Shown here in pieces: positions 1 through 64,000 of a stretch of DNA of 64,000 bases; positions within the stretch are counted from its first letter, which is position 1; the number at the start of each line of letters is the position of its first letter. Where the stretch lies: the NCBI RefSeq assembly GCF_030930995.1, contig NZ_CP133217.1, forward strand, positions 2,036,001 to 2,100,000, read 5' to 3'. This DNA comes from Thiothrix subterranea (GTDB lineage: Bacteria; Pseudomonadota; Gammaproteobacteria; Thiotrichales; Thiotrichaceae). A program made the translations under genes and the position numbers. The notes beneath the pieces are model-generated. The model worked only from the letters and a program-made list of their open reading frames with translations, was not told the origin of the DNA and ran no database searches.

Positions 1-448
1 GCAGCGCGGCGATGTGGTGGTGTTCCGTTACCCTGATAATCCGTCGATTGATTACATTAAGCGTTTGGTGGGTGTGCCGGGTGATGTGGTCAGTTGGAAT
101 GATAAAACGTTGATTGTAAACGGAGTGGAGCTAAATCGTATCTTGCAGGGGGATTATATTCGCCCGGATCAAAGAACCCCGCCGTCAATTCATCTGAAAG
201 AAGATTTGTTGGGTGTGACGCATGATATATTGGTAACGCCCGGTCGCGTCGGCCCCACGGGTTCACAGACTATCCCCGCCGGTCATTATTTGATGATGGG
301 TGACAACCGCGATAACAGCAATGACGGTCGTATGTGGGGCTTAGTTCCTGAGGCTAATATCGTCGGTAAAGCGACCTTGGTGTGGATGCACATGAACTGG
401 GGTGGTGACGGTTTCAACTTCTCGCGGATCGGTAATAAAATGCAGTAA
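1..448 (+). CDS. lepB: Signal peptidase I, C-terminal part (cut by window edge)
   Basis: Membrane-bound serine/lysine protease that removes signal peptides from exported proteins on the periplasmic face of the inner membrane. Reading from base 2, the frame is open to the window edge and gives about 148 residues. The catalytic lysine lies in DYIKRLVGVPGD and the conserved late box is GDNRDNSNDGRMWG, both typical of LepB. The transmembrane anchor and the catalytic serine lie upstream of the window. It is the first visible gene of the lepB-DUF4845-rnc-era-recO-pdxJ-acpS order common in gammaproteobacteria. Identity is secure; the true start is not visible. Confidence 0.95.
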   Translation, partial: QRGDVVVFRYPDNPSIDYIKRLVGVPGDVVSWNDKTLIVNGVELNRILQGDYIRPDQRTPPSIHLKEDLLGVTHDILVTPGRVGPTGSQTIPAGHYLMMGDNRDNSNDGRMWGLVPEANIVGKATLVWMHMNWGGDGFNFSRIGNKMQ

Positions 449-450
449 TT

Positions 451-497
451 TCTCTTAGCTCCTCCCCTGATAAGGGGAGGGTGGGAGGGGTTTCTTC
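451..497. repeat. Dispersed palindromic repeat, family A, copy 1
   Basis: Stem-loop CTCCCCTGATAAGGGGAG followed by a G-rich tail and TTTCTTCT. The same block recurs twice near 3872-3978, once inverted and once direct. It occupies the lepB/DUF4845 gap and resembles a REP-type element. It could also end or stabilise the lepB transcript, but there is no T-run typical of an intrinsic terminator. Confidence 0.8.
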
Positions 498-528
498 TAA
501 TCAATCAATAACAATAAAGGTAAGCAGT

Positions 529-909
529 ATGCGTAAGCAACAAGGTGCAACATTTTTGACGTGGGTTGCGGGTGTCGGTTTAGTGATTTTTGCGTTCATT
601 ACTGGCGTGAAACTTGTGCCGCTGTACCTGGAGTTTTACTCGGTGCGTTCGCTGGTAGATCGCGTGGCACAGGAGTCTTCCAGTAAGACTTCAGTTCAGC
701 AAATCCGGCGTAAAGTCGATGATTATATGAATGTGAACAGTTTGAACTCCTTGGCATCCAGCGATTTCAAAGTGGTGCCAGTCGAGGGTAAAAACGATGT
801 GAAAGCACTTGAAATATACTATGAAGTGCGTAAACCTTGGGTGGCGAACATTGATTTTCTAGTAAACTTTAATTACTCCAAAGAGCTGGGAGCGGCTGAC
901 GATACTTGA
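529..909 (+). CDS. DUF4845 family membrane protein
   Basis: A 126-residue protein of unknown function that is regularly found between lepB and rnc in gammaproteobacteria. An N-terminal hydrophobic helix (about residues 9-31, rich in V, I, F and G) is followed by a short soluble domain, so it is probably an inner-membrane protein with a periplasmic tail. The ATG at 529 was chosen because AAAGG lies about 9 bases upstream and because an upstream in-frame GTG at 481 would put palindromic-repeat sequence into the protein. Its TGA stop (907-909) overlaps the TTG start of rnc. Family assignment rests on position and on the KLVPLYLE segment after the helix. Confidence 0.8.
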   Translation: MRKQQGATFLTWVAGVGLVIFAFITGVKLVPLYLEFYSVRSLVDRVAQESSSKTSVQQIRRKVDDYMNVNSLNSLASSDFKVVPVEGKNDVKALEIYYEVRKPWVANIDFLVNFNYSKELGAADDT

Positions 910-1571
910 ACAAATTGACCAAGCTACTGGGTAGCGAATTGATGGCGACGGACACGTTTGTTCGCGCCATCACCCACCGCAGCGCGGAAGGGAAGCATAA
1001 CGAGCGCATGGAGTTCCTTGGTGATAGCGTGCTTGGGCTAATTATCACCACGGAGCTTTATCAGCGGATGCCACGCGCCAGCGAAGGCTATTTGAGCCGT
1101 TTGCGAGCGTCATTGGTGAATGAAAACGCCCTCGCAGGGATTGCGGTGGAACTCACCATCGGTGATTTTTTGCGTTTAGGCTCAGGCGAACTGAAAAGCG
1201 GGGGTTTCCGGCGCAAATCCATTATTGCGGATGCGTTCGAGGCGATTGTCGGCTGCATTTATTTGGAGCAGGGCATGGAGGCCGCCAAAAAGTTTGTGCT
1301 AACCGCTTACGGTGACCGCTTGGATAATTTGCCTGCGGAAGACACCCTCAAAGACCCCAAAAGCCGTTTGCAAGAATTCCTGCAATCACGCGGGCATGAT
1401 TTGCCAGATTACACCCTGATTGATACGCAGGGCGAAGCACACAAACAAACCTTCACGGCAGAATGCGTTATCCCCAAACTCAATATCCGCACCACTGGCA
1501 CTTCCGGTAGTCGCCGCAAGGCAGAGCAGGAAGCCGCCGGACTCGCATTTCAACAGGTAACAGCCAAATGA
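906..1571 (+). CDS. rnc: Ribonuclease III
   Basis: Double-strand-specific endoribonuclease that processes rRNA precursors and structured mRNAs. The 221-residue protein has the RNase III signature NERMEFLGDSVLG (about residues 37-49) with the catalytic acidic residues, the second acidic cluster DAFEAIVGCIYLEQG, and a C-terminal double-stranded RNA-binding domain from DPKSRLQEFLQ to the end. The start is TTG at 906, overlapping the previous stop, which points to translational coupling. The stop overlaps the era start (ATGA). Length and order match the family. Confidence 0.97.
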   Translation: MNKLTKLLGSELMATDTFVRAITHRSAEGKHNERMEFLGDSVLGLIITTELYQRMPRASEGYLSRLRASLVNENALAGIAVELTIGDFLRLGSGELKSGGFRRKSIIADAFEAIVGCIYLEQGMEAAKKFVLTAYGDRLDNLPAEDTLKDPKSRLQEFLQSRGHDLPDYTLIDTQGEAHKQTFTAECVIPKLNIRTTGTSGSRRKAEQEAAGLAFQQVTAK

Positions 1572-2473
1572 CAGACACGACCCCTTCTACCCAACGTTGC
1601 GGCTATGTCGCCATTGTGGGTCGCCCGAACGTGGGCAAATCCACGCTGATGAACTTGTTGATTGGCTTCAAAGTATCCGCCACGGCGAATAAGCCGCAAA
1701 CCACGCGCCACAGCATTCGCGGCATTTTGACCGAAAATGATTACCAGATGATTTTCGTGGATACGCCGGGGATTCACCGCACTTCCAAAAGTTTGCTGAA
1801 CAAAACCATCAATCTCGAAGCGGTTGCCGCATTGGAAGGTGTGGATGCGGTGGTGATGATCGTGGAGTCACTGAAATGGCAGGATGAAGATGATTTGGTG
1901 TTGCAACGCTTGGGGCATGTCACTTGCCCGGTATTTCTGGTCGCCAACAAAGTCGATCGTTTGGAGAAAAAAGAACGCCTGCTGACCTGGTTGCCGGACG
2001 TATTGAAGAAATACCCGTTCAAGGAAGTGTTTCCGCTTTCCGCCACCAAAGGCATGAACGTACCACAGCTTAAAGCCGCACTCGCGAAAGTCATGCCGCA
2101 ACAGGATTGGGTTTACGCCGAAGACGACGTGACCGACCAATCGACGCGCTTCATTTGCGGCGAGCTGATCCGCGAACAACTGATGACGTATTTGTATCAA
2201 GAAATGCCGTATTCCACCGCGATTGAGATCGAAACCTTCGAGGAAAAACCGCATTTGACGGAGATTAATGCAGTGATTTGGGTGAGCCGTGAAAATCAAA
2301 AAGGCATTGTGATCGGGCATAGGGGTGAAGCGCTCAAACGCATTGGCAGCTCGGCACGGATTGCGCTGGAAGCGTTTCTTGAACGTAAAGTCATGCTGAA
2401 GTTGTGGGTGCGGGTCGAAGAAAATTGGGAAAATAGTCCACGGCATCTGCAAAGTTTGGGGATTTCAACCTGA
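1568..2473 (+). CDS. era: GTPase Era
   Basis: Ras-like GTPase that binds 16S rRNA and helps 30S subunit maturation. At 301 residues it has the usual Era length. Visible G motifs are GRPNVGKST (P-loop), the switch-region threonines of the TTRHS segment, DTPG, NKVD and the SATKG loop. The C-terminal KH domain carries the segment IGHRGEALKRIGSSARIALE. The start ATG overlaps the rnc stop by four bases and the stop directly abuts the recO GTG, so the three genes are tightly coupled. Confidence 0.98.
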   Translation: MTDTTPSTQRCGYVAIVGRPNVGKSTLMNLLIGFKVSATANKPQTTRHSIRGILTENDYQMIFVDTPGIHRTSKSLLNKTINLEAVAALEGVDAVVMIVESLKWQDEDDLVLQRLGHVTCPVFLVANKVDRLEKKERLLTWLPDVLKKYPFKEVFPLSATKGMNVPQLKAALAKVMPQQDWVYAEDDVTDQSTRFICGELIREQLMTYLYQEMPYSTAIEIETFEEKPHLTEINAVIWVSRENQKGIVIGHRGEALKRIGSSARIALEAFLERKVMLKLWVRVEENWENSPRHLQSLGIST

Positions 2474-3163
2474 GTGTTGCCGGAGCTTTCGCCAATTTTC
2501 ATCTTACGGCGTAACCCCTACCGCGACACCAGCGTATTGCTGGATATTTTTACCCGCGATGCTGGCAAAATCACTTGCGTCGCCAAATTCGGGCAGGGCA
2601 AAAATTCGCGCTCCAAGGGAATGCTCGAACCTTTCCGCCAACTCGAAGCCAGTTGGACGGGCAGGGGCGAAGTCTTTACATTGTTTAATGCTGAAGAAAA
2701 ACGCCGTTTCCCGCTCAAAGCGACCGGATTGATTAGGGCGGTGTATGCCAACGAATTGCTATTGCGTGCCTTGTGGCAACACCAGCCACAGCCGGAACTA
2801 TTCGCGCAATACCAACAAACGCTGTTCCGCCTCGAAAACCCCGCCGACGTACTCGCACTGCCATTGTTTGAACTGGACGTGCTGGCAATGGCAGGCTATG
2901 TTCTCAATCTGTGGCACGATGACGCAGAGGGGCATGACATTGAACCCGCGATGCGTTACCGTTTCCGCCCCGACCACGGTTTGTATGCGGATGTCGGGGA
3001 GGGCAAAGGTGTTCCCATTAGTGGTAGTTTGCTGATTGCGTTGCGCGAACCCGAAACGATGAACCCCGAACAGCGGCTGGAATTGCGCCATACCCTTGAT
3101 TACCTGATCCAGATGTTGCTGAAAGGCAAAATCTTGAATGCGAGAAAATTGTTCCATGAATAA
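2474..3163 (+). CDS. recO: DNA repair protein RecO
   Basis: RecO works with RecF and RecR to load RecA onto SSB-coated gaps. The 229-residue protein begins with the OB-fold segment typical of the family ([21 protein letters not shown]), followed by a basic stretch and a helical C-terminal domain. The GTG start at 2474 immediately follows the era stop. The family zinc-binding cysteines found in some RecO proteins are not evident here. The stop overlaps pdxJ by eight bases. Confidence 0.93.
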
Positions 3164-3917
3164 GATCGAACTCGGTGTCAATATTGACCACATCGCTACC
3201 TTACGCCAAGCACGCGGCACGGCTTACCCCGACTTGTTGGAAGCGGTGCGCTTGGTGGAAGATGCAGGCGCACACGCCATTACCATCCATTTGCGCGAAG
3301 ATCGCCGCCATATTCAGGATGCGGATGTGTACGCGATTCGCCAAATGTGTACCCGCCGCTTGAATCTGGAACTGGCAGCAACCGATGAAATGGTCGGCAT
3401 TGCTTGTGACGTATTGCCGAATGATGCGTGTGTTGTCCCCGAAAAGCGCGAAGAACTCACCACCGAAGGCGGTTTGGACATTATCGGGCAATTCGAGCGC
3501 GTGCGCAGCGTGACCCAGCGCTTGAATGCCGCGAATATCCGCGTATCGCTGTTTATCGAGCCGGATATTGAGCAAATTCGGCGCGTGCCAGACATTGGTG
3601 CGCCCGTGATTGAATTGCATACTGGCACGTATGCCAATGCCACGGGCGAAGCCAAACAGCGCGAATTAAATCGTATCCGCGAAGCCACTGAATTTGCGCA
3701 CAGCCTCGGCATTCAGGTGAACGCGGGGCATGGGTTGGATTACCACAATACGCAAGCGATTGCCGCGATTGCCAATATCCGTGAACTCAATATCGGACAT
3801 TCGATGGTAGCGCGGGCGGTGTTTGTCGGTATACGTCAAGCGACCGTGGAAATGTTGGAATTGATGCAAAGAGAAAGAAACCCCACCCCCGCCTCCCCTT
3901 ATCAGGGGAGGAGCTAA
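3156..3917 (+). CDS. pdxJ: Pyridoxine 5'-phosphate synthase
   Basis: Condenses 3-amino-2-oxopropyl phosphate with 1-deoxy-xylulose 5-phosphate in the last ring-forming step of pyridoxal phosphate synthesis. The TIM-barrel family start [15 protein letters not shown] and the motif [14 protein letters not shown] are clear, as is [11 protein letters not shown]. The ATG at 3156 was preferred over an upstream in-frame start because the family begins at this point. The last 13 or so residues ([13 protein letters not shown]) are not family sequence: they and the stop codon are encoded by the palindromic repeat at 3872-3922. Confidence 0.96.
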
Positions 3918-3978
3918 GAAAGTGGCACTATATTCTTGTCCCTCCCCTGATAAGGGGAGGTTAGGTGGGGTTTCTTCT
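3872..3978. repeat. Inverted pair of family A palindromic repeats
   Basis: Two copies of the element seen at 451-497 face each other: an inverted copy at 3872-3922 and a direct copy at 3938-3978, separated by a short spacer. The first copy supplies the pdxJ C-terminus and stop. The second ends in TTAGGTGGGG followed by TTTCTTC and runs into the TTG start of acpS, so its G-rich tail lies where a ribosome binding site is expected. Transcribed together, the pair would form a long hairpin between the two genes. Confidence 0.85.
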
Positions 3979-4358
3979 TGGCTATTCTAGGCATCGGTAC
4001 AGACATCGTGGAAATCGCCCGCCTTGCAGCCACCCTGCAACGCCACCCCACCCGTTTCCCCGAACGCATTCTGCACCCCAATGAACTCGAACGTTTCGCC
4101 AGCCAAGCCAACCCCGCCGCATGGTTGGCGAAACGCTTCGCCACCAAAGAAGCCCTTGCCAAAGCCCTCGGCACAGGCATTGGCAAAGAAGTGCGCTTGC
4201 AAGAAATCGAAACCACCCACGACCCACGCGGCAAACCGCTGCTGCAATTGCACGGCGTAACGTTAGAAACTGCCACAGCAATGGGCGTAACGTCATGCCA
4301 GCTTTCCGTCGCCGACGAACGCACCCACGCCCTCGCGTTTGTGATCGTGTCGAATTAA
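3978..4358 (+). CDS. acpS: Holo-[acyl-carrier-protein] synthase
   Basis: Transfers the 4'-phosphopantetheine arm of CoA onto acyl carrier protein. At 126 residues it is a normal single-domain AcpS: GIGTDIVEI at the N-terminus holds the metal-binding aspartate, and RFATKEALAKALGTG holds the second metal ligand and the CoA-binding lysine. The start is TTG at 3978, and the only G-rich upstream sequence comes from the adjoining repeat. It closes the lepB-to-acpS operon. Confidence 0.95.
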   Translation: MAILGIGTDIVEIARLAATLQRHPTRFPERILHPNELERFASQANPAAWLAKRFATKEALAKALGTGIGKEVRLQEIETTHDPRGKPLLQLHGVTLETATAMGVTSCQLSVADERTHALAFVIVSN

Positions 4359-4418
4359 ATCCAACCCTACCCGCTAAATCCCTATACCCTGTTAGCCTTA
4401 CTTGCTGTTGGTTGATAG

Positions 4419-5087
4419 ATGATGCCATTGCCGCTGCCGTTACGTGTTCGCTACCAAACGGTTGAGTTTGGTAAGACCGATATTCACCTCTGTACGCTCC
4501 GTGACAAGCAAGAGTTTAGTGACCCCGATCAAGTAGCCCACGATTTGGGTATCTTTTCCGCGCAGTGGTCGCTGTTTGGGGTAGTGTGGCCTTCCAGTTT
4601 GGTGCTGGCGCATTACGTGTGCGATTACCAAACTGACGGCAAGCGCATTTTGGAAGTTGGCTGCGGTATGGCGTTATCCAGCCTATTGCTCAATCACCAA
4701 CACGCCGATATTACTGCCACGGATTACCACCCGGAGGTAGCGTTTTTCCTGCAACGTAATACCCTGCTTAATCATGGCGCGGTGATTCCGTTTGAACAGG
4801 CGGATTGGGCGGCGGAAACCCATACGCTGGGGCAATTTGATTTGATCATTGGCAGTGACTTGTTCTACGAAGATCAACACATCAAGCAGTTGGCGGGGTT
4901 TATTGAGAAGTGTGCGAAACCGACATGCGAAGTGATTCTGATCGATCCCGGTCGTGGGCGTAAAAATAAACTGGGTTTGCAAATGGAGGGCTATGGCTTT
5001 GCCAGTTCGCAGCGTAAACCGATTCATACCGATTACCTTGAACAGCCGTTCAAGGGGCATATTCTGACGTTTCGGCGCGATGTTTGA
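4419..5087 (+). CDS. Class I SAM methyltransferase, lysine-methyltransferase-like
   Basis: A 222-residue protein with the SAM-binding motif [15 protein letters not shown] (about residues 72-86), an acidic motif II at ITATDYHPE and the post-motif [10 protein letters not shown], which together resemble the METTL/Methyltransf_16 group of protein lysine methyltransferases. The early segment [21 protein letters not shown] is also typical of that group. The substrate is unknown. The 3' end overlaps the convergent histidine kinase gene by 38 bases. Group assignment is by motif only. Confidence 0.75.
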
Positions 5088-6891
5088 CGGGCGCTGCTTG
5101 CGCACACCACTTGTGTAATTCCGCCACCAAGGTCGGCGTATCCAACGGCTTACCCAAATGCCCGTTCATCCCCGCTTTCAAGCATTCGGCAATGTCAGCC
5201 GACATCGTATTCGCCGTCAATGCAATCACTGGAATGGCTGGGTTGCGTACCGCAGCCATTCCCGCATGAATGCTGCTCCCGCGTATGTGGCGGCTGGCTT
5301 CCAGACCGTCACAGTCTGGCATTTGCACATCCATCAGCACTAAATCGTAGTCGGCATCAATCAGGTGTTGAATCGCTTGCGTGCCGTTTTCGACCAAATC
5401 GACCTGCGTAAGACCCAGTGTTTCCAGCATGGCTTGCGCGATGATTTGATTAATCGGGTTGTCTTCCGCCAGCAAAATGCGGCAGTTAGGGTTCAGCGGT
5501 GCATCCGGCGGCGTGGCGGTGGCTGGTATTGTCTCAGGGGTTGGTGTGGCTACCTGATACGGCAGCTCGAACCAGAAACACGAGCCTTGCCCTTCCACGC
5601 TGTGCATTCCAATTTCGCCGTGCATTAGGCTGACTAATTGCTTGGAAATTGCCAATCCCAATCCCGTGCCGCCGTATTTGCGGGCGGTTGACGATTCCAT
5701 CTGCTGGAAGCTGTGGAACAACAGCTGCTGTTTTTCAGTGGGGATGCCAATGCCTGTATCCTGAATGTCAAAACGCAGTCGTTCGCCCTGTGCCGCCCGT
5801 TTAATCGTCAGCGTGATCGCGCCCGTTTCGGTAAATTTAATGGCATTGCCGAGCAAGTTGAGCAAGATTTGTTGTGTGCGAATTTCATCGCCAAGCAAGT
5901 AAGGCGCAATGTCGGCACTGATGTTGATGGTGAATGCCAGCCCTTTTTCCTTGGCACGGATTTCGAGCAAATGCTGTAAATGCGCCACCATGTCGCGTAG
6001 CGGATAGCTGGTTTGTTCCAACGCCATTTTGCCTGCTTCGATTTTGGAAAAATCCAGCAAGTCATTCAGCAAGGCCAGCAGCGTTTTGCCGCTGCGGTGG
6101 ATCAGGGCAACGTATTGTTGCTGTTCAGCCGTTTTCACCAAGGGAGTCAGCAATTCGCTTGCGCCCAGAATACCGTTCATTGGCGTGCGCAATTCATGGC
6201 TCATATTGGCCAGAAACTGGCTTTTGGCTTGGTTGGCGACTTCGGCGGTTTCCTTGGCGGTTGCTAATTTAGCAGCTTGTTGTTCTAGCAAATCATTTTT
6301 GTACAGGAGTTGGTAATAATCGCGGTGGAGGCTCTTACCAAAAGTTTGCGTGACAATGCTGAACAGAAGTAACGACAGGGCGATGGCATAAGCACTGGCA
6401 GTACCCATGCTTACCAGTACAATGACTTGCGGCCAAATCATGATATTGACGTAGGTGATAAACAAGGGGTTGTGGGGCGCAAGGCTGGTGGTTGTGCCAA
6501 CACACAGCATCAACAGCGGCATTAACATCAGCGTTCCCTGTTCCGCCAGCCCCACATGAACCAGCCCCCACGCAGTGAACAGCGCCCAAACACTGACGGA
6601 AACGATCAGATTAATGCTAAGCAGCAGTCGTGCTCTATCGGGTCGCGTCTTGTAGTGGACAGGGAATCGTTTCAATAATACAAAGCGTATGCTGCCTAGA
6701 ACCAGCATTAACAAACCTATACCGTAAACGAGGGTAGGGTTGTGCTGCACAATATCCGTCCCCAACACCACCACAACCCAACTAATCATGTAGGGGAATA
6801 CGCCATTGATCGAGCGGCGGCTCAGGTCGTAGTCGCTTTGGATGCGCATGGCGGCTGATACAGGGACGTTTCCTACGGATACAGAATTCAC
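5050..6891 (-). CDS. Hybrid sensor histidine kinase
   Basis: A 613-residue membrane sensor. The first 190 or so residues contain about five to six hydrophobic helices with no recognisable extracytoplasmic domain. A short coiled segment leads into a HisKA domain with the phospho-acceptor histidine in [15 protein letters not shown], then a HATPase_c domain ([28 protein letters not shown]). A C-terminal receiver domain starts at [13 protein letters not shown], with the phospho-acceptor aspartate in [13 protein letters not shown] and the switch lysine in GHLGKP. The signal and downstream partner are not visible; neither neighbour is a response regulator. It is transcribed away from cysM, with a 144-bp shared upstream gap. 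Confidence 0.9.
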
Positions 6892-7035
6892 ACGATTTCC
6901 GATTTGTTTTTATGATGAGTGGTAGTGACGTTACCGCATTGCGGCTTAAGGTCAAGTCAAATCCGCCAGTAGGTAGCGAATCCGGGGGATGGCTGGTAAG
7001 CTCTTTACCTTGACACAAAATCAAGAGCGCCGGAC

Positions 7036-7929
7036 ATGCATTACCCCACCATTGAAGATTTCATCGGCAACACCCCACTAGTACGGCTGCAACGCTTGCC
7101 GGGGCAAACCACCAATACGATTCTGGTCAAACTGGAAGGCAATAACCCCGCTGGTTCTGTCAAAGACCGACCGGCATTGAGCATGATTCAGCGAGCGGAA
7201 GCGCGTGATGATATTCAACCGGGTGATACGCTGATCGAAGCCACCAGTGGTAATACCGGGATTGCGCTGGCAATGGCAGCGGCGATCAAGGGTTATAAAA
7301 TGATCTTGATCATGCCCGAAACCATGAGTGCCGAACGCCGCGCTTCCATGAAAGCCTATGGTGCAGAATTGATCCTTGTCAGCAAAGAGGCGAGCATGGA
7401 GGGAGCGCGTGACCTTGCCATCCAAATGGATCGTGACGGCAAAGGTAAGTTGTTGAATCAGTTTGCCAATGAAGATAATCCGCTGGCGCACTTCCATTCT
7501 ACGGGGCCGGAAATCTGGCGCGATACCCACGGGCAGGTGACGCATTTTGTCAGCAGCATGGGGACGACCGGAACGATCATGGGCACAGGGCGTTTCCTCA
7601 AATCCAAGAATCCTGACGTGCAAATTGTGGGAGTGCAACCGGCGACGCAAACGGATCAGATTCCGGGTATTCGGCGCTGGACACCGGAGTATTTGCCGGA
7701 AATTTTCCACCGCAACGAAGTCGACCGCGAAATCGACATGAGTCAGCCGGAGGCGGAAGACACCATGCGGCGCTTGGCTTCGGAAGAGGGGATTTTCTGC
7801 GGGGTATCGTCGGGTGGGGCGGTGGCGGCGGCGTTGCGTTTGTCCAAGGAAGTCGAGAATGCCACCATCGTGGCGATTATTTGTGATCGGGGGGATCGTT
7901 ATATCTCTACCGGCGTTTTTCCTGCTTAA
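7036..7929 (+). CDS. cysM: Cysteine synthase B
   Basis: PLP-dependent O-acetylserine (thiol)lyase that makes cysteine from sulfide or, in the B type, S-sulfocysteine from thiosulfate. The 297-residue protein carries the PLP lysine in NPAGSVKDRPA (about residue 43), the substrate loop EATSGNTGIALA and the glycine-rich phosphate loop SSMGTTGTIMG. The segment IPGIRRWTPEYLP is a typical CysM marker that separates it from CysK. In a sulfur oxidiser the thiosulfate-using form fits the expected sulfur supply, which is inference. Confidence 0.95.
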   Translation: MHYPTIEDFIGNTPLVRLQRLPGQTTNTILVKLEGNNPAGSVKDRPALSMIQRAEARDDIQPGDTLIEATSGNTGIALAMAAAIKGYKMILIMPETMSAERRASMKAYGAELILVSKEASMEGARDLAIQMDRDGKGKLLNQFANEDNPLAHFHSTGPEIWRDTHGQVTHFVSSMGTTGTIMGTGRFLKSKNPDVQIVGVQPATQTDQIPGIRRWTPEYLPEIFHRNEVDREIDMSQPEAEDTMRRLASEEGIFCGVSSGGAVAAALRLSKEVENATIVAIICDRGDRYISTGVFPA

Positions 7930-7943
7930 TTAAAAGAATCAAT

Positions 7944-8719
7944 ATGAACACTTTAGTTTTCGACATCGAAACCATCCCCGACATTGAAGGCGGGCGCAAA
8001 CTCTACGACCTTGGCGACCTCGACGCTGACGGCATTGCCAAAGCTATGTATCACCTGCGCTTCCAGAAAACTGGCACGGAATTTTTGGCGCACCACCTGC
8101 ACAAAATCGTCGCGATTTCGGTGACATTTCGTGGCAAAGGCGACGACTTCAAAGTCTGGACGCTAGGCGACGAGTCCGCCGATGAAAAAGAAATCCTGCA
8201 ACGTTTTTTCGACGGCATCGACCGCTACACCCCCACCATCGTGTCGTGGAACGGCAGTGGTTTCGACCTTCCCGTGATCCATTACCGTGCCATGAAGCAC
8301 AAAATCTGCGCTCCTCGTTACTGGGACATGGGCGAAGACGACAGCAGTTTCAAATGGAACAACTACATCAGCCGCTACCACACCCGCCACACCGACCTGA
8401 TGGATTTACTGGCACTCTACAGCGGACGTGCCAATGCGCCGTTGGATGAACTTGCCACCCTGTTCGGTTTCCCCGGCAAAATGGGCATGAGCGGTGCAAA
8501 GGTTTGGGATGCATACCAAGAAGGCAAGATCGCCGACATCCGCAACTATTGCGAAACCGATGTGCTGAATACCTGGTTGGTTTACTTGCGCTTCCAGTTG
8601 ATGCGTGGGCATATTCTCATCGACAAATACAATAGCGAGTGCGAATTAGTGCGCAAACATTTACAACATTCCGGCAAGGAACATTTACTAGCATTTGAAG
8701 CCGCATGGGAGACGGGCGC

Positions 8720-8723
<4 letters not shown>
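7944..8723 (+). CDS. PolB-like 3'-5' exonuclease
   Basis: A stand-alone DEDD-type exonuclease resembling the proofreading domain of family B DNA polymerases (259 residues). Exo I is FDIETIPD near the N-terminus, Exo II is SWNGSGFDLPVIHYRAM, and the C-terminal motif is YCETDVLNTWLVYLRF. No polymerase domain is present. It is translationally coupled to rlmD through an ATGA overlap. The cellular substrate is not established for this family. Confidence 0.88.
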
Positions 8724-12122
<3,399 letters not shown>

Positions 12123-12151
12123 CGTCATTGTAAAAAAAACCGCTTCACAGG

Positions 12152-12180
12152 TTGACAGAATCAGCGCTGATCTTTATTAT
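12152..12180 (+). promoter_or_regulatory. Sigma-70 promoter for the tRNA cluster
   Basis: TTGACA at 12152-12157 and TATTAT at 12175-12180, separated by exactly 17 bases. Transcription would begin a few bases before the first tRNA-Gly at 12195. Confidence 0.85.
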
Positions 12181-12194
12181 TCGCAACCTGTTCA

Positions 12195-12269
12195 GCGGGA
12201 ATAGCTCAGTGGTAGAGCACAACCTTGCCAAGGTTGGGGTCGCGAGTTCGAGCCTCGTTTCCCGCTCCA
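12195..12269 (+). tRNA. tRNA-Gly (GCC), copy 1
   Basis: 75 nt with encoded CCA. Acceptor GCGGGAA pairs with TTTCCCGC, the D arm is AGCTCAGTGGTAGAGC, the anticodon loop is TTGCCAA and the T loop is GTTCGAGCC. The anticodon stem is AACC/GGTT, whereas copy 2 has GACC/GGTC. Confidence 0.97.
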
Positions 12270-12320
12270 AATTCAAAGAAAGTACGCATACCATCCGTGC
12301 TTTTTGTAACAAGTCAAAAT

Positions 12321-12395
<75 letters not shown>

Positions 12396-12430
12396 ATTTT
12401 CTTCTGCACAGTGGTCTTACCCACAATAAA

Positions 12431-12504
12431 GGCCGAATAGCATAGTGGTAATGTACCGGATTGCAAATCCGAGTACCTCAGTTCGATTCTGAGTTCGGCC
12501 TCCA
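12431..12504 (+). tRNA. tRNA-Cys (GCA)
   Basis: 74 nt with encoded CCA. Acceptor GGCCGAA pairs with TTCGGCC, the anticodon loop is TTGCAAA and the T loop is GTTCGATTC. It is the last of the three-tRNA cluster and lies 35 bases after tRNA-Gly copy 2. Confidence 0.96.
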
Positions 12505-12548
12505 TCATCCTGCTAAAACTCATCATTTTAGATCAAAAATAACTCTAA

Positions 12549-12992
12549 TTACTCAATAAACACTTGAGCGGGGACGCTGAAACGTTCGCTCAACGCTCGA
12601 ACTTGTCGTACATTCAAATCGCGTTTGCCACTGAGTAATTCGGAAATAACGCCTTGGCTGGCAACTTCGCTTAAATCGGCTTGCCCGACATCATGGCTTT
12701 CCATCAGGAAGCGCAGTGCATCAATGCCGGTGGCAGGAATTGGCGGCAGATGAGCCTCTTCGTATTGGACAACCAATTCACCCATGCGATCCGCCAGTGC
12801 CGCCAGAGGATGGGTTTCATCCGCTCCGCCTGCATCCAGCACGGTATCTAAGGCTTCAACCAGTGCGTTGTAGTCGTCTTCGGTTTGGGGCAACCGCAAC
12901 AGTGGCGCAACATAGCACCAGTGTTCCATTGCAGTTTTAACGGCGATTGCACCCATGAGATTAGTCCTTCCAGTTGTCTTGATCGTATTCAT
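12549..12992 (-). CDS. HigA-like HTH regulator / antitoxin
   Basis: A 147-residue DNA-binding protein with the layout of HigA-type antitoxins: an N-terminal helical region with TEDDYNALVEALDTVLDAG, an acidic middle (LADRMGELVVQYEEAHLPP), then an HTH_3-like domain (DALRFLMESHDVGQADLSEV to NVRQVRALSERFSVPAQVFI). In HigBA loci such proteins repress their own operon and neutralise a RelE-fold toxin. No HigB toxin is adjacent; the upstream partner on the same strand is a 63-residue protein of another kind. It may be a solitary regulator or part of an atypical pair. Confidence 0.8.
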   Translation of the reverse strand: MNTIKTTGRTNLMGAIAVKTAMEHWCYVAPLLRLPQTEDDYNALVEALDTVLDAGGADETHPLAALADRMGELVVQYEEAHLPPIPATGIDALRFLMESHDVGQADLSEVASQGVISELLSGKRDLNVRQVRALSERFSVPAQVFIE

Positions 12993-12999
12993 TGGATGG

Positions 13000-13191
13000 T
13001 CAACCAGCCACTAACTCATCTCCCTCACACGGCTCTTGCCCACCTTGGCGGGTTAGAATGCGCTTGAATGCATCCGTATCTGCCCGCTGTTGCCGTTCGG
13101 TGAAAAAACGGGCGGTTTTCATTGCAGCCAGTTTTCCATTGATGGTATCTAAGGTTTCAACCAGTGTATTGTAGTCATCATCCACAGTCAT
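13000..13191 (-). CDS. Small protein, possible antitoxin-like
   Basis: 63 residues, seven bases upstream of the HigA-like gene and on the same strand. Its start, DDYNTLVETLDTINGK, is a near copy of the DDYNALVEALDTVLDAG segment of the neighbour, and the DNA is similar too, which suggests local duplication. The rest (KTARFFTERQQRADTD and RQGGQEPCEGDEL) is basic then acidic, a pattern seen in small antitoxin-type proteins. It is divergent from the PIN gene across a gap holding a perfect palindrome. Function is not established. Confidence 0.55.
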   Translation of the reverse strand: MTVDDDYNTLVETLDTINGKLAAMKTARFFTERQQRADTDAFKRILTRQGGQEPCEGDELVAG

Positions 13192-13214
13192 GAGCTTACC
13201 CTCGCTGCCATTTT

Positions 13215-13228
13215 ATCGTATTTACGAT
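13215..13228. promoter_or_regulatory. Palindromic candidate operator ATCGTA-TT-TACGAT
   Basis: A perfect 6-2-6 inverted repeat in the 125-bp gap between the divergent small gene (start 13191) and PIN gene (start 13317). Position and symmetry suit an autoregulatory toxin-antitoxin operator. No binding data; inference only. Confidence 0.4.
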
Positions 13229-13316
13229 ATTCTACGGAAAGCATAGCAGTTCAAGCTGCTTGTTCAACTACGACAACCCTGATGCACGAAGTTTGTATCC
13301 ATGTTAGGCTTTCAAT

Positions 13317-13757
13317 ATGAAAATTTACCTTGATGTTTGTTGCCTAAACCGTCCGTTTGATGATCAATCTCAAGATCGTATCCATCTTGAGGCTGAGGCT
13401 GTTTTGGCTATTATCAAGCAGGTTGAGCAGGGAGATTGGCATTGGGTGAGCAGCGATGTCGTCGCTTATGAAATCAACAATACGCCGAGTGATGAACGTA
13501 AAGAACGATTGTGGTCGATGGAGTGTCGTGCTTCAGAACGGTTGGAACTTACGGATGCAATCTTTCAACAATCCGAGGCAATCCAACAACTGGGATTTTC
13601 AACGTATGATGCATTGCACCTTGCGTTTGCTGAAATCGCTGAAGTTGATATTTTTCTCAGTACAGACGACAAGCTACTGAAGCGAGCGCAGCGATGTGTT
13701 GGGCAAATCAAGGTTAAAGTCGCAAATCCGTTAGCATGGCTACAAGAGGTGATTTGA
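13317..13757 (+). CDS. PIN-domain protein, VapC-like toxin
   Basis: A 146-residue PIN-fold ribonuclease. The first acidic residue is in MKIYLDVCCLNRPFDD, further acidic positions fall in the ETEAE-like LEAEAVL and FSTYDALHLAFAEIAEVDIFLSTDDKLL segments; the last holds the usual D-x-L-H-x-A and TDD motifs. Such proteins typically cleave RNA as the toxin of VapBC-type modules. The stop overlaps the start of the 79-residue gene that follows (TGATGA), so the two are co-translated. A canonical VapB is absent upstream on this strand. Confidence 0.85.
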   Translation: MKIYLDVCCLNRPFDDQSQDRIHLEAEAVLAIIKQVEQGDWHWVSSDVVAYEINNTPSDERKERLWSMECRASERLELTDAIFQQSEAIQQLGFSTYDALHLAFAEIAEVDIFLSTDDKLLKRAQRCVGQIKVKVANPLAWLQEVI

Positions 13758-13996
13758 TGAACGCACAAGTAATGACTCCTAATGAAATCCGTCGGGCGGG
13801 CATCCAAGTTCTCATTCAGGGCTTGGGCGCGGTTGGCATGGTGCGCTTCCTCCAGCAAAGCGAAACGGGTTGGGGGGACTACACTAAAGAGCGCAGTCAA
13901 TGGTTGGGCAATCCGACACTGGCAGAGGTCAGGGCGGATATTCTCCGGTTGAAGCAAGACCCAAGCAACCCGTTGCGGCAGGGAGTTAAATTATGA
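13757..13996 (+). CDS. Small protein coupled to the PIN toxin, putative antitoxin
   Basis: 79 residues, start ATG inside the PIN stop codon context. Notable segments are EIRRAGIQVLIQGLGAVGMVRF and the polar EVRADILRLKQD. It resembles small proteins that follow PIN genes in other bacteria and is therefore the best antitoxin candidate, although no AbrB, RHH or Phd fold can be recognised. The antitoxin role is inference from coupling. Confidence 0.65.
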   Translation: MNAQVMTPNEIRRAGIQVLIQGLGAVGMVRFLQQSETGWGDYTKERSQWLGNPTLAEVRADILRLKQDPSNPLRQGVKL

Positions 13997-14111
13997 TGGG
14001 TTGCATGATTGCTGGCTATGAACATCAATACCCAAAATGACGCTCTGGAAATTCTGAAAAAATCTTGGGCACTGATTTTTGAACTAGTACGTAATAATAG
14101 ATATTAACTTC

Positions 14112-14654
14112 ATGAAAACTGTTGAGCAAGTTTGGCAAAGCGCAAGTATAAATAGAGACGAGTTGTTTTCTTTTGTTGGTGTTACTATTGGTTCTAAACC
14201 TGTTGTTATTTCCGTATCAAGCAAAAATGAGGCTATTATTTTAGCAATAGCTGCAATGATTCGAAATCGTATTGATGAACGATTAAAAAATCTTGGCGCA
14301 TATATCGAATCTGATATTATGGCTCTGTCTACCTTTGAAGCGTTGAAAATAACAACAGAAAATCCGAAATCTGCCACATGGATTTACACTAAATCAAAAG
14401 AATTAGTTGATGCTCTTGATGTTGAATATCCAGAAAATAGTTTTAGTGTTCATGGTAGTTTTCGGATGTTTTTCAATGATTCTGAGTATTCCTTTTTTTG
14501 CGAAGTCACACCGATTAATAAGGAAATAGATAACATATTAAAAGCATTGGAGTCGGATTTTTCTTTTATTGGGCAGCTTAGCAAAAGCGAAAAAACAATT
14601 AAAAAAGAATCGACCAAACACAAACAAGAAAAAACTACGGAAACCAAAAAATAA
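14112..14654 (+). CDS. Hypothetical protein in AT-rich island
   Basis: 180 residues, no family recognised. The first two-thirds look like a mixed alpha/beta soluble domain, with a hydrophobic helix-like stretch NEAIILAIAAMIRNRI. The last 30 or so residues are a highly charged lysine/threonine tail (KSEKTIKKESTKHKQEK). Base composition is far more AT-rich than the flanking housekeeping genes, with many AAA, GAT and ATT codons, which points to horizontal transfer. It lies nine bases before a small membrane protein, so the pair is probably an operon. Confidence 0.6.
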   Translation: MKTVEQVWQSASINRDELFSFVGVTIGSKPVVISVSSKNEAIILAIAAMIRNRIDERLKNLGAYIESDIMALSTFEALKITTENPKSATWIYTKSKELVDALDVEYPENSFSVHGSFRMFFNDSEYSFFCEVTPINKEIDNILKALESDFSFIGQLSKSEKTIKKESTKHKQEKTTETKK

Positions 14655-14663
14655 TCAAAAAAA

Positions 14664-15059
14664 ATGTTTATTTTTTTATTGTTGTTTGTCGGTGCTGTTT
14701 TTTTATATCGTTACTATCATTTTGATGATGCAATGGCATATTCTTCTGGTGATCATGAATTATCAGCATACCAGAATAAAGGGATTTATAATGGCTGCAT
14801 TGGTAGTAAGTGTGTAACATGGCAAATACAAGGAAAAAACTATTCTTATTCCACTAGTGATGGGCATAAAGGCGTTAAAGGAATTGATGAGTCAAGCATT
14901 GGTGATGCGTTATTTTTGTACTCTCCTACTTTGATGCTTTGTGTAGATGGTTACGAAAATAAATACACACTGGGGATGTCTGGCGAAACGATGTCTAATA
15001 CTAATAAATTCAATCGCTTAAGTTTTATTCAGCGTATTTTGTATATGTTTGGATTTTAA
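14664..15059 (+). CDS. Small membrane-anchored hypothetical protein
   Basis: 131 residues. The N-terminus MFIFLLLFVGAVFLYRYYHF is one transmembrane helix; the rest is polar with three cysteines (two in GCIGSKC) and an aromatic-rich region. No lipobox. The TWQIQGKNYSYS stretch suggests a small beta domain outside or facing the membrane. It shares the AT-rich composition of its neighbours. The function cannot be named. Confidence 0.6.
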   Translation: MFIFLLLFVGAVFLYRYYHFDDAMAYSSGDHELSAYQNKGIYNGCIGSKCVTWQIQGKNYSYSTSDGHKGVKGIDESSIGDALFLYSPTLMLCVDGYENKYTLGMSGETMSNTNKFNRLSFIQRILYMFGF

Positions 15060-15286
15060 TTTGCATACATTTTATATCAAAAGGTTATTTGGGGTTTTAT
15101 GAATGAAATTAAATCTTAATGCTTTAAAATTTAATATAACTACCACTTTTTCATGAGTAAATCACCTTTCATAACATTTATTCCTTTGAGCCTTTTTTGA
15201 GATGAAGTTCAGGGGGTATTTATAGAAAAATTCCAAGAATTAAACAGAAATCATTCATCTGGCAAATAATGTGAGAGGATTTTTAA

Positions 15287-15883
15287 ATGGATATTGCACC
15301 AAGTTTCAGTGTTGAAGAATGGAAAAAACTTGATCTTGAAAATAATGAGGATGATTGGCAAAAGGCAGTGAGTGTTTTTAAAGATCGTATTTATGCTAGA
15401 TACATTGATCCAGTTGATCTTCTCGTTGATGCTGAAAAAGATGTTGACCCAAAAAATAAACGCTTTGGATTTACCACCTTGGCTATTGATCTTTTATTGA
15501 TGGAAACTTTACAAGCTTTCAAGGAAGGATTGCCTGATACATCTGGAATGTCCGCTCAAGTTTTTAAAAGATTTTTAGAGCAAAGTTCAAGATTCTCTGA
15601 GTACTTCAAAACTGAACCTGAGCGTCGCGAATTCTATACTCAATTTAGATGTGGAATTTTGCATCAGGCCGAAGTACAAAGTAGTGCGTTAGTATGGTCA
15701 GTGGGGGATTTATATGACCGAACATCTTTTCCACACACGGTAAATCGCATGTTCATTCATCGTGCTTTAAAGGATGATCTTGATGATTATCTAAAATTAC
15801 TGAGAGATCCCATGTCAAAAAAAGCTCGAACAGAATTCAAGAAAAAAATGGATGCAATAGCAGATCGGGAAGCATTTGTTTAA
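15287..15883 (+). CDS. Hypothetical protein with HEPN-like motif
   Basis: 198 residues, mostly helical. Around residues 120-127 it carries FRCGILHQAE, matching the R-x4-6-H arrangement of HEPN nucleases, with an acidic residue two positions after the histidine. The C-terminus is lysine-rich. HEPN proteins often act as RNA-cleaving effectors in defence or toxin modules, but this assignment rests on the single motif and overall helicity. It is preceded by a 227-bp AT-rich gap in which no gene was found. An RBS-like GAGAGG lies just upstream of the ATG at 15287. Confidence 0.65.
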   Translation: MDIAPSFSVEEWKKLDLENNEDDWQKAVSVFKDRIYARYIDPVDLLVDAEKDVDPKNKRFGFTTLAIDLLLMETLQAFKEGLPDTSGMSAQVFKRFLEQSSRFSEYFKTEPERREFYTQFRCGILHQAEVQSSALVWSVGDLYDRTSFPHTVNRMFIHRALKDDLDDYLKLLRDPMSKKARTEFKKKMDAIADREAFV

Positions 15884-15943
15884 GCTCTGAAAAATACCTT
15901 CAGTGATTGAGTGTTACAGACGATGAAGACGGCGTAACATCAC

Positions 15944-18289
15944 TTACTTCGTCAAACTCGCAAACAACACCGGCAACTGCTCCGGCAACCGATCCACATG
16001 GTCAATCACCGTGTAATTATTCTGCCCGAAAATCCGCTTCACATAATCATCAGCGTGCGGGTCAAGCGTCAAACAATACGTTTGCACCCCTTGGCTATAC
16101 AGCTCTTCCACCGCCTTTTTCGCATCAAAGCGCAAATGCTGCGGGTCGCGCTCGTCAATATCCGCTGGTTCGCCATCCGTCACCAACAAAATCAGCTTGC
16201 GGCGTTCCGGCTGCTTGTGCAAATGGTACGCAGAATGGCGTAACGCTGCCCCCATGCGCGTGGAAAGCCCACCTTTCATCCCCGCCAAGCGCGATTTCGC
16301 CTCATCATCAAAATGTTGGTTGAAATCCTTCAAGCGGAAATACTGCACATCATGCCGCCCATCCGACGCAAAGCCGTGAATCGCATACGGGTCGCCAATC
16401 CCCTCAATCGCCGTCGCCACTAGCGTAGAGGCTTCGCGGGTCAATTGCAGCACGGTCTTATCTGACCCCTTCATCGCTTCATTGGTCGATTGCGACAAAT
16501 CCAGCAATACCACCACCGCCAAGTCACGGTTTTTAATCACATTACGCATGGTAATGCGCGGATTCGGCTGTTCACCCATGCGGATCGAAATCATCGCATC
16601 CACCGCCGCATTAATGTCGATTTCGTCGCCATCTTCCAAGCCGCGTTGGCGTTGCACCCCATCGGGAGTCAGCAAGTCGATAATCTGCTTAATGCGGTGC
16701 GCCACCGGACGGTAAGCGTCAATAATCGCCCGAATATCATCAGGCTCACCGCGTTGCTGGCGACGTTCGTACACCGTCACCCAATCCGGGCGGTGCAACT
16801 GAATGTGGTAATCCCATTCGTGATAATGGAATGGCTCAGAAACCGGCTCTTTGCCCCACATTTCATTGAAAGTCTTGGTGTTATCGGTCAAATCGTCTTC
16901 ATACGGACGCATTTCGGTGGAACACGTCCAGATTTCCTGCGCGTCATCGCCCGCCGATTCGCAATCAACCGTGTTCGCCATCATCATCACATTGACCTGA
17001 CGGCGCACTTGCCGTTGGCTGGCGGGGACGTATTCAAACCCAACATCCCACGTCATTTCCTCCATCGTCCAGACATAACGGTTGTCATCGCGGTAAGGAA
17101 TGCGAATGCGCTCCAGAATCCGCAAACTCGGCACTTCTCGCCGCCCCGCAAACAGGTTGTAAAGCTCCACCCCCATCAACCACGAGAACTGCCCGTCGTC
17201 CTGCTTTTCCGCGATATTGGCATGGAATTTCGCCACGAACGCACTAATCGCCTCATCACCCTTACCCGTGACCTGCTCATCCAGCAACATCAGCGCAACG
17301 TTTTCCAGCAAACGCATGGTCGGGTGTTCCACCGCGCCGTCATAATTCGCGGTCAGCAGCCGACTCCACAAGGTTTTCAGCCCCGGAAACGCTTGCGTGG
17401 CTTTGTATTCGACTCGCGCATCTTCCATAAAGCCGATGAAAAACAATTGCGCAGGGCTAAGTTGTTCCGCCGACAATGCCTTGCGGGTATACATCAAATG
17501 CGCCGCCATGTGCGCGGCGGTGGCGCGGTACAATTCCAGCCCCGGAATATCACCAAGATCATCCACCGCATCCGGCATGTGGAAAATACGGTGTTCGATG
17601 TAAGGGCGAAAATCGGTGTAATCCGCACCCGTCGGACGCAGGAAAAAGTCACGCGCCCACAACGCCCGCAAGTAAAAATTCAGTTTACGCTGGGTTTTGA
17701 CAAACAACACCCCACGGCGTTCTTTCTGCAAAGTAGCGCGGCTATCCGCCGATTCCAGATCAAAATATTTGGTTAAATTATTGAAATCACGGCGGTAGGC
17801 TTGCGCCCCAAAATTTGCCCAGCGGCGCAAGCCGCTCAAGGTCAGTTTGGAAAGCAATTCATCCATATGATTCAGCATCGGGCGCAAGCCGCGTGCCGCT
17901 GTCGAAGAAAACTGGTGAATAAACGTCAGGTAGCCGCGCACCAGTTCCGCATCCCCCAAATGCCGCGAGGCAGTAGGCAGGCTGGAAATCATCAACGTAA
18001 TCACTTCACCGGACACCATCGAAGACAGTTTCATCGCGGATGTGACCACATCGGGAATAATGTCTTCGCCGCATTCTTTGGCAACCAGCGGCATTTCCTG
18101 CAAATAGGTGATGAGCAGGTCTTCACCGCGACCAAGTTTCTGGATCGCTTTTGCACCGTCCAGATAATCCAGCAATCCGGCTGGTGACATCACCCGCGTG
18201 GCTTCTTGGTACGAACCATCGAGGACATCACGCACCCGTGGCGTTATTTTTTCGAGGAATTCCCGATACTCTTCAAGATGGATTGCCAT
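15944..18289 (-). CDS. cbbO: RuBisCO activation protein CbbO (VWA domain)
   Basis: Adaptor subunit of the CbbQO-type RuBisCO activase, which frees RuBisCO of inhibitory sugar phosphates. The protein has 781 residues. The long N-terminal region is helical, and a C-terminal von Willebrand A domain carries the MIDAS motif DLSQS near residue 595, with later VTDGEP. In the known complex, CbbO binds RuBisCO through the VWA domain and docks on the CbbQ hexamer. It is the last gene of the minus-strand cbb operon and follows cbbQ by 18 bases. Confidence 0.95.
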   Translation of the reverse strand: MAIHLEEYREFLEKITPRVRDVLDGSYQEATRVMSPAGLLDYLDGAKAIQKLGRGEDLLITYLQEMPLVAKECGEDIIPDVVTSAMKLSSMVSGEVITLMISSLPTASRHLGDAELVRGYLTFIHQFSSTAARGLRPMLNHMDELLSKLTLSGLRRWANFGAQAYRRDFNNLTKYFDLESADSRATLQKERRGVLFVKTQRKLNFYLRALWARDFFLRPTGADYTDFRPYIEHRIFHMPDAVDDLGDIPGLELYRATAAHMAAHLMYTRKALSAEQLSPAQLFFIGFMEDARVEYKATQAFPGLKTLWSRLLTANYDGAVEHPTMRLLENVALMLLDEQVTGKGDEAISAFVAKFHANIAEKQDDGQFSWLMGVELYNLFAGRREVPSLRILERIRIPYRDDNRYVWTMEEMTWDVGFEYVPASQRQVRRQVNVMMMANTVDCESAGDDAQEIWTCSTEMRPYEDDLTDNTKTFNEMWGKEPVSEPFHYHEWDYHIQLHRPDWVTVYERRQQRGEPDDIRAIIDAYRPVAHRIKQIIDLLTPDGVQRQRGLEDGDEIDINAAVDAMISIRMGEQPNPRITMRNVIKNRDLAVVVLLDLSQSTNEAMKGSDKTVLQLTREASTLVATAIEGIGDPYAIHGFASDGRHDVQYFRLKDFNQHFDDEAKSRLAGMKGGLSTRMGAALRHSAYHLHKQPERRKLILLVTDGEPADIDERDPQHLRFDAKKAVEELYSQGVQTYCLTLDPHADDYVKRIFGQNNYTVIDHVDRLPEQLPVLFASLTK

Positions 18290-18307
18290 AATTGCCTACC
18301 GTTTGGT

Positions 18308-19123
18308 TTACCCAAAGAACGTCTGCACCGCCGCATTCAGCGTATCCCGCATATCGGGGTCGTCGGTCAACGGTGTCACCATCGTCATCGAGCAGGCAGC
18401 CAGCGGTGTAACGCCCTTGCTAATCAATTGTCCTGCGTACACCAGCAAACGGGTGGAAATCCCTTCATCCAGCCCGTGTCCTTTGAGGTTACGCGCCCGA
18501 TGTGCAATCTGTACCAGCTTCGCCGCCGTTTTTTCATCCACGCCGGATTCTTTGGAAACGATGGCGACTTCGACCTGTTCACGCGGGTAGTCAAAATCCA
18601 ACGCACCGAAACGTTGCTTGGTGGATTGCTTCAAATCCTTCATCAAGCTCTGGTAGCCGGGGTTGTAGGAAATCACCAATTGGAAGTCAGGGTGTGCTTC
18701 GATCAACTCGCCTTTTTTGTCCAGCGGTAAGCTGCGGCGATGGTCGGTCAGCGGGTGAATCACGACGGTGGTGTCTTGGCGTGCTTCGACGACTTCATCC
18801 AAATAGCAGATTGCGCCGATGCGGGCGGCAGTAGCTAAAGGGCCGTCTTGCCATTTTGTGCCGTCTTTATCGAGCAAGAAACGCCCCACCAAATCAGAGG
18901 CCGTCATGTCTTCGTTACACGCTACCGTGATGAGCGGACGCTTTAACCGCCATGCCATGTGTTCGACGAAACGCGATTTACCACAACCTGTTGGCCCTTT
19001 AAGCATCATTGGCATACGTGCGCTATAGGCAGCTTCGTACAAAGCGATTTCGTCACCAACCGCTTCATAATAAGGTTCGTTTTTAACGAGGTATTGGTTG
19101 GGATCAACAGTAGTAGCAGACAT
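18308..19123 (-). CDS. cbbQ: RuBisCO activase AAA+ subunit CbbQ
   Basis: MoxR-type AAA+ ATPase that powers RuBisCO remodelling together with CbbO. The 271-residue protein has Walker A GPTGCGKS (about residues 43-50), Walker [10 protein letters not shown], sensor 1 in VISYNPGYQ and a C-terminal helical lid. It sits between a 103-residue unknown protein and cbbO. With a form IA RuBisCO, the Q/O pair is the expected activase. Confidence 0.96.
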
Positions 19124-19148
19124 AAGGCGACCTCATTTTCTCGCAGGG

Positions 19149-19460
19149 TTAATCTTCGTCGTCGGTTTCATGCTCGCCGCACCAGCCATTGGCACGGGCT
19201 TTTTCGATGGCAGCACCGTGAAAGCGTTGATGGCGTTCGGCTAAATCAGGTGGTAGGCGGCTGACTAAACAACCGTATTTGTCCCACTCGGCATTGACCT
19301 TCTGTAACACGGAGTCAATCCCGGCTAGGTTCCAGCCTTCACAAGTTTGTGTTTCAGGCAAAATGCCAAATACCCAAGCATCGCGGATAATCTTGCCAAT
19401 CGTGGTCATGCCACCTTGCAGATCTTTGTCGATACCGATGTAAGTGCTGGGCTTGTTCAT
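19149..19460 (-). CDS. Unrecognised 103-residue protein of the cbb operon
   Basis: Lies between cbbS and cbbQ on the same strand, 25 bases before cbbQ. The ATG at 19460 was chosen over longer readings because those would translate the double palindrome at 19493-19552. The protein is acidic at the C-terminus (GEHETDDED) and includes YIGIDKDLQGGMTTIGKII, DAWVFGILP and ANGWCGEH; no catalytic motif or signal is apparent. Position implies a role in RuBisCO assembly, activation or expression; this is inference. Confidence 0.75.
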   Translation of the reverse strand: MNKPSTYIGIDKDLQGGMTTIGKIIRDAWVFGILPETQTCEGWNLAGIDSVLQKVNAEWDKYGCLVSRLPPDLAERHQRFHGAAIEKARANGWCGEHETDDED

Positions 19461-19492
19461 GGCGTGTTTCCTGTTGGTTTGGGTGGTGGGTA

Positions 19493-19552
19493 AGGGCGTA
19501 TGCAATACGCCCCTACGGGATGTCTGCGGTAGGGGCGTATTGCATACGCCCT
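19493..19552. repeat. Double palindrome of family B between cbbS and the 103-residue gene
   Basis: Two perfect 24-base inverted arms (19493-19516 and 19529-19552) separated by 12 bases. Each arm is itself palindromic (GGGCGTATGCAATACGCCC) and ends in CGCCCCTAC or begins with GTAGGGGCG. The same architecture with a different core is found at 58921-58977. In the transcript it would fold into one long or two short hairpins downstream of cbbLS. Confidence 0.85.
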
Positions 19553-19574
19553 CCACACGCCATCTAACCATCAA

Positions 19575-19931
19575 TTAGACGGTTTTACCACGGAAAATAA
19601 CCATCGATGCACCCGCGCATTGCGCGTAGTTGTCCAAACCGAGCAAACGAACGTGGTTGTTCGGGTGCGCAGCGTGGCAGCTTTCGAGTTCTGCCAAAAT
19701 GGTATCGACGTTGGTTTCACCGAACATCGGCAGTTTCCACATGTACCAGTAGCTGCCAAAAGCATTTTCTGGCTCAGTGTGTTCGATGGATGGGTTCCAG
19801 CCTTTGTTAACGATGTACTGGATTTGCTTGCGCGTTTGATCCGCATTCATCGCTGGCAGGTAGGAAAAAGTTTCAAACTTGCGGCTGTCTGCATTGCTCA
19901 AGCTTGATTTGTAGTCTTGCATATCACTCAT
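19575..19931 (-). CDS. cbbS: RuBisCO small subunit, form I
   Basis: 118-residue small subunit that caps the L8 core of form I RuBisCO. Family segments are [27 protein letters not shown] and the [14 protein letters not shown] block that lines the central channel. It follows cbbL by 33 bases and is clearly co-transcribed with it. The double palindrome just downstream may protect the cbbLS part of the mRNA. Confidence 0.97.
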
Positions 19932-19964
19932 GTGATGTACTCCAAAATTAGGTTAAATAATCAA

Positions 19965-21386
19965 TTACTTGTGCGAAACGTCAAGTTTGTCAACGGTGTC
20001 GAACTCGAACTTGATTTCTTTCCATGTTTCCATAGCGATTTTCAGTTCAGGGCTAGACTTCGCTGCATTGGTGAGGATGTCCTTACCTTCTTTTTCCAGT
20101 TCACGACCCATGTTACGCGCTTCAACGCACGCTTCAACCGCAACACGGTTAGCCGCAGCACCCGCCGCATTGCCCCACGGGTGACCCAGTGTGCCGCCGC
20201 CGAATTGCAATACGGAGTCATCACCGAAGATATTAACCAGCGCAGGCATGTGCCAGACGTGGATACCACCGGAAGCGACAGGGATTACACCCGGCATTGA
20301 ACCCCAGTCTTGGTCGAAGAAAATACCGCGTGAACGGTCTTCTTTGATGAAGGAATCACGCATGATGTCGATCCAGCCCAAGGTAGCTTCGCGGTCGCCT
20401 TCCAGCTTACCCACAACTGTACCAGAGTGCAGGTGGTCGCCGCCGGACAGACGCAAGATTTTGGTCAGTACGCGGAAGTGGATACCGTGGTGCGGGTTGC
20501 GGTCGAGTACCGCGTGCATCGCCCGGTGGATGTGCAACAACATACCGTTGTTTTGGCACCATTGCGCCAATTGGGTGTTCGCTGACAGACCGCCAGTCAG
20601 GTAGTCATGCATGATGATGGGCGCACCGATTTCTTTGGCGTATTCCGCACGGCGCATCATTTCATCAGAAGTCGGCGCGGTAACGTTCAGGTAGTGACCT
20701 TTACGCTCGCCGGTTTCAGCTTCCGCTTTGTGGATCGCTTCCATTACGAAGTCGAAACGGTGTCTCCAGCGCATGAACGGCTGTGAGTTGACGTTTTCGT
20801 CGTCTTTGGTGAAGTCCAAACCGCCACGCAGACCTTCGTAGCACGCACGACCGTAGTTTTTCGCAGACAGACCCAGCTTCGGCTTGATGGTGCAACCCAA
20901 CAGCGGACGACCGTACTTGTTCATAATATCGCGTTCAACTTGGATACCCTGTGGCGGGCCATTACAAGTCATGACGTAAGCGATAGGGAAGCGGATGTCT
21001 TCCAAACGCAGTGCACGCAAGGCTTTGAAACCAAACACGTTACCGACTAAGGAAGTCAGTACGTTTACGACTGAACCTTCTTCAAACAGGTCGATTGGGT
21101 ATGCGACAAATGCGTAGAAGCAGGTGTCATCGCCGGGTACGTCTTCAATGGCGTAAGCACGACCTTTGTAGTAGTCCAGATCGGTCAACAAGTCAGTCCA
21201 AACGGTAGTCCAAGTACCGGTGGAAGATTCTGCGGCTACTGCTGCTGCCACTTCTTCACGCGGTACGCCCGCCTGAGGAGTGATTTTGAAGCAAGCGAGG
21301 ATGTCGGTATCTTTCGGGGTGTAGTCCGGCATCCAGTAGGTTTCGCGGTATTCTTTCACGCCCGCGCTGTAATTCTTAACTGCCAT
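19965..21386 (-). CDS. cbbL: RuBisCO large subunit, form IA type
   Basis: Catalytic subunit that carboxylates ribulose 1,5-bisphosphate in the Calvin cycle. The 473 residues include the catalytic lysine in [14 protein letters not shown], the carbamylated lysine with metal ligands in [10 protein letters not shown], the [21 protein letters not shown] block and loop 6 lysine region [12 protein letters not shown]. Length and pairing with cbbS, cbbQ and cbbO suit form IA without carboxysome. GGAGG lies 6-10 bases before the ATG at 21386. The regulator cbbR is divergent. Confidence 0.98.
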
Positions 21387-21544
21387 GAAGTGCCTCCAAC
21401 GAGGTTATAAGAAAAAAGTGTTTTTGCCTAAACAACAAGCACTGCCTGCTGATGGGGGAGAAGTATGCCAAACAGTAGGTATAATTGAAACTCAATAATG
21501 AAACGTGTAAATATAAGTAACGCTGATGTTTTTAGGAGGGACAG
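21387..21544. promoter_or_regulatory. cbbL/cbbR divergent control region
   Basis: 158 bp between the divergent starts. It contains GGAGG for cbbL, AGGAGGG for cbbR at about 21534-21540, a TATAAT at 21480-21485 and a strongly AT-rich centre. LysR-type regulators usually bind T-N11-A sites in such gaps; several fit loosely, so no single operator is claimed. Confidence 0.6.
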
Positions 21545-22471
21545 ATGCCATACTCATTAAGCCAAATCCGCATTTTTGAAGCGGTGGCACAATACGAAAG
21601 TTACACCCGTGCGGCGGAAAAGCTGTTCATGACGCAACCGGCTGTTTCCATGCAAATCAAGCAGTTGGAGGAGGATAGCGGGCTGGCATTGTTTGAACGT
21701 CAAGGCAAAAAAATGTGCTTAACCCCAATTGGTAAGGAAGTGCAGCATTACGCCAGCCGCGTATTACAGGCTCACAACGACATGCTGGGTGTGATGAAAG
21801 AGCTTAAAGGCACGAAAGGCGGGCATTTGGTTGTCTCGGTGGCAACCACGGCTAATTATTTCGTCACGCAATTGCTGGCAGAGTTTTCACAACAACACGA
21901 AGGCATCAATATCACACTGGACGTGACCAACCGCCACACCTTGCTGGATCAGTTGGAAAACCACGAACCGGACATGGTGATCATGGGTGAACCGCCCAAA
22001 GGTCACGGTTTGCAATCCGAACGTTTGATGGAAAATCCGCTGGTGGTGATTGCCGCGCCGACGCATCCGCTGGTAAGCATTGGTCGCCCGCTGTTGCTGA
22101 GTGATGTGTTGGCGGAACGCTTTATTGTGCGAGAAAAAGGGTCGGGGACACGCAGTGCGATCGAACGGCACTTGCATAAACACAATGCCAGTTGCAAAAA
22201 TTCGCTGGAAATGCGCAGTAATGAAACCATCAAACACGCGGTAGAGGCGGGTTTGGGGTTGGGGATTGTGTCAATGCACACCATCCAGCCGGAACTGGAT
22301 AGCGGGCGGTTGGTGATTTTGCAGGTGGAAAATTTCCCGATTCATCGCCATTGGCATGTCGTAATGCGCAAAGGTAAACGGCTGTCACCGATTGCACGCG
22401 AGTTTAAGCAGTTTGTGATGGCGGAAGCCCCGCGTTTTGTACGGAATGCATCTCCACGGATTGTGGCATGA
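21545..22471 (+). CDS. cbbR: LysR-type regulator CbbR
   Basis: Activator of the Calvin cycle operon, normally responding to metabolites such as RuBP or NADPH. The 308-residue protein has an N-terminal winged HTH (IRIFEAVAQYESYTRAAEKL, then FMTQPAVSMQIKQLEEDSG) and a LysR substrate-binding domain. It is divergent from cbbL, the standard CbbR arrangement, and has a strong RBS, AGGAGGG. Specific identity as CbbR rests on position plus family; confidence is high. Confidence 0.93.
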   Translation: MPYSLSQIRIFEAVAQYESYTRAAEKLFMTQPAVSMQIKQLEEDSGLALFERQGKKMCLTPIGKEVQHYASRVLQAHNDMLGVMKELKGTKGGHLVVSVATTANYFVTQLLAEFSQQHEGINITLDVTNRHTLLDQLENHEPDMVIMGEPPKGHGLQSERLMENPLVVIAAPTHPLVSIGRPLLLSDVLAERFIVREKGSGTRSAIERHLHKHNASCKNSLEMRSNETIKHAVEAGLGLGIVSMHTIQPELDSGRLVILQVENFPIHRHWHVVMRKGKRLSPIAREFKQFVMAEAPRFVRNASPRIVA

Positions 22472-22500
22472 TGGCGTTCTTTCATGCAGGAGCACCCCGA

Positions 22501-22884
22501 ATGCCAGAATCCCAAAAATTGCTGTTGAGTATTGTCGAATTGGGCGGTTATCCCGATTTTACCGCTTTGTATGAGCGCCTCGGTTTTCGCGTCGAAAAGC
22601 AAACCAGTATGCGTAAGGTGTTACAGTTTCTGAAGAAAAACACGCCTGCGGTGATCGTCGCGGAGTTTAACTTTCAGTCGGATTTTCGGGATCGCACCAG
22701 CAGTTTGGAGTCGATGATGGCAGTGGTGCAGCGCACACCGGATACGCGAGTGGTGGTGTTTTACGATCGCGAATATGCCCACCAGTTGGCGCGGTTGACG
22801 GAACGGTTTCCGTTGTTGCTGACCTTGAGTTTTCCGATTGCTGAATCCGATGTGGAAGGTGCATTAGGCAAGCAAAGCGCTTAA
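22501..22884 (+). CDS. Hypothetical protein downstream of cbbR
   Basis: About 127 residues, no named family recognised. The pattern of alternating hydrophobic strands and helices (AVIVAEFNF, TRVVVFYDRE, PLLLTLSFPIAE) suggests a receiver-like Rossmann fold, but no phospho-acceptor aspartate context is evident. GCAGGAG sits about 9 bases before the ATG at 22501; an alternative ATG at 22468 overlaps the cbbR stop. Directly downstream of cbbR on the same strand, so it may be co-expressed with the carbon fixation regulator. Confidence 0.7.
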   Translation: MPESQKLLLSIVELGGYPDFTALYERLGFRVEKQTSMRKVLQFLKKNTPAVIVAEFNFQSDFRDRTSSLESMMAVVQRTPDTRVVVFYDREYAHQLARLTERFPLLLTLSFPIAESDVEGALGKQSA

Positions 22885-22909
22885 CGCAAACGCACACTTC
22901 CATACTTTT

Positions 22910-22920
22910 TCTGGTATAAT
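22910..22920 (+). promoter_or_regulatory. Extended -10 promoter of gyrA
   Basis: CTGGTATAAT with the TGG extension immediately before a perfect TATAAT at 22915-22920, 36 bases upstream of the gyrA ATG. No good -35 hexamer is seen, as is common for extended -10 promoters. Confidence 0.65.
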
Positions 22921-22955
22921 CGCGCACTTCATGATTTAGGTGATCGAACAATAAT

Positions 22956-25538
22956 ATGGCCACATTTGCCAAGGAAATTATCCCGGTTAATCTCGAAGAT
23001 GAAATGCGTCAGTCCTATTTGGACTACGCAATGAGTGTCATTGTTGGACGTGCGTTACCGGATGTGCGGGATGGTTTGAAACCCGTCCACCGCCGTGTGT
23101 TGTTTGCGATGAGCGAACTCGGCAACGAATGGAACAAGCCCTACAAAAAATCCGCGCGTATCGTCGGTGACGTGATTGGTAAATACCACCCGCACGGTGA
23201 TACTGCCGTGTACGACACAATGGTGCGGATGGCGCAACCGTTCTCGCTGCGCTACATGCTCGTGGATGGTCAAGGTAACTTTGGTTCTGTGGATGGCGAT
23301 TCGCCTGCTGCGATGCGTTACACCGAAGTACGCATGTCCAAAATTGCCCACGAATTGCAGATGGACATCGACAAAGAAACCGTCGATTTTGTCCCCAACT
23401 ACGATGGCAACGAAAAAGAACCCAGCGTTTTCCCTACGCGCCTGCCCAACCTGCTGATCAACGGTTCATCCGGTATCGCGGTCGGGATGGCGACGAATAT
23501 TCCCCCGCACAACCTCACCGAAACCGTGAATGCGTGCCTCGCGTTGCTGGCTGATCCCGATATGGACATCAGCGATTTGATGGAATACCTGCCGGGGCCT
23601 GATTTCCCCACCGCCGGTATTATCAATGGCGCACGCGGTATCCGCGACGCTTATCACACCGGTAAAGGGCGCATTTACGTCCGCGCCCGTGCCAATGTTG
23701 AAGTCGATGAACGCACGCATCGTGAAACCATCATCGTCACCGAGTTGCCGTATCAGGTGAACAAGGCGCGTTTGCTGGAAAAAATTGCCGATCTGGTCAA
23801 AGAGAAAAAGCTTGAAGGCATCTCCGAATTGCGCGACGAATCCGACAAAGACGGGATGCGCATGGTGATTGAACTCAAGCGCGGTGAATCCGGCGATGTG
23901 ATCATCAATAACCTCTACAAGCAAACCCAGATGCAGAGCGTTTTCGGCATCAATATGGTCGCGTTGATCGACGGTCAACCGCGTTTGCTGAACTTGAAAG
24001 ATATACTGGCAGCCTTCCTGCGTCACCGCCGTGAAATCGTCACGCGCCGCACCATTTTTGAAGTACGCAAAGCCCGCGAACGCGCCCACATCCTCGAAGG
24101 TTTGGCGGTCGCGCTCTCCAATATCGACGACATTATTACCCTGATTAAATCCGCGCCTAGCCCTGCCGATGCCAAACTCGGTTTGGTGGCACGCGCTTGG
24201 AATGCAGGCATTGTCAGCGACATGTTGAGCCGTTCCGGTGCGGATACTTGCCGCCCTGACGATTTACCGGAACAGTACGGTTTGCGCCCTGATGGCTATT
24301 GGCTGTCTGAAGTGCAAGCCCAAGCGATTTTGGATTTGCGCCTGCACCGTTTGACGGGTTTGGAAAAAGACAAGATCATTGCCGAATACCGCGAATTGCT
24401 GGAAAAGATTGCCGATTTGCTGGAAATTCTCGGCAATCCTGACCGCTTACTGCAAGTGATTCGCGACGAATTACTGCTGGTACGTGATACCTACGGTGAT
24501 GCACGCCGCACCGAAATCAACGTGGTCGGCGAAGACCTGTGCATGGAAGACCTGATTGCTGACGAAGAAGTCATGGTCACGTTCTCGCACGCCGGTTACG
24601 CCAAAGCGCAAACGCTGGACACTTACCGTGCGCAAAAACGCGGCGGACGCGGCAAAGCAGCGACGGCGATGAAGGATGAAGATTTCATCGAAAAGCTCTT
24701 CGTGGCGAGTATGCACGACACTTTGCTGTGCTTCTCCAGCCGTGGGCGCATGTATTGGCTGAAAGTTTACCAATTACCAATGGGCGGACGCGGCGCACGT
24801 GGCAAGCCAATGGTTAATTTGCTGCCGCTGGAAGAGGGCGAACGCATCAATGCAGTGCTGCCAATCCGCGAATACGCCGAAGACAAATACATCTTCATGG
24901 CAACCTCCGAAGGTACGGTTAAGAAAACCCCATTGACGGAATTCTCACGCCCGCGCACGGCGGGCATTATTGCGGTTGATTTGCGTGACGGCGACCAATT
25001 GGTTGATGTTGCCGTGACCAATGGCGATAACGAAGTCATGTTGTTCAGCACCTCCGGCAAAGCGATTCGTTTCCACGAATCCGACGTGCGGGCAATGGGA
25101 CGGACGGCGGCAGGCGTGCGCGGTATCCGCATGGATGACGGGCAGGAAGTCAACGCGCTGATCATTTTGGGCGAAGGCGAATTGCTAATTGCCACCGAAA
25201 ACGGTTACGGCAAACGCACCCGTGCAGAAGAATTCTCGCAGCAAGGGCGTGGCGGGCAAGGCGTGATTGCGATTCAAACCTCTGACCGCAACGGTAACGC
25301 GGTGGGGGCGGTGCAGGTACGCGACGATTGCCAAATCATGCTCATCACCGACGGCGGTACGCTGGTTCGTACCCCGGTCGCTGATGTTTCCATCGTGGGG
25401 CGCAATACGCAGGGTGTGACCCTGATCCGCCTCAACGACGGGGAAAAACTGGTGCAGATTGCGCCGATTTTGACCGATGCCAGCGATATAGCCGACGACG
25501 ATGACACGGCGACCGATGTAAGCGACGATCAGGAATAA
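22956..25538 (+). CDS. gyrA: DNA gyrase subunit A
   Basis: Breakage-reunion subunit that introduces negative supercoils with GyrB. The protein has 860 residues. The catalytic tyrosine is in [12 protein letters not shown]; the quinolone-pocket region is [17 protein letters not shown], with threonine where E. coli has serine 83 and aspartate kept at 87. The GyrA box is present as QKRGGRGK, followed by the six-bladed C-terminal DNA-wrapping domain and an acidic tail. It is followed closely by serC. Confidence 0.98.
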
Positions 25539-25541
25539 GTC

Positions 25542-26624
25542 ATGAGTAGAGTATTCAATTTCAGCGCAGGCCCTGCGGTATTGCCCGAAGCGGTTTTGGC
25601 GCAAGCGCAAGTGGAGATGCTGGACTGGCAGGGTTGTGGGATGTCGGTGCTGGAAATGAGTCACCGCGAACAGCATTTTGCGTCGATTGCCGCGCAAGCC
25701 GAGGCGGATTTACGCGAATTGCTGGGGATTCCGAGCAATTACAAAGTGTTGTTTTTGCAAGGTGGGGCGTATAGCCAGTTTTCGATGATCCCGATGAATT
25801 TATTGCGTGGCAAAACCCGCATGGATTACGTCGACACGGGTGATTGGTCATCAAAAGCGATTGATGAAGCGCGGCGTTACGGCGATGTGAACGTGGTTGC
25901 GTCGAGCAGTGCGGGCAATTACACCAGTATTCCTGATCCGGCAACTTGGCAATGTGACCCGAACGCAGCGTATTTGCACTACACCCCGAATGAAACGATT
26001 CGTGGTGTGGAGTTTGGTTTTGTGCCGGATGTGGGCGATGTGCCGTTAGTGGCAGATTTTTCATCGACTATTTTGTCGCGTCCGATTGATGTCAGTCGTT
26101 TTGGGCTGATTTACGCGGGTGCGCAAAAGAACATCGGCCCTGCGGGTTTGACCATCGTGATTGTGCGTGAGGATTTACTGGGGCAAACCGTGCCGTGTAC
26201 GCCAGTCATGTTTGATTACAATGTGCAGGCGGATAACGGCTCGATGTATAATACACCGCCAACTTACGCATGGTATTTGGCAGGTTTAGTGTTTAAGTGG
26301 TTGAAAGCGCAAGGTGGCTTGTCAGCAATGGCGGCGATCAATGAGCGCAAGGCCAACAAGTTGTATGCGGCAATTGACGCTTCAGATTTTTATCACTGCC
26401 CTGTTGACCTGACGTGCCGTTCATGGATGAATATACCGTTTACGCTGGCAAAGCCCGCCTTGGATAAGGCATTTGCTGCTGAAGCCGAACAAGCCGGATT
26501 GGTTTCCCTGAAAGGACACCGTTCGGTAGGTGGGATGCGTGCCAGCCTCTACAACGCCATGCCGGAAGCCGGTGTGGATGCTTTGATTCACTTCATGCAG
26601 GACTTCGCGCAACGCAATGGCTGA
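25542..26624 (+). CDS. serC: Phosphoserine aminotransferase
   Basis: PLP enzyme making 3-phosphoserine for serine synthesis and a step of the PLP pathway. The 360-residue protein starts with the family segment VFNFSAGPAVLPEAVL; the PLP lysine is in YAGAQKNIGPAGLT, and the C-terminus has RSVGGMRASLYNAMP. It starts four bases after the gyrA stop and overlaps pheA by eight bases, giving a gyrA-serC-pheA run common in gammaproteobacteria. Confidence 0.97.
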   Translation: MSRVFNFSAGPAVLPEAVLAQAQVEMLDWQGCGMSVLEMSHREQHFASIAAQAEADLRELLGIPSNYKVLFLQGGAYSQFSMIPMNLLRGKTRMDYVDTGDWSSKAIDEARRYGDVNVVASSSAGNYTSIPDPATWQCDPNAAYLHYTPNETIRGVEFGFVPDVGDVPLVADFSSTILSRPIDVSRFGLIYAGAQKNIGPAGLTIVIVREDLLGQTVPCTPVMFDYNVQADNGSMYNTPPTYAWYLAGLVFKWLKAQGGLSAMAAINERKANKLYAAIDASDFYHCPVDLTCRSWMNIPFTLAKPALDKAFAAEAEQAGLVSLKGHRSVGGMRASLYNAMPEAGVDALIHFMQDFAQRNG

Positions 26625-27702
26625 TACCTTCAATTTGCAAGCAATCCGTGAGCGCATTGACGCGCTGGATACCCAAATTTTAGCCTTACTCAACGAACGC
26701 GCACAATGTGCCGAGCAGGTGGCACACGCGAAGTTGGCAGAAGACCCGAACGCGACGTTTTACCGCCCCGAACGCGAGGCGCAAATCCTTGCGCGGATGC
26801 AGTCATTGAATGCGGGCCCGTTGCGTGATGAGCAAATTACGCATTTGTTCCGTGAAGTCATTGCGTCGTGTTTGGCGCTGGAAGAATCCATGCGCATTGC
26901 GTATTTGGGGCCAGCGGGGACGTTTACGCAAGAAGCGACCTTCAAACATTTTGGCATGAATGTCGGTACGTTGCCGGTGGATTCGATTGGGCAAGTGTTC
27001 CGCGAAGTCGAAGCGGGCAGGGTGCGCTATGGCGTTGTGCCGATCGAAAATTCCACTGAAGGCGTGATTACGCACACGTTGGATATGTTCATGCAGTCGG
27101 GTTTGCGGATTTGCGGGGAAATTTCTTTACGGATTCATCAGAATTTGATGTGTCGGCATGAAAACTGGCAGGGCGTGCAAAAGGTGTATGCGCACGCGCA
27201 ATCGTTGGCACAATGCCGCTATTGGCTGGATAAACATTTGCCTCATGCCGAACGCATTCCGGTGAGCAGCAATGCGGAGGCGGCACGATTGGTATCCCAT
27301 GATGATGGTGCTGCGGCGTTGGGGAGTCGGCAAGCTGCGCCGATTTACGGCTTGCACATTGTGCAGGACAGTATCGAAGATAATCCCAATAACACCACGC
27401 GCTTTTTGGTGATTGGGGATCAAGTCGTCACACCCAGCGGCAACGATCGCACGTCGTTGTTGGTTTCCACCCGTAACCGCCCCGGTTCGCTGTATCACTT
27501 GCTGAAACCCTTGGCGGAAAATGGTGTGGATATGACGCGGATTGAATCGCGTCCGGCACGCACTACCAATTGGGAATACTTTTTCTTTTTGGATGTGCGC
27601 GGGCATGAGCAGGATGCTGACATTAGCGGCGCATTAGCAGCGTTGCGTGATGAGGCGGAAGTGGTGCGGGTGTTAGGGTCTTATCCCGTCGCAGTGATGT
27701 AA
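26617..27702 (+). CDS. pheA: Bifunctional chorismate mutase / prephenate dehydratase
   Basis: P-protein of phenylalanine synthesis. An N-terminal chorismate mutase domain (about residues 1-90, IRERIDALDTQILALLNERA) is fused to prephenate dehydratase (from AYLGPAGTFTQEA, with the catalytic threonine region in DNPNNTTRFLV), then a C-terminal ACT regulatory domain (GSLYHLLKPLAENGVDMTRIESRP). 361 residues, normal length. The 3' end overlaps the convergent amidotransferase gene by 22 bases. Confidence 0.97.
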   Translation: MADTFNLQAIRERIDALDTQILALLNERAQCAEQVAHAKLAEDPNATFYRPEREAQILARMQSLNAGPLRDEQITHLFREVIASCLALEESMRIAYLGPAGTFTQEATFKHFGMNVGTLPVDSIGQVFREVEAGRVRYGVVPIENSTEGVITHTLDMFMQSGLRICGEISLRIHQNLMCRHENWQGVQKVYAHAQSLAQCRYWLDKHLPHAERIPVSSNAEAARLVSHDDGAAALGSRQAAPIYGLHIVQDSIEDNPNNTTRFLVIGDQVVTPSGNDRTSLLVSTRNRPGSLYHLLKPLAENGVDMTRIESRPARTTNWEYFFFLDVRGHEQDADISGALAALRDEAEVVRVLGSYPVAVM

Positions 27703-28403
27703 AAATCAGCCATCCAGCGGGCAACCGCGTTGCTGTCGGTGCTGGCATTGGTTTGATTCAAATCCGCCAACGCTGGTGCAGCAATCTCATGGGGCAAGGG
27801 CGCATCATCCCGCAGCTCAATCAATGCGCGTTCAAACGCCAATGTAAATTCCGGGTGAGCTTGTACGCTGAAGGCTGATGTTCCATAGACCAACCCTGCA
27901 TACGGGCAAAACGCTGATTGCAGGAACACCTGCGCTTGCGGCGGACATTCCATCACCTGATCCTGATGCATAGCATTGAGAGTGATGTCGGCGGGGGCTG
28001 TACCCATCCAAGGCAAAGATTGCACTACCTGATAGTGATGCCGCCCGACACCCCAGCCTTGCGGCGCTTTGGTCACTTTGCCGCCCAAGGCTTCCGCCAT
28101 GATTTGATGCCCAAAACAAATGCCAATCAGTGGGACTTGTTCCTGTTGGATCTGGCGGATCAATACCTTTAACGGTTCTAACCACGGCAAATCATCGTAC
28201 ACGCCATGCCGCGAGCCAGTGATTAACCAGCCGTCACAGGCTTGCGGCGAATCTGGGAATTCACCATCTATCACCGCAAATACCTGAAAGCGTAAATCAG
28301 CGCCGGTTTGCTCTAACAAGGCGGCAAACATGGTGGTATATGTCCCGTGTTCGGGGATGAGTTCATCCGGCGCCCGTCCGGTTTCTAAAATACCGATTAA
28401 CAT
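27681..28403 (-). CDS. Class I glutamine amidotransferase-like protein
   Basis: A 240-residue stand-alone GATase-1 domain of the GMP-synthase-like group. The nucleophile cysteine is in LIGICFGHQIMAEALGG and the catalytic histidine-glutamate pair in VQAHPEF. Homologues are often annotated as putative amidotransferases that process gamma-glutamyl compounds. No synthetase partner adjoins it. Substrate unknown. Confidence 0.85.
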   Translation of the reverse strand: MLIGILETGRAPDELIPEHGTYTTMFAALLEQTGADLRFQVFAVIDGEFPDSPQACDGWLITGSRHGVYDDLPWLEPLKVLIRQIQQEQVPLIGICFGHQIMAEALGGKVTKAPQGWGVGRHHYQVVQSLPWMGTAPADITLNAMHQDQVMECPPQAQVFLQSAFCPYAGLVYGTSAFSVQAHPEFTLAFERALIELRDDAPLPHEIAAPALADLNQTNASTDSNAVARWMADFYITATG

Positions 28404-28583
28404 GGGTAATCACCTATTGGCTGGTTTGTGTTGCAATGCTTGTGGATATGATGCCTTAATTTGCTTAACGGTTACAGATTCTGTGGTGCGTATTACCGAG
28501 AACCTTGATCTACGCCCTACACCCCCGCCTCGATAAGTGCTAAACTCTGTTTCTTTTCAGGCTGACCCCAAGCGGAGACAGGA

Positions 28584-29384
28584 ATGCAGCAAGATGTGCA
28601 AGATTTATTGGCGTATGTGCCATCAGCGAGTGCCTTACAAGGGCGGGTGATTTTGGTCACGGGCGCTGCCGCAGGCATGGGCAAAGCGATTGCCACCGCG
28701 TGTGCGCAATACGGGGCAACCGTGGTGCTGCTCGATAAAGAAATGCGCCGCACCGAAGACACTTATGACGCCATCGTCAACGCTGGCTACCCCGAACCCG
28801 CCATTTACCCGCTGGATATGCAGGGCGCAACCGCCAAGGATTACTTCGATCTCACCGAAAATATCCGCGCACAATTAGGGCGTTTGGACGGTTTGATGCT
28901 GAATGCGGCATGGTTAGGTTCATTCACGCCGATTTCGCATTACGACACCGAATTGTGGTCGAAAATGATTATGGTGAATTTGCACGCCAACTTCTTGCTG
29001 ACTCATGCGTGTTTGCCATTATTGCAGGAGGCTGCTGACCCCGCGATTGTGTTTGCCAGCCATGCGTCGAAGAAGGCGTTTTACGGCGCATTCGGGGTGG
29101 CAAAAGCGGGAATGGCAGCGTTTTGCGATATTCTCGCGGCTGAACATGATGACCCCGCGCACTTTATTCGCGTGAATACGGTGGATACCGGGCCAGCACG
29201 TACCAGTATGCGCACCTTGAATTTCCCCGGTGAAAACCCCAATAGCGTGGCTCGCCCCGAAGCCTTGGTTGCGCCGTATTTGTACTTTTTGGGTGCAGAT
29301 GCAGGCAAACGCACGGGCGAACACCTGGTATTTGCACGGCAACCGGGCGATGCCCATTGGGTCGGCGAGGCGAGTGCGACCTAA
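28584..29384 (+). CDS. SDR-family oxidoreductase with altered active site (YciK-like)
   Basis: A 266-residue short-chain dehydrogenase. The cofactor motif is VTGAAAGMGKAIA (about residues 25-37), and NAAW corresponds to the NNAG motif. Where the Y-x-x-x-K catalytic pair is expected, the sequence reads FYGAFGVAKAGM, so the tyrosine position is phenylalanine (codon TTC) while the lysine remains. The protein may therefore be a non-classical SDR or no longer catalytic. Stop and start overlap with cmoA (TAATG), so it is translated as part of that operon. Confidence 0.85.
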   Translation: MQQDVQDLLAYVPSASALQGRVILVTGAAAGMGKAIATACAQYGATVVLLDKEMRRTEDTYDAIVNAGYPEPAIYPLDMQGATAKDYFDLTENIRAQLGRLDGLMLNAAWLGSFTPISHYDTELWSKMIMVNLHANFLLTHACLPLLQEAADPAIVFASHASKKAFYGAFGVAKAGMAAFCDILAAEHDDPAHFIRVNTVDTGPARTSMRTLNFPGENPNSVARPEALVAPYLYFLGADAGKRTGEHLVFARQPGDAHWVGEASAT

Positions 29385-30112
29385 TGCAACGTGATTCCAT
29401 CTACGCACTTCCCCAAGGACAGGTCGTCGACTTCGCTTTTAATGAAGCAGTCGCGGATGTATTTCCTGACATGATTCGCCGTTCAGTGCCGGGTTATGAA
29501 ACCATTATTGCGTTATTGGGCGTGATTGCGCGGCGTTACGCGCAGCCGCACAGCCGTATTTATGATCTGGGGTGTTCCTTGGGGGCGTCAACTTTGTCGA
29601 TGGCGGCGCAAGTGCGGGTTGAGGATCTTAGTTTTGTGTGCGTGGATAATTCTGCCGCAATGACACGCCGTTGTGAACAAATCTTGCAACGCCATCTACC
29701 CAGCGGACAGTTTCAGGTGGAATGTGCGGATATTCAGGCCATTGCCTTGAACAATGCGTCGGTGGTGGTGCTGAATTTTACATTGCAATTCCTCAAGCCG
29801 GATGAACGCTTGGCGATGTTGCGTCATATTTATGAGGGTTTATTGCCGGGTGGGGTGCTGATTTTGTCAGAAAAGCTCCAGTTTGCGGATGCGGCGGAAC
29901 AAGCCTTGTTGACCGATATACATTTGGAATTCAAGCGAGCGAATGGTTATAGCGAACTTGAAATCAGCCAGAAACGTTCCGCGCTGGATCATGTGCTGAT
30001 TCCTGATACGTTCGCGCAACACGTCGAGCGCTTGGAGGCTGCGGGTTTTACCCAAGTGGTGAATTGGTTTCAGGGCTTGAATTTTGCGTCATTGTTGGCG
30101 GTGAAAGCGTGA
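29384..30112 (+). CDS. cmoA: Carboxy-SAM synthase
   Basis: Makes carboxy-S-adenosylmethionine from SAM and prephenate for tRNA wobble uridine modification (cmo5U34). The 242-residue protein opens with the family segment FNEAVADVFPDMIRRSVPGY, followed by the SAM motif IYDLGCSLGASTLSM and LNFTLQFLKP. The ATG at 29384 overlaps the SDR stop. It is coupled to cmoB by a GTGA overlap. Confidence 0.96.
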   Translation: MQRDSIYALPQGQVVDFAFNEAVADVFPDMIRRSVPGYETIIALLGVIARRYAQPHSRIYDLGCSLGASTLSMAAQVRVEDLSFVCVDNSAAMTRRCEQILQRHLPSGQFQVECADIQAIALNNASVVVLNFTLQFLKPDERLAMLRHIYEGLLPGGVLILSEKLQFADAAEQALLTDIHLEFKRANGYSELEISQKRSALDHVLIPDTFAQHVERLEAAGFTQVVNWFQGLNFASLLAVKA

Positions 30113-31086
30113 GCGAAATGCAGTCATTGTACCGTTTTTTGCAAGATTCGCGTCTTGCACCTTGGTTGGATAGCTTGCCTGCACAACTCGAAACCGCGTT
30201 GCAAGGTTCGCACGGTAAGTGGGAAGAATGGCAAGCTGCTTTGGCTGCTGCGCCCGATTTTCACCCACAACAGCTTGATTTCAATAGCAGTGCCATAACG
30301 CTTGGTACGGCTGCCGACATTGACGTAGCCTCCCGTGCGCAATTATTGACGTGTTTGCAAGCCCTGATTCCTTGGCGCAAAGGCCCTTACCACTTGTTCG
30401 GGATTGAGGTGGATACTGAATGGCGTTCCGATTGGAAGTGGGAGCGGGTGTTACCGCATCTGAGTCCATTGAGCGGGCGTTTGGTGTTGGATGTGGGTTG
30501 CGGGAGTGGCTATCACCTGTGGCGGATGCGCGGGGCGGGGGCTGAGGCGGTGATTGGCATTGATCCCACCTTGCTATTCCTGACGCAGTTTCAATTGATT
30601 AAGCGTTATGCAGGGGAACAGCCGGTCTGGATGTTGCCGCTGAAAAGCGAAGATTTGCCTGATTTGCGTCAAAAAGGCTTTGATACGGTATTTTCGATGG
30701 GCGTGTTGTATCACCGCCGCGATCCGTTGGGGCATTTGCAGGAATTGCGCCGCGCTCTGCGAGCCGGTGGCGAGTTGGTGCTGGAAACTTTGGTGGTCGC
30801 AGGTGATGAACATACGGTGCTAATGCCGCACGACCGTTACGCTAAAATGCGCAATGTGTGGTTCATTCCCTCGGTGGCATTATTAGAATTGTGGTTGAAA
30901 CGGTTGGGATTCACTCATATTCGTGTGGTAGATGTCACAACAACTAGCATTCAAGAACAACGTTGCACGGCGTGGAGTAAAGGCGAATCGTTGGCGGACT
31001 TCCTTGATTCCCAAGATATTAGCCGCACTATAGAAGGATACCCCGCGCCGGTAAGAGCGACGCTTATCGCTAATACCCCCGCGTGA
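30109..31086 (+). CDS. cmoB: tRNA U34 carboxymethyltransferase
   Basis: Transfers the carboxymethyl group from carboxy-SAM to 5-hydroxyuridine 34 of tRNA. About 325 residues. A conserved N-terminal domain (PWRKGPYHLFGIEVDTEWRS) precedes a Rossmann SAM domain with VLDVGCGSGYHLWRM and FDTVFSMGVLYHRRDP. The GTG at 30109 overlaps the cmoA stop; an ATG at 30118 is an alternative. The CmoA-CmoB pair makes the pathway assignment secure. Confidence 0.96.
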   Translation: MSEMQSLYRFLQDSRLAPWLDSLPAQLETALQGSHGKWEEWQAALAAAPDFHPQQLDFNSSAITLGTAADIDVASRAQLLTCLQALIPWRKGPYHLFGIEVDTEWRSDWKWERVLPHLSPLSGRLVLDVGCGSGYHLWRMRGAGAEAVIGIDPTLLFLTQFQLIKRYAGEQPVWMLPLKSEDLPDLRQKGFDTVFSMGVLYHRRDPLGHLQELRRALRAGGELVLETLVVAGDEHTVLMPHDRYAKMRNVWFIPSVALLELWLKRLGFTHIRVVDVTTTSIQEQRCTAWSKGESLADFLDSQDISRTIEGYPAPVRATLIANTPA

Positions 31087-31138
31087 TCTGTTCAAGGGAA
31101 TATCACTAAATTACAATATGATTAAGCATTGAAATAAA

Positions 31139-31846
31139 GTGAGCCAAGTGGATACGTTATTGCACAAACCAGGGTTTATGTTCGCGATGGGTGATACCAA
31201 TCGCTTGCAGCAACGCCTTGCCCGCCGGATGGGGCAGGCATACAAGCGCTTCCGCGACAGTTGGGGCGGCTTGCTGCTCGACCCGTATTTGCGTGATGGT
31301 GGGGATTATCGCTATCGGCGTTATTCGGTGTTTCATTGGCAACATAATGCCTTAACGGTATTGCCGCACGAGCCGCATTATCAAAGCAGCCATTACAACC
31401 GGGTACACGGTGGATTTAACCGGCATTTTCGCGGCTGGCTGCCCACGACCTTGGCGAATCCGGTGTTGAAGGAAGTGATTGGCTGGGCAACGCAACAATT
31501 TTCGCGCAGCCCTGCCGAATTGTGGCGGATTCAAGCCCATCAGTTCCGCATTATTGCCCGCCCTGATCAACAGGGAAAACCGACACCCGAAGGCATTCAT
31601 AAGGATGGTGCGGAATACATCTTGATCATGATGATGGATCGGCACAATGTTGACGGCGGCGAGAGTCGTATTTACGACAATACCATGCGCCCTTTAGCGG
31701 AAGGTACGTTGGCGCAAGCGGGGGATTTGGTGTTGGTGAATGATCATGCGGTTTATCACGGCGTGACCGCGATTAGCCCCGCCGACCCAACTCAACCCGC
31801 TTGGCGGGATGTGCTGGTGTTGACGTTTCACAAAGCGCTGGCCTAG
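31139..31846 (+). CDS. 2OG-Fe(II) oxygenase-like protein
   Basis: 235 residues, resembling the 2OG-Fe dioxygenase family (PF10014 type). Candidate iron ligands are the histidine and aspartate in GIHKDGAEYI and the later histidine in AVYHGVTAI, with an arginine further on as the 2-oxoglutarate contact. A GTG start at 31139 is used; the RBS is weak. Substrate unknown, although relatives hydroxylate free amino acids. It has no obvious link to the cmo genes upstream. Confidence 0.7.
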   Translation: MSQVDTLLHKPGFMFAMGDTNRLQQRLARRMGQAYKRFRDSWGGLLLDPYLRDGGDYRYRRYSVFHWQHNALTVLPHEPHYQSSHYNRVHGGFNRHFRGWLPTTLANPVLKEVIGWATQQFSRSPAELWRIQAHQFRIIARPDQQGKPTPEGIHKDGAEYILIMMMDRHNVDGGESRIYDNTMRPLAEGTLAQAGDLVLVNDHAVYHGVTAISPADPTQPAWRDVLVLTFHKALA

Positions 31847-31849
31847 CGT

Positions 31850-32416
31850 TTAACCGGGGCCTTCAAAGTATTTCCAAGGGTATTGGAGGTCGTCTTTGAT
31901 GGTGCTCCAATACAAATCACCGGAATTGCGCCAAGGATCAAGCAAAATGCCGGTCGCGAAAGGTTTGCCTTTGGCGGTGACGATCAGGGTGCTGTGTTCG
32001 CGCCATGGGTTACCTTTGTAAGCGACCCCCCAATACAGGTCGAACGTTTTGAGGTCTTTGGTACGCATCCGCGCCCGCATCGCTCGCGCCCAGTCAACAC
32101 ACAACCCCGCTTTGCGCTGCTTGGAATTGCGCAAGGTGTTGTGGAAAACGGGCGGCCAAGTCAAGCCCCAGTCATTCGCCAGATACATCGGGTACACAAA
32201 CGCATCGTGCGCCACCGATTTTGCTTCACGCGGGTCAATAATGGCGGGGTCAAGTGCAATCAGCGCTTGCGCGAGTTCATCAATGCGCTGCTTCATCTTC
32301 GGTGTCAGGGTTTGCAGGCGCGGGCTGCCATCCGGGGCGATGGTTACATTGTCGTATTGCACGGCACAGCCACTCACGGCAAACAAGACCAGCAGTAAGC
32401 CTACCAGTCGTTTCAT
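31850..32416 (-). CDS. Lipoprotein with transglutaminase-like Cys-His-Asp pattern
   Basis: 188 residues with a lipoprotein signal (MKRLVGLLLVLFAVSGC). The mature part has a possible catalytic set: cysteine in KAGLCVDWARAM, histidine in WREHSTLIVTAKG and aspartate in LLDPWRNSGD, ordered and spaced as in transglutaminase or papain-like folds. No named family is recognised. It would be an envelope protein; a peptidase or amidase role is inference. It lies 12 bases downstream of ubiG on the same strand. Confidence 0.7.
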   Translation of the reverse strand: MKRLVGLLLVLFAVSGCAVQYDNVTIAPDGSPRLQTLTPKMKQRIDELAQALIALDPAIIDPREAKSVAHDAFVYPMYLANDWGLTWPPVFHNTLRNSKQRKAGLCVDWARAMRARMRTKDLKTFDLYWGVAYKGNPWREHSTLIVTAKGKPFATGILLDPWRNSGDLYWSTIKDDLQYPWKYFEGPG

Positions 32417-32428
32417 CTCAACCATTAA

Positions 32429-33139
32429 TCACATTTCCTTCTTAAAATACATCAGGTAATTGACATCCACATCCTTGCCCAGACGATAACTCTGGAACAG
32501 CGGATTGTATGTCATGCCCGCGATATTCCGCAGCTCCAAGCCGACAGAACGCGCCCAGCGTTCGAGTTCGGAGGGCTTGATGAATTTGGCGTATTCGTGC
32601 GTGCCTTTGGGGAGCATATTCATCACGTATTCCGCGCCGACAATCGCTAACGCAAACGCTTTGGGGTTACGGTTGAGGGTGGAAAAAAATACGTCGCCAC
32701 CGGGTTTGACCAGTGCGGCACACGCCGCAATCACGGAGGCGGGGTCGGGAACGTGTTCCAGCATTTCCATGCAGGTCACGACATCGAATTGCTCAGGAGC
32801 TTCAGTCGCGATGGCTTCGGCGCTGATTTGGCGGTAAGTCACTTCGACTTGGGATTCCAGCGCGTGTAATTCGGCGACTTCCAGCGGGGTTGCGCCCATG
32901 TCGATGCCGGTAACAATCGCGCCACGGCGTGCCATGCTTTCGGCAAGAATACCGCCGCCGCAGCCAATGTCGATGACGTTTTTGCCTTGCAAATGCGCGT
33001 GATCGTCAATGTAGTTGAGGCGCAGCGGGTTGATGTCGTGCAGCGGTTTGAATTCGCTGTCACGATCCCACCAGCGCCAGGCGAGGTCTTCAAATTTGCG
33101 GATTTCGTTGGGGTCGACGTTCGGTGTTGGGTTGGTCAT
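32429..33139 (-). CDS. ubiG: Ubiquinone O-methyltransferase UbiG
   Basis: Carries out both O-methylations in ubiquinone synthesis. The 236-residue protein has the family start [22 protein letters not shown] motif [17 protein letters not shown] and the later [14 protein letters not shown]. The start at 33139 overlaps the mtaD stop by four bases and matches the family; a longer in-frame reading upstream is rejected because it would run inside mtaD. Confidence 0.97.
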
Positions 33140-34458
33140 GGGGTTGCTCCAATTTTTTGTTGCCAGTGCCGCGCTTTGGCGATGATGGCAGTGCTGTCTA
33201 GCGTGGTCAGTTGGCGGTTTTCCAACAGGACTTTGCCTGCTACCCATGCATGGGTGACTTGTTCACGGCTGGTGCAATAGACCAAATGTGACACGGGGTC
33301 ATACAGGGGGCTGGCTTCCAGTGTACCAAGATCAACCGCAATCATGTCAGCGAATTTGCCGACTTCCAGCGAACCGATTTCAGCATCCAGCCCTAAGGCA
33401 CGTGCGCCATTGATGGTTGCCATGCGCAAGACTTGTGCCGCTGGGATTACGCTGGCATCTTGCGCCACGGCTTTGGCAAGCAGGGCGGCGGTACGCATTT
33501 CGCCGAACATGTCCAGATCGTTATTGCTGGCATTGCCATCCGTGCCGAGGGCGACATTGACCCCGGCGGCAGTGAGTTTAGCAATCGGGCAGAAACCGCT
33601 GGCAAGTTTCAAATTCGATTCGGGGCAGTGAATAACGTGCGTGCCGGTTTGCGCCAGTAATGCAATCTCATCATCGGTCAATTGCGTCATGTGGACGGCG
33701 AGAAAATGCTGGTCGAGCAAGCCGAGTTGCGCGAGTCGGGCGAGGGGGCGCATTCCGCTTTGTTCGATGGCTTGCTGCACTTCAAATGCGGTTTCATGCA
33801 CGTGCATGTGGATGGGGAGCGCATGTTCGCCCGCCAAATGCCGCACTTGTTGCAAAGGGTCATCAGACACGGTGTAGGGCGCGTGCGGGGCGAATGCTGT
33901 GGTAAGCAGTGGATTTGCCTGCAATTGCTCATGCAATGCCAAGCCTTTTTGAAAATAGTCCGCCGCACCACTGCCCCAGCGGGTTGGGAAGTCGATCATG
34001 ATCATGCCAATGCACGCCCGAATTCCGCTTGCCGCGACCGCTTGCGCGGTGGCTTCGGGGAAAAAATACATGTCATTAAAACACGTTGTGCCAGAACGCA
34101 GCATTTCGGCAATGGCTAACTGGCTGCCGTCATGCACAAATTCCGCATCCGCCCATTGCGCTTCCGCAGGCCAGATGTGGTGTTGCAACCAGTCCATTAA
34201 GGGTAAGTCGTCCGCCAACCCTTTCAGCAGCGCCATTGCGACGTGAGTATGCGCATTCACAAACCCCGGTAATACAGCCTGTTGTGGTAATGCTACAGCT
34301 TGTCGGGGGTTATAGTGTTTTTCTGCTTCAGAAGTGGGCATGATTGCCACAATCCTGCTATTATCTATCGCTATAGTGTGGTGTCGCAAAACCTGATTAC
34401 CCGAATCGACGGTAATAATCCATTCAGGTGTAATGAGTAAATCAATTTCCATTGCCAT
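33136..34458 (-). CDS. mtaD: 5-methylthioadenosine / S-adenosylhomocysteine deaminase
   Basis: Amidohydrolase that deaminates MTA and SAH to the inosine forms. In 440 residues it shows the metal site [15 protein letters not shown], the histidine after LDQHFLAVH, and [14 protein letters not shown]. Located divergent to mtnA, which acts on methylthioribose 1-phosphate, so the pair suggests methionine salvage through MTA; the phosphorylase step is not in the window. The ubiG gene is coupled downstream. Confidence 0.93.
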
Positions 34459-34506
34459 AATGTGCCATTGGGTGTTGTAAGATTGCCACGGTAGAGTAAC
34501 CTATTT

Positions 34507-35562
34507 ATGCTGAAAATCATCATGAGTCAACACGATTCGATCCGTGCCGTAGAGTGGAAAGACAATCATCTGGTGCTGCTTGACCAGCGCAAACTGCCGC
34601 ATAACGAGCAGTTTGTGCCGTTATACAGCGCGGAAGATACTGCCGACGCTATTCGCAACATGGTGGTACGCGGTGCGCCCGCCATCGGGATTGCCGCAGC
34701 CTATGCCGCAGCAATGGCAGCACGAAAATGTTACAAGCAATACCCGCAAGACTGGCGCAAGCGTTTGAGTGCCGAAATCGACGTGCTGCAAAACTCCCGC
34801 CCAACCGCTGTGAATCTCATGTGGGCATTAAAGCGCATGTGTGATTTAGCCGACACCGTGGATGGCGACCCGGAAGAGCCGTTATTGGCATTAGCACAGC
34901 AGATTCATCAAGATGACATTAACGCCAATTACCGCATGGGAGAATTAGGCAGCGCCTTGATTCAACCATCGCACGGGGTTTTAACCCATTGCAATACCGG
35001 ATCACTGGCGACAGGCGGTTACGGCACTGCGTTGGGCGTGATTCGCAGCGCTTACAGCAGCGGCAAAATCGAACACGTGTATGCCGATGAAACCCGCCCT
35101 TGGTGGCAAGGTTCACGTCTGACCGCATGGGAATTGGTCAAAGATAAAATCCCCGCGCATTTGTTGTGCGACGGTGCGGCGGCGCATTTAATGAAATTGG
35201 GCAAAGTCTCGTGGGTCATCGTCGGTTCTGACCGAATTGCGGCGAATGGCGATGTCGCCAATAAAATCGGCACTTACAGCCTCGCGGTGAATGCGCGTTA
35301 TCACGGGGTAAAATTCATGGTGGTTGCGCCAACCAGCACGATTGACTTGGCGACCTTGAGCGGTAATGACATTCCCATCGAAGAACGTTCGCAAGATGAA
35401 GTGTTAAACGTGAATAACCAGCGGATCGCCGCACAATACACTCAGGCATGGAATCCGGCATTTGATGTGACACCCGCCGCCTTAGTCGATGCGCTAGTCA
35501 CCGAAAAAGGCGTGATTGAAAACCCCACGGCTGAAAAAATCGCTTCACTGATGGCGTCGTAA
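34507..35562 (+). CDS. mtnA: S-methyl-5-thioribose-1-phosphate isomerase
   Basis: Converts methylthioribose 1-phosphate to methylthioribulose 1-phosphate in methionine salvage. The 351-residue protein has [13 protein letters not shown], the catalytic cysteine in [12 protein letters not shown], and the aspartate in [18 protein letters not shown]. Start ATG at 34507; an ATG at 34525 is an alternative with little difference. Divergent from mtaD across 48 bp. Confidence 0.95.
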
Positions 35563-35593
35563 TGACCAATATCCTCATCCGCATCACCCACCC

Positions 35594-35621
35594 GTAGAGA
35601 CGCAAGATTTTGCGTCTCTAC
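35594..35621. repeat. Palindrome of family B type (GTAGAGACGCAA stem)
   Basis: Perfect inverted repeat: 12-base arms GTAGAGACGCAA and TTGCGTCTCTAC around a 4-base loop. The outer bases resemble the GTAGGGGCG ends of the elements at 19493 and 58921. Its last base is part of the stop codon of the minus-strand gene ending at 35621. It lies between the convergent ends of mtnA and that gene. Confidence 0.75.
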
Positions 35622-36859
35622 TAATACAATCGTTGGTGCAAGCAACGGTTTAGACGCTGCATATCGGTGTCCAGCCCGTAACGTTGCTGCCATTCACGTT
35701 GTTGAAACGGGCGTTCGCTCACCGGCAAGGTTGCGCATTCATGCGTTTTGCCGCTCACGGTTTTTAGCGACAAAATGCTGACCGGCTGCTCGAAATAGCG
35801 CTTGTACAGGTGCGCGGGTAAGCGCTGCTTGAGTAACGGTTCTTCCGGCAAGGTTTGCTCGCTGAGTTCGAGGTGCAGCAATTGCTTGTACGGGTAGAAC
35901 TCTTGTTGCTCAAACAGAAATTGCTTGGCTACGCGGTCAAAATACCCTTGCCGCATCACTAACCCTTGTTGCGTTAAAATCCAGATATGCAGGTATTGCA
36001 CGCGGTATAAGCTGTGTCCTTTGCGCCCGTGCGGGTCATCTTGCAGCGCGATCAGCGGAATATGCGCCTCATCCAACAAAGTGTGTTTGATAATGCTGTG
36101 TTGCTGCGCGGCTAATGGCAATTGCAGATACCCCCAACTTTCGGTAATAAAGCCTTCCCAGTGTTGTTGTTGCAAGGTCGTGGCTAAATCAGCGCATTCT
36201 GAAGGCGGCAGTACTTGCCGCAAGGTGTTTTGAAACAATTCTTGCACGGCTTGGCGATAATCCGCGTGCAATTGCGCCAAACCGGTTGGTGGTGGCAGGC
36301 TTTCAAGCTGATGCGCGATGCCTTCTTTTTGTACATCCAAAGCTTGCATTTTATCGAGGTGTTGCTGCAAAGCGTGTTGAGTTGCTTTGATATTGCGTTC
36401 CGACACCCACCAATACCACGCTAATGCCAAAATAGGCAACGCGGGCAAGAGGAAATGCCCACGCATCACCAGCAAAATAATGATGATGAATGTTGCGGAA
36501 AATAAAACCAGACGCGGCGAATTCAGCGCAAACAGCCGCTGTTTGAGCGCGGCAAGCTGGGTATCCATTTGTTGCTGGTAAGCAATTTGCGGCAATTTCC
36601 AAGGGTCAGCATCGTAGAAAAAACTCCAGCGTTCACAATAGGCTTCTTCCGAACCCGTACCCAGTAATTCCTTGGCATCGTGGTTGCCACACGCATGGTT
36701 GGAAAAAATCGGATAGGTCAGCACTTCATGGTTGAAATGCTGGTATTCAAGCTTGATCTCATCTGCTTGCTTCGCCGCTTCCTGTTGCTTGCATTGTTCT
36801 TGAAATTCTCGCAGCATGTAATGGCTCATTGCCATGCTCTGGTATTCGTTGTTAGTCAT
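35621..36859 (-). CDS. Hypothetical membrane protein with coiled coil
   Basis: 412 residues, no family recognised. A soluble N-terminal part with a coiled-coil-prone stretch (EFQEQCKQQEAAKQADEIK) leads to two adjacent transmembrane helices (around residues 118-150), then another glutamine-rich coiled coil and a large cytoplasmic domain. The abundance of Q, H and L is notable. The stop overlaps the palindrome at 35594-35621. It is divergent from xerD. Confidence 0.7.
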   Translation of the reverse strand: MTNNEYQSMAMSHYMLREFQEQCKQQEAAKQADEIKLEYQHFNHEVLTYPIFSNHACGNHDAKELLGTGSEEAYCERWSFFYDADPWKLPQIAYQQQMDTQLAALKQRLFALNSPRLVLFSATFIIIILLVMRGHFLLPALPILALAWYWWVSERNIKATQHALQQHLDKMQALDVQKEGIAHQLESLPPPTGLAQLHADYRQAVQELFQNTLRQVLPPSECADLATTLQQQHWEGFITESWGYLQLPLAAQQHSIIKHTLLDEAHIPLIALQDDPHGRKGHSLYRVQYLHIWILTQQGLVMRQGYFDRVAKQFLFEQQEFYPYKQLLHLELSEQTLPEEPLLKQRLPAHLYKRYFEQPVSILSLKTVSGKTHECATLPVSERPFQQREWQQRYGLDTDMQRLNRCLHQRLY

Positions 36860-36919
36860 TATTTAGCCCTTTGGATATTAGTAGAGTCTGCCCATTTTTC
36901 ACTCTCTCGTAATAAGACC

Positions 36920-37858
36920 ATGAAACCTGAAAAAAAATCCCTACCCACTATCATGCGAACAAAATGCCTGAATCAGGTATTAATTGACCGTTTTTTAGAC
37001 GCTTTTTGGTCGGAACGTGGGGTAAGCCGCAATACCTTGGCGAGTTACGAACGTGATTTGCGGATGTTGTGCCATTGGCTGGACGAACACGGCGTGACGT
37101 TGGATCAAGCCGAGCGCGGGGATTTGCTGGAATATTTAGCGATTCGGGTGCGTGAGGGGGCGAAGGCGGCGACCACAGCGCGTTTATTATCGAGCTTGCG
37201 GCGTTTTTACCGTTGGCAGGTGCGCGAAAACTTGCGCAAAGATGATCCTACCGCACAAATTGAAGCGCCTAAACAAGGCAGGCATTTACCGCATACCTTG
37301 TCAGAAGCCGAGGTGGATGCCTTATTGCAAGCACCGGATATTGCCAGCCCACTGGGGCTGCGCGATCGTGCGATGTTGGAATTGTTGTATGCCACGGGGT
37401 TGCGGGTATCGGAATTGGTGGGGATTCGTTTGAATGAAATTTCTTTGCCCAATGGCGTGATTCGTATTACCGGCAAAGGCAATAAGGAACGCCTCGTGCC
37501 AATGGGGGAGGAGGCGCACGATTGGATACAAACGTATTTGAGCGAGGCTCGCCCGGTGTTGATGCACGGCAAGGATATTGCGGAACAGGTGTTTGTGACC
37601 ACACGCGGCAGCGGCATGACGCGGCAGATGTTTTGGGTGCTGATTCAGCGTTATGCGTTCGCAGCGGATATTGTGCGTAGTATTTCCCCGCACACCTTGC
37701 GCCATGCCTTTGCCACCCATTTGTTGAATCATGGGGCGGATTTGCGCGTCGTACAGATGTTACTGGGGCATAGCGATCTTTCCACCACGCAAATTTATAC
37801 GCACGTCGCACAGGCGCGGTTGCAGGATTTGCATCGCCAGCATCACCCGCGTGGTTAA
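36920..37858 (+). CDS. xerD: Tyrosine recombinase XerD
   Basis: Site-specific recombinase that resolves chromosome dimers at dif with XerC. The 312-residue protein has a SAM-like N-terminal DNA-binding domain and a catalytic domain with the arginine in LYATGLRVSELVG, then SPHTLRHAFATHLLNHG, LLGHSDLSTTQIY (tyrosine nucleophile). XerD rather than XerC is chosen because the next gene is dsbC, as in E. coli xerD-dsbC. The ATG at 36920 fits the family start; the upstream extension overlaps the divergent gene. Confidence 0.93.
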   Translation: MKPEKKSLPTIMRTKCLNQVLIDRFLDAFWSERGVSRNTLASYERDLRMLCHWLDEHGVTLDQAERGDLLEYLAIRVREGAKAATTARLLSSLRRFYRWQVRENLRKDDPTAQIEAPKQGRHLPHTLSEAEVDALLQAPDIASPLGLRDRAMLELLYATGLRVSELVGIRLNEISLPNGVIRITGKGNKERLVPMGEEAHDWIQTYLSEARPVLMHGKDIAEQVFVTTRGSGMTRQMFWVLIQRYAFAADIVRSISPHTLRHAFATHLLNHGADLRVVQMLLGHSDLSTTQIYTHVAQARLQDLHRQHHPRG

Positions 37859-37979
37859 GGTTCTGTAATGTGGGGAAGCGTATACACGCTACAGTCAGCC
37901 ATGATAAGGTACTATCCACTATCTGATTAAAGAATAAGCATTTTTTACGATAAGATTTTCATTCAGGAATAGAGAAACC

Positions 37980-38720
37980 ATGTACAAAAAAATGATTCTG
38001 GGCGCACTGATCAGTGTTGCGCTCGCAACGACCGGGGCAATGGCTGACGATGTGCCTGCGGATCTGGGCGATAAAATGAAACCGATGTTTGGTGGCAGCG
38101 CCCCTGACTCGTTGAAATCAACCCCCGTAGCGGGCATGTTTGAAGCCAAATTTGGCGGCGAAATTATTTATGTAACGGGCGATGCGCGTTATGTGTTTGT
38201 CGGCGATTTGATTGATGCACAAAACAAATCCAGCCTGACCGAAGCATCACGCTCTGCTGATCGGGTGGCCATCGTCAAAACCATCGACGCAACCAAGAGC
38301 ATTGAGTTCAAAGCTAAAGGCGAAGAAAAACACGTGTTGTATGCCTTCACTGACGTTGATTGCCCATTCTGCGTGAAATTGCATAAAGAAGTGCCAGCAC
38401 TGAATGAAAAAGGCGTGACCGTGCGCTATTTGGCTTATCCGCGTGCAGGTGTGGGTTCACCGGCTTACAAAAAGATGGTGAACATTTGGTGTGCGGATGA
38501 TAAAGCCGCTGCGATGAATCAAGTCAAGAATGACGGTAAAGAATTAGAAGCTAAAGAATGCACTAATCCTGTCGCTGAGCAATTTGAATTGGGTCAAAAA
38601 CTGGGTGTGAATGGTACACCGGCCTTGCTGACCTTGGATGGCACGATGATTCCGGGGTATCGCCCGGCGGATCAGTTAGCCAAGATGTTGGATGACGCGA
38701 AAGCGGCAGCGGCGAAGTAA
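37980..38720 (+). CDS. dsbC: Periplasmic disulfide isomerase DsbC
   Basis: Thioredoxin-fold protein that isomerises wrong disulfides in the periplasm. The 246 residues begin with a signal peptide (MYKKMILGALISVALATTGAMA). The N-terminal dimerisation domain is followed by the catalytic CPFC in DVDCPFCVKLH and the cis-proline loop in LGVNGTPALL. E. coli DsbC has CGYC at the same place, so the inner dipeptide differs. An AGGAA RBS lies near 37964. Confidence 0.93.
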   Translation: MYKKMILGALISVALATTGAMADDVPADLGDKMKPMFGGSAPDSLKSTPVAGMFEAKFGGEIIYVTGDARYVFVGDLIDAQNKSSLTEASRSADRVAIVKTIDATKSIEFKAKGEEKHVLYAFTDVDCPFCVKLHKEVPALNEKGVTVRYLAYPRAGVGSPAYKKMVNIWCADDKAAAMNQVKNDGKELEAKECTNPVAEQFELGQKLGVNGTPALLTLDGTMIPGYRPADQLAKMLDDAKAAAAK

Positions 38721-38724
38721 GGGG

Positions 38725-38838
38725 AAAGAACCCCTCACCCCCTAGCCCCCTCTCCCTCAAGGGGCGAGGGGGAACAAGAAAGGTTACTTCTTAGCCCCTC
38801 TCCTCTTGAGGAATAGGGGTTGGGGTGAGGGGTTCTTC
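38725..38838. repeat. Inverted pair of CCCCTC-rich palindromic repeats (family C)
   Basis: Two related blocks in opposite orientation (about 38725-38783 and 38785-38838), each built as AAGAACCCCTCACCCC, an AGCCCC stretch and a small stem with CCTCAAG. They fill the space between the convergent ends of dsbC and mutS and run into the mutS stop codon. A related block is found inside mutS at 40983-41041. Confidence 0.75.
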
Positions 38839-41446
38839 ACAACAATTTCCTCAACCGATACAACTCGTCTAGTGCTTGGCGCGGGGTGAGTTCATCCGGG
38901 TCTACGGCGGCGAGTGCCGCTTTCACTTTTTCGGCAATTTCATCTTTGGGTGCGGCGGGTGTTGCAAACATCAGGGGCAGGGTTTGTCCCGGTTGAGGGG
39001 CTTGCTGGCTGTGCTTTTCCAGTGATACCAGTTTCTTTTTTGCTTGTGCAATCACACCTTTGGGTACACCTGCCAATTGTGCGACTTGTAAGCCGTAGCT
39101 TTGGTTGGCGGGGCCTTCTTTCACCGCGTGTAAAAATACGATTTTGTCGCCATGCTCTACTGCGTCGATATGGACGTTCGCAATGGTGCTGATTTGTTCG
39201 GCGAGGGAGGTTAGCTCGAAATAGTGGGTGGCAAATAGGGTGAAAGCTTTACGGTCGCGGGCGAGGAATTCGGCAATTGCCCATGCCAGTGACAAGCCAT
39301 CGAATGTGCTAGTGCCGCGCCCGATTTCGTCCATTAATACCAAACTGTGGGCGGTGGCATTGTTGAGAATATTGGCGGCTTCGGTCATTTCTACCATGAA
39401 GGTTGAACGCCCGGTGCTTAAGTCATCGTGTGCGCCGATGCGGGTGAAAATACGGTCGATATTGCCGAGGCGGGCGGTTTGCGCGGGGACGTAGCTGCCG
39501 ATATGTGCCAGCAACACGATCAGCGCGACTTGGCGCATGTAGGTGGATTTTCCGCCCATATTGGGGCCTGTCACCATTAACATGCGGCGGCGCGAGTCCA
39601 TGTATAGATCGTTTGGCACGAAGGGGTTGTCGAGGGTGCGTTCCACTACCGGGTGGCGTCCGCCTTCGATTTGAATGCCTGCGCCGTCTACTAGCGCGGG
39701 GCAGTTGTAATTCAGGGTATTGGCGCGTTCGGCGAAGTTGCTCAATACATCCAGTTCGGCGATGGCTTGCGCACTGCTGCGAATGGGGTTCAAGTGTTCT
39801 AGCAAGTCGCGTAACAGGTTGTCGTAAATCGCTTTTTCGCGGGCAAGGGCGCGTTCGCGGGCGGAGAGTACCTTGTCTTCAAACTTTTTCAGTTCGGGCA
39901 GAATGAAGCGTTCCACGCCTTTAAGCGTTTGGCGGCGGATGTAGTCGGCGGGAATCCGGCTCAACTGGCTTTGTGGAATTTCGACGTAGTAGCCGTGGAT
40001 ACGGTTGTAGGCAACTTTGAGGTTGTTGATGCCGGTGCGGACTTTTTCGCGGGCTTCGAGATCGAGCAGGTATTGATCGGCGTTTTCGCTTAGGTTGCGT
40101 AATTCGTCGAGTTCGGCATCGAAACCGGGAGCGATTACGCCGCCGTCGCGGATGACCACGGGTGGATTGTCGATGATGGCGGAATCCAGCAGGTGGCGCA
40201 GTGATTCGTGCAAGTCGATGTTGCTGTGTAATTGCTGGATGTGCGGGTTGTCGATGCTGCCGATCAAACCGTGAATGCGCGGCAATACGTGCAAGGAACT
40301 ACGCAGGGTGGATAGGTCACGCGGACGTGCTGAACCCAGCGCGATGCGGCTGGCAATGCGTTCGATGTCGCCGATGCCGCGCAAGGTTTCCAGCAGGGTT
40401 TCGTAGCGGTATTGGTCGAGCAATGCGCCGACGGCTTGGTGGCGGTTGCGCAGGGTGAAACGGTCTCGCAGCGGTTTGTTGAGCCAGCGGCGTAGCAAAC
40501 GGCTGCCCATGCTGGTGGCGGTTTTGTCGATCACTGAAATCAGGGTGTTTTTGTGTTCACCGCTGATGCTGTATTCGAGTTCCAGATTGCGGCGGCTGGC
40601 AGCGTCGAGAATGATGCCTTCGTCGCTAAGTTCTACTGTCAAGCTGTTGATATGGGGCAGGGCGGTGCGCTGGGTTTCTTGCACGTAATTGAGCAATGCG
40701 CCCGCAGCGGCAATGGCGAGTGGCAGGTGATTGCAGCCGAAACCGTCGAGATCGTGTACCCCGAATTGGCGTAGTAGTAGGCGCTTGGCGGTGTCGAGGT
40801 CGAAGTGCCATTGCGGGCGCGGGGTAGAAATGCGGTTGCGGGCGAAGGCGGGTTTCCAGTCTTCGTCGTGCAGGATTTCAGCGGGTTGCAGGCGTTCGAT
40901 TTCGTTGTGCAGGGTGGTGTCGGAATCGGCTTGTTGGACGGTGAAGCGTCCGGTGCTTAGGTCGATGGCTGCGATGCCGTAGGAGGAAGAACCCCCCTTC
41001 CCCAGCCCTTCCCCCGCAAGGGGGGCAGGGAGTGAAGAGGTGCGGTGGATGGCTACTAGGAGGTTGTCGCGGCGGTCGTCGAGGAGGTAGTCGTCGGTGA
41101 CAGTGCCGGGGGTAAGCAGGCGGGTGATTTTGCGTTCGACTGGGCCTTTGGATTTGGCGGGGTCGCCGATTTGTTCGCAAATGGCGACGGATTCGCCGAC
41201 TTTGAGGAGTTTGGCGAGGTATTGTTCGACGGCGTGGTAGGGAACGCCTGCCATTGGGATGGGTTCGCCTGCTGTTGCACCGCGTGCGGTGAGGGTGATG
41301 TCGAGCAGGGCAGCGGCTTTTTTTGCGTCATCCATGAACAGTTCGTAGAAATCACCCATGCGGTAAAACAGGAGGATGTCGGGGTACTCCGCTTTGATTC
41401 GGAAATACTGTTGCATCATGGGAGTGTGTTGCTGTTCTTTGCTCAT
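38837..41446 (-). CDS. mutS: DNA mismatch repair protein MutS
   Basis: Recognises mismatches and starts methyl-directed repair. In 869 residues it carries the mismatch-binding segment near the N-terminus ([26 protein letters not shown], with the F-Y-E motif), Walker [14 protein letters not shown] and [17 protein letters not shown]. Unusual: around residues 136-154 it contains [14 protein letters not shown] flanked by serines, which is translated palindromic repeat and not MutS family sequence. The frame stays open through it. The C-terminal stop abuts another repeat pair. Confidence 0.97.
40983..41041. repeat. Palindromic repeat inserted in-frame in mutS
   Basis: AGAACCCCCCTTCCCCAGCC, then a stem CCCCCGCAAGGGGG and a GGGAGTGAAGAGG tail. 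It resembles the CCCCTC-rich elements at 38725-38838. Translated on the mutS strand it gives the low-complexity peptide [14 protein letters not shown] without a stop. Flanking residues align naturally with MutS on either side (DNLLVAIH before, [13 protein letters not shown] after). Confidence 0.8.
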
Positions 41447-41575
41447 GGCTCATCGGGGCTGCGTAATCAAGGCGGTGAGTTTAGCAGTAATCGGCGGAGG
41501 GCGTGAGTTTGTGGGCGGCTTTGTTGTTGTATGCTTTGCTGTTAGTTTTATTGCTTATCGCTTGATTTTTAAGCC

Positions 41576-41604
41576 TTGACATAGACAGAAAATAACCATT
41601 AAAT
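41576..41604 (+). promoter_or_regulatory. Candidate sigma-70 promoter for the BRCT gene
   Basis: TTGACA at 41576-41581 and TTAAAT at 41599-41604 with a 17-base spacer, about 35 bases before the start codon at 41638. The -35 is perfect and the -10 matches four of six positions. Confidence 0.6.
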
Positions 41605-41637
41605 CAGTTTTATTTATCATTTGGGGGCGGGCTTGTC

Positions 41638-42132
41638 ATGATGATTCTCTACAGTGATTCAAAAGGGGCGTTATCTGTCCATATTTCGAGGAAACCAAGG
41701 GATGATGGAATGTATCTACGAGGTTTTTGTGAAGCTGCTAAGGGCTTGAGGACATGGCGCAAAGATCGGATTGTCCAAGAGTTTACCGATGAGGTTGAGC
41801 TTTATACCTACCTGAGAGCAAATCCGATAGATTCATGCTCAAATTCCACACAACGCAAACCACGAGCTAGAAAACCAGAAGGGGCAGTGTTTGAAATTTG
41901 TTTTACTGGATTTCCTGCCAAGGAGCGCTCAGAACTGGAGGCCAAAGCTACTGCTTTCGGTATGTGGGTCAAAAACAGTGTGACGGTGAATCTTGACCTG
42001 TTATGTACAGGAGAAAAAGCAGGACCAGTGAAAATGCAAAAAGCTGAGGCGCAAGGTACTTGCCTACTGACTGTCGATGAATTTTTTGATCTGGTGAATA
42101 ACGGTGTAATGCCAGAAGGATGGGTAAAATGA
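41638..42132 (+). CDS. Small BRCT-domain protein
   Basis: 164 residues. The C-terminal half (from FEICFTGFPAKERSELE through GMWVKNSVTVNLDLL, GPVKMQKAEAQGT and LLTVDEFFDLVNNG) has the order of a BRCT domain, like the one that ends NAD-dependent ligase. The N-terminal half is an uncharacterised alpha/beta region. BRCT domains bind DNA ends or phosphopeptides. No catalytic domain is attached. It overlaps the following disrupted gene by an ATGA, so the two formed an operon before the IS insertion. The assignment is by pattern and has not been tested by a profile search. Confidence 0.65.
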   Translation: MMILYSDSKGALSVHISRKPRDDGMYLRGFCEAAKGLRTWRKDRIVQEFTDEVELYTYLRANPIDSCSNSTQRKPRARKPEGAVFEICFTGFPAKERSELEAKATAFGMWVKNSVTVNLDLLCTGEKAGPVKMQKAEAQGTCLLTVDEFFDLVNNGVMPEGWVK

Positions 42133-42541
42133 GTCAAAATAGTGACGAAAAAGTGAGATGGAAAGAAATTAGCCCTCAATATGCTCATGATTATTTTGGT
42201 GCTTGGGCTTTCACAATTAAAGACGGACATCGACCTGCGTTGGGCATTCAGTCACGGGAGTTTATGGATAAAGAAAAGACGGAGGAGCTGCGTGTGCAGT
42301 GGGAACATGAAAACCCACGATATAGAGAACTTGAAAAAATACGAAATGATGCGAAAGCGTTTTACAGAAAACAGAAAAAATCCATCTCAGAGCATCCTGT
42401 TAATGCGGAATGGGAACGCCTCAAGAAAGAATGGACTGAAAAAGCATACAAATATTCGGCGATAAGTATTTCAACGCCACTTGTCTTTGATTTCCATGAG
42501 GGCGATGTCTTTTGGAATGGGAAAATGTGCGTACAAGTTGT
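42129..42541 (+). pseudogene. Disrupted hypothetical gene, 5' part
   Basis: The first 137 or so codons of a gene cut by an insertion sequence immediately after codons for MCVQV. Joined to the part at 44871-45054 it restores one continuous frame of 198 residues, with one copy of the 9-bp target duplication removed. The protein is polar and helical (ENPRYRELEKIRNDAKAFYRKQKK), with no recognised family. The present reading frame continues a few residues into the IS and stops at 42602. Start ATG at 42129 overlaps the BRCT gene stop. Confidence 0.85.
42533..42541. repeat. Target site duplication, left copy (ACAAGTTGT)
   Basis: Nine-base direct repeat of 44862-44870, immediately outside the IS terminal sequence CAGCAATTCTC. 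The two copies bracket the whole two-copy IS structure. Confidence 0.9.
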
Positions 42542-43396
42542 CAGCAATTCTCATTTTGCCCCTCACCCAATAAAATGGCGTAAACTAGACCTATCCCATT
42601 GAGATCTGTTCCGGGAGGTGAAGTCAATGAGCTACCCAACCGTTACTGCTGCTGCGCTAACCGCACCGCTCACGTTTGCGGGTATCGTGGAGCAATTGCG
42701 CGATACATTCCGCGCCTTCCCCGACTGCCGCAAACCCGGCAATAATACCCGCTATACCTTGGAGGATGCGGGTTTGAGTGCCTTTTCGGTGTTTTTCATG
42801 CAGTGTGCGTCCTTTCTGGAATACCAGCGGCGCATGGTGGAGAACCAAGAGCGGAGTAATGCACAGACGTTGTTCGGTGTTCATGCCATTCCCTGCGACA
42901 ATCAAATACGCCATTTGCTGGATAGCGTGCCGCCGTCAGCCGTTGCGCCTGCTTACCGTTATCTTTTCAATGGGTTGCAACAGAATGGTTATTTGGATAC
43001 GTGGCGGGTGCATGACTACGGTTATTTGTTGGCACTGGATGGGACACAGCATTTTGCGTCATCCCACATCCATTGTGAGCAGTGTTTGACGAAGACGCAT
43101 CACAACGGGACAGTCACCTACTCACACCAAGTGCTGACCCCGGTTTTAACCGCACCCGATAAACCGCAGGTGATCCCGTTACCGCCAGAGTTCATCAGCC
43201 GCCAAGATGGGCAAACCAAGCAAGATTGTGAAATCAACGCCGCTAAACGCTGGCTGGCTCAGTGGGGCGCGGATTACATCCCGCTGGGCATCACGTTTCT
43301 GGGGGATGATTTGTATTGTCACCAGCCCTTTTGCCAAGCCGTCCTGGACGCTGGCGCACAGTTCATTTTCAACTGCAAACCCACTTCCCACACGAC
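42542..43396 (+). mobile_element. Truncated IS copy (left end and 5' part of transposase)
   Basis: Begins with the terminal sequence CAGCAATTCTCATTTT and continues nearly identically to the inverted complete copy at 43397-44861, ending abruptly after CACACGAC where the right end of the other copy starts. The 3' half and right end of this copy are missing. Only about two base differences were spotted in the shared part. Confidence 0.9.
42627..43396 (+). pseudogene. Truncated DDE transposase
   Basis: About 257 codons identical to the complete transposase at 43406-44776 except one substitution (VPPSAVAP versus VPPAAVAP). It retains the first two acidic residues (LALDGTQHF and FLGDDLYC) but lacks the third catalytic glutamate, so it cannot be active alone. 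The frame then runs briefly into the other copy. GGGAGGTG precedes the ATG. Confidence 0.9.
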
Positions 43397-44861
43397 CAGC
43401 AATTCTCATTTTACCACCCACTGCTCAATCTCATCCGCATGATGCCGCCGCTCTAAGCCGACGAGCATAAAATCCAGCAGAGCCGTCCAACTTTTGAAGC
43501 ACAAAAAGGTCGTGAGCGTATTGATGTCATCGAACAAACGTTCGCGTGACCCCACTTTCTGAAGTAAAGTTCGGAAACGCTCATCCATCAAGTCAATCAC
43601 GGTATGGACGAGATAAGCCAATAACACTAATGCGGCCAACAAGTTGGCGAGGTGTTGCTGCCCATGCCCGAAGTTGTGTTCAAAGTGGTAGCCTTTGGTT
43701 TTCAGGGTATTGTTGTTTTCGTTCTCAATCTTCCAGCGACACCTCCCAGCCTTCACAAGATCGACGACCTTGCCGGTGGTGATAGGGTGAGAGGTGGCGA
43801 AATCGTTATGGTATAAGCAATTACCATCATCACGCACACTCGTGAGGCTGAACCAGTTGACACGCAGGGCATCGTCTCCATCACGTAAGGGCATCTGCGT
43901 CGCAAAACGGTAGGTATCCGTGACAGAATGCTTTCCCATCCGCCGCTGTACAAGATGGGTACGTATCGCGCCGATTTTCTCTAGCCCTTCCAACTCTTCA
44001 TATAAGGTCGTGTGGGAAGTGGGTTTGCAGTTGAAAATGAACTGTGCGCCAGCGTCCAGGACGGCTTGGCAAAAGGGCTGGTGACAATACAAATCATCCC
44101 CCAGAAACGTGATGCCCAGCGGGATGTAATCCGCGCCCCACTGAGCCAGCCAGCGTTTAGCGGCGTTGATTTCACAATCTTGCTTGGTTTGCCCATCTTG
44201 GCGGCTGATGAACTCTGGCGGTAACGGGATCACCTGCGGTTTATCGGGTGCGGTTAAAACCGGGGTCAGCACTTGGTGTGAGTAGGTGACTGTCCCGTTG
44301 TGATGCGTCTTCGTCAAACACTGCTCACAATGGATGTGGGATGACGCAAAATGCTGTGTCCCATCCAGTGCCAACAAATAACCGTAGTCATGCACCCGCC
44401 ACGTATCCAAATAACCATTCTGTTGCAACCCATTGAAAAGATAACGGTAAGCAGGCGCAACGGCTGCCGGCGGCACGCTATCCAGCAAATGGCGAATTTG
44501 ATTGTCGCAGGGAATGGCATGAACACCGAACAACGTCTGTGCATTACTCCGCTCTTGGTTCTCCACCATGCGCCGCTGGTATTCCAGAAAGGACGCACAC
44601 TGCATGAAAAACACCGAAAAGGCACTCAAACCCGCATCCTCCAAGGTATAGCGGGTATTATTGCCGGGTTTGCGGCAGTCGGGGAAGGCGCGGAATGTAT
44701 CGCGCAATTGCTCCACGATACCCGCAAACGTGAGCGGTGCGGTTAGCGCAGCAGCAGTAACGGTTGGGTAGCTCATTGACTTCACCTCCCGGAACAGATC
44801 TCAATGGGATAGGTCTAGTTTACGCCATTTTATTGGGTGAGGGGCAAAATGAGAATTGCTG
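43397..44861 (-). mobile_element. Complete insertion sequence, 1465 bp
   Basis: Both ends read CAGCAATTCTCATTTT towards the inside (16 identical bases), then diverge (TACCACCC at the transposase 3' side, GCCCCTCA at the 5' side). One transposase gene fills it. The outer end at 44861 is followed by the 9-bp target duplication; the inner end at 43397 abuts the truncated copy. The type of ends and the 9-bp duplication fit the IS4-like/ISNCY group of DDE elements; a precise family name needs a database. Confidence 0.92.
43406..44776 (-). CDS. IS transposase, DDE type, complete
   Basis: 456 residues. DDE-type residues are visible as LALDGTQHF (first aspartate), FLGDDLYCHQ (second) and the glutamate in RWKIENENNNTLKTKGYHFE, which resembles the Y-REK type box of IS4-superfamily enzymes. 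The following EHNFGHGQQHLANLLAALVLLAYL is typical of the group. The ATG at 44776 is preceded by GGGAGGTG. The frame is intact, so the element may be active. Confidence 0.9.
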   Translation of the reverse strand: MSYPTVTAAALTAPLTFAGIVEQLRDTFRAFPDCRKPGNNTRYTLEDAGLSAFSVFFMQCASFLEYQRRMVENQERSNAQTLFGVHAIPCDNQIRHLLDSVPPAAVAPAYRYLFNGLQQNGYLDTWRVHDYGYLLALDGTQHFASSHIHCEQCLTKTHHNGTVTYSHQVLTPVLTAPDKPQVIPLPPEFISRQDGQTKQDCEINAAKRWLAQWGADYIPLGITFLGDDLYCHQPFCQAVLDAGAQFIFNCKPTSHTTLYEELEGLEKIGAIRTHLVQRRMGKHSVTDTYRFATQMPLRDGDDALRVNWFSLTSVRDDGNCLYHNDFATSHPITTGKVVDLVKAGRCRWKIENENNNTLKTKGYHFEHNFGHGQQHLANLLAALVLLAYLVHTVIDLMDERFRTLLQKVGSRERLFDDINTLTTFLCFKSWTALLDFMLVGLERRHHADEIEQWVVK

Positions 44862-44870
44862 ACAAGTTGT
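44862..44870. repeat. Target site duplication, right copy (ACAAGTTGT)
   Basis: Matches 42533-42541 exactly and follows the outer end of the complete IS. Confidence 0.9.
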
Positions 44871-45054
44871 GTCACCGTATGCTCCATTAGAGGTAAAGTT
44901 TCACAATGGACAAGGAAAGGTCATTGGCTATCATCTGACGGAGAAAAATTTTGCAGATTGGCTGAGAACAGGTCAACGCCCTCCAGATCAACATATAATA
45001 GACAAAAATCAGAGCAAAAGTGCTATAGCTCAGTACCATGAGTATACCCAGTAA
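44871..45054 (+). pseudogene. Disrupted hypothetical gene, 3' part
   Basis: Continues the frame broken at 42541: after the joined VQV the reading is VSPYAPLEVKFHNGQG, then KVIGYHLTEKNFADWLRTG and a stop at 45052-45054. It gives the missing 61 or so residues. A GTG at 44869 could in principle restart translation, but there is no convincing RBS. Confidence 0.8.
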
Positions 45055-45071
45055 GTACCATCAACAGCCCC

Positions 45072-46619
45072 TTAAATGGGGCTATTCTCCACCACCCAAT
45101 CATCCACACTCTTCAGCTCACTGCTGAAATTAATCCCTACCAACACCTTCGGACGCGGATCATCCCTAAATGCCCCAGCGTAATCGCGCTCTTTAATCTG
45201 CACCATTGCCGCCTGTGCCGTCTTATCCAGCTTGAACTCCAAAATATAGATATGCGTCGCCGTCTTCACCACGCAATCCACCCGCCTGTTGCTTTCATTG
45301 ACTTCTGCTTCGCTGTACTGCCCCAGATAGAAAAACGTCAAGTAAATCAAACTGTGGTAATACGCCTCACGGTCTTGTAAGAAAATCTGATATGGAATTT
45401 TCTTGAATACCGTTTTGATGATTTCAATCACCTCAGGCAAATCATTATCGTCAAAGGCTTCACTCAGATGTACCACCATCGGCGTTGTTTTTGCAGGTTC
45501 AACATGCGCCCATTCCGCCATCAAAAACATCATCATTGACGCACGTACTTCACGGTTAGGGTAATCCAACCAATACATGCCACGTTTATCTTGGTCTTTT
45601 AGGGTCAAATAGCCTGTCTGGAACATCACGGGGACAAGCTCCAATTCTTCAAGATCGTAATTGCCCAAAGCCAATTCATCTACCCGCAACTTATCCAGAC
45701 GATACACTTTCTTGCGGCGCATCAACTTCGGCAAAAACGTCGGTGTGCCCGATTCAAACCAGAAATTGCGGAATGCCTGCGCCTGAAAAAAGCTCAAGAT
45801 CGAATACGGATTGTAAACGCGGGTACGTAAATCCCAACTGTAACCGTTATACCATTCACGGATTTTTTCCTGCAACGCCTCACGGGTTAAGCCAAGATAG
45901 CTTTCCGTTTCCGGCATATAGGGTGTGAAATAGTGCTCCAATTCCGCTTGTGTATACCCCAATAGCGTGCTGGCACTGCGGTCAAACGTCAGGTCAAACA
46001 GGTTATTCAAATCCGAAAAAATCGACACGCGGCTGAACTTCGACACGCCGGTAATCAGCAAAAACTCCAAATACGGGTCACTGTCTTTCAGCACCGAATA
46101 GAAGGCTTTCATGGTCTGTTGATTGGCTTTGGCTTGCGGAATGTCATCGAGGTAGTCAATCAACGGCTTATCATATTCGTCGATCAGCAACACCACATTG
46201 CCCTGTTGTTTGGCGAGTTTTTCCAGCAGTTCCGCAAACACGTTTTTCAGCGTTGTACTCACCAAAGTGAGACCATGTTGCGCTGCAATCGCCTCCAGCG
46301 TTTGTTGTAATGCCGTTTCTAAACCCAATCCCTGATAGTCGAGTTTGTTGATAGATAGGTGAATGACAGGGTGAGTCTTGCTCCAATCCCACTGATCCGC
46401 GATCCACAGCCCATCAAACAACGCACGATTGCCTTGGTAGATTTCTTTGATGGTGGAAAGCAGCAACGATTTACCGAAACGTCGCGGACGCGATAGGAAA
46501 AAATAGCCTGCTTTGCCCGTCAGCAAATTATGGATAGCTTGTGTTTTGTCTACATACAAGTAGTTATCTTGACGCAACTTGTCAAAAGTTTGGATACCAA
46601 CAGGGAGGCTTTGTAGCAT
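45072..46619 (-). CDS. AAA-ATPase-like / PD-(D/E)XK nuclease-like protein
   Basis: 515 residues. The N-terminal half has VGIQTFDKLRQDNYLYVDKT, a P-loop variant SRPRRFGKSLLLS (about residues 43-55) and LLIDEYDKPL as Walker B, which is the AAA-ATPase_like family (PF09820). The C-terminal part ends with a nuclease-like core including NRRVDCVVKTATHIYILEFKLD, matching the D and E-x-K of PDDEXK_9. Such two-domain proteins are multi-copy in many genomes and their role is unknown; a mobile or defence-related function is often suggested. No partner gene is adjacent. Confidence 0.85.
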   Translation of the reverse strand: MLQSLPVGIQTFDKLRQDNYLYVDKTQAIHNLLTGKAGYFFLSRPRRFGKSLLLSTIKEIYQGNRALFDGLWIADQWDWSKTHPVIHLSINKLDYQGLGLETALQQTLEAIAAQHGLTLVSTTLKNVFAELLEKLAKQQGNVVLLIDEYDKPLIDYLDDIPQAKANQQTMKAFYSVLKDSDPYLEFLLITGVSKFSRVSIFSDLNNLFDLTFDRSASTLLGYTQAELEHYFTPYMPETESYLGLTREALQEKIREWYNGYSWDLRTRVYNPYSILSFFQAQAFRNFWFESGTPTFLPKLMRRKKVYRLDKLRVDELALGNYDLEELELVPVMFQTGYLTLKDQDKRGMYWLDYPNREVRASMMMFLMAEWAHVEPAKTTPMVVHLSEAFDDNDLPEVIEIIKTVFKKIPYQIFLQDREAYYHSLIYLTFFYLGQYSEAEVNESNRRVDCVVKTATHIYILEFKLDKTAQAAMVQIKERDYAGAFRDDPRPKVLVGINFSSELKSVDDWVVENSPI

Positions 46620-46678
46620 GGCAGTAGTCTACGTAAACAATCACTTGATAAGAATAGCAGAAGCACCTAGAAATGTGC

Positions 46679-47401
46679 TTAAAGGCTTTCTGTGATGGTT
46701 CTCTCTGTCTTTGCCAGCCCATGATCAGCCGCCAGCAGGTCTATCCCATCCATAATTTTCCCTTGGTTCTTTACCTGCAAGGCTGCAAAACATTCCCGCC
46801 GGTAGTTGACGCTACCCTGAAAATGCGTCAATGCCTTGATTAACGGCGTGATGACAGGGTAAGCATCTTCCGCTTTTTCAATGGCTGCCAGAGGAATGGT
46901 TGCCTGCAAACGCAGCATGGCAAGGTCAATCAGGTCGCGTGATTTCACGGCTGCATCAGGCCAACGGTCAGCATTGGAGAGCAGTTTTTCAGTGCAACTG
47001 TCAGCAAAGCTCAGACAGGGAACCGAACACCAGTCATAGTGTGCAGGTGTTTCCAGCTTTATTCGACCTTCAGCGACAATCTCAAATTTGATCAACGTTG
47101 CTTCGACTTGAACGGCAAAACGTACACCGTACTGATCTGCTTTGAATTCTCTTGGCAGGTTTATGCTGGAAGTATCTTTGAACAGCGCATCATAACCACG
47201 GTCGGCAAGGTCAGAACGTAGTTTTCGGTAGCCTTCCCCCACGGGGCAGATGAAGTCGATGTCTTTACTCCACCGGTATTCGCCGTATAGCAGGGCAAGC
47301 AGCGTGCCGCCGCCGAAACAGGCATTGATTGCGCGGAAGAAATCACTATCCAGCGCGTTGAGTATGGTCAGGATTTTGCTGTGGTGATCAAGTTCAAACA
47401 T
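46679..47401 (-). CDS. Nucleotidyltransferase-fold protein, AbiEii-like
   Basis: A 240-residue protein with a nucleotidyltransferase signature: FGGGTLLALLYGEYRWSKDIDFI provides the GG and D-x-D core. The remaining part is helical, as in AbiEii-type toxins that modify tRNA or nucleotides. It overlaps by eight bases a 75-residue gene just upstream, so the two form a unit. The residues after the core diverge from AbiEii, so the subfamily is uncertain. Confidence 0.75.
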   Translation of the reverse strand: MFELDHHSKILTILNALDSDFFRAINACFGGGTLLALLYGEYRWSKDIDFICPVGEGYRKLRSDLADRGYDALFKDTSSINLPREFKADQYGVRFAVQVEATLIKFEIVAEGRIKLETPAHYDWCSVPCLSFADSCTEKLLSNADRWPDAAVKSRDLIDLAMLRLQATIPLAAIEKAEDAYPVITPLIKALTHFQGSVNYRRECFAALQVKNQGKIMDGIDLLAADHGLAKTERTITESL

Positions 47402-47621
47402 CGTTAAGCAGCCATGAGTGTTTGGCGCTTGCCAACGCTTTTAAAAAAGCCAATTCCTCACCTTCCAAATCAGCCAGTACACCCCGGTAATTCCAGCCGC
47501 GCTCATACAGGTCGAGCATTTCATCGGTATCTAAACTGGTCACGTCGTCTCTTTGCCAGCAGATCGCTTGTAAAAAGGGCAAATGCGCGGGTGTTGCTGG
47601 CATATTGTTTATCGCTTGCAT
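47394..47621 (-). CDS. Small partner of the nucleotidyltransferase, putative antitoxin
   Basis: 75 residues, preceded by GGAGG and overlapping the nucleotidyltransferase start. Features are LPFLQAICWQRDDVTSLDTDEMLDLYERG and VLADLEGEELAFLKALA; it is acidic and helical, as expected for an antitoxin. No known antitoxin fold is recognised. Coupling to the toxin-like gene is the main support for the role. Confidence 0.65.
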   Translation of the reverse strand: MQAINNMPATPAHLPFLQAICWQRDDVTSLDTDEMLDLYERGWNYRGVLADLEGEELAFLKALASAKHSWLLNDV

Positions 47622-47722
47622 GACAAACCTCCGGTGTTACGGACATTGATGAGTATATCAGGGCAACTTCACGCTTCCGGCAATAAAAGATGCCAAACAA
47701 GTAAAATTTTTTGAAATTTTGC

Positions 47723-47751
47723 TTGACCGACTCTGAACAAGTTAGCATAAT
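47723..47751 (+). promoter_or_regulatory. Sigma-70 promoter of tRNA-Arg
   Basis: TTGACC at 47723-47728 and CATAAT at 47746-47751, spacer 17 bases. Start of transcription would fall about ten bases before the tRNA at 47768. Confidence 0.8.
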
Positions 47752-47767
47752 GCGCACCTCTTCCAGC

Positions 47768-47844
47768 GCATCTGTAGCTCAGTTGGATAGAGTACCTGGC
47801 TACGAACCAGGTGGTCGGAGGTTCGAATCCTTCCAGATGCGCCA
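47768..47844 (+). tRNA. tRNA-Arg (ACG)
   Basis: 77 nt with encoded CCA. Acceptor GCATCTG pairs with CAGATGC, discriminator G, anticodon loop CTACGAA in stem CCTGG/CCAGG, T loop TTCGAAT. The A34 would be deaminated to inosine to read CGU, CGC and CGA. Confidence 0.96.
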
Positions 47845-47854
47845 TCTCATTTAA

Positions 47855-47882
47855 AAAGGCTGACTTAACGTCAGCCTTTTTT
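47855..47882. terminator. Bidirectional intrinsic terminator
   Basis: Stem AAAGGCTGAC / GTCAGCCTTT with loop TTAAC, then a T-run on the plus strand and a T-rich end on the minus strand. It lies between tRNA-Arg and the convergent ABC transporter and probably ends both. Confidence 0.88.
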
Positions 47883-47884
47883 CG

Positions 47885-49630
47885 TTACAGGAACTCCCCA
47901 CTTTGGTGTTGCCACATTTCGTGGTATTTGCCGCGCAATGCCAGCAATTCGCTGTGCGTGCCTTGTTCGATAATCTCGCCATTTTCCAACACAATGATTC
48001 TGTCCATGCGCAGAATGGTTGCCAGCCGGTGCGCAATCACAATCGCGGTTTTTCGCTCGATCAGCTCGAAAATAGCGATCTGAATTTGCTGTTCGGTGAG
48101 TGAATCCAAGGCGCTGGTGGCTTCATCGAGTACCACAATCGGCGCATCTTCCAGAAAAGCGCGGGCAATCGCGATGCGTTGCTTTTCACCGCCGGACAGT
48201 TTCACGCCACGTTCGCCCACCAGCGTGTCAAAGCCTTGCGGCAGTTTGTCGATGAAATCCAAGGCACGGGCTTTGCGGGCAACTTCACGCAACGCCTCAT
48301 CGGAGATGTCTTTCCCCAGTGCAATATTGTCGCGGATACTGCGGTGAAACAGATCCGGTTGTTGCGGCACCAATGAAATTTGTGCGCGTAAAGACGCCAG
48401 TGAAAACGCAATAGCATCCACCCCATCAAACAAAATTCTGCCTTGCTGCGGGTCGACAAAGCGAAACAGCAATTTGGTCAGTGAGGTTTTGCCTGAGCCA
48501 GAATGCCCCACCAACGCCACTTTTTCACCGGGTTGGATGTGCAGGTTGAAACCGTTAAACAAGCCGATTTGCTTATCCGCTTTGCCATACGCAAACCCCA
48601 GTTGCTCAAACCGAATGTCACCTTGCGTAATGGTGTGGGTTGGCATATCCGCATGATCGTCTTCCAAATCGGTTTGCCGGAAAACGTCTGCCATTTCACG
48701 CGCATCCGCCAATACGCTGAAAAAGCGCCGGAAATTCATCCCAAAATCCCACAAATGTTTGATCAGGATGAGCAGCACGGTTTGGAACAATACAAATTCA
48801 CCGATCTCAAATGCGCCGTTCTGCCATTCGCCGATCATCCAATAAATCAGCAGCAATTCGATGCTGAACACCAAGATGCCTTGTACGGCAAACGAGACAA
48901 AGGTCAATAGCCACGCGATATTGCGCACCCGATAGGATTCATCCGCCAGTGCGCCGATATTGGCACGTTCGTGCTGTTCCAGTGCAAAGCTTTTGACAAT
49001 GGCAATATTGCTAATGCCATCGGCATACGCGCCGCCGAGTTTGGAATCCATCGCCGCGACGCGCAGGTCGAATTTCAGTTTCCAAATCAGAAAGCCACCA
49101 CTCCAGCCCAAAAAGATGGCAACCCATATCAGAAAGTACAGCGCAAATGTCGGTTGTTGTTGGTAAAAAATAATGAAGGCGAGGGTGATTTGCAGCAAAT
49201 TGCCGTAAAACTGAAAAATCATCCAGTCGATAATGGTTTCAAATGCTTTGATGAAACGGTTGGCTTGCTTGACCAAACTGCCTGCAAAATTGTTCTCGAA
49301 AAAATGGGTGCGTTGTTTTACCAGTACATCAAAACAGCGTTTATCGAGTTTGTTTAAGCCCCAGCTTTGGAACATGATCATGCCCAGTTCCAGCGCTCGC
49401 CAACTCAGCCAAATGACGCCGTAAGTCATGGCAATGTAGCTCAGATTTTGCAGCAGTGTGTGATGCGTATCCGCCGTGAAGGTTTTGGACAAGCCATTGG
49501 CAATTTCTTTGTAATACAGCGGTACTAACAGCTCCAGCCCCGCGCCGCCGGTAATGCCGATCATAACGACGACAAACCAGCCCCATTTCTGGCGGATGAT
49601 TGCGCCATATTCACGAAAAATAATATCCAT
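47885..49630 (-). CDS. ABC transporter, fused permease and ATPase
   Basis: 581 residues, half-transporter of the MsbA/exporter type. Six transmembrane helices span about residues 1-320. The nucleotide-binding domain has Walker A GHSGSGKTS, signature LSGGEKQRIAIARAF and Walker B IVVLDEATSALD with the H-loop in IVIAHRLATI. It would work as a dimer. The substrate is not deducible. The 141-residue gene upstream is three bases away, so both are probably co-transcribed. Confidence 0.9.
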   Translation of the reverse strand: MDIIFREYGAIIRQKWGWFVVVMIGITGGAGLELLVPLYYKEIANGLSKTFTADTHHTLLQNLSYIAMTYGVIWLSWRALELGMIMFQSWGLNKLDKRCFDVLVKQRTHFFENNFAGSLVKQANRFIKAFETIIDWMIFQFYGNLLQITLAFIIFYQQQPTFALYFLIWVAIFLGWSGGFLIWKLKFDLRVAAMDSKLGGAYADGISNIAIVKSFALEQHERANIGALADESYRVRNIAWLLTFVSFAVQGILVFSIELLLIYWMIGEWQNGAFEIGEFVLFQTVLLILIKHLWDFGMNFRRFFSVLADAREMADVFRQTDLEDDHADMPTHTITQGDIRFEQLGFAYGKADKQIGLFNGFNLHIQPGEKVALVGHSGSGKTSLTKLLFRFVDPQQGRILFDGVDAIAFSLASLRAQISLVPQQPDLFHRSIRDNIALGKDISDEALREVARKARALDFIDKLPQGFDTLVGERGVKLSGGEKQRIAIARAFLEDAPIVVLDEATSALDSLTEQQIQIAIFELIERKTAIVIAHRLATILRMDRIIVLENGEIIEQGTHSELLALRGKYHEMWQHQSGEFL

Positions 49631-49633
49631 GTT

Positions 49634-50059
49634 CTAACAGTCCCTTGTTGCTGCGGCTCTGGCGCGGGCTTCGATTTCGTAAGGGTTATCCCAATAGAAG
49701 CTGCCGCCGCGTTGTTGCGCCCGTACCCCAGCGATAAAATACACGAAGGGGAATAAGCAACCCCAGCGCTCGAATTGTTCCACATGCACCCGTTCATGCA
49801 CCCGACTATTACGCAAGTGTTGGGGGGATACGCCTGCGACACAATGCCCGACAGTAATGGCATTGACCGCACCGAGAAAGGGAATGCCTCGCGCCAACCA
49901 ACGCCCGACCCAACCGCCCCAAATTTCCAAAACACCGGTGTGCAGGGCGTAACCGCCACCTGTCCATTTTGCCAGTAACGCTAACGGTAAACACCAAAGG
50001 GTAATGGGGGCGACCCATAAATACCGGAGTAATTGTTGCCAATCGCTTATCGTGTGCAC
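49634..50059 (-). CDS. Hypothetical protein with HERVH motif
   Basis: 141 residues. The first 40 or so include a hydrophobic helix (LRYLWVAPITLWCLPLALLA). The core carries VHERVHVEQFERWGCLFPF, where the H-E-x-x-H arrangement could bind a metal, and the C-terminus has FYWDNPYEIEARARAAA, reminiscent of proteins of unknown function found widely in proteobacteria. Zincin-like activity is possible but unproven. It is upstream of and coupled to the ABC transporter. Confidence 0.7.
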   Translation of the reverse strand: MHTISDWQQLLRYLWVAPITLWCLPLALLAKWTGGGYALHTGVLEIWGGWVGRWLARGIPFLGAVNAITVGHCVAGVSPQHLRNSRVHERVHVEQFERWGCLFPFVYFIAGVRAQQRGGSFYWDNPYEIEARARAAATRDC

Positions 50060-50166
50060 GTATTCGCTCGCTTAAAATTTGGATAAGAATTGAACTGACA
50101 CTGTGTCTATAAGGTCAGAAACCCGTATACTTGGCTAAAACAACTGAACAAATTGTAGGGGATTCC

Positions 50167-52197
50167 TTGGAAGAACACGACTTATTACAAAGCATCCTGC
50201 TGCTGTTGGTGATGTCCGTTGGGGCTGTTGCTGCATTCCGCACCTTGCATTTGCCGCCTATTTTGGGCTATCTCCTCGTGGGAACTTTAATGGGGACACA
50301 TGGGCTGGGCTTTATCCCGGACAGCGAAGGCTTGGCCTTTATGGGCGAAGTTGGGGTGGTGTTTCTGTTGTTCGCGATTGGGCTGGAATTTTCACTCAAG
50401 CAATTCATGGCGATGCGCACCACGATTATCGGCTTGGGCGGGTTGCAGGTGGTGATTTCTACCTTGTCGGGCGTGATGATTTTGTCGTACTTCGGTGTGC
50501 CGTGGACGAGTGCGTTAGTCGCGGGTGGCGCAATGGCGATGTCATCGACGGCAATTGTGGTCAAACAATTGACGGATCAGGCAGAAATGCGGGCCGCGCA
50601 CGGGCAATCAGCTTTGGGTATTTTGTTGTTTCAAGACATTGCGGTTGTGCCGTTTCTGGTCATGATTCCGTTGTTGGCGGGCGGCGCGGATTTGGCGTTA
50701 AACCCTAGCGAATTATTGCTGAAGATTTTTTTTGCAGCGTTGCTGTTTGTGGCGATGATGTTGGTGGGGCATTACACGCTGCGCCCATTATTTCAGTATA
50801 TTTCCCGTGCTGAATCGGTCGAGCTGTTTAATATTACGGTGCTATTGGTGGCGCTGACGGCGGCTTGGTTGACGCAATCCATGCACTTGTCATTGGCACT
50901 GGGGGCGTTTTTAGCCGGAATGTTGCTGAGTGAAACCGAATATAAGCATCAGATCGAAAGTGAAATCCGCCCGTTTCGCGACATTCTCATGGGTATCTTT
51001 TTCATCACGGTCGGAACGAAGTTAGACATTGCGATACTGCCTTCCTTGTGGTTGCCGATATTGCTATTGGTGTTGGGTTTGATTGTCGGCAAAGGTTTGT
51101 TGATTGCGCTGCTCACCCGCTTGTTTGTAAAAAATAATGCGACGTCCTTGCGTACTGGTTTGGTGTTGGCGCAAGGCGGCGAGTTTGGGTTCGCATTGTT
51201 GGCATTGGCATTAAGCAATAAAGTGATGTCACAGGGTGAGGCACAAACGACCTTGGCGGCTATTGTGATCAGCATGGCGATTTCACCGTTTTTGATTCGT
51301 TACAATGAAAAAATTACCAATGTATTGTTGGCGGATACTTACACGCACCAGCGTTTTAAAGATGCGGAAGAAGTCAGTACTGCCGTCAATGAGGTGGAAA
51401 ATCATGTGATTCTCTGCGGGTATCGGCGCATGGGTCAAAATATTGCGCGTTTCTTGCAAGAACAAGGTGTGACGTACATTGCACTGGATCTTGACCCTAG
51501 CATTGTGGAAAGGACATGGGAGGCAGGCGATCCGGTGCATTATGCTGATGCCACTCGCCCGGAAATCCTGATGGCAGCCGGTTTGGAACGCGCCCGCATG
51601 GTGGTGATTACGGTGGTGGAGGTCGAGGTCGCCAAACGCATTATTGAAGCGGTGCGCCTCAAACGTGCGGATATTCCGGTCTTGGTGCGCACCCGTGATG
51701 AGCGTCACCTGAAAACCTTGGAGCGTTTAGGTGCTACCAGTGTGTTGCCCGAAACGCTGGAGGCTACCCTGATGATCACTCAGCGCATTGTGGAACAGCT
51801 CGGTTTCAGCCCGGATGAAGTGTTTCAGATGACTGAAAAAACCCGGCGTGACAGTTACCGCGCGTTGCACAGTTATTACCACGGCGAGCGTGACAAAACG
51901 TTGCCGGGGGGTAAAAAAACCGAGGCTTTTTTGCATACGTTTCGGTTGCAAGACGAGGATTACGCCACCGGTAAGCAAATTGCGGCGTTGGAATTGGGAC
52001 GTTTTGCGGTGTCCATTAAGGCATTGCGGCGTGGGGATATTCGTGGTGAAGAGCCATCAGCCGATATTCTGTTGCAAGCCGGTGATGTATTGGTGCTGGA
52101 AGGTGGCAAAGCGGAATGTTTCCGCGAAGTGGAGACTGTTTTGCGTACAGGGGGCAAGTTGGCAAAGGCAACTATTCCTGTTGCGGGCGATGTTTGA
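50167..52197 (+). CDS. KefB-like cation:proton antiporter with RCK domain
   Basis: Monovalent cation antiporter of the CPA2 family, probably for K+ or Na+ in exchange for protons. About 676 residues: some 12 transmembrane helices (LPPILGYLLVGTLMG, GLEFSLKQ and MAMSSTAIVVKQL are family marks), then a cytoplasmic RCK/TrkA-N domain (NHVILCGYRRMGQNIARFL, with IALDLDPS) and a TrkA-C domain. The TTG at 50167 is preferred because AGGGG is well placed and family members start near EEHDLLQS; a TTG at 50131 would add 12 residues. Substrate is not resolved. Confidence 0.88.
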   Translation: MEEHDLLQSILLLLVMSVGAVAAFRTLHLPPILGYLLVGTLMGTHGLGFIPDSEGLAFMGEVGVVFLLFAIGLEFSLKQFMAMRTTIIGLGGLQVVISTLSGVMILSYFGVPWTSALVAGGAMAMSSTAIVVKQLTDQAEMRAAHGQSALGILLFQDIAVVPFLVMIPLLAGGADLALNPSELLLKIFFAALLFVAMMLVGHYTLRPLFQYISRAESVELFNITVLLVALTAAWLTQSMHLSLALGAFLAGMLLSETEYKHQIESEIRPFRDILMGIFFITVGTKLDIAILPSLWLPILLLVLGLIVGKGLLIALLTRLFVKNNATSLRTGLVLAQGGEFGFALLALALSNKVMSQGEAQTTLAAIVISMAISPFLIRYNEKITNVLLADTYTHQRFKDAEEVSTAVNEVENHVILCGYRRMGQNIARFLQEQGVTYIALDLDPSIVERTWEAGDPVHYADATRPEILMAAGLERARMVVITVVEVEVAKRIIEAVRLKRADIPVLVRTRDERHLKTLERLGATSVLPETLEATLMITQRIVEQLGFSPDEVFQMTEKTRRDSYRALHSYYHGERDKTLPGGKKTEAFLHTFRLQDEDYATGKQIAALELGRFAVSIKALRRGDIRGEEPSADILLQAGDVLVLEGGKAECFREVETVLRTGGKLAKATIPVAGDV

Positions 52198-52389
52198 GGG
52201 GCTTGGTTGATCTGGTTGTTTTTTAAGCTGATTGGTGAGCCTGTCAATACATTTTATATGCATTAAATCCAAGCCGTTTTTCTGTGGTAAACTACCGTTT
52301 ATCCACCTAATCCATTGGATATATTTCACTCTGTGGTATTCTTTTATTCAGGATATGCGTTTAGTTAGATGGTTTCTGTATAAAAAACC

Positions 52390-52754
52390 ATTCTGGATTT
52401 CACACATGCCGATAGCCTGATGATGGGTAGAGTGGCTTGAATCAACCAGAGACGTGTTAGGATAGGCAAAAATTTGCTAATTTTTTTAAATTTTAGAAAA
52501 CTTTTTGCACAACTAGCAGTCTATGTAAGGTGTCGAGTCGTTTTAGATCACATTAGGGCTATGCACGACTTCTATGGAACGGATACAGGTGTCCGTATTG
52601 CACGGAAGCATTCGGGTGGTATCTGGATCGAATCACCTCCGATACAAGTTATTAAAGGGATTTTTGCGATCACGACTCCTGAAAAGCAGTTGGCTACGGT
52701 TAATGAAACATTGTGTAGAATCGTACCAACAAATACTAAAAAGGTTGCATCAAT
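52390..52754 (+). pseudogene. dusB: Decayed dusB relic
   Basis: Remnant of tRNA dihydrouridine synthase B. At 52390-52437 the bases encode ILDFTHADSLMMGRVA, matching the late FMN-barrel motif (LDYTGADALMIGRAA in other DusB), followed by an in-frame TGA. A second open piece from 52540 reads VLDHIRAMHDFYGTDTGVRIARKH, the DusB C-terminal motif. There, two compensating one-base shifts turn the expected GWYL into GGIW. The N-terminal two-thirds is missing; 52198-52389 shows no convincing dusB sequence. It precedes fis, exactly where dusB stands in the dusB-fis operon. Confidence 0.85.
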
Positions 52755-53012
52755 ATGACGAATACATCTTCTCGTGCCGGTCTGGACGCTTCTTTGTCTG
52801 AAACGGTTGCTCGTACTTTACAAGATTACTTGGATACACTGGGTGATCATGAAGCATCAAACATTTACCGTTTGGTGTTGGATGAGGTTGAACGCCCTAT
52901 GCTGGAAATCATGATGCGTTATACGCATAACAACCAGTCTAAGGCGGCGCAGTGCATGGGCATTAACCGTGCGACGCTGCGTACTAAGCTGAAGCGCCAT
53001 AACTTGCTCTAA
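52755..53012 (+). CDS. fis: DNA-binding protein Fis
   Basis: Nucleoid protein that bends DNA and activates stable RNA promoters. The 85-residue protein has an N-terminal dimerisation region and the C-terminal HTH (NNQSKAAQCMGINRATLRTKLKRHNLL), with the typical ending. It overlaps the dusB relic by a few bases. Intact although its normal operon partner has decayed. Confidence 0.95.
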   Translation: MTNTSSRAGLDASLSETVARTLQDYLDTLGDHEASNIYRLVLDEVERPMLEIMMRYTHNNQSKAAQCMGINRATLRTKLKRHNLL

Positions 53013-53034
53013 TCGAGAGTAAGCATGGTTAGAA

Positions 53035-53058
53035 GGGGCGGTTATCATGAACCGCCCC
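53035..53058. terminator. GC-rich stem-loop between fis and the HHH gene
   Basis: GGGGCGGTT and AACCGCCCC around a 6-base loop (ATCATG), located between convergent genes. No T-run follows on either strand, so it may be a weak or Rho-assisted terminator. Confidence 0.5.
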
Positions 53059-53069
53059 GGATATTAGTA

Positions 53070-53642
53070 TTAGTTTTTCAAGGTTTGTTGATACGTTTTC
53101 AATCCATCCCAATCGCTTGCAGCCGCAAGTTTTGCCTGTTCTGCCCAGCTTTCTGCGAATGTCTTGCTATAGCGAATACCGCTAGAGGCCAATTTTCCGT
53201 TCACATCATCCGTGGTTAATTCCGCTAATTGCGCATAGCGTTTTATCCCATTGGCTTGCATGGCTTCGGCTAATTTAGGGCCGATGCCACTTAATTTGGT
53301 CAAATCATCATCATTTGCGCTATCAGTGATTGTTGTTACGACTGCGGGTGTTTCGGTAACAATGGCGGCGGGTTCTGGCGTGGTAACAGCAGGTTCAGCG
53401 GCTGTGACGGCTTCAAGCGTGGTTTGAGGCGCTGGCGGGGCAACTTTTTCCGTTTTGGCAACCGTTAATTCCGCTTGTAAGGTGCGGTTTTGTTGTTGCA
53501 GTGTGCTATTTTCTTTACGACTGGCTTGCAGGGCGACTTCAAGTTTTTTCTTGGGGTTGGGGACAAATAATCTGACGAAAATCCATTCGATTAACCAACC
53601 GACTAAGATCCCAAGAATAAATACGCCTACTAGTTTAGACAT
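53070..53642 (-). CDS. Membrane-anchored helix-hairpin-helix protein
   Basis: 190 residues. N-terminal transmembrane helix (SKLVGVFILGILVGWLIEWIFV), then a coiled coil (ASRKENSTLQQQNRTLQAEL), a Pro/Ala/Thr-rich linker (about residues 66-105) and a C-terminal helix-hairpin-helix domain with LTKLSGIGPKLAEAMQANG. This C-terminal domain is common in membrane and ribosome-associated proteins of unclear role and could bind DNA. The layout suggests it tethers DNA or protein to the membrane; inference only. Confidence 0.75.
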   Translation of the reverse strand: MSKLVGVFILGILVGWLIEWIFVRLFVPNPKKKLEVALQASRKENSTLQQQNRTLQAELTVAKTEKVAPPAPQTTLEAVTAAEPAVTTPEPAAIVTETPAVVTTITDSANDDDLTKLSGIGPKLAEAMQANGIKRYAQLAELTTDDVNGKLASSGIRYSKTFAESWAEQAKLAAASDWDGLKTYQQTLKN

Positions 53643-53786
53643 TGTGAAACTCCATTAATTGAGCGTGTATTTAATGCTTTTTATTGCAAAGCGGATTCTA
53701 AACACATAATACGGCACACAGAATACACCAAATGGTAGGGTTTGGCAGACAAACCTCCTCCCAGCTTGATCTATGACAATGTAATA

Positions 53787-55280
53787 ATGCATGACCTCAT
53801 TGCTATTAGTGTCTTTCTCGCTATGTCGTCAAATTTTATTGCGGTTATGTGTGTAGTGTTATTATTGGCAGCTTGTCAGGATGAAACAGTGACGCACACC
53901 ATTTATCAGCCCGACAACAGCAGCGCTAACGTATTGCGCTCTGAACATGATGCTACTTTGAATACGCTCATTCGGCAGCATGGCTTAACGGGAAATGCGC
54001 AGCAAGGGCGAATTTTGCCCGCGATCGAATCACCCTTAGCCCAATTGGGGATGCAATTATTTTTCAGTAAAGCCCTGTCTGGCAGTCGCGATGTGGCGTG
54101 TGCCAGTTGTCATCATCCTTTACTGGGTGGTGGTGATGATTTGTCATTGTCGATTGGAGTAGATGCTGCCGAGCCGAATGTGTTGGGTCATAAGCGTTTG
54201 TTACAAGGCAAACTTAGCCCCAGCGTGCCACGCAATGCGCCGACGACATTTAATAGCGGTTTGTGGCAGCAGTTTATGTTTCATGATGGGCGTGTTGCGC
54301 AGCTTGAAACAGGCATTACTACCCCCGATGTGACTTATTCGCAGCCTGACCCATTGGCTGGGGATAATTTGGTTCATGCGCAAGCCCGTTTTCCGGTGAC
54401 GTCCAATCATGAAATGCGGGGGGAAATCTTTGATGCTGGTGGTACTACGCAATCGTGTCGCGAACGTTTAGCCGAGCGTTTGGGTGGGTATGGCGCAAGC
54501 ACTGAATCACGCTTACCTATTGCGGAAACGGCTTATTGGTTGGAGGCGTTTCGCCATGTTTACCAACAACCGCAAGCCGATGCCAGCGTGTTGATTACCG
54601 AGCAAACGATTGCGGCAGCGTTAGCGGAATACCAACGTTCCCAAGTGTTCGTGAATACCCCTTGGAAACAATATGTGCAAGGTGAGCTGGCAGCTATCAG
54701 CGCCTCGGCAAAACGCGGTGCTGTATTATTTTTTCGGGAACGTGACGCCGGTGGGTATGCTTGTGCAAGCTGTCATCGCGGCGATTTTTTTACGGATGAG
54801 CAATTTCGCCATGTCTTAATGCCTCCCATCGGGCCGGGCAAGGGCAATAAAGATGCAGCCCTGCAACAAGATTATGGGCGTTGGTTAGTCACGCAACACC
54901 CCGATGATAAGTTCCGGTTTCGTACACCGAGTTTGTTGAATGTGGCAGTGACCGGGCCGTGGGGACATAACGGCGCGTATACCAGCCTTGAAGCGGTTGT
55001 GCGACACATGCTGAATCCGTTTCAGGCGGCGCTGAATTATGACCGTGGGCAATTAACCCAGCCCAACATTCCCACCGCGCAATTGGCGGTGAATTTACGG
55101 GAAATGTTGGGTGGCAATACCGACCTAGCAGGGCAGGCGTATCAGGAAGAGGATGTGCAACACTTGCTTGCTTTTCTGCATACCCTGACTGACCCGTGTG
55201 TGACACGCCCGGATTGTTTACAGCGTTGGATACCGTCCGGCGCAAACTTACCAGAATCGGTATTGCAGGCGCGGTTTTAG
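53787..55280 (+). CDS. Di-haem cytochrome c peroxidase/MauG-like lipoprotein
   Basis: About 497 residues, exported as a lipoprotein (hydrophobic stretch ending in VVLLLAAC). Two haem-binding motifs CASCH are present, in DVACASCHHPLLGG and in GYACASCHRGDFF, with the di-haem family segments around them (LGMQLFFSKALSGSR, RTPSLLNVAVTGPWGHNGAYTSL). Function as a periplasmic peroxidase or a MauG-like modifying enzyme. The start is uncertain; ATG at 53787 or 53823 would both give a signal. No partner cytochrome is adjacent. Confidence 0.85.
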   Translation: MHDLIAISVFLAMSSNFIAVMCVVLLLAACQDETVTHTIYQPDNSSANVLRSEHDATLNTLIRQHGLTGNAQQGRILPAIESPLAQLGMQLFFSKALSGSRDVACASCHHPLLGGGDDLSLSIGVDAAEPNVLGHKRLLQGKLSPSVPRNAPTTFNSGLWQQFMFHDGRVAQLETGITTPDVTYSQPDPLAGDNLVHAQARFPVTSNHEMRGEIFDAGGTTQSCRERLAERLGGYGASTESRLPIAETAYWLEAFRHVYQQPQADASVLITEQTIAAALAEYQRSQVFVNTPWKQYVQGELAAISASAKRGAVLFFRERDAGGYACASCHRGDFFTDEQFRHVLMPPIGPGKGNKDAALQQDYGRWLVTQHPDDKFRFRTPSLLNVAVTGPWGHNGAYTSLEAVVRHMLNPFQAALNYDRGQLTQPNIPTAQLAVNLREMLGGNTDLAGQAYQEEDVQHLLAFLHTLTDPCVTRPDCLQRWIPSGANLPESVLQARF

Positions 55281-55288
55281 GCGCGGTT

Positions 55289-55930
55289 TTAAATTCCGAA
55301 TTCGCGGCGGTAAGCCTGTACTTTTTCCAGCAAAGCAGCATCGTGTAAACTGCTATCGACGTGATTAATGACTTCGCGCAAACCCACGATGCTAATCACC
55401 TTAATAGCGTACAGGGCTTCCACTTCTTGCACGGCGGATTGCGCCCCTTTGCCACGTTCCTGACGGTCGAGTGAAATAGCCACACCCGCCAAGGTTGCGC
55501 CTTGAGCCGCGACAATATCCGCTGCTTCACGAATGGCAGTGCCTGCGGTCATGACATCATCAATGACCAAAACTCGGCCTTGCAAGGGAGCGCCCACAAT
55601 TGTGCCGCCTTCGCCATGATCTTTGGCTTCTTTGCGATTAAAAGCGTAGGGGTAATCTTTGCCGTGGTGTTCATATAACGCAATCGCCGTTGCCGCTGCT
55701 AACGGAATGCCTTTGTAAGCCGGGCCAAACAGCATGTCGAACGCTACGCCAGAGTCGACGATGGCTTGTGCGTAAAATTTACCAAGACGTGAAAGTGCCG
55801 AGCCGGTTTGGAATAAGCCAGCATTGAAAAAATACGGGCTAATCCGACCTGATTTGAGGGTGAATTCGCCGAAACGCAAGACGCCTTGCCCGATGGCAAA
55901 ATCCAGAAAATCTTGTTGATATGTTTTCAT
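55289..55930 (-). CDS. pyrE: Orotate phosphoribosyltransferase
   Basis: Makes orotidine 5'-phosphate from orotate and PRPP in pyrimidine synthesis. The 213-residue protein has the PRPP-binding motif [17 protein letters not shown] and an early [16 protein letters not shown]. Four bases separate it from psd upstream on the same strand. Confidence 0.97.
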
Positions 55931-55933
55931 TGC

Positions 55934-56794
55934 TTAATCCTTTGCGGGTAAATTCGCTAATGCTTGTCCTAACTGAAGCGCGACGTCAGCCCCTAGTGCT
56001 TGATTCCATGCCAGACTGGGGTTTTCCAATAATAAGATCACGGTAGAACCCATATTGAAACGCCCCATTTCTGCACCTTTTGCCAAATTAACATCTGGGA
56101 ATGTTTGACGCTTGACGCCCCAACCTTGTGGAGGCGTGACCAGCCCATCCCACACGGTTTCAATGGCGGCAACATTGATTGCGCCCACTAAAACCATTGC
56201 CAGCTTGCCGAATTCGGTATCAAACAGCGTCACGACTCGTTCATTGCGGGCAAATAAGCGCGGAATGGTACGCACGGTATGCCCCGCCACGCTGAAAAGT
56301 CGCCCCGGTACGTAAACTTGTTCAGTCAATGTACCGGTGAGTGGCATGTGGATGCGGTGATAATCACGCGGGGACAGGTAAATCGTCATGAACTGACCCT
56401 GCATAAACGGGGCAGCCCGCACCTCATCCCCACCGAGCAATTCCACCGCAGAATATTCATGGCCTTTGGCTTGGAAAATGCGCCCCGCTTCAATTTTGCC
56501 CATTTGACTAATGCGCCCATCTACCGGGCTAACCATTACCTGAGCGCCTGCTGCCATTGGGCGCAGGGCAGATTGCAATGAGCGGGTGAAAAACGCATTA
56601 AAGGTCGGATAACTCGCGGGATCAGGGTTGAGCGCTTCCGCTAAATTGACCTTGAACACCTTGCTGAATAAACGGATAGCAGGTGGTACAAGGGTTGGGC
56701 ATTGGATGCGAGTCAGGCGGAATACCAATCGAGAGATGAAGTGATGCGGCAAAATGTACAGAGGCCAAGCTTTTAGAATATCGAGTAGATTCAT
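55934..56794 (-). CDS. psd: Phosphatidylserine decarboxylase proenzyme
   Basis: Produces phosphatidylethanolamine in the inner membrane. The 286-residue precursor cleaves itself at the Gly-Ser bond of the motif FNMGSTVILL near residue 250 (usual family motif LGST), forming a pyruvoyl prosthetic group. Further family marks are SPVDGRISQMG and HRIHMPLTGTL. Co-transcribed with pyrE. Confidence 0.96.
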   Translation of the reverse strand: MNLLDILKAWPLYILPHHFISRLVFRLTRIQCPTLVPPAIRLFSKVFKVNLAEALNPDPASYPTFNAFFTRSLQSALRPMAAGAQVMVSPVDGRISQMGKIEAGRIFQAKGHEYSAVELLGGDEVRAAPFMQGQFMTIYLSPRDYHRIHMPLTGTLTEQVYVPGRLFSVAGHTVRTIPRLFARNERVVTLFDTEFGKLAMVLVGAINVAAIETVWDGLVTPPQGWGVKRQTFPDVNLAKGAEMGRFNMGSTVILLLENPSLAWNQALGADVALQLGQALANLPAKD

Positions 56795-56857
56795 GCAGAA
56801 TTCGTGTGTTAGCGGCTAAAGGCAGGATAATACGGTAAAAGCGGGGAGAATAAACCA

Positions 56858-56884
56858 AAAAAGGCATCCCGAAGGATGCCTTTT
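56858..56884 (-). terminator. Intrinsic terminator of the sulfur-globule-like gene
   Basis: On the minus strand AAAAGGCATCC-TTCG-GGATGCC followed by TTTTTT; the stable TTCG tetraloop and T-run mark it as a strong terminator, 27 bases after the stop of the gene at 56911. Confidence 0.92.
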
Positions 56885-56910
56885 AGCAAACTGTGATGCT
56901 TGCGTCAGTC

Positions 56911-57405
56911 TTATTTCGCAGCAGCAGGAGCGGCTGGAGCAACAGGAGCCGCAGCAACCGGTGCTTGTGCAGTAGGCATTGCCATTGGCATTTGTGGCGC
57001 CATCATTGCTGGAGCAAAGCCGTTGTTAGCGCCGTTAGCAGCAAAGTTGTTGTAGCCGTAAGCATTGCTATTGCCGTTACCGTAGCCATAACCATTACCA
57101 GTACCGTACCAGTCGCCATTGCCTTTGCCGTTAGCAGCCATGTCGGTATCTAAGTTGGTTTTGCCTTTGCCTTTGAACGTGATAGCGAAATCAACTTCAC
57201 CATCAGCGTCGCCTTTACCACGACCCCAGCCGTTTACGTCGCTCTTACCAGTGCCGTAACCAGTGCCTTGACCGCTAGTAGAAGCAGTGCCTTGACCTGC
57301 GCCTTGACCAGTGGCAGAGCCATTGTCAAAACCGTCTGTGAATTCAGCAGAAGCAGCGCCAGCAAAAGCGACCAATGCAGCGAAAGCGATAGTTTGCAGT
57401 TTCAT
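56911..57405 (-). CDS. Secreted Gly/Asn/Tyr-rich protein, sulfur globule protein candidate
   Basis: 164 residues with a clear Sec signal peptide (MKLQTIAFAALVAFAGAASA). The mature part is glycine-rich with repeats of GTG, NGxG and YGYGNGN, tyrosine- and asparagine-rich in the middle (GNGDWYGTGNGYGYGNGNS), then an Ala/Pro/Met/Val-rich C-terminus. This matches the style of sulfur globule envelope proteins (CV1/CV2 type) of sulfur-oxidising gammaproteobacteria. It has a strong AGGAGA RBS and its own TTCG terminator, fitting a highly expressed single gene. Alternatives are another structural exoprotein; identity is probable, not certain. Confidence 0.7.
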   Translation of the reverse strand: MKLQTIAFAALVAFAGAASAEFTDGFDNGSATGQGAGQGTASTSGQGTGYGTGKSDVNGWGRGKGDADGEVDFAITFKGKGKTNLDTDMAANGKGNGDWYGTGNGYGYGNGNSNAYGYNNFAANGANNGFAPAMMAPQMPMAMPTAQAPVAAAPVAPAAPAAAK

Positions 57406-57542
57406 AATTTTATCTCCTAGCAGGTTGTATTTTGGAAAACTTCAGTATGGGATAATAATAATATTAGCATTTACTAATGTAAAGAGGTTTTGCACGTTTT
57501 CTGCAAATTTTTTGCAATAACAGTGAACTTTTTACAGAGAAC

Positions 57543-57570
57543 AAAAAAGCCCCGCTGAAGGGGGCTTTTG
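57543..57570 (-). terminator. Intrinsic terminator of the murA-hisG-DAHP-hisD operon
   Basis: On the minus strand AAAAGCCCC, a short C-rich loop and GGGGCTTTTTT with a T-run, 26 bases downstream of the hisD stop. Confidence 0.85.
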
Positions 57571-57595
57571 AAGGCTAAACCGTGAACACAAGCGC

Positions 57596-58897
57596 TTAAT
57601 CTTTGATGCGATATTCGGCTGAGCGAGCATGTGCCACTAAGCCTTCACCGCGTGCCAATACTGACGCAATCTTGCCCAACGCCGACGCACCTTCTGCCGA
57701 ACAATCGATCAGCGAAGAACGTTTCTGGAAGTCATACACGCCCAGCGGGCTGGAAAAACGCGCGGTACGTGAAGTCGGCAATACGTGGTTAGGGCCTGCA
57801 CAATAGTCGCCCACCGCTTCCGCCGTGTAACGCCCCATGAAAATCGCGCCTGCATGACGAATTTGCGTCGCCATGTCACGCGGATTTTCCACGGAAAGCT
57901 CCAAGTGTTCCGGCGCAATGTAGTTGGCGACTTTCACCGCTTCCGCCATATCTTGCACATGAATCAGCACGCCACGATTTTGCAGTGAGGTGGAAATGAT
58001 CGCTTTACGCGGTATTTCTTCCACCAGACGGTTGATGCTGGCTTTCACTTGTTCAATGAAATCCGCATCGGGGCAGACCAGAATGGATTGCGCGTCTTCG
58101 TCGTGTTCTGCTTGCGAGAACAGATCCATCGCAATCCAGTCTGGGTTGGTTTTGCCATCGCAAATCACGAGGATTTCGGACGGGCCTGCAATCATGTCGA
58201 TGCCGACCGTGCCGTAGACCATGCGCTTGGCGGTGGCGACGTAGATATTGCCGGGGCCAACAACCTTATCCACTTGTGGCACGGTGGCTGTACCGTAAGC
58301 GAGTGCCGCGACCGCTTGTGCGCCACCGATGGCAAACACGCGGTCAACGTTGGAAATGGCTGCCGCTGCCAGCACCAGTTCGTTCACTTCACCATCCGGC
58401 GTAGGCACGACCATGATCAATTCCGGCACGCCCGCGACTTTGGCAGGTACGGCATTCATCAGCACGGAAGAGGGATAAGCCGCCTTGCCGCCGGGGACGT
58501 ACAATCCGACCCGATCCAACGCCGTGACTTGTTGCCCCAGCAATGTGCCATCGGCTTCGGTGTAGCTCCACGATTCCATCAACTGGTGTTGCGCGTAGGA
58601 TTTGAGGCGAGCCGCTGCGGCTTCCAAGGCAATACGCTGTTCTGGCGTGATTTTGGTCAGCGCTTCTTGCAGGCGAGCGGCGGGGATTTCGAGTTCCGCC
58701 ATGTTGCCGACGCTCATGCGGTCGAAGCGGTTAGTGTACTCGACCACCGCGTCGTCGCCACGCTTGCGCACATCTTTGAGGATGCCGTTGACGGTGTTGA
58801 ATACCGCGTCATCGGAGACGCTTTCCCACGCCAGCAGGTCTTGCAGCTTTGCCCAGAAATCGCTGGCGGTGGTGTTTAATTCGGTCATGTTGAGCAT
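57596..58897 (-). CDS. hisD: Histidinol dehydrogenase
   Basis: Final two steps of histidine synthesis, oxidising histidinol to histidine. The 433-residue protein includes the zinc-site region [13 protein letters not shown], the [26 protein letters not shown] segment and [20 protein letters not shown] precedes the ATG at 58897. It is separated from the DAHP synthase gene by a double palindrome. Confidence 0.97.
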
Positions 58898-58920
58898 GTT
58901 TTGACTCCTAGGAATATAAG

Positions 58921-58977
58921 AGGGCGACCGCCGGTCGCCCCTACGGAGGACATGTAGGGGCGACCGGCGGTCGCCCT
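58921..58977. repeat. Double palindrome of family B between DAHP synthase and hisD
   Basis: Two inverted 24-base arms (58921-58944 and 58954-58977) separated by nine bases, each with AGGGCG/CGCCCT and GTAGGGGCG/CGCCCCTAC borders around a GC-rich palindromic core. It has the same border sequences and size as the element at 19493-19552. It sits between two genes of one operon. Confidence 0.85.
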
Positions 58978-58994
58978 CTTCATTCCCTCTGTGG

Positions 58995-61988
<2,994 letters not shown>

Positions 61989-62125
61989 TCAGCAAAAGGA
62001 TGGAATAATAACGAAAAGGGAACTTAAAGAACATATTGGTTTTCCAAGCATAACGAATTGGGGAATAAGGCGGCGTTAGCGCGAGGTTAGGGCTGCTGCT
62101 TACGATAACATGGGGTTAATGGATC

Positions 62126-64000
62126 ATGATAAATGCTTACCGTTGGGGGGGAAGCCGCTGGGCTATGGCTGCTTTGCTGCTGCTATTGGGTTTAAGTACG
62201 GTTAAACCTGCCGCCGCGTTTTACAACAGCCATTCGGCACTGGGAACGAATACCAATGAAATCATGGATGACGATTCCAGTGCGCCGTTCATTGATTTAA
62301 TGAAAATGGCGTTGCCATTTCGCGAAGCACGGCAGTTAAACAAGGGTAATATCGAATACGATCGCAACGGCTGGCCGAAAACCATTTCGCAAGGTGGGCA
62401 GGCTGGCACGCGCTTTGTGAGCAAATTACCGGTGGGCACAATTCCCAGCGGACAGTACATTGTGTTGTATGAAGGCGAGGGCAAGCTGGATTACCGCAAC
62501 GATGCGAGCTTGGTAGCGGGTGCGTTGGGGCGCGACATCATTAATCTCGATCCGGGTAAAGACAATGAGCTGAACGCGACCTTGTTTATTCTGGCGACGA
62601 ATCCGGCGAATCCCATCCGCAATATTCGCATTCTGCCGCCGGGTGGCATTTGTGCGAATAATCCGTTTCAGCGCGTGGCGGGAGCGGGGCAATGCAAAGG
62701 GAATTATTTGTCATTTGAGCAGCATTCCAGCAAGATTATTTTTAACCCCGATTATTTGACGTATATGCGCGATTTTCGTGTGATCCGTTTCATGAACATG
62801 AGCGGGATTACCCGTAACCCGGTGTATGCGTGGGAAGACCGCGCCAGCATCGACCAGCAAACCTGGGGTGGGGCAGAGGGCATTCGCGGCGCACCGATGG
62901 AAGTGATGGTGGAACTCGCCAACCGTTTGCACGCCGATCCGTGGTTTTCGATGCCTCATGCGGCGAGTAACGATTTTATCCGCCGCTTTGCCGAATACGT
63001 GCAAGCCAATCTTGAGCCGAGCTTGAAAGTGTACGTGGAATATTCCAACGAGGTGTGGAACGGCGTGTTTACCCAACACGCTTTTGCCAAGCAACAAGGC
63101 GTGCAAATGGGCTTAGACCCCGACCCGAATCAAGCAGCGTACAAATTTTATTCCAAGCGTTCGGTGGATGTGTTTGGCATTTGGGAGCAAGTGTTTCGTG
63201 GCAATAAGCGCGTGGTGCGGGTGATGTCCGGTTTGGTCGGCAGCACCGCGATGAGCAAAACGATTTTGTCTTATAACGGTGCTTACCGCTTTACCGACGC
63301 TTACGCAGTCGCGCCGTATGTGTATGGCGATGCCAATGCCTTGCGCAAAGCGCGTAGCGTCAGTGATATTTTCCAAGTGATGACTGACCCGAAATACCCG
63401 CATTCCTTGCCTAATGAAATCAAGTTGATTGCGAAACAGGCAGAGGTGGCCAAAAGCTTCGGGGTGGATTTGATCGCGTATGAAGGCGGGCAACATTTGG
63501 TGGACATGACCACGAAATCTGACACTCAGCACCCCAACAACCTGTTTTACGCTGCTAACCGTCACCCGCAAATGGCTGCTATTTATCAGCAACTTCTGAC
63601 AGGCTGGAAGCAGGCGGGGGGTAAATTATTCGTGCATTTCAGTTCACCGCGCATTTACCGCAAATACGGCAGTTTTGGCACTAAGGAATACATTACCCAG
63701 CCGGATGCGCAAGCACCTAAACACCGTGCTTTGCTGGAATTTACCCGTGTGAATCGTTGTTGGTGGAACGGTTGTTCTGGGGATACCTTGGTACGTCAGG
63801 CAAAACCGGCGGTGACATTGGAGGCGATGAAAACCCAATCCGAACCCTTGGATGCGACCGCGCCACAATACGAACCCATCCACGGCGAACCGCCGCCATT
63901 CCCCATGGGAAATATTCCGCCAGAAGATGCCGCGCCGCCGTCAGTGGAAACCACCTTAGTGACGATGCGCACCATGCCTAATGAACAATACGTAGCGGGT
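62126..64000 (+). CDS. Large secreted protein with glycoside-hydrolase-like core (runs off window)
   Basis: Open frame of 625 codons to the window edge, from ATG 62126. The N-terminus is a signal peptide (MINAYRWGGSRWAMAALLLLLGLSTVKPAAA). The middle reads YVEYSNEVWNG (about residues 303-313), and about 145 residues later IAYEGGQH. An Asn-Glu pair and a later glutamate at this spacing fit a clan-A TIM-barrel glycoside hydrolase, acting on polysaccharide outside the cell. The last visible part is Pro/Ala-rich (EPPPFPMGNIPPEDAAPP), a likely linker to a further domain. No CAZy family can be named. Confidence 0.75.
   Translation, partial: MINAYRWGGSRWAMAALLLLLGLSTVKPAAAFYNSHSALGTNTNEIMDDDSSAPFIDLMKMALPFREARQLNKGNIEYDRNGWPKTISQGGQAGTRFVSKLPVGTIPSGQYIVLYEGEGKLDYRNDASLVAGALGRDIINLDPGKDNELNATLFILATNPANPIRNIRILPPGGICANNPFQRVAGAGQCKGNYLSFEQHSSKIIFNPDYLTYMRDFRVIRFMNMSGITRNPVYAWEDRASIDQQTWGGAEGIRGAPMEVMVELANRLHADPWFSMPHAASNDFIRRFAEYVQANLEPSLKVYVEYSNEVWNGVFTQHAFAKQQGVQMGLDPDPNQAAYKFYSKRSVDVFGIWEQVFRGNKRVVRVMSGLVGSTAMSKTILSYNGAYRFTDAYAVAPYVYGDANALRKARSVSDIFQVMTDPKYPHSLPNEIKLIAKQAEVAKSFGVDLIAYEGGQHLVDMTTKSDTQHPNNLFYAANRHPQMAAIYQQLLTGWKQAGGKLFVHFSSPRIYRKYGSFGTKEYITQPDAQAPKHRALLEFTRVNRCWWNGCSGDTLVRQAKPAVTLEAMKTQSEPLDATAPQYEPIHGEPPPFPMGNIPPEDAAPPSVETTLVTMRTMPNEQYVAG

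Follow-up and report, generated by a model that had tools for sequence, protein, structure and literature searches.

Rickettsia palindromic elements (RPEs; work of Ogata and Claverie) are reportedly short, multi-copy palindromes that lie in frame within unrelated proteins. REPs have also been placed within genes, and PMC3733652, which itself cites the work on Rickettsia, describes GTAG/CGTC REPs inside genes, many of them with roles in replication and repair (among them UvrABCD, RecBCD and Pol I), with REPs at the same site in recB of two Xanthomonas species; its authors speculate that intragenic REPs in repair genes lead to mutators. No MutS, MutL or SMC host of an intragenic REP is found in the part of PMC3733652 that was consulted, and among the papers listed in literature searches we found no report of a palindromic insert in mutS or of a case in Thiothrix. 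The insert that we describe in mutS of Thiothrix subterranea vividly illustrates an event of a kind already known, whose hosts MutS, MutL and SMC are apparently new as far as these sources extend.

The Thiothrix repeat, hereafter R1, behaves like an RPE in that it is a short, multi-copy palindrome found in frame in unrelated, conserved genes, with insert-free orthologues for MutS and MetH. The host is another one, and we liken the two by behavior and not by sequence. R1 shares with the intragenic GTAG/CGTC REPs of PMC3733652 its REP size, its copies inside repair and replication genes and its head-to-head dimers: all 15 neighboring pairs less than 120 bp apart are arranged minus/plus with heads inward, at gaps of 5 to 42 bp. 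It differs from them in that its consensus has TCTTGCTCCC at the left end, and upon inspection the 21-copy consensus contains no unpaired GTAG or CGTC motif. Inverted pairs and dispersed copies also recall REPINs and REPs mobilized by RAYTs. We recognized no cognate RAYT in the genome: the sole Y1_Tnp match is a 152-aa frame, in our judgment IS200-like by size, and it was rejected as a partner since none of four core 10-mers of the repeat occurs in its 3.4-kb locus.

A palindromic repeat in frame within mutS

The window, that is, the whole stretch of 64,000 nucleotides that was analyzed, carries mutS on the minus strand at 38837..41446, and the frame (41446..38837) runs along 869 aa with no interruption. 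The protein matches the solved MutS chain 7ou2 with 1021 bits and possesses all five Pfam domains, MutS_I to MutS_V, with MutS_I at residues 8-119 and the matched part of MutS_II at 152-266. Between these two domains, a loop of 22 codons (40982..41047, minus strand), delimited by the MutS alignment and by AlphaFold2 confidence, replaces a turn of 6 to 8 codons in insert-free relatives. It contains an R1 copy of 18 codons in frame with mutS, bounded at 40985..41038 (minus strand) by DNA search and covariance model, against 40983-41041 in the initial annotation; pattern search places its 41-bp core at 40992-41032 on the same strand.

In an AlphaFold2 model computed from 25 sequences, strands at residues 129-136 and 155-162 flank residues 139-151, which have a pLDDT below 50. 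The insert thus probably lengthens a beta-hairpin turn of the connector domain, with a tip predicted to be disordered. The alignment to 7ou2 gaps at the loop, and the turn falls at about W137-G142 in 1e3m numbering, which by our own count is the 7ou2 numbering minus a 6-residue offset. Compared as a whole with the PDB, the model best matches E. coli MutS (1w7a and 1e3m; TM score of 0.64 by query length and 0.70 by target length), at an rmsd of 12.3 Å, which implies that the placement of domains in the model is poor. The Walker A and F-x-E mismatch motifs are invariant across the 25 aligned sequences.

MutS matches were obtained in 37 of 40 genomes, and the loci from the 30 best places were aligned. 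Within the genus, 8 of 16 genomes carry the R1 insert (G000, G001, G003, G004, G008, G010, G012 and G014) and seven have an insert-free turn of 6 to 8 codons (G002, G005, G006, G009, G011, G013 and G015). The remaining one, G007, has at the same turn a 44-codon loop built from another, paired palindrome, whose pattern matches 24 times in G007 when up to two mismatches are allowed, including the one in mutS, against none for the reversed control; pattern search finds this type of palindrome in 11 of the 16 genomes. Relative to a 6-codon turn, the excess is 33 to 48 nt in R1 carriers and 114 nt in G007, values that are necessarily multiples of three given that both flanks are measured within one open frame. 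R1 seems to have replaced host bases upon insertion, because carriers, as read from the alignment, lack the codons of KETH/TEDH type that relatives have. In the 60 of 80 named loci that were parsed (the other 20 remaining unparsed), linkers are 10 to 16 residues long, against 26 in the window MutS; the closest named record is from an uncultured Thiothrix MAG, at 81% MutS identity. Since eight genomes carry the insert, an assembly error is unlikely.

These results agree with the initial annotation in reading the element as a palindromic repeat inserted with the frame kept, in a predicted loop where domains I and II meet. It had reasoned that the residues might instead be conserved family sequence present where the repeat is absent; G009, the only genome of the genus with no R1 match, also lacks them. 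Its suggestion of a local source immediately downstream of mutS finds no support in the sequence. The head-to-head pair there, with halves at 38724..38780 (minus strand) and 38788..38839 (plus strand) by covariance model, belongs to another subfamily, centered on TTGAGG, and the genomic copy that best matches the one in mutS is some 290 kb distant, at C2:1786776-1786832, with 93% identity over 59 query bases and a core identical at 41 of 41 positions.

The R1 family and its other host genes

A DNA search of the genome with a 65-base mutS query returned 21 matches at E ≤ 0.05, the query itself included, 20 of them other copies at E ≤ 0.003. The covariance model built from these 21 copies, applied to 150 of 1994 first-look candidates, detected at least 65 copies of the GC-rich palindrome at E ≤ 0.01, so that the mutS copy is far above chance expectation. 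By their centers, TTGCGG and TTGAGG, the copies form at least two subfamilies. With the same model, the family was found in 15 of the 16 genomes of the genus, ours included, with 17 to at least 150 matches each, and was absent from G009 and from the eight genomes of the same class that were searched. Among 16 further genomes, three had a few matches: G019, of the same taxonomic family (3, the best at 51 bits), G033 (10) and G038 (2). The 41-bp core pattern, at up to two mismatches, matched in 13 of the 16 genomes of the genus, and its reversed control in none of them. Rfam gave no match to the mutS copy at E ≤ 1; its eight matches at that threshold all concern the downstream pair and miRNA families (best E of 4e-06), and being below gathering scores they were taken as chance. 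We also rejected the idea that the repeat is preadapted to coding, as the 65 copies have 3.46 open frames each, versus 3.91 after shuffling and, again, 3.46 for 54-mers drawn at random from the window.

Long frames belonging to 17 genes that have Pfam matches contain 27 of the 65 listed copies, 14 in sense and 13 in antisense orientation, and 38 have no assignment to a supported gene. By hand assignment, 23 of the 65 are in frame inside or between recognized domains of 14 conserved genes, which implies that the insertion process is not specific to MutS. Single copies occur in MutS, CobQ, a sigma-54 response regulator, RecB, a TIR-STAND-FGE protein and MetH; two each in MutL, a Methyltransf_28 protein, a pyruvate dehydrogenase-type E2 and its E3, SMC, HypF and an Eco57I-type methylase; and three in a DUF1156/DUF559 protein. 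The other four genic copies are weak or one-sided (an AAA_16 match below its cut-off, a VWA protein, an HlyD-like protein and the DUF1156 protein, for which it is the fourth copy). This last, methylase-like protein thus bears four in-frame copies (L139:959-4435). At L136:1663-4790, the adjacent E2 and E3 genes each have a head-to-head pair in the linker after a lipoyl domain, and the two pairs may share one origin because both adjoin lipoyl domains. For annotators, peptides of the SPLEGEGLG and PNPSPSRGEG types are to be regarded as derived from the repeat and not as family sequence, given the 14 conserved genes that they decorate by our hand count.

Different palindromes also occupy shared sites in MutL and MetH. 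We compared the MutL linker in 12 genomes of the genus, recognizing palindromes by reading the sequences, and found one of some family in nine: a palindrome of TTGAGG type in G000, G001 and, in degenerate form, G008, an R1-like palindrome in G003, G004, G006, G007 and G010, and in G011 a palindrome of the family seen in mutS of G007. None was recognizable by reading in G002, G005 and G009. In MetH, the site before the activation domain contains a TTGAGG-type palindrome in G000 and G007, and a different palindrome in G004, while in G005 the linker is longer and its GC-rich piece shorter; G001, G002, G003, G006, G008 and G009 have no palindrome there, and three loci from other families remained unparsed in this comparison. 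Elsewhere in MetH of G006 (L199), a further in-frame insert of 14 residues with FDFAQGTDATVVERSRN, absent from six MetH proteins of the genus in the alignment, appears to be a palindrome of a third kind. The 3' end of mutS also gathers different palindromes, another inverted repeat (GAGGGCGTATGCAATACGCCC) being present there in L013, L014 and L019, which come from other species.

Origin and history of the insert

We consider it highly probable, taken as a whole, that the mutS insert originated from a non-autonomous, REP-like repeat, was tolerated as a nearly neutral loop and spread partly by recombination between species. The repeat would have inserted into mutS within the genus, displacing a few host codons, and selection would have kept only a frame-preserving event in a permissive turn, the predicted beta-hairpin tip of the connector domain. 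The resulting peptide would most likely be a flexible loop extension, and the alleles bearing it would have spread later. Two findings count against this reading, namely, a 41-bp core more conserved than drifting codon sequence would be, and a genome search that brought up no transposase partner, its one Y1_Tnp match having no repeat core beside it.

Phylogenies of mutS and mutL from 12 genomes bear on the proposed transfer. In the mutL tree, G003 and G010 are the first to branch after the outgroup G009 (support of 0.86 for the remainder), whereas in the mutS tree they stand beside G000 and G001 (0.99 for the group including G006). This conflict indicates interspecies recombination of mutS or mutL, as expected if the alleles of one gene, whichever of the two it was, moved between species. 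The presence of R1 and of the G007 element at one turn implies at least two independent insertions there, and the question extends to R1 itself: several separate insertions at one hot spot, rather than a single one with subsequent losses and transfer, would be compatible with the preferred reading, and we put their probability only a little short of even. A hot spot is suggested by the different elements found at this turn in G007 and, across species, at one site of MetH and one of MutL, as well as by the insert-free G006, nested among carriers in both trees. L017 stands apart from the remaining carriers in the mutS tree, with insert-free genomes between, and a separate R1 insertion in its lineage is likely. 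For most carriers, however, the left junctions point to common descent, CATAGA being identical in four of them and the left ends similar in the others.

The mutS gene of the carriers is under strong purifying selection, with 0.135 parsimony changes per site at codon positions 1 and 2 versus 1.277 at four-fold sites among the eight. The core differs by 0 to 3 bases between carriers, against four-fold-site differences of 0.16 to 0.49, and one of its 13 third positions is variable, a value as low as in none of 760 equal-sized mutS blocks (minimum of 2, median of 8) and below those of 96 local blocks (minimum of 4, median of 6). When the most distant carrier, L017, is removed, 23 of the 760 blocks are as low, and when carriers of type A (four) and type B (three) are taken separately, 56 and 31 blocks, respectively, are as low. 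The freeze of the core DNA is thus suggestive, with L017 supplying most of the signal. Constraint, a separate insertion in the L017 lineage or homogenization could each account for it. Six of the eight core changes hit one dinucleotide, a site that also varies across genomic copies; in G001, G003, G010 and G012 no other listed copy has the variant seen in mutS, but in G000, G004, G008 and G014 it recurs among them, which makes the evidence for homogenization by copies of the same genome mixed.

A rival reading takes up the initial annotation's term "domesticated": the loop peptide, or an RNA or DNA hairpin inside the gene, would serve mismatch repair or mutS expression and be kept by selection. 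The scarcity of variable third positions, retention in half of the 16 genomes and the palindromes read in most MutL linkers would fit. Yet carriers differ in the residue encoded at the variable dinucleotide (L, S or P), the signal weakens as stated without L017, seven genomes manage without the insert, the RNA hairpin of the mutS copy folds no better than shuffles (z of -0.84) and the hairpin tip is modeled at low confidence. What these data show is retention, and we hold domestication for a function to be improbable.

Slightly less probable still is that the insert reduces MutS activity and yields a mild mutator lineage, along the lines of the speculation in PMC3733652. One genome has inserts in MutS, MutL and RecB, and the connector domain (128-266), according to PMC4521584, contacts MutL with Q211 and Q212 buried. 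The contact residues named there, Q211 and Q212, and the crosslinked position 246 are nevertheless far in sequence from the turn, and mutS of the carriers is under purifying selection. Because of this selection and of a low-confidence, probably disordered tip, we argue for little effect on the mutation rate. That, in this genus, dispersed palindromes from unrelated families repeatedly enter and leave the MutS turn and the MutL linker, reversibly tuning repair capacity while turnover between copies freezes the repeats as DNA, appears just as improbable as the mutator reading.

With carriers, insert-free genomes and a different element at the same turn in one genus, Thiothrix offers a comparative system for palindromes becoming protein, which also bears on whether core repair enzymes tolerate mobile palindromes. 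The surroundings of mutS contain two further features. Two near-identical, inverted transposase-like genes lie beside it at 42618-44785 of the window, one of full length (459 aa, minus strand) and one shortened (274 aa, plus strand), with a Pfam DDE match below its cut-off. Upstream of mutS and divergent from it, a 164-aa ORF at 41638-42132 has a BRCT match (E of 5.6e-6).
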